This document shows positions 1 through 29,354 of a DNA stretch of 29,354 nucleotides, in pieces. Origin of the DNA: a virus. Numbering within the stretch: position 1 is the first letter of the stretch; every line of letters starts with the position of its first letter. The stretch is from IMG/VR virus record IMGVR_UViG_3300009158_000019, positions 1 through 29,354 of that record; one strand, 5' to 3'. Position numbers and translations under genes: made by a program. Below the pieces are notes generated by a model that was not told the origin of the DNA, did no database searches, and saw only the letters and a list, made by a program, of their open reading frames with translations.

Positions 1-23
1 AAGCATACAATATGTCGAATTAT
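1..23. repeat. Terminal redundancy, copy 1 (second copy at 29332-29354)
   Basis: The first 23 bases are identical to the last 23 bases of the window. Joining the two copies gives a 29,331-bp circle and restores one uninterrupted minus-strand reading frame, the tail fibre gene. This is the signature of a closed assembly of a circular or circularly permuted phage genome. It does not show where the packaged DNA ends lie. Confidence 0.95.
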
Positions 24-1701
24 CCGTATCAAGATAATGACTTGCATTGCCAAAGAATAATGAACCATTAATAAATGAATTGCCAACAGCGTGTAATTTA
101 TACGAAGGCGAAGCCGTTCCAATACCCAACCTTGCGTTGGTATTGTCCCAAAAAAAGTTAGCGTTATTCTGCGCTATCGTTGTTCCATTGCTGAATAGAA
201 CGCTTCCGCTTGTCAAGGCAGGTAGCGTGAATTTGCCGTTAAACGTAGTCCAATCCGCAGCACTCAAAGCTCCTCTGTTAGCTGCGCTTGCTGTTGGTAC
301 GTTTAGCGTTATTACAGGTGTGCTTGTTCCATTTGCAACAGTACTGCTTAAATCAGTTCCTGTTGCGCCTAAAGTCAACGCTGCTACGCTTGTAACTGTT
401 CCAACAGATAAGTTCCCTGCTCCGAGTAATGAGGTCGAATTAACTGTTTTGATATTAGTACCGCTAACGAGCGTTGCCTGTTTAGTGCTATCTAAATGCT
501 CAAGCGCATCGTCTGCATTCGTTCCTGTTACGGTTGAATCGTTTTGTACTTGAGAAGTCTTTAACTTGCTGTGCTGCCATTGAAAAGGTTGTGTTCCGAA
601 TGGAGTGCTAACGTAAATCCAAGTATCGTCAACAGCAGGCGCACCGCTTTGGAAGTCTACTCCATGAACTCTGTGTACTGTTGGATTAGGATAAGTGCCT
701 GTTAAATCCCCTCCCGCTGCTCCGTTTGGCGGAAGCGTTGTTGGAATCGTTGGCTTGTTAAGAATCTCACTTACTCCACTAACGCTGTTCCAATCAGAGT
801 TAACTTGTGCTGCAGGAATTGTAGGCTTATTCTTAATGAAGTCTAAGGCTACGTTGTTTGACTGATTCCAATCACTCTGAATCTGAGCAGCTGGTATAGT
901 AGGCAAGTTATCTAAATCATTGTAGCTATTGCTAAATGCAGTAGCACCTAAATCAGCAGTGTTAGCCTTTAGAGCTACATCAGTTTGCAGAGCTGCTATA
1001 TCAGCTACTATGCTAATAATAGTACCGCAATCAGGTAAGGTTTCACAAGTCAGCCCGATATTATCTACTATTGCATACCATCCTTTTATTCCTGCTCCAT
1101 CAGTACCATAGTAGTAACTGTTACCTGGTGATTCTTCATCATTCAATAAGCTAACAAATACACCATTCTGATCTAATGAATCAATAAACTGCAAAGCCCC
1201 CCACCCATCGGAAGGTGAATCTGTTGGTGTGTTATAGTTCCAACTTGCAGGAATAGAGCAAGCGCTCCAATCGTAATCTAAGCTTAGCTCAATAGTTCCT
1301 GTAACTCCTGTTAGCGTGTGAGTGTATTGCTCTACAAATGGCTCTGAGTTAACAGGGCGAGTGAGCACTACATCATCTCCAAACATGTGCCCTAAGTGAA
1401 TCTCATTAATAAGGTCCTGAAAGATAAGTGAGCAGTCGGTAATGCTCTCCGCTTGGTAGCCTGTTTTATCTTCTTTATCTCTTGGTAGATCAGAGATGAA
1501 TATCTCAAATGAGAATGCTCGAGTACCTGGTGAGTAGTTAATAGCCCGAGGCTTAACGTGCATCCATGGCCACTCTGCTTCCTTCTCTAAATCGGCTTGG
1601 CTAATCTCTCCATGCGTAAACCTTCTCAGCTGAAAGTGCCCTGCTGCGAATTGCCTAAACCTATCTACAATAACGTTATAAGTGTAATTGATTGTGCTCA
1701 T
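1..1701 (-). CDS. Tail fibre / receptor-binding protein, N-terminal 567 codons (continues at 29331-28810)
   Basis: This is the 5' part of a 740-residue protein that crosses the circle junction. It starts at ATG 1701, just after the chaperone frameshift stop, and has no stop before base 1. Residues 1-150 (start MSTINYTYNVIVDRF) look like a virion-attachment domain that in other Bacteroidota phages is often, as I recall, a separate small gene. Residues 190-210 hold a YYYGTDGAGIKGWYA motif. Residues 266-320 hold two imperfect repeats ending KPTIPAAQ followed by NSDWN-like residues. Residues 435-490 (GTVTSVA, then NRGALSAADWTTFNGK) are typical of Bacteroidota phage fibres. The likely role is host recognition at the tail tip. 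The fibre call is firm from composition and repeats; the receptor is unknown. Confidence 0.85.
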   Translation of the reverse strand, partial: MSTINYTYNVIVDRFRQFAAGHFQLRRFTHGEISQADLEKEAEWPWMHVKPRAINYSPGTRAFSFEIFISDLPRDKEDKTGYQAESITDCSLIFQDLINEIHLGHMFGDDVVLTRPVNSEPFVEQYTHTLTGVTGTIELSLDYDWSACSIPASWNYNTPTDSPSDGWGALQFIDSLDQNGVFVSLLNDEESPGNSYYYGTDGAGIKGWYAIVDNIGLTCETLPDCGTIISIVADIAALQTDVALKANTADLGATAFSNSYNDLDNLPTIPAAQIQSDWNQSNNVALDFIKNKPTIPAAQVNSDWNSVSGVSEILNKPTIPTTLPPNGAAGGDLTGTYPNPTVHRVHGVDFQSGAPAVDDTWIYVSTPFGTQPFQWQHSKLKTSQVQNDSTVTGTNADDALEHLDSTKQATLVSGTNIKTVNSTSLLGAGNLSVGTVTSVAALTLGATGTDLSSTVANGTSTPVITLNVPTASAANRGALSAADWTTFNGKFTLPALTSGSVLFSNGTTIAQNNANFFWDNTNARLGIGTASPSYKLHAVGNSFINGSLFFGNASHYLDTDNSTYCML

Positions 1702-1707
1702 ATCTTA

Positions 1708-1716
1708 TAGTGGAAA
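1708..1716 (-). promoter_or_regulatory. TTTCCACTA intergenic motif, site 1 (before the fibre gene)
   Basis: Minus-strand TTTCCACTA lies between the frameshift stop at 1717 and the fibre ATG at 1701. The same 9-mer occurs between genes before the scaffold and protease genes and, on the plus strand, in the candidate origin. Its function is unknown; see the findings. Confidence 0.4.
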
Positions 1717-1980
1717 TTAAGTAAGCTTTTGTTGTAGGCTGTTAGCGTAGTCCATCGCGTAGGTTAAATGGGTAAAGATGGTAGTAGCTCTTGTGTTAGT
1801 TATGGCATCGAACTTAGTTACGTCTCTTTCGCTCATCTCCTCTATCACATGCCACCACTGATACACGCTTGCTAATGTTTCACCTCTTCGGCTAACTGAG
1901 TTATCTCCCTCTTCAGCGTCTCCAGCTCCTTCTCTAAATATTCGGGTGTACTGTTCACTAAATCGTTTCTGAGTGTCGAA
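1717..1980 (-). CDS. -1 frame extension of the tail-chaperone-like gene
   Basis: Shifting -1 at the T9 run opens 87 codons that end at TAA 1719-1717. This fills the otherwise empty 170 bases before the fibre gene. The later part (YQWWHVIEEMSERDVTKFDA, then a segment containing THLTYAMDYA) looks like real protein. As I recall, it resembles the C-terminal half of longer tail-locus homologues with a W-rich, 'D-TK-D' segment. The fused product would be about 246 residues. Alternatives are a separate 39-residue ORF from ATG 1836, or a one-base assembly error in the homopolymer. The frame being open is seen directly; the mechanism is inferred. Confidence 0.6.
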   Translation of the reverse strand, partial: FDTQKRFSEQYTRIFREGAGDAEEGDNSVSRRGETLASVYQWWHVIEEMSERDVTKFDAITNTRATTIFTHLTYAMDYANSLQQKLT

Positions 1981-2456
1981 AAAAAAAGCAGCGCAGCATT
2001 CACATTGGCTAAGTTTAGCTTCCTCATCTGAGGCACATACTTAAGATGCACATCACTATCATACTCCTCTATCTTGTACTGCAGATTAATCTCAGCTGTT
2101 ACCGGTCTATAGAGAATGCACATGAGCTCGGGTAGCTGATGGGGAAAGTTCTTGCTGAACTCAGATAGATCTAACCACTCTCCAAAGGTCATGCTCTTAA
2201 GATTAGGATGAAAGCCGAACTTCACACCATCAATATCTATGAACTGCTTAAATACCTTCTCATCTTGGCGCAGGCCATTAGAGTAAGATGCCACTATCTT
2301 TTCCACAGTAGCCATGTCTATCTTCCTGATGTCATCGCGCTTTAATCCTGTTATTGCCGAAATTTGGCTGATACTATCAGTTCCGGCATTAAGGAAATCT
2401 ACATAGGTGCCTAATGTCTGATCACTGTACTTAGTGCTTATTATTTTTTCACTCAT
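1872..2456 (-). CDS. Tail assembly chaperone-like protein (zero-frame product)
   Basis: The zero-frame product is 194 residues from ATG 2456. The in-frame upstream codon at 2462 is TTG, so I prefer the ATG. The layout fits a family common in Bacteroidota siphophage tail loci: an N-terminal helical part (QISAITGLKRDDIRKIDMAT), a central MTFGEWLDLSEF segment, and a C-terminal helical end (PEYLEKELETLKREI). A T9 run at 1979-1987 and an overlapping open -1 frame suggest a gpG/gpGT-type arrangement. In such pairs both products act on the tape measure during tail assembly. The gene overlaps the upstream one by 8 bp. The chaperone assignment rests on the frameshift architecture and tail-locus position, not on a diagnostic motif. 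Confidence 0.6.
   Translation of the reverse strand: MSEKIISTKYSDQTLGTYVDFLNAGTDSISQISAITGLKRDDIRKIDMATVEKIVASYSNGLRQDEKVFKQFIDIDGVKFGFHPNLKSMTFGEWLDLSEFSKNFPHQLPELMCILYRPVTAEINLQYKIEEYDSDVHLKYVPQMRKLNLANVNAALLFFSTLRNDLVNSTPEYLEKELETLKREITQLAEEVKH
1979..1987 (-). other. T9 slippery run, candidate -1 frameshift site
   Basis: Nine consecutive T on the minus strand encode the Leu-Phe-Phe part of an ALLFFST segment. The run allows tandem re-pairing after a -1 slip. Both frames are open from here to the zero-frame stop at 1872. It is also the kind of homopolymer where assemblies gain or lose a base. Confidence 0.55.
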
Positions 2457-2631
2457 AATCAAATCTTAATCTACCTGCTTTCTTTAATTCTTCATACATT
2501 TCTATTTCTAAATCAGCTCTTTTATCCGCAGTTAATTCCTCAGGATTACTGAACATTATTGGAATCTCTTTATGAAAGTGAGCCATTATAGCTATAAACA
2601 TTTCTTCGTCTCGTTTGGTTATTTGACTCAT
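2449..2631 (-). CDS. Small hypothetical protein (60 aa)
   Basis: ATG-started ORF of 60 residues, acidic and predicted helical (ADKRADLEIEMYEELKKAG). It has no signal peptide or membrane segment. It sits 3 bp downstream of the small terminase gene, and its stop overlaps the start of the tail-chaperone-like gene by 8 bp, so it is probably co-translated with them. I do not recognise a family. Position suggests a late packaging or tail accessory role, but nothing in the sequence shows it. Confidence 0.65.
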   Translation of the reverse strand: MSQITKRDEEMFIAIMAHFHKEIPIMFSNPEELTADKRADLEIEMYEELKKAGRLRFDYE

Positions 2632-2634
2632 AGC

Positions 2635-3075
2635 TTAAATATTTGTGCCGTCTATTGTTATGTTAATGCTCTTTATCTCAGTGCTCAGCTCTTGTCTTTC
2701 AATGTACCCTCTCTGTTTACCTTGAGTCTTGAGGTAAAAGATAATGGCTGATGTGTTAGGTGCATCTTTAATAGTTACTATCTCACCATCGTGAGTTAAT
2801 GCTTGGCGCTCTGCTCCCTCCATAAGCTTCTTAAGCTGCGACTCTGCAAAGTCTAACGCTACATTCTTAAGCGAAGCTACAGCGGCACTATACTCAGCGT
2901 CATCTTTCAGCCACTCATAGTGAATAGTTCTGCTTAGGCCCATCTTCTCACATGCCTCACTTACATTGCCAAGCGAAGATGTAAGCGCCTGAATCATAGC
3001 ATCTTTTTTGATTGTTAACTTTTGCACAGGCTCTTCCGAGTTTGGCACTGTTTTACTTCCGAGTTTGGCACTCAT
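2635..3075 (-). CDS. terS: Terminase small subunit (DNA packaging)
   Basis: The 146-residue protein has a helix-turn-helix near residues 28-60 (SSLGNVSEACEKMGLSRTIHYEWL). A helical segment follows (DFAESQLKKLMEG), then PNTSAIIFYLKTQGKQRGY, which is the usual ending of the helical core in phage small terminases of this type. The family binds the packaging site and delivers DNA to the large subunit. Its start overlaps the preceding gene by 4 bp. It is separated from the large terminase (6709-8028) by about 3.6 kb and eight genes, which is unusual. The call rests on the HTH plus PNTSA-IFYLK signature. Confidence 0.8.
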   Translation of the reverse strand: MSAKLGSKTVPNSEEPVQKLTIKKDAMIQALTSSLGNVSEACEKMGLSRTIHYEWLKDDAEYSAAVASLKNVALDFAESQLKKLMEGAERQALTHDGEIVTIKDAPNTSAIIFYLKTQGKQRGYIERQELSTEIKSINITIDGTNI

Positions 3076-3425
3076 GCTAACTTATTCTTAAAGTGTGTTA
3101 TTAACTGCTCCATCTTCGAGTCATAGTATTTAGCAAAGGTAGTAAATCCCTCGTTATCAGCTTCATAAACTCTAAACATTGTGTTCCTTAATCTTTGAGA
3201 TGGTTTTTTAAGTGTATCTTCTAACTCTGATTTCAAGCTTTCTACTGCATCCAGCTCCTCACGTCTAAAGCTCTCATCCTTAAATGCAAGATAACCGAAC
3301 TGATTGGCTATTCCGAACAGTTCAGCTGCCTGAGATGGTGTAAGCTCATTGGTGCCAAAGGTAAGTTTAAGAGTCTTATCTTTTCGTGTGCCTACTGATT
3401 CGAGTTGAGCTGGTATTAATATCAT
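3072..3425 (-). CDS. Conserved phage protein of unknown function (117 aa)
   Basis: The sequence runs ILIPAQLESVGTRKDKTLKL, then LTPSQAAELFGIANQFGYLA, then KKPSQRLRN, ending KYYDSKMEQLITHFKNKLA. I recognise this order from uncharacterised proteins encoded just upstream of small terminases in Bacteroidota prophages and phages. It has no catalytic motif, signal peptide or membrane segment. It overlaps the next gene (terS) by 4 bp and the preceding gene by 4 bp. The conserved pairing suggests a packaging or DNA-metabolism partner, which is inference only. Confidence 0.75.
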   Translation of the reverse strand: MILIPAQLESVGTRKDKTLKLTFGTNELTPSQAAELFGIANQFGYLAFKDESFRREELDAVESLKSELEDTLKKPSQRLRNTMFRVYEADNEGFTTFAKYYDSKMEQLITHFKNKLA

Positions 3426-3658
3426 CTACAAAGCTCTTCTAAGTTAATACCATACTCTTCTAATGTTTCATCTAACAGCTTTTTCACCTCAAAATAGGCT
3501 TTATGCTGCTCTTCAGTCAATTCATCATACTTAAGCTGAGATAACAGCTGATTGTTAAACTCGTTTAGGCAGAGAGTTAAATCTAATGCTTTAGTACATC
3601 TAAGATGATGCGCTCTATCTTCAGGTGAGTCAAAATCAAATGTTATGTTACATTGCAT
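3422..3658 (-). CDS. Conserved small phage protein (78 aa)
   Basis: The 78-residue acidic protein has a beta-like N-terminus (MQCNITFDFDSPED) followed by a long helical part (LSQLKYDELTEEQHKAYFEV and KLLDETLEEYGINLEEL). This pattern is shared by small uncharacterised proteins in many unrelated tailed phages, where it usually lies in the DNA-metabolism region. It overlaps the next gene by 4 bp (ATGA type). Function unknown. Confidence 0.7.
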   Translation of the reverse strand: MQCNITFDFDSPEDRAHHLRCTKALDLTLCLNEFNNQLLSQLKYDELTEEQHKAYFEVKKLLDETLEEYGINLEELCR

Positions 3659-3698
3659 AATTCGGTTATTTGTATAATTGATTACTTATATTTAACAT

Positions 3699-3848
3699 TT
3701 ATGATCCACAATAAAGGCAGTCAGGATCCTCTCCTCCCTCTCCTTCATTTAGTATTCTTTGGCACTCCTTATCAATCTCTTTATCTGTAAATGTAGGATT
3801 AAACATTTTCACTTGAGCCCTCAAAAAGTTATACTTATTATCATTCAT
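3699..3848 (-). CDS. Small Cys-containing protein (49 aa)
   Basis: A 49-residue ORF from ATG 3848 to TAA 3699. It starts MNDNKYNFLRAQVKMFNP and ends with an acidic stretch and DPDCLYCGS, a CxxC motif that could bind metal. Its start overlaps the stop of the phosphatase gene by 8 bp, which supports real coupling. It occupies what would otherwise be a 180-bp gap. Family and function are unknown. Confidence 0.6.
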   Translation of the reverse strand: MNDNKYNFLRAQVKMFNPTFTDKEIDKECQRILNEGEGGEDPDCLYCGS

Positions 3849-4200
3849 AGCTCACTAATTTGCCCTCTGCAGTTGTTAGCTCATTTACTTTCTTAATCAC
3901 ATCAGGATTGTTATCATAGTGCTTATTGATGCCAAGCTGTTTAATCTTCATTACCTTGTTAGTATTAGATCCTGTAAAGTAAATCTTTCTCACTGATAAG
4001 CCAAGCTCTTTAGCTAAGTCTAATACCGGTCCTTTTCTTCCTTCACCCCTGGCAGTGATAATATAAACATCATAGCCCTCAGTTATCTTTCTTTTAATCA
4101 AAGATAGTCCTTGAGGATTAGTTAAAGTGCCATCATAATCAAAGCTAATCTTTTCTAAAGCTAAAAAGCTCCTTAATATTCTCTTATGTACATTATGCAT
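3841..4200 (-). CDS. HAD-superfamily phosphatase-like protein
   Basis: The 119-residue protein carries the HAD motifs in order. Motif I is FDYDGTLT with nucleophile D21 and acid/base D23. Motif II is the Thr of YIITARGEG. A Lys-containing region follows (NTNKVMKIKQLGI), and an acidic motif IV sits in HYDNNPDV. Phage proteins of this size act on nucleotide or polynucleotide phosphates in the cytoplasm. The cap domain is minimal. It is the first gene after the 480-bp non-coding region and overlaps the next gene by 8 bp. Superfamily membership is secure; the substrate is unknown. Confidence 0.85.
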   Translation of the reverse strand: MHNVHKRILRSFLALEKISFDYDGTLTNPQGLSLIKRKITEGYDVYIITARGEGRKGPVLDLAKELGLSVRKIYFTGSNTNKVMKIKQLGINKHYDNNPDVIKKVNELTTAEGKLVSYE

Positions 4201-4548
4201 ATTGCTATAGTTTAACTATTAGTGTAATTAGCTTAATGCTTTTAGCTATTAACTAATGCTTAGAGCTTAGATGCTGAGCTAAATGAGAGATAGAAGTATC
4301 CTTCACAGCTATTGCTAACTGTGTTGGGCTCTCATTCAAAATGACTGTTCTCATGCTTGTCGCTTGAGTGCTTCGCCATCATGTATTAGTGTCATCAGCA
4401 ATGTGCACTAACCTGGTATCTACCTTTTAGAGATATTGCCATCCCTAAGTAACCTGGAGCTTATACCTTAGCCATACTCCTGAGCTGTGTTACTATCCCG
4501 CAGTAGCTCAATTCATTCTTTACACTGCTGTTAAACGCTTCCCTCTGT
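4201..4548 (-). ncRNA. Candidate structured non-coding RNA or 5' leader
   Basis: No ORF longer than 33 codons fits this stretch. It holds a series of hairpins: 4304-4323 (CACAG/CTGTG), 4332-4344 (TCATT/AATGA), 4386-4411 (TTAGTG/CACTAA), 4427-4448 (8 bp), 4456-4480 (GGAG/CTCC) and 4481-4510 (TGAGCT/AGCTCA). In the 8-bp stem, and at the end of the 4386-4411 stem, the imperfect pair is U-G on the minus-strand RNA but A-C on the plus strand. That points to a minus-strand transcript. TAACCTGG occurs twice (4409-4416, 4450-4457). It could be the long 5' leader of the phosphatase operon or an independent RNA. I cannot match it to a named RNA class. Confidence 0.4.
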
Positions 4549-4593
4549 AAAAAATATAGCCCTAAGGATGCAGGGTGAGAACATCCAAAGGGC
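4549..4593 (-). terminator. Terminator-like hairpin with possible loop pseudoknot
   Basis: On the minus-strand RNA, GCCCT (4593-4589) pairs with AGGGC (4563-4559) and GGATG with CATCC, separated by a TT/TT internal loop. The apical loop has 11 bases. TATA and six T (4554-4549) follow the stem, as in an intrinsic terminator. The loop contains CACCCTG (4577-4571), which is exactly complementary to CAGGGTG upstream (4633-4627), allowing a 7-bp pseudoknot. It lies 88 bp past the stop of the 63-aa membrane protein gene. Confidence 0.6.
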
Positions 4594-4631
4594 GTATAAA
4601 ACCTTAAATCAAATCTACAGTAATACCACCC

Positions 4632-4660
4632 TGTAACAAATATATTTAATATGTGTTACA
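4632..4660. repeat. 7-bp inverted repeat TGTAACA / TGTTACA
   Basis: TGTAACA (4632-4638) and TGTTACA (4654-4660) are perfect inverted repeats with a very AT-rich 15-base centre. The centre includes a minus-strand TATATTTG (4644-4637) that fits a Bacteroidota -7 element, but no -33 element lies at the right spacing. It may be an operator or a hairpin in the leader of the structured region. Confidence 0.4.
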
Positions 4661-4680
4661 AATTCTACCAATGTTAAAAA

Positions 4681-4872
4681 CTATTTTGGCTGTTGAAAAC
4701 GTAACACTGTGATGTATATCCAAAAAGGCAGCCATACAAAGCCTGTAAAGATAACACCCATGTAAGCATACCAATGGAAGTTAGATAGGTGTCTCTGATG
4801 TCTGTAAATGTTTAGGCAGAGTATGCCAGTGTGCAGTAGGAAGCCTACTAAGTAGATAATTAAGATAGTCAT
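4681..4872 (-). CDS. Small membrane protein (63 aa)
   Basis: Two hydrophobic segments are visible: residues 1-22 (MTILIIYLVGFLLHTGILCL) and about residues 35-56 (WYAYMGVIFTGFVWLPFWIY), joined by a short polar RHQRHL loop. A two-span inner-membrane protein is likely. It starts with an ATGA overlap on the preceding zinc-binding-type gene and is followed by the terminator-like hairpin, so it ends its operon. It is far from the lysis cassette, which argues against a main holin. Function unknown. Confidence 0.65.
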   Translation of the reverse strand: MTILIIYLVGFLLHTGILCLNIYRHQRHLSNFHWYAYMGVIFTGFVWLPFWIYITVLRFQQPK

Positions 4873-5375
4873 AGTTTTTTACGTTTAGCTCTTCGTTTCT
4901 TTATTTGTATAGGTATTTGCTCAAGAGTGAGCAGTGCTTGAGCTTGTTCTAATTTATTAAGCTCCTCAGCTAACTGCTGCTCTACATCATCCACGTATTT
5001 CTTAGCGCATGGACCGCAGCTTGTGCCAGGGTAATCTAAGTTAGTGTATTTCTTTCTAAGCTCACCTACCACTTTCATATCTTGGCTCGTTACCTGATTC
5101 TTACGCTTTAAAGATTCGATAAAGGCCAGCATGTTCTCAATTACTAATCTATCATCTAAGATAGGCCATTTCTTAGCTGGGCAATCTTTGACTGCATACA
5201 TTGCCAAGTGATCTATAGGGCAGCCACATGGCTTAAATGTAACGCCATTAAGCTCAGTTGGTTTAGCGAATGGATTAATGGCATTGGTAGGAGGCCCACA
5301 CGTCTTATAGCGAGTGTTAAATACTTCGCAGTTATTGCAGATCTCAATTCTCGCAGCGTAGTTTTCTTTAGTCAT
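4869..5375 (-). CDS. Cysteine-rich, probably zinc-binding protein (168 aa)
   Basis: Cysteine pairs and singles run through the first half: ICNNC (C13, C16), KTCGPP, FKPCGCPI and DCPAKKW. A second cluster, SCGPCAKKY, follows near residue 120. The spacing suggests one or two zinc-binding knuckles. The C-terminus is a coiled-coil-like helix ending in a strongly basic tail (KKRRAKRKKL). I recall similar Cys-patterned proteins in Bacteroidota phages, without known function. It sits after the sigma-like gene with an ATGA overlap, so it is co-expressed with it. A nucleic-acid-binding role fits the basic tail but is inference. Confidence 0.7.
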   Translation of the reverse strand: MTKENYAARIEICNNCEVFNTRYKTCGPPTNAINPFAKPTELNGVTFKPCGCPIDHLAMYAVKDCPAKKWPILDDRLVIENMLAFIESLKRKNQVTSQDMKVVGELRKKYTNLDYPGTSCGPCAKKYVDDVEQQLAEELNKLEQAQALLTLEQIPIQIKKRRAKRKKL

Positions 5376-5872
5376 ATTTGTAACGAATTTCTTAGTGTTA
5401 CTTTAGCTTTCTTAATTGTACGGTAAAGATAGTTCAAAGGTATGCCAGTCTCTTTAGCTAACTCTTGATAGCTAAAATCGTCAAGCGCATAAAGAAAGAA
5501 TAGCTCCCTTTCAAAGTATGGCAGCCTGCTGATAAAGATATCTAACTGCTCATTCTCAAGTCTCATTCCTACGCTCTTATTCACATCATCAATGATATCA
5601 TCTTTCAGATCGTTGCGTATCTTTTCGAATCTTAAACGAGTGTAGTTAAATGAGCTGTTACTGCAGCGTGCAGATAGTCTAATAGCATTGCTCACATAGT
5701 TATTGAGCTTTCCTCGGTTATGAATATCCTGCAATTTATCTTTATCACTTTCTAATATCTTCAGCAGCGTATCATGTAAAAGCTCATCAGCTAAATCTAA
5801 CCGGGTAACAGTTGCTGCTACTCTGCGCCATTCGGCATAGCATCGGTTAATTTCAGAGGTGTAGGTACTCAT
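5372..5872 (-). CDS. Sigma-70-family (ECF-like) transcription factor
   Basis: The 166-residue protein has the two-domain layout of small sigma factors. An N-terminal region-2-like helix set includes ADELLHDTLLKIL and NNYVSNAIR. A C-terminal region 4 covers residues 114-166 (LPYFERELFFLYALDDFSYQ, then ELAKETGIPLNYLYRTIKKA). The region-4 helix-turn-helix is clear; region 2 is weaker than in bacterial ECF factors. Such genes are frequent in Bacteroidota phages and are thought to redirect host RNA polymerase to phage promoters. It overlaps the nuclease gene by 20 bp and the next gene by 4 bp. The recurring TTTCCACTA motif is a possible, untested, target. Confidence 0.8.
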   Translation of the reverse strand: MSTYTSEINRCYAEWRRVAATVTRLDLADELLHDTLLKILESDKDKLQDIHNRGKLNNYVSNAIRLSARCSNSSFNYTRLRFEKIRNDLKDDIIDDVNKSVGMRLENEQLDIFISRLPYFERELFFLYALDDFSYQELAKETGIPLNYLYRTIKKAKVTLRNSLQI

Positions 5873-6200
5873 CTATAATTACTTTGGCCTCATCAAAACC
5901 TTTACAAATAGCGCAGACATATCCTCTCTCAGTTAGCTTCTTATGCCATTCTTTCTGATGTAAGCTTACTACTCCTCCCTTCTCTCGCTTCATCTCAATA
6001 GCTAAGCCATGGAAGGCATCACGAGGCTCATAGATAAAGATATCAGGAAAGCCCTTGACGTAGCCAGTGCGCTTCATCATTACAGCCTGTCTCATAGAAG
6101 TTCTTACCCCTCCTGCAGATGCACAGTAAAGAGTGCCAGGATACTGAGCATTAACATAGTTAATAACAGCCTCTTGGATTAGCGCCTCTTCGTTCTTCAT
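5853..6200 (-). CDS. VRR-NUC domain nuclease
   Basis: The 115-residue protein is a stand-alone VRR-NUC fold of the PD-(D/E)xK superfamily. It has AGGVRTSMRQAV near residues 29-40, GFPDIFIY with D53, then IEMK with E69 and K71, and LHQKEWHKKLTERGYVCAIC. All catalytic residues are present. Phage members are proposed to cut branched or structured DNA during replication or packaging. It is the first gene downstream of the candidate origin region and overlaps the sigma-like gene by 20 bp. Confidence 0.9.
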   Translation of the reverse strand: MKNEEALIQEAVINYVNAQYPGTLYCASAGGVRTSMRQAVMMKRTGYVKGFPDIFIYEPRDAFHGLAIEMKREKGGVVSLHQKEWHKKLTERGYVCAICKGFDEAKVIIDEYLHL

Positions 6201-6241
6201 GTGCTCAAAATTAGACTATTAACTTATCTGCTTTCAACATC

Positions 6242-6262
6242 TTATTCACATACTTATTCACA
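6242..6262 (+). promoter_or_regulatory. Two tandem DnaA boxes (candidate origin element)
   Basis: TTATTCACA occurs at 6242-6250 and again at 6254-6262, same orientation, 3 bp apart. Both match the DnaA box TTATNCACA exactly. They lie in a gene-free region of a phage that also encodes a DnaA domain IV protein (11207-11695), so binding by that protein or by host DnaA is plausible. Confidence 0.65.
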
Positions 6263-6277
6263 TAGTGTTAAGTGTGA

Positions 6278-6285
6278 TATATTTG
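6278..6285 (+). promoter_or_regulatory. Possible plus-strand -7 element (TATATTTG)
   Basis: TATATTTG matches the Bacteroidota -7 consensus TAnnTTTG on the plus strand, 56 bases before a plus-strand terminator. No good -33 TTTG stands 19-21 bases upstream; the DnaA boxes lie there instead. The match alone is weak. It is listed because it would start a short RNA ending at that terminator. Confidence 0.25.
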
Positions 6286-6340
6286 ACTATCCATTTCAGC
6301 CTTTTGGTTTAGGCTTATATTGATTATTTGATTATCTGAG

Positions 6341-6373
6341 AGAGCTTCACAACGGTGAGGCTCTTTTAGTTTT
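6341..6373 (+). terminator. Plus-strand intrinsic terminator
   Basis: AGAGCTTCAC pairs with GTGAGGCTCT over 10 bp with a 4-base loop (AACG), followed by TTTAGTTTT. The single non-Watson-Crick pair is U-G on the plus strand and A-C on the minus, and the T-tract is on the plus side only. The element is therefore oriented for plus-strand transcription, although no plus-strand gene was found. Confidence 0.7.
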
Positions 6374-6394
6374 ATACCCTATAGTGTGCTTTTG

Positions 6395-6442
6395 CGTATA
6401 ATTTGCAGATATTAGCGGATATTATACGTTATCGGGTATAAT
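6395..6442. repeat. GTATAAT dyad and repeats
   Basis: CGTATAAT (6395-6402) and ATTATACG (6421-6428) form an 8-bp inverted repeat, and GTATAAT recurs at 6436-6442. Between them lie the related units GCAGATATTA and GCGGATATTA. The AT-rich, repeated and dyadic layout suits a protein-binding or DNA-unwinding element in the candidate origin region. Confidence 0.5.
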
Positions 6443-6487
6443 TTTTAGAAAAATTCATGCAGTTAATTCGGTTATTTTCCGAGTTAG

Positions 6488-6540
6488 TGTAGATTATTTT
6501 CCACTATAAGGCTCATTCTGTAGATTATTTTCTACTATAG
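6488..6540 (+). repeat. Two direct repeats, TGTAGATTATTTT type, 31-bp period
   Basis: TGTAGATTATTTTCCACTAT (from 6488) and TGTAGATTATTTTCTACTAT (from 6519) differ at one position over 20 bases. Each contains a short internal dyad (GTAGA with TCTAC; one mismatch in the first copy). Each also carries the TTTC[C/T]ACTA motif found before several late genes (6498-6506 and 6529-6537). Iteron or operator function is possible. Confidence 0.6.
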
Positions 6541-6541
6541 C

Positions 6542-6570
6542 TGTCGCAAAAGTCTACTATACTTGCGACA
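6542..6570. repeat. 8-bp inverted repeat TGTCGCAA / TTGCGACA
   Basis: A perfect inverted repeat (6542-6549 and 6563-6570) with a 13-base spacer containing another TCTACTATA. It directly follows the two direct repeats. It looks like a dimeric protein-binding site. Confidence 0.5.
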
Positions 6571-6656
6571 AACATTTGCCAGTAGATGAAAATACTGTCT
6601 ATTGTTGGCTGTCCGCTTATAACAACCCATATTATAGTATGCAATATCCGTCATAA

Positions 6657-6696
6657 CACACTTTTAAGTACGATAAAGTGTGCTAAATCACACTTT
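6657..6696. repeat. Three CACACTTT half-sites after the large terminase
   Basis: CACACTTT occurs at 6657-6664, inverted at 6675-6682 and direct again at 6689-6696. The last two form a perfect 8-bp stem with a 6-base loop, 13 bp past the terminase stop. The run of T after the stem is short, so an operator or a weak terminator or processing hairpin are both possible. Confidence 0.5.
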
Positions 6697-6708
6697 AAGC
6701 GAGTTATC

Positions 6709-8028
6709 TCAGATGAAAGCATACTTAGTATAGTTCCTATTGAGCTCAAAGTAAGCTCGCATCATTATAGCATCTGCTATATCGGGAGAAATTCCACCGG
6801 TGCGCTGGCTAATTGTGTCCTTAGAGGTAACTCTTAGCTTTCCTTCTTTATCAGGATCTACTCTGCGAATAAGCTCAAGCTCTTTACAGATATCTTCCTG
6901 CCATTTAATAGGAAAGGTAATCTCATTCTTATCAATTAACTCGCCTAATCTAAAGTAGCAATCTGCTTTTAGATTCATGTATTGAGTGCCTCTAACAGCT
7001 TTACTGCCATTCATAAACTCCCTACATCTAAGACTATCTACCAAGCCACCTCCTACCCCATCAGCATCGGCAAGCACATTGGATAGCCTAACATTATACT
7101 CATTCATTAAGCGCTGTATCTCTGCCTTAACTTCATCCTGTCTCTTCTGCCTAAGCACTACTATATCTATGCAGCTTAATCCTTTCCACACACAAAGCAC
7201 TGTTCTATCTTTACCAAGTCGCGCAATGTCGGCAGTAATATATCCCTCACCCACATTCATAGGCTCTCTAAAGCAGCGCATCAGCTCATCGTAAAGGTAG
7301 AGTCTATCACTGCTGTTATCAAATTCCCAGTCTCCCTCAAGTAAGCGCTTACGGTCTGCTTCAGGTAATCGGGTAAGGCTTGTAACATACGCTTCAGGTA
7401 GGTACAAATTGTCCCCAGGTAGAGCTTGCACAAAAGCAAGGTGCTCAGGTAAATTTTGATTCTTGTAGGGTAAGTAAAATTGATTATAAATCCATCCCTT
7501 CGAAGGATTGCACGTGAGTAATATCTTAGGCTTAAGGCCAAATTCATTTAGCTTATATCTGATACGTGAGCATACTACGCTATAGGCCTTCTCACTTATC
7601 TCAGTAGCTTCATCTAAAAATACATCTGTGAGCTCTAATCCCCCTAAGTCCTGATAGTGTGGGTCTGAGGGGTAAAATTGCAAATCGGCTAAGATTATTT
7701 CACTACCATTGCTAAACTTAATGATATGGCTCTGCTGATTATAACTGAAATCCTCTCCTGCCTTAAGGCCTATATCAGCTGCTACCTGAAAAAATGTATT
7801 CATGGTAGTCTTTTTAAGAGTATCTAACTTGGCTCGGCCAATCAATGAGCGTGTACCTGGGTATTTTAGTCTACGTAATATCTGCCACATGCAGCCAAGC
7901 ATAGTCTTTCCGCCTCCTGCTGCTCCTCCATAGAGGATTGTTTCAACTTGTGAATCTGCTGATAAGAATTTAAGTGCCTCGCTTTGCCTCGTTAGTGGCT
8001 TAAAGTTATAGTTTATTTGTCTCTCCAT
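6709..8028 (-). CDS. terL: Terminase large subunit (packaging ATPase-nuclease)
   Basis: The 439-residue protein has Walker A YGGAAGGGKT with K41 and Walker B VFLDEATE with D139 and E140. A coupling-type segment TCNPS lies in the ATPase domain. The C-terminal RNase H-like nuclease has three acidic positions: ITADIARLGKDRT, LADADGVGGG and SPDIADAIMM. The length is typical. It powers DNA entry into the prohead through the portal and cuts the concatemer. It overlaps the metallophosphoesterase gene by 16 bp. It lies far from both terS and the portal gene. The product is certain. Confidence 0.95.
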   Translation of the reverse strand: MERQINYNFKPLTRQSEALKFLSADSQVETILYGGAAGGGKTMLGCMWQILRRLKYPGTRSLIGRAKLDTLKKTTMNTFFQVAADIGLKAGEDFSYNQQSHIIKFSNGSEIILADLQFYPSDPHYQDLGGLELTDVFLDEATEISEKAYSVVCSRIRYKLNEFGLKPKILLTCNPSKGWIYNQFYLPYKNQNLPEHLAFVQALPGDNLYLPEAYVTSLTRLPEADRKRLLEGDWEFDNSSDRLYLYDELMRCFREPMNVGEGYITADIARLGKDRTVLCVWKGLSCIDIVVLRQKRQDEVKAEIQRLMNEYNVRLSNVLADADGVGGGLVDSLRCREFMNGSKAVRGTQYMNLKADCYFRLGELIDKNEITFPIKWQEDICKELELIRRVDPDKEGKLRVTSKDTISQRTGGISPDIADAIMMRAYFELNRNYTKYAFI

Positions 8029-8891
8029 TGCACAAAAGTAGGCACAATGACATGAGAATCTATAGGTGTACGTACTCTTTCTAAATCTAACTGCAGCAGA
8101 TAAGCTCCTAATGGCTTAGGTGGTCGCATTCTTTCCACGTGAAAGCCCATGTACCCTTCATCATACTCTTCTTTATAGCTTGCAGTTCTAATGTGATGCA
8201 CATACCTCATGTTAATTCTATAGCTATTGCCAGGGCTATAGCTTAACTCCTCTACCATATCTGCATGGTGGTAAAGTTCATGCACATGGCCTGTCCAAAT
8301 GCAATCAGCTCCATCTATCATAACACCCATTCTGTTATTCTGAATTACTCCCTTAGTAACTACTCCGCCTCCACCTGATCCATGATAGTATTTTGTCTTA
8401 AAAGTAAAATGACTGCTCTTTCCTTTACTTACTCTGTGAATCCACCACCCACCATAACCACCTACTAAGACATTGGTTCCTGCTTCTCTATTCAATCCGC
8501 TTACAAAGCGCTCAATTAAATCTGTTTCACAGTTCTTTATTATTGCAGTCTCATGGTTTCCGTATCCAACAAATACCATCAAATGAGCGTATGGTTTAAA
8601 CCAATCTATAGCAGTGTTCACTAATGCATCTAAGTAGTTTGCTACGTTATGCTCAGGTCTAATATCATTCTTATTGCGCCTTGGATCATACTTGCCTTGC
8701 ATGCAGCAGAATAAATCACCATTAACAGCAAAGCTAATGTTTTCTGCTAAGCACTTATCTAAGTGAGCTTTAAGTAGCTTCCTGTCGCAATGGGGGTTAT
8801 CCCAGTGCAGGTCGCTCATCATTAAGAATTTATCAGCGCTTTCGCACGTTGTAATTATGACGTTTCTACCCTCGCGAGATGATGTAATCAT
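8013..8891 (-). CDS. Calcineurin-like metallophosphoesterase
   Basis: The 292-residue protein has the canonical metal-binding motifs in order: SDLHWDN (D27, H29), NGDLF, GNHE, KYYHGSGG and GHVHELYHH. It is a cytoplasmic two-metal phosphoesterase; phage members may act on nucleic acid or nucleotides. In several Bacteroidota phages, as I recall, a similar gene neighbours the large terminase, which suggests a role linked to DNA processing or packaging. The start overlaps the upstream gene by 26 bp; a later start (M24 or M25) would fall within the first metal motif and is unlikely. Confidence 0.9.
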   Translation of the reverse strand: MITSSREGRNVIITTCESADKFLMMSDLHWDNPHCDRKLLKAHLDKCLAENISFAVNGDLFCCMQGKYDPRRNKNDIRPEHNVANYLDALVNTAIDWFKPYAHLMVFVGYGNHETAIIKNCETDLIERFVSGLNREAGTNVLVGGYGGWWIHRVSKGKSSHFTFKTKYYHGSGGGGVVTKGVIQNNRMGVMIDGADCIWTGHVHELYHHADMVEELSYSPGNSYRINMRYVHHIRTASYKEEYDEGYMGFHVERMRPPKPLGAYLLQLDLERVRTPIDSHVIVPTFVQWRDK

Positions 8892-9216
8892 TTGTGATTA
8901 TGTTAGATTTTAACTCCTGAAAATTCTTTTTGAATTGGTTATAAGGTACATCTATGACTATTGCACTATCAATGCCTTGCATAAGAGCTAAGGTGCGCTC
9001 ACCTACGTAGTATGTACCATCCTTTCTAAACTCTACTTCTGCTTGAATGCCTACGCACTTTCTTGCATCAAACATAAAAGGAATATCCTCAGCATAAGTA
9101 GACTCAAGGCCTATATCTTCAGAGTAATTCCACTGTATAATTGTGCAGCTGCACAGCTCAGGTAACAGCTTGGCATTTAAATCTATTGGCTCCTTCTTTC
9201 TCTTAAATAGATTCAT
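8866..9216 (-). CDS. Hypothetical protein (116 aa)
   Basis: I place the start at ATG 9216 (MNLFKRKKEP), since the codon two positions upstream is TTG. The protein mixes beta-like stretches (CSCTIIQWNYSED, DGTYYVGERTLALMQG, SAIVIDVPY) without a signal peptide or membrane segment, and no family is recognised. It is the first gene after a terminator-like hairpin and overlaps the phosphoesterase gene by 26 bp, so it probably heads the phosphoesterase-terminase unit. Confidence 0.65.
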   Translation of the reverse strand: MNLFKRKKEPIDLNAKLLPELCSCTIIQWNYSEDIGLESTYAEDIPFMFDARKCVGIQAEVEFRKDGTYYVGERTLALMQGIDSAIVIDVPYNQFKKNFQELKSNIITNDYIISRG

Positions 9217-9230
9217 ATTCAAAGGTTAAT

Positions 9231-9257
9231 AAAAAAGCCCAACGTAGTGCTGAGCTT
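9231..9257 (-). terminator. Intrinsic terminator at the end of the early module
   Basis: On the minus strand, AAGCTCA (9257-9251) pairs with TGGGCTT (ending in the run at 9236), with one G-U pair and a 9-base loop. A run of T completes it (9236-9231). It lies 44 bp past the stop of the 97-aa gene and before the 116-aa gene. It probably ends or attenuates transcripts from the 13.7-kb promoter. Confidence 0.7.
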
Positions 9258-9285
9258 CTTAAGTTAGTTACTAACACCTATTTGT

Positions 9286-9294
9286 TAGTGGAAG
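9286..9294 (-). promoter_or_regulatory. TTTCCACTA-like motif, site 2 (one mismatch)
   Basis: Minus-strand CTTCCACTA lies just after the stop of the 97-aa gene and upstream of the terminator hairpin. It matches eight of nine bases of the motif found before the fibre, scaffold and protease genes. Confidence 0.3.
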
Positions 9295-9300
9295 AAATAC

Positions 9301-9594
9301 TTAATCTGTTCTCATCATAGCATAGGATTTAGGAAATTGAGCAATAACCTCACCCTCTATTAAGCATTGATAATAAGCATCTCCTCCTACTATACCATCT
9401 TCGGTTAATTTTTCGCAATGCACCTCCTGCTCCACTCCTGTTAATGGGTGAATAAATGTATAAGCTTTTAAGAAAACCTCATCTTCATACAAAGGCTTTG
9501 CACATTGCATGCATTTATTTGCTTTCTTTTCCCATTCATAATAAGTATGTTCTAAGCAAAGGCATAAATCGTAATTATCGTATTTTATACTCAT
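9301..9594 (-). CDS. Hypothetical protein with four cysteines (97 aa)
   Basis: Two CxC/CxxC-type pairs (YDLCLCLEHTYY and KCMQCAKPL) near residues 10-33 suggest a small zinc-ribbon-like knuckle. A beta-rich part with TGVEQEVHCEKL and AYYQCLIEGEVIAQFP follows. It overlaps the HTH gene by 4 bp and ends the early module before a terminator. No named family recognised. Confidence 0.65.
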   Translation of the reverse strand: MSIKYDNYDLCLCLEHTYYEWEKKANKCMQCAKPLYEDEVFLKAYTFIHPLTGVEQEVHCEKLTEDGIVGGDAYYQCLIEGEVIAQFPKSYAMMRTD

Positions 9595-9785
9595 AGCTTC
9601 TCCTCCCGAATCTCTATCTTAAATAGCTCTTTGAGTATCTCTATCTCATGGTCTTTCCAGTTGCTAATGCCGTTTTCTCTTAGGCAGTAATTACTCTGCT
9701 CAATGCCTAACTTAAAGGCTATGTATTCTTGCTTATAGCCGTAGAATAATCTATAGCACTTTATTGATTTGTGAAATGGTATCAT
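9591..9785 (-). CDS. Small HTH (Xre-like) protein (64 aa)
   Basis: Residues 9-40 (CYRLFYGYKQEYIAFKLGIE, then QSNYCLRENG) follow the helix-turn-helix pattern of Xre/Cro-type DNA-binding proteins (R-x5-YKQEYIAFKLGI-QSNY). The protein consists of little else. It overlaps both neighbours by 4 bp within the replication module. It may regulate the early operon or act with the replication proteins. The HTH is clear; the target is unknown. Confidence 0.65.
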   Translation of the reverse strand: MIPFHKSIKCYRLFYGYKQEYIAFKLGIEQSNYCLRENGISNWKDHEIEILKELFKIEIREEKL

Positions 9786-10528
9786 TCTTTCTCTTTGTTA
9801 ATTTGTTTAATAATGTCAATGTAAATTAATCTGCTGAGCTCAATCTTTTGCAAGCCATCAAATTCAGCTTGTGCGCTTTCGCCTAAGATTACTCTGTTAG
9901 ATGCCTTAAATTTAGCCTCTACCTTCTGTTTTGCGATATCTTCAAAGCGTGCCCATACCTCAGGCTCCCACATAGATTTTTTATAGATGCCTTGCTTAAA
10001 GAGGCGCTGGCAGTTATAAGGTGCAGATATTTCTACCCAGGTGTGCTTACCATCATTCCATCTTTCTAAATCAGCGTGTAGAACATTTACAGGATCTGTA
10101 GGTTCAGCTCTTTTGATTTCGGGAAAGGTCATGATAAGCGCCTTATTAAGCTCTCTCCATACCTTAGCTTTATACTCTTCATATCGCTTAAGCACATCTG
10201 CCATAAAGCTTATGCTGAATAGGTTAAAAGCTTCTACTCTTTCGAAGTCTTTACCAATTGCATTGTACAGGAAGGCATTTTGCCAATCCTTAATACTTGT
10301 ACTGCGATACGTATTTTGCGTAAGTTGCTGCAATAGAGTTACTTCTATGTCGCTTGGTAAAGCTTTAATAGAGTTAATCACAGCAGCCTGTGCTATAAGC
10401 TCTCTAAACTCCTGCTCATTTAACGAGTGCAGCTTAGGTGAGCTAATGCATTCTGCAATAGCTTTCTCCTCAGCGCTTAGTGAACGATTGAAGCTCTGCT
10501 GTACTGATGCGGCCAATTCTTTGCTCAT
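9782..10528 (-). CDS. Putative replication-module protein (248 aa)
   Basis: I start the gene at ATG 10528 (MSKELAASVQQSF), since the longer frame opens with GTG. The central segment (SIKDWQNAFLYNAIGKDFER, then EAFNLFSISFMADVLKRYEE) resembles a family I recall from Bacteroidota prophage replication regions, with a 'D-x-x-AF-x-x-A-x-G' turn and an 'NFS' helix. No Walker or polymerase motifs are present. The gene overlaps the upstream replisome-organiser-like gene by 59 bp. A primosome or helicase-loading role is inferred from position and similarity. Confidence 0.6.
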   Translation of the reverse strand: MSKELAASVQQSFNRSLSAEEKAIAECISSPKLHSLNEQEFRELIAQAAVINSIKALPSDIEVTLLQQLTQNTYRSTSIKDWQNAFLYNAIGKDFERVEAFNLFSISFMADVLKRYEEYKAKVWRELNKALIMTFPEIKRAEPTDPVNVLHADLERWNDGKHTWVEISAPYNCQRLFKQGIYKKSMWEPEVWARFEDIAKQKVEAKFKASNRVILGESAQAEFDGLQKIELSRLIYIDIIKQINKEKE

Positions 10529-10793
10529 CTTCTTTAGTTTTAGTTTGGTTAATCTCACGTGCTCTCCACTGATCAGCAGCAGCTCTCCAGCTCTTCATAG
10601 AATTCTTACCTACTTTCCATCCATTGCTTTCATAGTGGCAATAGAATTTCTTAGCTAAGTCTACATTGTCTAGGTAAGCTATGATTTCTGATAGTGATGG
10701 GGGAGTGAATTTTGTAGAGGTAGAGCGCTTAGATTCAAGCGCCTTTACCCTCTCTTCGAGCGCTTCTATGCGCTTTAATAAAATAGTCATCAT
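10470..10793 (-). CDS. Replisome-organiser/helicase-loader-like protein (107 aa)
   Basis: The first 25 residues form a coiled coil (MMTILLKRIEALEERVKALE). Then comes the segment PPSLSEIIAYLDN followed by FYCHYESNGWKVGKNSMKSW and RAAADQW. The GWKVGKNxMKxW-AA motif is typical of C-terminal domains of phage and plasmid replication proteins that recruit the host helicase. It sits in the middle of the replication module. Domain recognition is fair; a direct helicase-loading function is inferred. Confidence 0.65.
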   Translation of the reverse strand: MMTILLKRIEALEERVKALESKRSTSTKFTPPSLSEIIAYLDNVDLAKKFYCHYESNGWKVGKNSMKSWRAAADQWRAREINQTKTKEDEQRIGRISTAELQSFTKR

Positions 10794-10798
10794 TTGGT

Positions 10799-11188
10799 TT
10801 ATTGATTATTGATTAGCCAAATATAGTAAAATCTTTTCCACCAAGGCAGTGCTATAGCTTTTTTTATAGGATTACTCTTTGGCATATTAACTAATCCAAC
10901 CATATCAGTATCTGCTTTTGATGCCTGAATCTCACTGTAGTATTTATTCTTTGCCTCAATAAACTGATTAAACTTATCTTGTCTAAGATGCTTCATAGCT
11001 TCCCACTCGCGTGAGCCTACCTTTTTAATAATGCCTACCTCTCTCATAAGCTGCAGATATTGCTTGCCCATTCGTTCAGTTCTTAGCGCTGCGCTCGGAG
11101 TCATACCAGCGTTAACTAATACGCATACTCTTTTTACTCGGTCTATGGTTACCTTACCGGTATCATAGCTAATGGTTAATTGCTTCAT
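10799..11188 (-). CDS. Hypothetical protein, possible DNA-binding (129 aa)
   Basis: Residues 18-55 (VKRVCVLVNAGMTPSAALRT, then ERMGKQYLQLMREVGIIKK) could form a helix-turn-helix like those in resolvase- or terminase-type proteins. The rest is basic, ending LPWWKRFYYIWLINNQ. No signal peptide is present. It lies between the DnaA-like and replisome-organiser-like genes and is preceded by an AT-rich leader. A TATATTTG at 10825-10818, inside its 3' end, could be a weak -7 element for the next gene, but the spacing to any -33 is short. Confidence 0.6.
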   Translation of the reverse strand: MKQLTISYDTGKVTIDRVKRVCVLVNAGMTPSAALRTERMGKQYLQLMREVGIIKKVGSREWEAMKHLRQDKFNQFIEAKNKYYSEIQASKADTDMVGLVNMPKSNPIKKAIALPWWKRFYYIWLINNQ

Positions 11189-11206
11189 TTGATTATTGAT
11201 TATTAA

Positions 11207-11695
11207 TTATTGAGTTAATTTATTATACACTCTCTGCAAATTAGCATCCTGCAGCTTATCTAAAATAGACTGTACACATGCTCTATACAAGGGATCGGTT
11301 TGCAGCATTGCTTCTACGTGATTTATAGCGTGCAAGATAGTAGCATGATGCCTTACAAATATTAGCCCTACATTTTGGTAGCTCATGCTGGTGCCGTTGC
11401 GAACTACCCACATGCATATCTGCCTAATATCATTCACCTCTCTATGCCTGCTCCTGCCTTTAAGCTGCTCCCATGTGCAGTAGCCATGGTCAAATATTAC
11501 CTGTAGCATTTCCTTAGCCTTAGCTTCGTTAAGTGATTCTGCTATACCGTTAATTGATTTCCACTTAAGCTCCGGTATCTCACTCTCATTCACAGCTCGC
11601 ACTAAGTTATCTAACCTTTGACGTGCGAACTGCTGCCCATCTGCAGGGATTAGCAGCAATATATCTGCTATCTTTCTATCTATTACTTTGCTCAT
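11207..11695 (-). CDS. DnaA domain IV-like replication initiator protein
   Basis: Residues 81-128 match the DNA-binding domain IV of DnaA: RSRHREVNDIRQICMWVVRN, then SMSYQNVGLIFVRHHATILH, then AINHVE. These correspond to the bacterial R-x-x-x-x-x-x-RQ-AM, S-x-x-x-IG and DHTT-x-LHA signatures. The signature DHTT is HHAT here, so base contacts may differ. There is no AAA+ domain; the first 78 residues are helical and unrecognised. The protein probably binds DnaA boxes and marks the phage origin. Two tandem boxes lie at 6242-6262. It overlaps the upstream gene by 4 bp. Confidence 0.85.
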   Translation of the reverse strand: MSKVIDRKIADILLLIPADGQQFARQRLDNLVRAVNESEIPELKWKSINGIAESLNEAKAKEMLQVIFDHGYCTWEQLKGRSRHREVNDIRQICMWVVRNGTSMSYQNVGLIFVRHHATILHAINHVEAMLQTDPLYRACVQSILDKLQDANLQRVYNKLTQ

Positions 11696-11901
11696 CCTCT
11701 TCCCCCTTTAAATGTATCATTATAGTAATATTCTGAGCAAATATCATGCATACTACGTGTACATAAACCCACGTCCCAAGCATCCATAATCTGCTCTTTT
11801 TCCATTTGCTTCGCTTGGTCAATATCTCCCTTTGTGAATTTACCAAGCCTATCAAAAAGTCGCTGTTCTAACCAGTCAACTGCTGATTGTTTCTTTTCCA
11901 T
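11692..11901 (-). CDS. Conserved small phage protein (69 aa)
   Basis: The sequence runs KKQSAVDWLEQRLFDRLGKF, then DIDQAKQMEKEQIMDAWDVG, ending SEYYYNDTFKGG. I recognise this order (SAVDWL, QAKxMEKEQI, YYN-T-GG) from small uncharacterised proteins that are very common in Flavobacteriia and their phages. It has no catalytic motif. It overlaps the DnaA-like gene by 4 bp, so it is part of the replication operon. Function unknown. Confidence 0.75.
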   Translation of the reverse strand: MEKKQSAVDWLEQRLFDRLGKFTKGDIDQAKQMEKEQIMDAWDVGLCTRSMHDICSEYYYNDTFKGGRG

Positions 11902-11903
11902 AG

Positions 11904-12143
11904 TTATTTAGTTTTAGAGTCTTTCATTAATTCTATAATGTATGGTATCTCCTCCTCAGTTATTGTAGCAAGCTTTCCTATGTGAGTTACCTTCATAGTA
12001 AATGGCTGCTTAATAAATTTTTGAGCTGTGGGGTAACTTACCTCCAGCACCTCCGCAAACTGAGCCACAGTCACAAAGTGACTGCGTACCCAGCTGTGGA
12101 AAGGTGTAAGCTTAGAATGGCATTTCATCGTCTGCGCTTTCAT
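11904..12143 (-). CDS. Small HTH protein (79 aa)
   Basis: Residues 25-47 (TVAQFAEVLEVSYPTAQKFI) form a likely helix-turn-helix, followed by a short acidic C-terminus. ATG codons at 12143 and 12128 are both possible starts. The later one leaves 74 residues and a smaller overlap with the SSB-like gene. A transcriptional regulator of the early operon or a replication accessory are both consistent. The HTH reading is moderate in strength. Confidence 0.6.
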   Translation of the reverse strand: MKAQTMKCHSKLTPFHSWVRSHFVTVAQFAEVLEVSYPTAQKFIKQPFTMKVTHIGKLATITEEEIPYIIELMKDSKTK

Positions 12144-12732
12144 TTGTTAATGCTTTAATTTGTACTGCTTCTACTGCCTCACCTTTAAGCCATGCTAAGA
12201 ATATCTCAGCTGTATCTAATACATCACCTGGCTTACTGCCCTTTTGCTCTTTGCAGAATAAGACTGCATTGTTTAGAGCTACCGATTTGCTTATTGAGTT
12301 CTGCACATCAGGTGATTCTTTGCGGTAATTAGGAGCGCTATTCACCGCACCACTTGGAGCAGATGTAGTGCCACTAAACTGCATTGGATTCTGCATCTTA
12401 AAGTTAGTGCTCTTCTTACCCGTAGGGCCAGTGCGCTCTTCTACAGTATAGTGCAAGGTAGCTCCTACTGCTATCTTAGGACTGTTCATGTCCTTTACTC
12501 CAATCTGCCCGATCTCACCATTCTCTAATACTAAATCAAAGTAATGGATCTCTCCACTTGGGCCATTCCATGTTCTAACGAATTTCTGTTGTTTAACGAT
12601 TTGCTGATTCATAACTATTTGTTTGTTTTGATTTATATAATTTTCTAACTTGTTTGCTAACTTTTCTTCCTGCTCATCCCAATCTATTGTAGGCTTGAGC
12701 TTCTGCCAATTAGGTTCTCTGCTGTAGTTCAT
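12112..12732 (-). CDS. Single-strand DNA-binding-like protein (206 aa)
   Basis: I start at ATG 12732 (MNYSREPNWQKLKPT) rather than the upstream 12768, which would run deep into the preceding ORF. Residues 50-110 look like an OB-fold (KFVRTWNGPSGEIHYFDLVL and IAVGATLHYTVEER). A Gly/Ser/Pro-rich linker and a helical part follow. The last residues, ADDEMPF, are an acidic tail like the DDxxPF end that SSB proteins use to recruit partners. No sequence match to classical SSB was seen. Position in the replication module supports the call. Confidence 0.65.
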   Translation of the reverse strand: MNYSREPNWQKLKPTIDWDEQEEKLANKLENYINQNKQIVMNQQIVKQQKFVRTWNGPSGEIHYFDLVLENGEIGQIGVKDMNSPKIAVGATLHYTVEERTGPTGKKSTNFKMQNPMQFSGTTSAPSGAVNSAPNYRKESPDVQNSISKSVALNNAVLFCKEQKGSKPGDVLDTAEIFLAWLKGEAVEAVQIKALTNESADDEMPF

Positions 12733-12865
12733 GGGGGTTATTTTGAAAGTATGAGCGCCAGCTCTCATAGACTATCTTCTCGGCTTGCTGATTGAACTCT
12801 AACTCCTCTCCCGGTAGTGAGCTCTGCACGCAGATGAATCTGCTGTTGGCGCGATCAGATAACAT
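12710..12865 (-). CDS. Small hypothetical protein (51 aa)
   Basis: An ORF from ATG 12865 (or GTG 12874) to TAA 12710 fills the gap between the 76-aa gene and the SSB-like gene and overlaps both. It starts MLSDRANSRFICVQSS and continues EELEFNQQAEKIVYESWRSY, a soluble helical peptide. Protein-like composition and tight overlaps support it. No family recognised. Confidence 0.5.
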   Translation of the reverse strand: MLSDRANSRFICVQSSLPGEELEFNQQAEKIVYESWRSYFQNNPHELQQRT

Positions 12866-13085
12866 AGCGGTCACTCATAAAGTAGTCATGTATATTCTCT
12901 TCGCCTTCGCTTTCAAATTGGAACAGAAAAGTACCATCATCAGGAAATACCTCCCCATGTTTTTTAGCTGTTGAGAAATCATTTAGAGAGTAGCTGTAAG
13001 CATTTGTGTACAGCTGCCATTTGCATCCTTCGGCATCCCACCGAGATACGATTACCTTACCGGTAATGTTGTTTGGTTTGTTCAT
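12855..13085 (-). CDS. Hypothetical protein (76 aa)
   Basis: The ATG is preceded by an AT-rich leader (ATTAAATAATCAAT). Beta-rich, acidic sequence (GKVIVSRWDAEGCKWQLYTN; DDGTFLFQFESEGEENIHDY) has no signal peptide or membrane segment. It belongs to the run of small early genes behind the 13.7-kb promoter. Such proteins often modify host functions early in infection, but nothing in this one shows how. It overlaps the 51-aa ORF by 11 bp. Confidence 0.6.
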   Translation of the reverse strand: MNKPNNITGKVIVSRWDAEGCKWQLYTNAYSYSLNDFSTAKKHGEVFPDDGTFLFQFESEGEENIHDYFMSDRYVI

Positions 13086-13112
13086 ATTGATTATTTAATT
13101 TTTGCTAATATA

Positions 13113-13349
13113 CTAAATTTTTTTTATACTGATAACTACCTCGTCATTTTCCCACTCGTACAATGCGCCTTCGTTGTATTCATTAATCCATACTGGCACA
13201 TAGTCAAATTTGTAAATCTTCATCAGTAGTGGTAGCATCTGCTGTGCTACTTCCCAAGTGTCTGCTATAAATAGGTTAGCAGTTCCTAAGCGCTCAGCTA
13301 TTGAGATTTGTACCTCGTCAATGGGTGTTACTGTTACATGGTATTTCAT
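13113..13349 (-). CDS. Hypothetical early protein (78 aa)
   Basis: Soluble 78-residue protein (KYHVTVTPIDEVQISIAERL; WEVAQQMLPLLMKIYKFDYV) with an alternating beta-alpha pattern and an acidic C-terminal half (NEYNEGALYEWENDEVV). It overlaps the preceding gene by 4 bp (ATGA), which supports expression. No family recognised. Confidence 0.6.
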   Translation of the reverse strand: MKYHVTVTPIDEVQISIAERLGTANLFIADTWEVAQQMLPLLMKIYKFDYVPVWINEYNEGALYEWENDEVVISIKKI

Positions 13350-13528
13350 AGTTCCACCTCTTTAGATAATAGGATAGTCTTGGTTGGTATCCAGGTTATA
13401 GCTTCCTCATACTCAGCTTTAGCCTCTTCAAAGGTTGCAAAAGATTTCTGATAGCTACCATCAATTTTAAGATAGTAGCGAGTGCCATCATACTTAGCTT
13501 GCTCTTCAATTTCAAATAGTTTTTTCAT
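13346..13528 (-). CDS. Small hypothetical early protein (60 aa)
   Basis: A 60-residue ORF, MKKLFEIEEQAKYDGTRYYL, then KIDGSYQKSFATFEEAKAEY. The 'DG-Y-x-SF-TFEEAKA-Y' layout resembles small beta-beta-alpha proteins in which a strand pair is followed by a 'TFEEA' helix. It follows the 38-aa membrane peptide by 2 bp and overlaps the next gene by 4 bp. Function unknown. Confidence 0.6.
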   Translation of the reverse strand: MKKLFEIEEQAKYDGTRYYLKIDGSYQKSFATFEEAKAEYEEAITWIPTKTILLSKEVEL

Positions 13529-13530
13529 GA

Positions 13531-13647
13531 TTATTTAGATGTTAAATTGGTTTCTATTTTTTCTAATTCTTGAGTGTCTGCATCGAATGATCCTCCGATG
13601 AGTAGGCCTGCTATTAGCATGGCAATAAAGAGTAGTGTTTTTTTCAT
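13531..13647 (-). CDS. Small membrane or secreted peptide (38 aa)
   Basis: An ORF of 38 codons from ATG 13647 to TAA 13531. It starts KKTLLFIAMLIAGLLIGGSF, a basic N-terminus plus a hydrophobic helix like a signal peptide or membrane anchor, and ends with a short charged tail (DADTQELEKIE). It is the first gene after the best promoter in the window and ends 2 bp before the next ATG. It may be an early membrane-active peptide, for example for exclusion; this is inference. Confidence 0.6.
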   Translation of the reverse strand: MKKTLLFIAMLIAGLLIGGSFDADTQELEKIETNLTSK

Positions 13648-13670
13648 TTGATTAATTGATTTAATTTTAG

Positions 13671-13701
13671 CAAATGTACTACTAATTTTTAGATATGCAA
13701 A
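13671..13701 (-). promoter_or_regulatory. Bacteroidota-type promoter of the early module
   Basis: On the minus strand, TTTG (13701-13698) is followed by 19 bases and TACATTTG (13678-13671). This fits the Bacteroidota primary sigma consensus TTTG-N19-TAnnTTTG. The first gene starts at 13647, which leaves a leader of roughly 15-20 bases. It probably drives the run of early genes down to the terminator at 9231. Confidence 0.75.
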
Positions 13702-13730
13702 AGAAACCTTACTAATTATAGCAAAGTTAT

Positions 13731-13746
13731 TAACAAATAATTGTTA
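13731..13746. repeat. 6-bp inverted repeat TAACAA / TTGTTA
   Basis: A perfect dyad with a 4-base centre (ATAA) lies just past the stop of the spanin-like gene and about 30 bp upstream of the early promoter's -33 element. It may be an operator or part of a weak end-of-operon hairpin. Confidence 0.35.
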
Positions 13747-13748
13747 GC

Positions 13749-14147
13749 TTAGAAAAGTATATTGAAGATAATACCTCCTACAAATGAGATAGGTATACCT
13801 ATTAACGCTACGTTGCGCCAAGATTCTTTACGTGCAGCTTCTTTATACAGCTCTTGCTGGACCTTAACTAACTGCTGAGCTTTCTGCTCATTAGATATGC
13901 TGTAGGCATCTATAGCTTTTTGCTGATCCTTAATGACAGAACTTGCAATTTTATCACTTTTTGATAATAAGGTAACTTGGCCCTGCAGATAATCACGCTC
14001 GGCCTTTAGCTTAAGTAAGCTTCTTACTTCGTTAGTCGTTAGACTCACCAGGGTATCTCTCACCGGCAAGGCTTGTGAGTAGGTTACGCATGGCACGCTT
14101 GAGGCCATTGCGGTCAAGAGAATCAATAGCGCTGATGTTAGCTTCAT
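13749..14147 (-). CDS. Spanin-like protein with signal sequence and C-terminal TM (132 aa)
   Basis: I start at ATG 14147 (MKLTSALLILLTAMASSVPC); the longer frame begins with TTG. Residues 4-20 form a signal peptide. Cys20 is preceded by SVP, which is a poor lipobox. A coiled coil spans about residues 40-108, and a membrane segment ends the protein (VALIGIPISFVGGIIFNILF). The first 116 bp overlap the end of the upstream coiled-coil membrane protein in another frame, like Rz/Rz1 pairs. A role in outer-membrane disruption is inferred from position and nesting. The C-terminal membrane segment is not standard for an Rz1-type lipoprotein. Confidence 0.6.
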   Translation of the reverse strand: MKLTSALLILLTAMASSVPCVTYSQALPVRDTLVSLTTNEVRSLLKLKAERDYLQGQVTLLSKSDKIASSVIKDQQKAIDAYSISNEQKAQQLVKVQQELYKEAARKESWRNVALIGIPISFVGGIIFNILF

Positions 14148-14388
14148 ATCTTTTAGTATTATGTTCAATCTGCATATTCAGTTGTGCAATCTCTTGCATA
14201 CGCTGCACGTTAGTAGCTTCTAAGCTATCAATAACATGAGTAGCTCTATCTGCTCTGCGCTCGTAGCCTTGTATAGCTTTCTTACTGTCCTTTAAAGCTA
14301 TGTATAAGCATTGAATTGTTATGCAGATGGATAGTGCTACTACTATAACTGCTGCAGCTTTAATTTGTGTCTTGGTTTGATGTGTCAT
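14032..14388 (-). CDS. Inner-membrane spanin-like protein (118 aa)
   Basis: The start is ATG 14388 (MTHQTKTQIKAAA); the longer frame opens with TTG. One N-terminal membrane segment (residues 9-30, AAAVIVVALSICITIQCLYI) is followed by a periplasmic coiled coil (ATHVIDSLEATNVQRMQEIA onward). This is the type II topology of i-spanins such as Rz. It lies after the holin-like gene, overlapping it by 29 bp, and shares 116 bp with the next gene in another frame. The architecture is clear; function is inferred. Confidence 0.65.
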   Translation of the reverse strand: MTHQTKTQIKAAAVIVVALSICITIQCLYIALKDSKKAIQGYERRADRATHVIDSLEATNVQRMQEIAQLNMQIEHNTKRYEANISAIDSLDRNGLKRAMRNLLTSLAGERYPGESND

Positions 14389-14605
14389 TTGATTTCTTTT
14401 TGTCAAAGATAGACTCAATTACAGTTAATCCTAACCCACCTCCTGCTAAAATTAGCAGACCATCGAACATGTACTCAGGGCATTTGTAATCAGTGAACGT
14501 ACCAATATAAGATAAGTTAATGCATACTATTAGTGCTAAGATAGATGCCACTCGTTTAGAGCTCGCATCTCCTTCATTGCTAAATATGCTTTTAAGCCAT
14601 TTCAT
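14360..14605 (-). CDS. Putative holin (81 aa)
   Basis: Two membrane segments are visible: about residues 18-36 (RVASILALIVCINLSYIGTF) and 48-65 (DGLLILAGGGLGLTVIESIF). A polar N-terminus contains NEGDASSKR, and the tail is charged. The NEG-SSKR start and GLLI-AGGGLGLTVIE segment resemble holin-like proteins I recall beside endolysins in Bacteroidota phages. It overlaps the upstream gene by 4 bp (ATGA). It would form the inner-membrane lesion that releases or activates lysis. Confidence 0.7.
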   Translation of the reverse strand: MKWLKSIFSNEGDASSKRVASILALIVCINLSYIGTFTDYKCPEYMFDGLLILAGGGLGLTVIESIFDKKKSNDTSNQDTN

Positions 14606-14775
14606 CTCTTCTTACGCATCTTGTAGATGGTAAAGATGGATGCTACAGCTGATAGCAATAAGCAAAATATCTTTAGTGCAAATTCTACATCTAACATCCA
14701 TGCAGGAACACTAAGTAAAATGCTGCTAACTGTACCGGTTACTCCTTCCGCTATCTGCTGCTGGTTATTACTCAT
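14602..14775 (-). CDS. Second small holin-like membrane protein (57 aa)
   Basis: An ORF of 57 codons, ATG 14775 to TGA 14602, joined by ATGA overlaps to both the endolysin stop and the next ATG. A polar start (MSNNQQQIAEGVTG) is followed by hydrophobic stretches at residues 17-30 and 33-52 (FALKIFCLLLSAVASIFTIY), then a basic tail (KMRKKR). The topology and place suggest a holin, antiholin or pinholin partner. Confidence 0.65.
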   Translation of the reverse strand: MSNNQQQIAEGVTGTVSSILLSVPAWMLDVEFALKIFCLLLSAVASIFTIYKMRKKR

Positions 14776-15317
14776 GACTCTTTAAGTAGTGTGTATGTGA
14801 ATGTCTTTTTACCACTCTTTAAACATGCCTGAATAAACTCTTTAAACTGCTTAGAATGATTAAGCACTTGGCAGCCTGCGCTCCACTTATCAATATTAGT
14901 AGACTCAGCAGATTCGTTAGCTCTATGTATGTTAATGCCAAATAGGCCTGTATCTTCTTTACCTTGCTCCTCAGCTATGCTATCCTTATCGGCATCTCTA
15001 TACACTGTAACTTTCTTTGACTGCACTAATGCAGTGTATTTGCCCTTGTGCAAGCCTAATACATAGGTATCTACATACTGCCCACACTTTAGAATTGCTG
15101 TGCCTAAGCTATTCATAGGATTATTCAGCCAAAATGTACCTGGGTTAGTGGTACCGGTATACCATTTAAGCTCGCTGCCATTTACTAAACCTATTAAATC
15201 ATCAAATTTGTTAGGCTCGTTAGCTTTGCTACGTATTCCTACTACATGAATAGATGGCCATTTGTAGCCAAGCTCTGTAAATTGAGCTTTAAGCTCTTCG
15301 ATTGTTGGTGCTTTCAT
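14772..15317 (-). CDS. Endolysin, L,D-transpeptidase (YkuD)-like
   Basis: The 181-residue protein has FGINIHRA with H131 and, 15-18 residues later, WSAGCQV with S146 and C149. This is the spacing and order of the His and Cys in the YkuD catalytic motif (H...[ST]xGC). Earlier segments include NPGTFWLNNPMNSLGTAIL and QYVDTYVLGLHKGKY. There is no signal peptide. It sits directly before two holin-like genes and the spanin-like pair, so a peptidoglycan-cutting role in lysis is likely. Whether it hydrolyses or exchanges cross-links cannot be read from sequence. Confidence 0.75.
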   Translation of the reverse strand: MKAPTIEELKAQFTELGYKWPSIHVVGIRSKANEPNKFDDLIGLVNGSELKWYTGTTNPGTFWLNNPMNSLGTAILKCGQYVDTYVLGLHKGKYTALVQSKKVTVYRDADKDSIAEEQGKEDTGLFGINIHRANESAESTNIDKWSAGCQVLNHSKQFKEFIQACLKSGKKTFTYTLLKES

Positions 15318-15408
15318 TCTTTCTTAGTTCTTTATCGCGTTTAGTTAAATAGATCTTGAGCTTTTTCTCATAGTCTTTACGTGTTTGCTGCTCCTTTGTT
15401 AGCTTCAT
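15289..15408 (-). CDS. Small basic peptide (39 aa), possible
   Basis: An ORF from ATG 15408, 2 bp after the connector stop, overlapping the endolysin start by 29 bp. It begins MKLTKEQQTRKDYEKKLKIY and is highly charged and helical. It fills the only gap between the connector and endolysin genes. No family is recognised. It could be a chance frame, since Lys/Glu-rich short frames are easy to find in AT-rich DNA. Confidence 0.4.
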   Translation of the reverse strand: MKLTKEQQTRKDYEKKLKIYLTKRDKELRKNESTNNRRA

Positions 15409-15410
15409 TC

Positions 15411-15986
15411 TTAGTTTATAAAGTCTCGCACATTAAATCTGCTCCATGGACTATCACTGTTATTCATACTTCTACTAAAAGCTATTTGGCTCTGCCTGTT
15501 AACTACACGAATAGGTGTAATATTAGGGCTTGTATTATTGCTATACTCAGGATAATCTGAGTTATTAGCACAAAGATAATCTACTAATCTTTGAGTATAG
15601 TAATTAGCATTTTCACGTGCCATATCTCTTAGAGATGATAGCTCACCTTGAGTAATGGCTGTAGTGTTCTCAGATTGGCGAGTAACTAAGTTACCGTTAT
15701 CGTGCTTATACATGAGCATAGGATAGAGCTCTACCATGGTCCACCAAGCTGTTGGCTTCACAATGTATTCATTAAGCAAAGTTTCATAAACACCGGACAA
15801 AGTGCCTGCGCTTATCTCATTCTTAATCTTGTTAGTCAAGTTAGTACCTAACCAAAGAGTGATATACTTATCCTGCGCCAAGTAAATTGCAGGGCGAATA
15901 AGGTTAGTATCTACAGCCTCATTAAGCTGAGTATATTTCTTTAAAAACTCTTCGTTAATGAATAATATTTCGGGTGCTATTGCCAT
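15411..15986 (-). CDS. Head-tail connector-like protein (DUF6712-type)
   Basis: The 191-residue protein begins APEILFINEEFLKKYTQLNE and has IRPAIYLAQDKYITLWLGTN, WWTMVELYPMLMYKHDNGNL and LRDMARENANYYTQRLVDYL. This is the helical layout of the DUF6712 family, found next to portal genes in Bacteroidota phages. It lies 17 bp after the portal stop. Adaptor or connector function at the head-tail joint is inferred from family context. Family assignment is by memory of the motif order. Confidence 0.75.
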   Translation of the reverse strand: MAIAPEILFINEEFLKKYTQLNEAVDTNLIRPAIYLAQDKYITLWLGTNLTNKIKNEISAGTLSGVYETLLNEYIVKPTAWWTMVELYPMLMYKHDNGNLVTRQSENTTAITQGELSSLRDMARENANYYTQRLVDYLCANNSDYPEYSNNTSPNITPIRVVNRQSQIAFSRSMNNSDSPWSRFNVRDFIN

Positions 15987-16003
15987 GGTTGTTTAGTGTT
16001 TAA

Positions 16004-17773
16004 TTAGATTGGATTAACTCTGCCCTGATCAGGCATATCAAATGGGCGAGTATTAGCTGTAGCAAAGTCTTTAGCTATATCTTTCAAAGGCATGCCTGCA
16101 CGTATTGCTTTAGCTACTGAGATAGAATCAGATGATTCTAAGCCATTATCGGCAACGAATCTTCCCTTCTCTCTTTTACGAAAATATACTCTGCGCTCAA
16201 AATTATGCTTGCAATTTACTCCACCTTTATAAAGCCATACTGAATAGGTAGTGCTGCCTCTTTGCGCCAAGCCTTTATTTAAAGTATTTGTATCAGGCTC
16301 CATGGCTTGTAAATCTTCGTAACGGTATACATAACCATTTTGTGCAGCGTTAGCCATTTGCCTGCAGAATCTTCTACTTTGTGCACTTGTATTTTTTGTG
16401 TATGCGTAGCGTATTTTGTATAAGCCACTATCCATTTCAGATGGCTTATCAGGATCAGAGTAGCTTCTAACTGATGCAAGATTAACAGGCTCAGCTTCGA
16501 TTAATTCCCACTCCTCTTCGTCTACTATCTCTCCCTTATCTTCTAAGAACTCGCACCACCACGTCTCATCTTCATCTGTAAAAATTGGAGGCTTCTCTTG
16601 TGGATCTAAATTAATCTTTTTTTTTTCCTCAGATAATTGAGTTGTTGCATTTTGTGCAACAGTTGGAGCAGTGATTTCCTCCCCGAAAATATCATTAGCC
16701 TCAATATAAATATCAGAACTAATGCCCATGCCTCTAAATATCTCCTCAAGTGATTCCGTTACAATTTGTTGGTAAGGCTCAATTATATTCTTATTAAAGA
16801 TGCGATAAGCGTTCTTCATCTCATCAGCGTTACTACCTAATCCACCTGAGTCTCTAATACCAAATAGTAGAGGAGAGGTAACTCTGTGAGCTCCTAAGAT
16901 ATTCTCTCTTGACTGCGTGCTGAGCTCTTGCCACTGCTTATCTGCATCAGTCATATTCACAATATCTAAACGAGGTGCTCTATCTGATGATTCATTAAAA
17001 GTAAATACTACTTTACCTGCTTTCTTAGCGCCTACCATAGTCTCCCAGTTCCTTCTGATAGCTAACTGCTCTTCGGGATCAGGGATGCCATTGTTAAAGT
17101 GCAGCATGTAAGAAGGTGCCATGCCATTACTTAAGAAAGCTCTATAAAATTCGCTTATTTCTCTTGTAATTTCTATGTAATTAATGGCGCTGTAGTAATC
17201 AGGCTTCGGATAATATGCGCTACCTGGTGTCATCACTCCAATAAATAGCACCTGAGAAGGCTCATCTGCTTTTGAAGTAGGATTGTACATCGGGATAAAT
17301 ACAGGGATGTTCTTCTTCTTACGCATATCATTCCAATCTTTAGAATAATAAATGCCAGGTATAACATCTTCATCATTAGCAACGGCCAAACGGCAATTCT
17401 CATAAGGCAAATGATTAATCTTTGCTACGGTGTTTCTATCTACGCTCCAAATAACTTCTAAGTAGTAGCCACCTTGCATCTTCACATCAAGCGTTATAGC
17501 CCTTCTAATGGTGTTTAATTTCAATCTATCTATCTCACGCTGAGCTGCAGGATTAGAGCTCTTAAATTCCTTCCCTGCAATCATGAAAGCTATGCTCATA
17601 GTTAATGCAGAGTGCACCGGAGAGCTGTAGTATAGATCAATTAAATAATTAGGGAAGGAATTTGCCTCACCTAATGTTACCCATCCCTTAGGAGTCTCTT
17701 TCTCGTTAGCCTCTTGCGGCATTGCTGCGCCAAGATTAACTAACATAGGTGCCGCGTGTTTAATTTTATCCAT
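16004..17773 (-). CDS. Portal protein with C-terminal extension (589 aa)
   Basis: The start is ATG 17773 (MDKIKHAAPMLVNLGA); the longer frame opens with TTG. The first ~390 residues look like a phage portal: SPVHSALTMSIAFMIAGKEF, INYIEITREISEFYRAFLSN, AHRVTSPLLFGIRDSGGLGS and IIEPYQQIVTESLEEIF. An acidic linker follows, then a ~170-residue region with SAQSRRFCRQM, YRYEDLQAM and YSVWLYKGGVNCKHNFERR. I recall that module as part of other structural proteins of Bacteroidota phages. The portal is the dodecameric DNA gate. It overlaps the preceding gene by 8 bp. Confidence 0.85.
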   Translation of the reverse strand: MDKIKHAAPMLVNLGAAMPQEANEKETPKGWVTLGEANSFPNYLIDLYYSSPVHSALTMSIAFMIAGKEFKSSNPAAQREIDRLKLNTIRRAITLDVKMQGGYYLEVIWSVDRNTVAKINHLPYENCRLAVANDEDVIPGIYYSKDWNDMRKKKNIPVFIPMYNPTSKADEPSQVLFIGVMTPGSAYYPKPDYYSAINYIEITREISEFYRAFLSNGMAPSYMLHFNNGIPDPEEQLAIRRNWETMVGAKKAGKVVFTFNESSDRAPRLDIVNMTDADKQWQELSTQSRENILGAHRVTSPLLFGIRDSGGLGSNADEMKNAYRIFNKNIIEPYQQIVTESLEEIFRGMGISSDIYIEANDIFGEEITAPTVAQNATTQLSEEKKKINLDPQEKPPIFTDEDETWWCEFLEDKGEIVDEEEWELIEAEPVNLASVRSYSDPDKPSEMDSGLYKIRYAYTKNTSAQSRRFCRQMANAAQNGYVYRYEDLQAMEPDTNTLNKGLAQRGSTTYSVWLYKGGVNCKHNFERRVYFRKREKGRFVADNGLESSDSISVAKAIRAGMPLKDIAKDFATANTRPFDMPDQGRVNPI

Positions 17774-18176
17774 TGTATGCAATGTCTGAATCTATGGTTA
17801 GGTTAGGCTCTGTAAATCGGGGAGTAGTTAAATCTTCTACTATTAAATAACCCATTTGGATTACTCCTTCTACAACAGCATCTGTAGGATCTAAGTTAGT
17901 GCTGCTATTCTGCCCATAAACTACGTAGCTAAATCTCGCTGGGTAGTTAATTAGTAGGCTCGCAGCTGTTGGTGTGTTGGCATTGGTGCCGATTTGAATG
18001 GTAGTGTATCTATCATTCTGAGCTATCTGAATAGGGATAGCGTAAAGCTTCTCAAGTGTCTGCTCGTTAGTTAGTTCTAACAAGTAATGCGTGTAGGGAT
18101 TAGCAAGCAAAAGCTCCCCTTCCTTTAGACTAAGGTAGAGGAGCTGTGCTGCTGTATTTTTAAGTAAGTAAATCAT
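17766..18176 (-). CDS. Small virion-region protein (136 aa)
   Basis: Beta-rich protein (ANPYTHYLLELTNEQ; LLINYPARFSYVVYGQNSST) ending GVIQMGYLIVEDLTTPRFTE. I recognise the 'Y-x-F-EL-N' and 'NLDPTDA-VEGVIQMG-L-V' layout from uncharacterised proteins next to portal genes in Bacteroidota phages. It has no signal peptide. It lies between the tube-like gene and the portal gene and overlaps the latter by 8 bp. It is probably a structural or assembly protein; exact role unknown. Confidence 0.65.
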   Translation of the reverse strand: MIYLLKNTAAQLLYLSLKEGELLLANPYTHYLLELTNEQTLEKLYAIPIQIAQNDRYTTIQIGTNANTPTAASLLINYPARFSYVVYGQNSSTNLDPTDAVVEGVIQMGYLIVEDLTTPRFTEPNLTIDSDIAYNG

Positions 18177-18200
18177 TGGCTAAAGATAGCTCAAATTTAC

Positions 18201-18749
18201 TTATAGTGTACCTGCAATAACGTCTACTAATGGAAAAGCATCCCAAGTGTTATCATTGCCATCTGCATCAAGCAAATAAGCTTTATCTTTCTCTTCGCCA
18301 GTAAGCGTAATTGTATATCCTGACATGTCTCCCTTGGCTGTACCACTTGCTGTAGTGAAGGCAGTAACCTCTACTCCATCTTTATAGCCACACATCCAAA
18401 TATTGTTGTTATTATCCTGTACGAATAATATGTTCCGACCTTTAGAAATGTTTTGAAGCTCAAGTGAACGTGCAGCAGTCATGCCATGAAACATAGCTAC
18501 AACAGTTTGTGTGTAATATACAGTGCCATTCTCGATGCTGATAGCAGCCTCTTCTGTGAATGATCCTGTGTGCTTAGGTAATTGAAATTCATAAACATCT
18601 CCTGTAGGTAGAGCAGTAACTAAATTACTTGTTCCATTAATAGTAGCAGTGTTTGAGAATGTAGCGTAATCTCCTAAGTATAAGGCTTTTATGCCTCCAA
18701 TCGCCTCTTTACATGCGATCAATATGCCAGCGGTAGTTAGACAGCTCAT
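18201..18749 (-). CDS. Putative major tail (tube) protein (182 aa)
   Basis: I start at ATG 18749 (MSCLTTAGILIACKEAIGGI); the longer frame opens with TTG 18794. The protein is beta-rich and has TGSFTEEAAISIENGTVYYT, RSLELQNISKGRNILFVQDN, and GTAKGDMSGYTITLTGEEKD. This order (start with spaced Cys, a central E-x-x-x-ISKGR, and a TG-AKGDMSGYT end) matches small tube-like proteins of Bacteroidota siphophages. It is preceded by an A-rich leader and follows the capsid gene, both fitting high expression. Confidence 0.65.
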   Translation of the reverse strand: MSCLTTAGILIACKEAIGGIKALYLGDYATFSNTATINGTSNLVTALPTGDVYEFQLPKHTGSFTEEAAISIENGTVYYTQTVVAMFHGMTAARSLELQNISKGRNILFVQDNNNNIWMCGYKDGVEVTAFTTASGTAKGDMSGYTITLTGEEKDKAYLLDADGNDNTWDAFPLVDVIAGTL

Positions 18750-18792
18750 AGTTGTGTAAAATTTTTTTTTATTATTGTAAAATATTCTTTGC

Positions 18793-18826
18793 AAAGAATG
18801 GGCAGCTATTAGCTAACCCACTCTTT
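18793..18826 (-). terminator. Hairpin after the major capsid gene
   Basis: On the minus strand, AAAGAGTGGG (18826-18817) pairs with CCCATTCTTT (18802-18793) over 10 bp, with one G-U pair and a 14-base loop. The imperfect pair is allowed only in minus-strand RNA. The T-tract is short, so it may attenuate or stabilise capsid mRNA rather than fully terminate. Confidence 0.5.
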
Positions 18827-18843
18827 TAACAAAGGAGTATTAT

Positions 18844-19767
18844 TTAGTTATCAAATCCGATAACGATATCACCTAAAACAGCGTACTGAACACCAGCGCG
18901 GAAGCGCATAGCCATTCTCACGTTATCAGATGCATCTGTAAAGCTCATATCTACTACTTTCACCTCGTTGAAATCTGAATTCAAATCAGTTCCGAACACT
19001 AAGTTCTCACGTGTAGCTAAGATAACTACTGAGTCAGAGATACCTGGGCAAACATACACATCATAACCATTAAATGTCAATGGGAATGTAGCAGTACCTT
19101 GGTAAGTCATCAAGTAACCTGCAGTAGCCAAAGCTTGGCGGTATAACTGTGCAGTCTTACGGTTAACGTAGATCTTCAAATCAGGTGAACCTACCAATGT
19201 AGCAGGCAATGCATCTGTACATAACTGCAATTTATCAATTACGTTAGTAGCATCCAAAGAAGTTGTAAAGTCAACATCCGGTGTACCACCTTTACCGGCA
19301 TCGATTAAGTATTGTAAACCGTTGAATCCTGTGAATCCTGAAGATGGCCAGTTACCTTTCCAAATATTGCACTCAATCTCTTGTGCTACTTTAGCAGCCA
19401 AGTGAGAAATCAAAAAGTCAGAGAAGTTAGCAGGAACTACATCATTGATAAATCCACGTCCTGTTTGAGAAGCTTCCCAATCTTTTGTAAATTCTGCCTT
19501 GCAAAGTTGGATATTAACCATAAGGTCAGTAACCGTTAATACCTTCTCAGTTAAAGCTAAGGTAGAAGTAGAGTTGTCAAAGTCGCAAGTAGCAGCTTTA
19601 ACTAATCCTGTTGAAGCAAGAATCTTAAGTACAGCTTTGTACTTTACGTTTTCTTTTACAGTGATGTAGTTGTTTGCAATAGTATCCCCTGAAAGGACAG
19701 CTGCTGCAATGTACGGTAGCGCTAATTCGCCAGCGTAGGTTGAGGTGATGGTCAAGTTATCAGCCAT
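18844..19767 (-). CDS. Major capsid protein (307 aa)
   Basis: The 307-residue protein has LTVTDLMVNIQLCKAEFTKD, FSDFLISHLAAKVAQEIECN, TGFNGLQYLIDAGKGG, LKIYVNRKTAQLYRQALA and GYDVYVCPGISDSVVILATR. These suit the spine-helix and P-domain layout of HK97-fold capsids in Bacteroidota phages. The position after protease and scaffold genes, the exceptional A-rich leader and the following hairpin all fit the most abundant virion protein. No separate delta domain is seen, in line with the adjacent scaffold gene. Confidence 0.85.
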   Translation of the reverse strand: MADNLTITSTYAGELALPYIAAAVLSGDTIANNYITVKENVKYKAVLKILASTGLVKAATCDFDNSTSTLALTEKVLTVTDLMVNIQLCKAEFTKDWEASQTGRGFINDVVPANFSDFLISHLAAKVAQEIECNIWKGNWPSSGFTGFNGLQYLIDAGKGGTPDVDFTTSLDATNVIDKLQLCTDALPATLVGSPDLKIYVNRKTAQLYRQALATAGYLMTYQGTATFPLTFNGYDVYVCPGISDSVVILATRENLVFGTDLNSDFNEVKVVDMSFTDASDNVRMAMRFRAGVQYAVLGDIVIGFDN

Positions 19768-19791
19768 GTTTTTGTTTTTTTGTTTTTGTTT
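19768..19791 (-). promoter_or_regulatory. A/C-only leader before the capsid gene
   Basis: The 24 bases between the scaffold stop and the capsid ATG contain only A and C on the coding strand, repeated as CAAAAA-type units. Bacteroidota initiate without Shine-Dalgarno pairing, and unstructured A-rich leaders favour strong translation. This is the most extreme such leader in the window and fits a very highly made product. Confidence 0.6.
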
Positions 19792-20370
19792 TTAGTTGTT
19801 TTTGTATCTTGCTACTATAGCCCGAGTGCGATCTTCGATGTTACTCATTGCTGTAATGTTTAAAGGTGCTTGCGGTGCAGCTTGACGAGCTTGCTTTACA
19901 GTTGTCGCAGCTGGTGCTTTACTGAGCTCAGTAATCTTAGCTTCTGCAGCGCTTAGCTTAGCTTCGAATTCAGTGATGATGTTATTCAACAATCCTTCTA
20001 CTTGCTCTTTGCTGTAAGTCTCAGCTACTTCCTGCTCAATGCTTACCTCTACATTAGGCTCCTCAGTAATAGCTTCTGCCATTGACTCAATTACCCCTGC
20101 TGCAACCACGATAGTCATACCGTTATCCATTGTGTATTCACCATCAGCAAGAGGTGTAGGATTGCCTGAAGCATCCATTACGAATACATCTACTCCTTCG
20201 GCAAATGCATCAGCACTTGAGTAGATCATAGTGCCATCAGCTAAAGCTCCTTCTGCAGCCATTACTACCTGAGTAACTTCCGGTGCAGCAGTCTCTTCTA
20301 CTGATAGCTTTATCCCATGCTTACTAAGCATCGGAGTGAATTTGTTAAGAATGTCTTGAATCATGTTCAT
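19792..20370 (-). CDS. Scaffold-like capsid assembly protein (192 aa)
   Basis: An acidic, Ala/Glu-rich protein. Its central part holds a beta-like repeat segment (GALADGTMIYSSADAFAEGV; GEYTMDNGMTIVVAAGVIES). A long helix follows (YSKEQVEGLLNNIITEFEAK, then LSAAEAKITELSK), then a Pro/Ala linker and a short basic tail (DRTRAIVARYKNN). Size, composition and place between protease and capsid genes are those of a scaffolding protein. An alternative start at ATG 20364 removes two residues. Confidence 0.7.
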   Translation of the reverse strand: MNMIQDILNKFTPMLSKHGIKLSVEETAAPEVTQVVMAAEGALADGTMIYSSADAFAEGVDVFVMDASGNPTPLADGEYTMDNGMTIVVAAGVIESMAEAITEEPNVEVSIEQEVAETYSKEQVEGLLNNIITEFEAKLSAAEAKITELSKAPAATTVKQARQAAPQAPLNITAMSNIEDRTRAIVARYKNN

Positions 20371-20383
20371 GTGTTATATTTAT

Positions 20384-20392
20384 TAGTGGAAA
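20384..20392 (-). promoter_or_regulatory. TTTCCACTA intergenic motif, site 3 (before scaffold gene)
   Basis: TTTCCACTA lies in the 25-bp gap between the protease stop (20396) and the scaffold ATG (20370), followed by AT-rich sequence. It is the same motif, in the same kind of position, as before the fibre and protease genes. Confidence 0.4.
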
Positions 20393-20395
20393 AAA

Positions 20396-20992
20396 TTACA
20401 AATTCATTTCAAGCTGCTCAGCCAATTCAGCTAATAGCTTCTCTAAGTCTTTCTCTTGTACTTGCGTTTCAGACATTGGAGCAAACCACCCCTCTATTGA
20501 AAAGCCTTTTACCTCTCCATTTTTTACAGCTTGCCATGTAGCTTCATCATCTACTTTAACTCCTATCATCCAAGTGCCTTCAGGCAAGTCAAAGCCTAAA
20601 TTCATACTCTTATCATGAGCACCCATAGTAACCCATGACTCTACTACTGTAAGATTATTTACAGGCATCTCATGCTGGATAGTATGGTTATGGTGCATGT
20701 TACGCTTAAGAAACTCCTGAGCAGTTTGTTCTATAGTCTGTGTAGAGTAAGTGATGTAATACTTTTCGCCATTACCATCATATCTAACTATAGGCTGATT
20801 AGGAATTAATGCAGGACCATACAGCATGCGCTTCTCTCCATCTTCTACTTGAGCAAGTAATAAGTGCGCTTTAGACAGCGCTACAAAGTCTACCATTATT
20901 GCACCCTCAGATACTAAACTTATGGCATACACGCCCATGTTATCCTCTTCCTCTCCTAATCCGTATTCTATTAACTTCAATTTATCATTCAT
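20396..20992 (-). CDS. Prohead maturation protease (XkdF-like)
   Basis: The 198-residue protein has the XkdF-type serine protease pattern: MHHNHTIQHE with the probable catalytic His (residues 99-108), NLTVVESWV with Ser119, then PEGTWMIGVKVDDEATWQAV and NGEVKGFSIEGWF. It would process the scaffold and capsid during maturation. It directly precedes the scaffold and capsid genes. The length is near the family core, with a short helical C-terminal tail (EKDLEKLLAELAEQLE). Confidence 0.85.
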   Translation of the reverse strand: MNDKLKLIEYGLGEEEDNMGVYAISLVSEGAIMVDFVALSKAHLLLAQVEDGEKRMLYGPALIPNQPIVRYDGNGEKYYITYSTQTIEQTAQEFLKRNMHHNHTIQHEMPVNNLTVVESWVTMGAHDKSMNLGFDLPEGTWMIGVKVDDEATWQAVKNGEVKGFSIEGWFAPMSETQVQEKDLEKLLAELAEQLEMNL

Positions 20993-21008
20993 GTGCTTTG
21001 TTTTTTAG

Positions 21009-21017
21009 TAGTGGAAA
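21009..21017 (-). promoter_or_regulatory. TTTCCACTA intergenic motif, site 4 (before protease gene)
   Basis: TTTCCACTA lies in the 29-bp gap between the tape-measure stop (21022) and the protease ATG (20992), followed by CTAAAAAACAAAG. It marks the switch from tail to head genes. Confidence 0.4.
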
Positions 21018-21021
21018 AATT

Positions 21022-23256
21022 CTATAAATGTGATTGGTCTATTATCTTTTGACGTGCCTCTAATGCGTTTGCTACGTTGCCTGCTAATACATAGGTCTCA
21101 ACAGTACCCGGTGCGTTGTTATTAAAGTTACCTCCGCTAAAGTCTACAGCTGGAGCATTAGATTGAGTAGTATTAGCACCTCCTCCCTGATCCATTGAGG
21201 TATTAGGAGCGCCTCCACCAAATTGAGTCTTAGCAATTTTAGCCACGTTAGCAAATCCTATTACACCTACCGCTATAGCTTGAGCTATCTTAACCGATGT
21301 AGGAACTGTCTCAGGTGAATTAAGTGCTTTCACAATAGCAGAATAAGTATCTATTAAAGACATGGCTATATTTAGCGCCTTATTTACATTAAACTGTCTC
21401 TTAGCAGTCTTTTCAGTACGTGCAGTAAAGCTGTCATTTAAAGCTGCTAACGCTGCAAATCCTTGACTTATTGCTGCTACCTTCATCTCTTGAAGAGCAA
21501 TGGCATCTGCTTTCTCTTTATCTGCCCACTTCTTTTTAATAGCATCTTCCTCGGCTAACTGAGCATCTAAAAATACTTTAGTATCTACCCCTCTTAAATC
21601 AGCTTCAGCTATTAAAGCATCATACTTATCTTTATTAATTTGAAGCTCTTTATCTTTTTCGCTTAGTAGTCTTAATTCATTGGCTTTACCTTGTTCTAAT
21701 GCAGCATTACTTATAGCATTATACTTTTGCTTAGACTCTTCTTGTAAAGCTAAATCGGCAGCTACTTGCTTATCATATTCAATTTTAGCATACTTATCTT
21801 TAATAGCCTGCTCTTCTTCTTTATGAAATTGCAATAAGGCTGCCATTGCTTCAGCTGACTGTTTAGCTTTTTGATATGAAGCTACCTCTAACTTTTGGCG
21901 CTCATTAAGTAAAAATAATTCTTTATCTAAGTCGCTTAAATTTCTCCTATCCCAGTCTGCTAATTCTTTCTTAATAGTTAGCAATTCATCAGCTAATTTC
22001 TTTGCCTCCGCTTCACGTTGTGCTTTTCTAACTGCAGCAGCTTCATCAATTTTAGCCTGTTCTTCGGCTGTCTTGGTATTGTTCCAAACTTCAACACCTT
22101 TTTCTTTGATAATCTTTAAATCTCTTTCAGACTGTTTAATTAACTTTTCTTGGGCATCTACCTTAGCCTGAGCAGTTTCTAAATCACGTTTTGCACTTTT
22201 TGCTTTTGCGTCAGTATTACCCCTTTCACTATAAGCGTATTCTGCTGCTTTATCTAATTCTATATTTAAATTTTCTTGCTGTTTCTTTTGAGCAGCAATA
22301 GCTATTTGTAACTGCTGTGCTTTATCTACATATTCCTGTGATGCTTTAATTTTAGCCTGTTGTAATGCTACGTCTTTATTTCCTTCTGCTACAATGTCCT
22401 GTGCAATGCTATGACCTTCTGCAATAGTAGCATTTAACTTGGCTTGTTTCTCAGCTCTTGCATCTTCTAAGGCAGCGCGAGATTCACTTATAGCAGCTTG
22501 CTCTCCTTCTAATAAAGCTAACTTATACGCAGCAGTAAGCTGCTTGTCTTTTGCATCTAATACGCTTAATTCAGCTTGGTATATTTCTCCTGCGCTAGCT
22601 TTTGTTGATTTAAGTAGTGTTACATTTCGCTCTAATACTTTTGTCTGACGAGATAATAAATCTACTTGCTGTTTAAGAGATTGAATCATTCCGCTTTTAT
22701 TACCTACTAAAGCTTCTAATTCTTTCCAATAAACAATAACACCCACCACAGCAGCAGTTAAAAAGAAAATAGGATTAGCCTTAATAGCTTGCCCTAATCC
22801 TTTTAGCGCATTCTTTCCTGCTGTCAATAAATCTCCAAATCCTTTGCTTATATCTTCAGGCTTTAATCTACCTAAATTACCAGCTACTAAATTTACCGAT
22901 TGGCTTAATCCCTCAAAGTCAAGATTTCTTATTTGAGTTCCCATCATGCCGAATGAATTAGTTAAGCCTTCTACAGCAGGGCCTGTATTACCCTTAACTG
23001 CATCAGCTGCATCATTCATTCTATCCTTAAGCTCACCCATCTTCTGAGATAGCTCATTAAATTTCTTAGTGCCTGGATCAAATTTATCTTGCTGCTTCTT
23101 TAATTCAGCGTATTGCTGCTTTAAAGTCTTAGTAGACTCTTCCACTTTAGTAGTAGAATCATCTACTTTCTTTAGCTCTTTGTTAATCTCTTCTAATCCT
23201 GCAAAAGTTCCATCATCATTAAAGAGGAGCTTTAATATCATCTCTTGTGTAGCCAT
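21022..23256 (-). CDS. Tail tape measure protein (744 aa)
   Basis: Long helical protein. The N-terminal part is coiled coil (GLEEINKELKKVDDSTTKVE), followed by GDLLTAGKNALKGLGQAIKA and a hydrophobic segment NPIFFLTAAVVGVIVYW near residue 165. Hundreds of residues rich in Ala, Lys, Glu and Gln follow. A second hydrophobic region (AMSLIDTYSAIVKALNS; AIAVGVIGFANVAKIAKTQF) is typical of tape measures in Bacteroidota phages. At about 0.15 nm per residue it predicts a tail near 110 nm. Its start overlaps the preceding stop by 1 base (TGATG). It is transcribed last of the tail genes. Confidence 0.9.
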   Translation of the reverse strand: MATQEMILKLLFNDDGTFAGLEEINKELKKVDDSTTKVEESTKTLKQQYAELKKQQDKFDPGTKKFNELSQKMGELKDRMNDAADAVKGNTGPAVEGLTNSFGMMGTQIRNLDFEGLSQSVNLVAGNLGRLKPEDISKGFGDLLTAGKNALKGLGQAIKANPIFFLTAAVVGVIVYWKELEALVGNKSGMIQSLKQQVDLLSRQTKVLERNVTLLKSTKASAGEIYQAELSVLDAKDKQLTAAYKLALLEGEQAAISESRAALEDARAEKQAKLNATIAEGHSIAQDIVAEGNKDVALQQAKIKASQEYVDKAQQLQIAIAAQKKQQENLNIELDKAAEYAYSERGNTDAKAKSAKRDLETAQAKVDAQEKLIKQSERDLKIIKEKGVEVWNNTKTAEEQAKIDEAAAVRKAQREAEAKKLADELLTIKKELADWDRRNLSDLDKELFLLNERQKLEVASYQKAKQSAEAMAALLQFHKEEEQAIKDKYAKIEYDKQVAADLALQEESKQKYNAISNAALEQGKANELRLLSEKDKELQINKDKYDALIAEADLRGVDTKVFLDAQLAEEDAIKKKWADKEKADAIALQEMKVAAISQGFAALAALNDSFTARTEKTAKRQFNVNKALNIAMSLIDTYSAIVKALNSPETVPTSVKIAQAIAVGVIGFANVAKIAKTQFGGGAPNTSMDQGGGANTTQSNAPAVDFSGGNFNNNAPGTVETYVLAGNVANALEARQKIIDQSHL

Positions 23257-23453
23257 CAGATTACGCTATAAATTGTGTATGTAATTAAGCTAAGTAGCCC
23301 TATTAGTATAGTGTAATTAATAGCTCTTATTTGCCATACCTTTAGCCTTGCATGGTATGTACCGCTTGCATGCTTAAACTCTTGGCTCTTGCCCTGCACA
23401 CCTGAGCGTAACAAAGTCATACTATAAATAATGTCTTGTTGTGGATTTGTCAT
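23256..23453 (-). CDS. Small protein with C-terminal membrane segment (65 aa)
   Basis: A polar N-terminal half (NPQQDIIYSMTLLRSGVQGK) is followed by a C-terminal hydrophobic stretch (INYTILIGLLSLITYTIYSV). It is tightly coupled on both sides (4-bp overlap upstream, TGATG downstream to the tape measure). A tail-assembly accessory or membrane-contact peptide is possible. No family recognised. Confidence 0.6.
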   Translation of the reverse strand: MTNPQQDIIYSMTLLRSGVQGKSQEFKHASGTYHARLKVWQIRAINYTILIGLLSLITYTIYSVI

Positions 23454-26400
23454 ATTATAGGTGTACGTTGAAATTTAGATTGTGTGTATTGAATCGTTGC
23501 GCTAATCACTGCAGTTTTACCCACTACAGTAGCCTTAACGTAAGGTGCTATCTTATTACTTACAACGGGCATGTATAAATTAAATAGACCGCTACCCCAC
23601 CCGCTATTAAACTGATTAACTAAAACAGGAGTAGAGCTATATTGAGTTACTTTATCTTTCCAAATCATTGTGCTAAATTCTAAGCTCGCTACCTTACCCG
23701 TAAAATCAGTTACGTTGTAATCATATTCCATGATAGAGATGTAAACCTTTACCATCCAAACGCTCTCAGTAGGCATAGCTATAGTGCCGTTATCTATTCC
23801 GTCTAAGAATAAATCTACTTGAGTAGGATTAGCAGTAAGCTCGCCTAAACCCATCAGCTGAATAAACCCATGTTGTGAGCGCCCTGGTATTGTTGTTCCA
23901 AAGTCTGAGGTACCATCATACCAAGTGCCACCGCCAAAGTGCACACCTCTTACATCAGCTTCTGCCCATCGGCCCATCACTGTAGTACCTTCTAAATTAG
24001 GCCTGATAAAGTTGCGATATCCTAAAGCTTGGCTGTAGTTATTATTAGGTGCAATGCCATGGCCTAAGCCACTAACTAATATGCGCTCATTATTATTCTC
24101 AATAGATGCTCTATTGACGTTACCCATACCGGTAGCACTCTTTTGATTACCACTTGTGTTAGTGATATTGCTACCGCCTACGTTGTTAGGTGAGGTAATT
24201 ATACCGCCTGTGCCATTAGTTCCTGTAGATGCAAAGCATGCGCCCTTACCATCATTCCAAGTGTAGCCGTAAAATTCGCAGCACTCCTGTGAGCCATTGC
24301 TTAAATTACCATCGTAATCTAAAAATCTTACTGCTCCTGTAGTTGCGCTTATAGTAGATGGAGTGTATTGGCATAGAGCTCCAATGTCAAGTAAGCGGAT
24401 AAGCTTGCACTTAGTTACTTGCTCATCAGCTACTATGTAATCAGTTAATTCTATTACTCTCCACAAGCTATCCTTAACCCAAATCTTATCGTTAAATTTT
24501 AAGCCAAATACATCGGTTACAGATAGCTTAAAATAAGCCTCCATTATCTTCTGCTCCGAATCATACAGCTCAGAAATATACTGCCTCCAATATCTATCAA
24601 ATAGCGTGTGTAATGGCATTACTTCTATCGGATGCGGAGGAATCTCCTGACCAAAGTTTAGGTCATCTGTGCCTATCTCTGTTGGGATAGCTGAGTAGTG
24701 GCTAAGTAGAGGAATAACTGTAAATGATGCTACCTCTACATTTTCATCGTACACCATAACTACAGCACTTTCTTCGTATGCTCTCTTATAAAGGATGCGC
24801 GGACCAGGTGCCATAAACTCACCCGTTTCATTAAAGTATTTTGGGATGATGTAAGTAGTGTTCGGAATTAAATCGCATGGCGAAGCACCAAAGGTTAGCT
24901 CCACTGTGAAATCACTTGTGCTAAAGTCATTGCCTGCATCAGTTAGGCGAAGCTCTCCGTAGACTCTTTGAGCTCCACTCTTGTACTTAGCATTGATTAA
25001 ATCACCCTGCTCTTTATAGCTCCATTTAAGCACTCTCTTTCTAATGTCAGCTGCAGGGGTAAGTACTATATCTTTTGATAGGTCTAACTTACCAGTCCAA
25101 TCGTAATCATCTCCTGTACCTAAATACTCTACCATTGGTATAATCTCAACAGCATTAGGTGTATTTGGATTAGGCACTAGCACAGCGTTGAACATTTTAA
25201 GGATGTCGCGTAAGTAATCTATCTGCTTTAGTTCAGGTGAATTTCTAATAAAGCTAATAGGCTGAGCTTGTAATTCTCCTGTTACAAATGAAACGCCAAT
25301 AGTACAGTTAAAGCCAAATAAAATAGTTTGAGCGCTACCTGCATGGGCATAAACATAGTAACGTACTTCATCAGCTACTTGTATATCTAAATTATACCAA
25401 GCATAAACTACAGGCTCTACAGGAACTTGAGTATATTGACCTGTTGTAAAGTCATATTCTAATACCGTATCTGAAATAGCTTGACCTTGGGCCATTGGAT
25501 AAAGTGTTTCTATGCCATCTCTTGTGAGTCCTAAAACAAAATCATAAGCATTTTGAGCAAAGGCAGCAGCTCCAGGCGCTATAAATCTAGCATCAATATA
25601 AAATGTAGCTGTAAAATTGCCTTGTGATGTATAAACATCTGAAGCAAAGCTACTACTTGGATCAGTTGATTCCGTCCATCCTGTAAGTTGTTTTTTAGTT
25701 TGGCCATTAGCAGCAGGAACATCTATAGTAACTGATGTAGATCCTCCTACAAATCCTGCCAAAAATTTAGCTTCATCATTAGTTACTGTTCCGAGTGTTA
25801 GTGGATTAGTGATGTAAGGAATATACATCTCTTGCAGTTCACTTGCTATAGTATCTCCGCTCCATGTAAAGCCAGCCTCACTTATAATCTTATCCATTAA
25901 CCACTTCGCCTGAACAGCTAGTGTAAGTTCTGAAGTATAGATAGGATTAACTGAGCTGAATACTCTTCTACTTGTTACTGTTGTATCCTCGCTCCAATTC
26001 TGCCCTTTGTCAGCTAGTGTATAACAAATGTTATTATCAAATAAGCTACCATCGTTAATTAGGTTTACATTCTGATAAGTATTCTCATGCTCAAATTCTG
26101 TATAATCTAATTCTTTGATTAGCTTATCTCCAATGCTGCGAGCTAAGTCTACCGTTTCTCCAAAGAATGCTATAACAAATTCATGCATCTTGCCCTGCTG
26201 AGTGATGGCTTGCTTAAATTGTATGTGCCCCTCTGCAATGGGTAAGGTATCTACTGAGAGAGTTGCCTCTATCTTTCTTAATACATTAATCTGAGTAGTG
26301 TCATCATTAAGCAAATTCACGTTATACTGCTGCCCAAAGAAATCTACGTTAGCTTTCGTTGCAGGTATTCTAAACTCACGTGAGAATGCTCCTCTGGTAG

Positions 26401-26518
26401 TAAACTCAGATACGCTATTAAAGTTAGATGAGTAGCTTATGCTTTCGTTCTCATACAAGTCTACCACTACTGCAGCTCCATTGCTTGCCTTAACCGTTAA
26501 TATTACTGATGGCCTCAT
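23450..26518 (-). CDS. Large tail-tip / baseplate protein (1022 aa)
   Basis: The N-terminus (VVVDLYENESISYSSNFNSV, then GAFSREFRIPATKANVDFF) and the middle (VEYLGTGDDYDWTGKLDLSK, later RVLKWSYKEQGDLINAKYKS) match large tail proteins I recall from Bacteroidota siphophages, where they lie next to the tape measure. A Cys-containing segment (NGSQECCEFYGYTWNDGKGA) and a Gly/Asn-rich linker precede a fibre-like end of about 210 residues (ALGYRNFIRPNLEGTTVMGR). It is probably the central tail-tip component. ATGA overlaps join it to both neighbours. Confidence 0.75.
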   Translation of the reverse strand: MRPSVILTVKASNGAAVVVDLYENESISYSSNFNSVSEFTTRGAFSREFRIPATKANVDFFGQQYNVNLLNDDTTQINVLRKIEATLSVDTLPIAEGHIQFKQAITQQGKMHEFVIAFFGETVDLARSIGDKLIKELDYTEFEHENTYQNVNLINDGSLFDNNICYTLADKGQNWSEDTTVTSRRVFSSVNPIYTSELTLAVQAKWLMDKIISEAGFTWSGDTIASELQEMYIPYITNPLTLGTVTNDEAKFLAGFVGGSTSVTIDVPAANGQTKKQLTGWTESTDPSSSFASDVYTSQGNFTATFYIDARFIAPGAAAFAQNAYDFVLGLTRDGIETLYPMAQGQAISDTVLEYDFTTGQYTQVPVEPVVYAWYNLDIQVADEVRYYVYAHAGSAQTILFGFNCTIGVSFVTGELQAQPISFIRNSPELKQIDYLRDILKMFNAVLVPNPNTPNAVEIIPMVEYLGTGDDYDWTGKLDLSKDIVLTPAADIRKRVLKWSYKEQGDLINAKYKSGAQRVYGELRLTDAGNDFSTSDFTVELTFGASPCDLIPNTTYIIPKYFNETGEFMAPGPRILYKRAYEESAVVMVYDENVEVASFTVIPLLSHYSAIPTEIGTDDLNFGQEIPPHPIEVMPLHTLFDRYWRQYISELYDSEQKIMEAYFKLSVTDVFGLKFNDKIWVKDSLWRVIELTDYIVADEQVTKCKLIRLLDIGALCQYTPSTISATTGAVRFLDYDGNLSNGSQECCEFYGYTWNDGKGACFASTGTNGTGGIITSPNNVGGSNITNTSGNQKSATGMGNVNRASIENNNERILVSGLGHGIAPNNNYSQALGYRNFIRPNLEGTTVMGRWAEADVRGVHFGGGTWYDGTSDFGTTIPGRSQHGFIQLMGLGELTANPTQVDLFLDGIDNGTIAMPTESVWMVKVYISIMEYDYNVTDFTGKVASLEFSTMIWKDKVTQYSSTPVLVNQFNSGWGSGLFNLYMPVVSNKIAPYVKATVVGKTAVISATIQYTQSKFQRTPII

Positions 26519-27795
26519 GCTGTGTAATCGTTACTGAATTTTAACATCAATTCTAAATCTGTTTTACGTGAGCTTCGGCTCTTAACAGCTATGTAGTTAT
26601 TGCTATCTATGAGCACAGGTGTAGCACTACCATCAGGATTAATGATGTAAACTGATTCGGAATAGATAAGATTCTTAAGGTATTCAAATTGCCCCTCTGT
26701 TAAGAAGTCAGTTCTGATACGCATCATCTTTTCTACAAATGGGCTGCGCTCAGTTAGCCCTCTATCGTATGTGTTAAATCCAAACGCTGTAGTTTCGTCT
26801 GCTATGCCGTAGTTACCTACTACCTTTCTGTAGCGCTTGCGTTCTACTGAGTAAGATTCCTCAGAGCGTTTAGTAAAGTTGAAGTAATCCCATCCACCTC
26901 TGCTATTGGTCCAGCCTAATCTTATCTTATCAAATCTGCATTCATCTGCTGCTTTGAATACAGCTATAGGTGTTGCACATGGTGCAGCTCCGCTATTTAA
27001 GAAGTTAATTAAGTAGTGATGCCAATCTGCATCTAAGCCAAATGAATCATTTATGTTACCAGGTAGAAGAGGAAGATGGTTAATAGTGCCTGCTGCAATA
27101 ACACAAGCTAATGTGTCGGTCTGAATAGGTGCACCCGCTTCGTTGAATTGTACTATCTGCACATCATCTATTGCGTTACCTGTTAATGTTGTTCCATCAT
27201 CTGCAGGAATAGTTAGCACTCCGTAATCATCATTAAAGCCTGTTATACCTATAGTTTTATTACCTAAAGAATATTCATTTAATAAGTCATCCATTGCATA
27301 GGTGCTTCGGTATAAATCACTCATGATGCGTCCGTTAGTACCTGACAAAGAAAAATAATTAGATGGATCAGGATTAAAGCCATCACTAATCTGAAAGGCT
27401 GCATTGATTAAAGCGCTGCCATCTAAGTAATATTCAGTAGGCTGCACCTCAAATAAGCCAAGCACATCATAGCCTTCCTGTATAATTGTGCTAATGCCCA
27501 AAATATTACGCGATGTAGCAGCATCTTGCACCGTTGTGGATGCAAATAAAGATGGCACTGCATCAGTGCTGTTTACTCCTAAATCCATTGCAGAACTTAC
27601 TACAGGATTTAAGTCAAATACCAAAGCTCCGTTCAGATTTGGCTGCACGTAAAAGACATTTGTAGTAGTGCCATTGCTTACTGTTATCACATATCTAAAG
27701 CCAGGCTGTCCAATTTGAGTAGATGTAGCTACTACTATAAGCTTCTGCTTTAGAGCTGTGAATATGTAAGGCTGCTGATGTATTGTAATTGCCAT
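26515..27795 (-). CDS. Minor tail protein (426 aa)
   Basis: The N-terminal half is beta-rich (FRYVITVSNGTTTNVFYVQP). The C-terminal half carries KIRLGWTNSRGGWDYFNFTK, RSEESYSVERKRYRKVVGNY and TDFLTEGQFEYLKNLIYSES. This is the order seen in tail proteins encoded next to the large tail-tip protein in Bacteroidota phages. It overlaps that gene by 4 bp. It is likely a baseplate or distal-tail component. Family recognition is by motif order only. Confidence 0.7.
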   Translation of the reverse strand: MAITIHQQPYIFTALKQKLIVVATSTQIGQPGFRYVITVSNGTTTNVFYVQPNLNGALVFDLNPVVSSAMDLGVNSTDAVPSLFASTTVQDAATSRNILGISTIIQEGYDVLGLFEVQPTEYYLDGSALINAAFQISDGFNPDPSNYFSLSGTNGRIMSDLYRSTYAMDDLLNEYSLGNKTIGITGFNDDYGVLTIPADDGTTLTGNAIDDVQIVQFNEAGAPIQTDTLACVIAAGTINHLPLLPGNINDSFGLDADWHHYLINFLNSGAAPCATPIAVFKAADECRFDKIRLGWTNSRGGWDYFNFTKRSEESYSVERKRYRKVVGNYGIADETTAFGFNTYDRGLTERSPFVEKMMRIRTDFLTEGQFEYLKNLIYSESVYIINPDGSATPVLIDSNNYIAVKSRSSRKTDLELMLKFSNDYTA

Positions 27796-27797
27796 TA

Positions 27798-28421
27798 TTA
27801 TGAAGGTCTAATGTTAGTTAGTTTTCTCGTTTGGTTTAAGATGTAGATGTTGACAGCATCACTCATGGCAGCATTAAGCTGCGGAGCGTAATCAGGTAGC
27901 CACTCTAAGTATGCGTCTCTAAAATAGTAGAGAGGAGCAATACCTTTCTTTTCTATGCTTTTAGCCATAGCGTTAGCTACTCTTCTGCGCTGATCCTCAT
28001 CTTTGTTAACTGCGCTCTTAGCGAACTTAGTCATCTTGCCAGTCTCGCCCATAGCACGTAGCTTAATCTTCTTTAGATTCATCCAGTTGAGTATAGCTTC
28101 TACCGGAGGCTTGGCAGCTCCTGCTGCAAATCTTGTATCTATCCCTTTGTAATTACTCTCCTTACCTTGTCTACCATATTCCACCCATTTAGCGTAGTCA
28201 GCTGATGAGTCAAAGCCAATAGATGGCAGTGTGCCTGTTACATCTATGTTGTAATACAAAGAAGCTGCTAAGGTACCTGTAGTGTTAGCTTTGCGCTTCT
28301 TACCATATCTTGTTTGCTGGATGCGGATGTTTGAGCGTGCGCTCTCAGTAACGGATTCTCCGAAATCTAAAAGCACATCGTACAGCGCTCCCTGTTCAAA
28401 TAGCTCGGCTAAGATGCTCAT
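27798..28421 (-). CDS. HK97 gp10-like tail completion protein (207 aa)
   Basis: The sequence has TGTLAASLYYNIDVTGTLPS, then SADYAKWVEYGRQGKESN, PPVEAILNWMNLKKIKL, and a basic part DEDQRRRVANAMAKSIEKKG. The DYAxWVEYGRxG and PPxxxILxW motifs are those of HK97 gp10-like proteins, which connect the tail tube to the head. It lies 2 bp before the minor tail gene and overlaps the upstream 41-aa ORF (ATGA). Confidence 0.75.
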   Translation of the reverse strand: MSILAELFEQGALYDVLLDFGESVTESARSNIRIQQTRYGKKRKANTTGTLAASLYYNIDVTGTLPSIGFDSSADYAKWVEYGRQGKESNYKGIDTRFAAGAAKPPVEAILNWMNLKKIKLRAMGETGKMTKFAKSAVNKDEDQRRRVANAMAKSIEKKGIAPLYYFRDAYLEWLPDYAPQLNAAMSDAVNIYILNQTRKLTNIRPS

Positions 28422-28543
28422 TCTTTTACCTCAGCTTCCTCTTTTATCTTGTTGAAGAATTGAATCAATGGTAAGCCAAATTTGACAGGCATCTCTTGAA
28501 TGAAAGCGTCTAACTGCTTCAAGTGTTCTTCGGTAAGTTTCAT
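28418..28543 (-). CDS. Small helical protein (41 aa)
   Basis: An ORF of 41 codons from ATG 28543 to TGA 28418. It reads MKLTEEHLKQLDAFIQEMPV, then KFGLPLIQFFNKIKEE, one amphipathic helix, a turn and another helix. Its stop overlaps the next ATG (ATGA), and it starts 4 bp after the 83-aa gene stop. Position and protein-like sequence support it. Function unknown. Confidence 0.6.
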   Translation of the reverse strand: MKLTEEHLKQLDAFIQEMPVKFGLPLIQFFNKIKEEAEVKE

Positions 28544-28547
28544 GTTC

Positions 28548-28799
28548 TTATTTTATTATTGTTACTCCTATTGCATTTGCTACGCATTCTGCGACATACT
28601 CGTTGTCTGTTCCCCATGCTTTAAATTCTTCTTCGGTTAGCGTGTAGTTTCCATTCGTTAGAACAATTCCTTCGTCCGTCTTTAATTCGTAGTAGGTAGT
28701 GCAAGTGGTTGCGCTTGTTTCGAAGTTGAGAATGAGTACACTCATTTCTGTTGCTGTTCCTTGGTTTAAAGGAAAGATAACGGGTTGTATTTTAGCCAT
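28548..28799 (-). CDS. Small protein downstream of fibre gene (83 aa)
   Basis: The sequence reads PVIFPLNQGTATEMSVLILN, then TCTTYYELKTDEGIVLTNGN and YTLTEEEFKAWGTDNEYVAE, a beta-rich domain with a short helix. I recall similar 80-100-residue proteins directly downstream of fibre genes in Bacteroidota phages. It may be a fibre chaperone or minor virion protein, by position only. It starts 10 bp after the fibre stop. Confidence 0.65.
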   Translation of the reverse strand: MAKIQPVIFPLNQGTATEMSVLILNFETSATTCTTYYELKTDEGIVLTNGNYTLTEEEFKAWGTDNEYVAECVANAIGVTIIK

Positions 28800-28809
28800 T
28801 GTTATAATT

Positions 28810-29354
28810 TTATAATGAAGTTATTGTTTCCCACGCTGAAGCCGTTCTAACGCAAAGTTTACCCAAAGTAGTATCGTAAACTACTAACCCACTTGCAGGC
28901 GAAGCAATAGCGTTCTTTTGTGTTGTAGTCATGCGAGGAGGTAAGAAGCCTTTTGTAGTTGATTCAACAGTTAAAATAGAAGAAGCTATTTCAGTTGTTG
29001 TATTAATAAGAACATTTGCGTTATTATTTAAGCGTATTCCTACTGCGTAAGTACTACCATTCCAATAATATAAATCGTTCGTTCCTCCTGCTCCTGCATT
29101 TGTTCCTCCATAAATACTCATTGCAGCATTTGTTTTACTTAATGCCAATGAAGTTCCAAATCTTATTGCATTTCCTAAAACTAAAGAGAAATCTCCACTC
29201 ACCCTCGCCGTTCCATTCACATCGAGCTTGAAACCTGCGTCTGTTGTTGTGCCGATGGCTACATTTAATGTAGAAAAAACTGTTAAGGCTGCTGTTCCAC
29301 TTCTTGCGAGTTGTAAATTACGATTCGAAGAAAGCATACAATATGTCGAATTAT
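28810..29354 (-). CDS. Tail fibre protein, C-terminal part (continues from 1701-1)
   Basis: This is residues 568-740 of the junction-spanning fibre. The ATG at 29337 is internal (residue 566), not the start. The end has TTDAGFKLDVNGTARVSG, then TTKGFLPPRMTTTQKNAIAS and GLVVYDTTLGKLCVRTASAW. The last block (KGFLPPRMTT, GLVVYDT, W-E near the end) is the standard terminal module of Bacteroidota phage fibres. Bases 29332-29354 repeat 1-23 and should be counted once. Confidence 0.85.
   Translation of the reverse strand, partial: NSTYCMLSSNRNLQLARSGTAALTVFSTLNVAIGTTTDAGFKLDVNGTARVSGDFSLVLGNAIRFGTSLALSKTNAAMSIYGGTNAGAGGTNDLYYWNGSTYAVGIRLNNNANVLINTTTEIASSILTVESTTKGFLPPRMTTTQKNAIASPASGLVVYDTTLGKLCVRTASAWETITSL
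29332..29354. repeat. Terminal redundancy, copy 2
   Basis: Identical to bases 1-23. It lies inside the fibre coding sequence, so it reflects circular closure of the assembly rather than a non-coding repeat. Confidence 0.95.

Follow-up and report, generated by a model that had tools for sequence, protein, structure and literature searches.

The window analyzed here, meaning the whole stretch of 29,354 nucleotides, is a circular phage contig whose ends overlap by an exact 23 bp. A tail-fibre-like gene spans the contig ends (1–1701 and 28810–29352), and a single gene running across them fits a circular or terminally redundant genome. All credible genes of the window are carried on the minus strand. 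Between the genes for a VRR-NUC nuclease and terL there is a gap of 508 bp (6201–6708) which, as an earlier sequence-only reading had stated, contains no credible gene, and the two exact DnaA boxes in the same orientation which that reading had placed there, 3 bp apart, were found as described. Together they make up an exact 12-bp tandem, CTTATTCACATA, on the plus strand. The features of this region and those linked to it elsewhere in the phage are presented in Table 1.

Table 1. Features of the VRR-NUC/terL gap and of associated loci; promoters, RNA and target sites are predictions.
Feature	Position	Strand	Remarks
ECF-type sigma factor gene	5372–5872	-	Second gene after P-minus; TIGR02937
VRR-NUC nuclease/Holliday-junction-resolvase-like gene	5853–6200	-	First gene after P-minus
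-7 element of P-minus, TAATTTTG	6206–6213	-	Constant in 57/57 distinct relatives; faces VRR-NUC/sigma operon
Box 2, TTATTCACA	6242–6250	+	TTATTCACA or TTGTTAACA in relatives; about -41 to -49 of P-minus
Box 1, TTATTCACA	6254–6262	+	TTATTCACA or TTATGCACA in relatives; about -28 to -36 of P-plus
-7 element of P-plus, TATATTTG (TATCTTTG elsewhere)	6278–6285	+	Faces predicted small RNA
Predicted small RNA, about 83 nt	6290–6372	+	Start placed from G at -5 of the -7 element, end from U run
Hairpin 1 of small RNA, AGCC / loop TTTTGGTTTA / GGCT	6298–6315	+	Stems read by eye
Linker ATATTGATTATTTGATTA	6317–6334	+	Predicted single-stranded; complementary to early-gene leaders
Hairpin 2, terminator-like, with U run	6340–6373	+	Stem covaries
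Predicted target 3, leader of gene 10470–10793, aatcaataatcaataaaccaaATG	10794–10814	-	Energy -20.2, z -3.0
Predicted target 2, leader of gene 10799–11188, taataatcaataatcaaATG	11189–11204	-	Energy -25.5, z -5.6
DnaA domain IV protein, 162 aa	11207–11695	-	Bac_DnaA_C, Pfam PF08299, E 8e-15, residues 64–127
Predicted target 1, start of gene 12855–13085, aaataatcaatATGAACAAACCAAA	13072–13096	-	Energy -25.9, z -6.8

The phage family is a freshwater one and the terL protein of the window matched that of Flavobacterium phage 11b at 46%. No close terL relative was found when genome contigs were searched, and a search of 395 Bacteroidota genomes returned three distant matches (31–39% identity); in these three genomes DnaA was present only as the chromosomal, full-length protein. 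From the likeness of terL and the type of promoter described below, we would guess that the host of the family probably belongs to the Bacteroidota. Relatives of the phage were collected through terL and the DnaA-domain protein and are close kin (terL 86%–100%), and from these 79 loci were chosen solely by similarity of terL and VRR.

The window contains three exact single boxes where 1.77 are expected, and 25 of 100 shuffles had as many, while a same-strand pair within 30 bp was obtained only once when the window was dinucleotide-shuffled 400 times; it is therefore the closeness of the pair which is unusual and not the number of boxes. The third exact box (5577–5585) was considered as part of the system and rejected, as its place is within the sigma-factor gene and its changes among relatives fall at synonymous sites, which marks it as coincidental. 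Comparison with related phages, which had been proposed as a check on the boxes, showed box 1 to be kept in every relative examined: it was present at 79/79 loci, 64 or 65 nt ahead of the VRR-NUC start, over a set in which the gap between terL and VRR varies from about 165 to 513 bp. That the pair is a functionless chance duplication is thus hardly credible in spite of the ordinary rate of single boxes, as both this fixed distance and the rarity of the pair in shuffles speak against it and conservation already contradicts it.

Among 57 distinct sequences the interval from box 1 to TAATTTTG contained many substitutions and not a single indel, with indels present in the sequence upstream of box 1 and in that between TAATTTTG and the ATG. 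Variation in box 1 was limited to the N position of TTATNCACA. Box 2 took two forms in 70 distinct contexts, TTATTCACA in 41 and TTGTTAACA in 29. Judged from the relatives with short gaps, conservation extends over a unit of about 166 bp and the remainder of the 508 bp consists of variable repeats. This core, together with the fixed register, indicates that the boxes are framed by the VRR-NUC promoter region and not by the gap as a whole. The segment 6373–6708 carries variable repeat modules, such as TGTAGATTATTTTCYACTATA which is found twice, as well as hairpins, and is missing in short-gap relatives. When viral contigs were searched for the pattern of boxes and spacing, about 20 unrelated matches were obtained, near the level of chance except for L213 (IMGVR_UViG_3300028584_000153), an unrelated viral contig which has a longer array of five head-to-tail 12-bp TGTGAATAAGTA units with the same spacing as here.

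The box pair is flanked by two promoter-like elements which face away from each other. Both -7 elements match TAHHTTTG, the refined -7 element of F. johnsoniae in which the G lies at -5 (PMC6847099), and in this they resemble primary-sigma promoters of Bacteroidota. Of 70 distinct contexts, 67 had the P-plus element TANNTTTG at a distance of 14–15 nt beyond box 1. By the numbering of the same study, transcription is predicted to start at about 6201 for P-minus, a single base ahead of the start codon, and at about 6290 for P-plus, so that the two boxes together reach from about -41 to about -61 with respect to P-minus and from about -28 to about -48 with respect to P-plus. The predicted P-minus transcript would be nearly leaderless on the VRR-NUC gene, and nearly leaderless mRNA is uncommon in F. 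johnsoniae (PMC6847099). Where both elements differ from primary-sigma promoters is in having no TTTG at -33: with a spacing of 17–21 nt it was found in 0/51 cases at P-minus and 0/56 at P-plus, unlike the early promoter TTTG-N19-TACATTTG of this phage (13671–13700), in which it is kept in 19 of 20 relatives, and unlike a second phage promoter at 4610–4639, which also has it. Its absence would fit a need for an activator at P-minus and P-plus without proving one, since F. johnsoniae promoters in general have a weak -33 element (PMC6847099).

The sequence-only reading had also assigned the DNA-binding domain of DnaA to a phage gene, and the Pfam match bears this out (Table 1). Residues 62–147 of the protein aligned to domain IV of host-type DnaA (hhalign against flavobacterial DnaA, 86 columns, 98%), and Foldseek matched it to the DnaA-DNA complexes 3pvp and 1j1v with TM scores (target) of 0.84–0.86. 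Domain I and the AAA+ domain III are absent from the 162-aa protein. For the helical residues 1–60 no DnaA domain was detected by hhalign and no match was found; a remnant of DnaA domain IIIb was considered for this N-terminus on the basis of a weak PDB profile match to B. subtilis DnaA and was rejected, as profile-profile comparison gave it no support.

The residues of E. coli DnaA which contact bases are R399, P423, D433, H434, T435 and H439 (PMC7561715), and when these were mapped by eye onto the phage protein R399, H434 and usually H439 were found to be kept, with D433 replaced by H in most relatives and T435 by A. The change from DHTT to HHAT in the signature had thus been read correctly, but half of it is normal for the host, as T435 is likewise A, and the signature DHAT, in 80/80 flavobacterial DnaA proteins (the query used for fetching these itself contained DHAT, the search words did not). 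Only the exchange of D for H is therefore specific to the phage, and some of its relatives keep RDHST.

Among the 24–29 genes tested, the gene for the DnaA-domain protein, although 5 kb from the boxes, was the best correlate of box 2 type (r 0.371, p 0.0005, n = 37). Its neighbours showed nothing comparable (gene 11188, r 0.01; gene 12143, r -0.04), nor did VRR (r 0.07) or terL (r 0.05), and the second-best correlate was the sigma gene (r 0.26). Removing the distances of terL and genes 8891, 10793 and 10558 in a partial Mantel test left the value almost as it was (r 0.36, p 0.0006). When DnaA type was cross-tabulated with box 2 type, a Fisher p of 0.0002 was obtained, with seven exceptions. 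These permutation tests assume independence, and the kinship of the phages overstates their significance. The strongest column, picked as the best among 162, was residue 120 of the recognition helix, directly after HHAT, where isoleucine went with TTATTCACA at 14:2 and valine with TTGTTAACA at 19:2. Two phages with the residue 120 of the opposite group also bear the box of the opposite group; there is one such case per group, and covariation within either DnaA type was not significant. Residue 120 is predicted to be a specificity residue. The covariation is suggestive of the phage protein reading the boxes, and with box 1 in every relative and box 2 covarying beyond the genome background, the protein and the boxes are probably linked in function.

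The boxes might instead be bound by the DnaA of the host, which would either be titrated or let the host cycle set the timing of phage transcription, while the phage protein acted elsewhere, for instance as a competitor at host boxes. In favour of this are the perfect consensus of box 1, which varies only at N, and a domain IV of the usual kind in DnaA from the likely host phylum. We consider it very unlikely all the same, given that box 2 departs from the consensus as TTGTTAACA in 29 of 70 contexts and follows the phage protein rather than the genome background, and that effective titration would need more than two boxes.

Downstream of P-plus the sequence has the features of a small RNA gene. 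The loop of hairpin 1 is nearly constant among relatives and its stem changes yet remains paired, the variants read by eye being AGCC/GGCT, GACC/GGTT, TTGC/GCAA, TTACC/GGTAA and AGCTC/GAGCT; RNAalifold did not place this hairpin. The linker is constant as well, of the GATTATTGATT type. Exchanges in the stem of hairpin 2 were of the C-G/G-C, U-A/G-C, U-A/C-G and A-U/G-C types, and a U run follows this hairpin in the plus direction only. On sequence grounds the RNA would therefore have a promoter of its own and a covarying terminator-like hairpin, as a trans-acting small RNA should.

Such an RNA should also have a conserved unpaired stretch complementary to the starts of its targets, and the phage was searched for complements, with duplex energies scored against dinucleotide shuffles. 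Loop and linker were found to complement three early-gene starts in antiparallel order, with the stem skipped (Table 1). The ranking was repeated over 43 loci, using for each the RNA of that locus, and expressed as the percentage of loci with the target gene present in which its start was among the top three: 83% for gene 13085 (mean z -4.6), 94% for gene 11188 (mean z -4.4) and 72% for gene 10793 (mean z -3.0), as against mean z values of -0.3, -0.1 and 0.2 for three control genes. These pairing statistics are limited by the kinship of the relatives and by leaders which are rich in A and share a type in part. Gene 10799–11188, the next after the DnaA-domain gene, encodes proteins which differ widely among relatives (24%–100% identity, and 24%–50% in many of them) and has a conserved start region, so that here the protein has been replaced while the complementary stretch is kept. 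The start of VRR-NUC also scored highly and was rejected as a target because the complementary sequence lies upstream of its own predicted transcript start. Judged by these features, the predicted RNA (about 83 nt) seems built for blocking three early genes of the phage.

It could be argued that there is no small RNA, the plus-strand hairpins and leader-like sequence being relics of duplicated gene leaders or DNA structures and the complementarity a shared leader motif. The minus strand of this stretch does resemble early-gene leaders, and A-rich leaders are common in Flavobacteria (PMC6847099). We regard this as improbable, however. None of 697 flavobacterial starts paired as well as the two best targets, so that a generic leader motif is no explanation for these two, though 13 paired as well as the third; moreover the stem around the loop varies with its pairing preserved, the pairing with targets skips exactly this stem, the terminator and the -7 element both face the plus strand, and on the minus strand no start codon or reading frame follows.

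The alternative which bears on the region as a whole is that it is the replication origin of the phage, marked by the DnaA-domain protein with or without host DnaA, while host helicase and polymerase complete the process. The small RNA would then be a copy-number control or a transcript which aids opening, and an origin of this kind is compatible with a switch. In having two tandem boxes in one orientation the region resembles the basal unwinding system (BUS) of bacterial oriC, for which at least two tandem DnaA boxes are looked for, and no other conserved box cluster was found in the window. The replication gene set is sparse: it comprises the DnaA domain IV protein, an SSB-like protein, the resolvase-like nuclease and gene 10793 with a very weak DnaD-like match (PHROG E 0.023). 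The SSB-like assignment (gene 12112–12768) has a conserved DDEMPF tail as its sole basis, and no database family matched when searched. A role for gene 10793 as helicase loader was rejected, as PDB, Pfam and NCBIfam gave no confirmation of the PHROG match. The proteins scanned, which included few of the structural ones, yielded no match to an AAA+, polymerase or helicase domain, in agreement with the sequence-only reading.

DnaA domains I and III are the known helicase contacts and DnaA-trios are read by the AAA+ domain. The phage protein has neither domain, and the trio repeats which belong to the basal unwinding system are represented by one TAG after box 1 with variable triplets beyond it. 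The proposal that the protein marks an origin and hands it over to host DnaA/DnaB consequently found no support. Placing an origin in the 508-bp gap fared no better, the conserved core of about 166 bp being without a strong AT-rich unwinding stretch and the boxes, just two in number, keeping a fixed register with the promoter-like elements which flank them. GC skew, suggested earlier as a check, kept its sign at 6.2–6.6 kb, which is uninformative with all genes on one strand. We consider an origin at this site unlikely, if still deserving of attention, and from their sequence setting the boxes look more like a genetic switch than a proven replication origin.

Our preferred reading, held with slightly better than even confidence, is that the two divergent promoters share the boxes as an operator, to which the phage DnaA-domain-IV protein binds in a switch from early to late expression. 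The host-type promoter TTTG-N19-TACATTTG would express the early genes, including that for the DnaA-domain protein, which would then bind the tandem boxes. We infer activation rather than repression of either promoter: the bound protein would turn on P-minus, giving the VRR nuclease and the sigma factor and hence later genes, which the sigma factor would serve, and would act on P-plus to give the RNA of about 83 nt, which would pair with three early translation starts and shut those genes down. We put forward more tentatively, as somewhat short of an even prospect, the full scheme in which a lone DnaA domain acts as the transcription switch, with the nuclease/sigma operon one way and a small RNA silencing translation of three early genes the other, so that parts of the origin-recognition machinery run the early-to-late decision. 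Counting against a switch are the nearly leaderless P-minus mRNA, the sigma gene as second-best correlate of box 2 and the exceptions to the covariation.

DnaA also regulates transcription through DnaA boxes in bacterial promoters. The phage system has in common with this the domain IV fold and TTATNCACA boxes upstream of a promoter, and differs in that the protein is phage-encoded, has an unrelated N-terminus of 60 residues and has no nucleotide switch. Control of the phage lambda CII type, in which an activator makes antisense RNAs, is alike in its single phage regulator, its promoters in both directions and an RNA which lowers another gene set; the differences are that three separate starts would be targeted in trans by the RNA and that a DnaA domain serves as regulator. 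The Bac_DnaA_C proteins which stand alone (NCBIfam PRK06030, the 'DnaA-like' proteins of Rhizobium phage and phrog_27829) share a domain IV without AAA+ and are annotated without an assigned target, whereas the present phage has a conserved and co-varying candidate operator. Lone DnaA domain IV proteins thus occur in several phages, and in annotations and literature we found no target for them; nor did we find a report of a phage DnaA-domain transcription switch in a literature search which was incomplete. The co-varying pair of protein and operator offers a concrete target for testing, along with the predicted specificity residue, and a trans-acting small RNA with named targets is predicted in uncultured phages of probable Bacteroidota hosts. 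If the scheme is true, phage transcription regulators, and not initiators alone, would derive from DnaA domains.

Two further observations were made on the phage and its relatives. On the minus strand at 4201–4680 there is a non-coding region of 480 nt in which a TTTG-N19-TAGATTTG promoter is accompanied by a structured RNA, predicted to span about 330 nt. Rfam gave RF02932 alone for this RNA, below threshold; across about 100 related loci it is kept at roughly 78%–91%, and of 98 predicted pairs 14 have double changes, with 0.5% broken cells. One relative (IMGVR_UViG_3300034168_000141, loci L079, L115 and L208) is, at 61,462 bp, about twice the size of the others and is perhaps a head-to-tail dimer.
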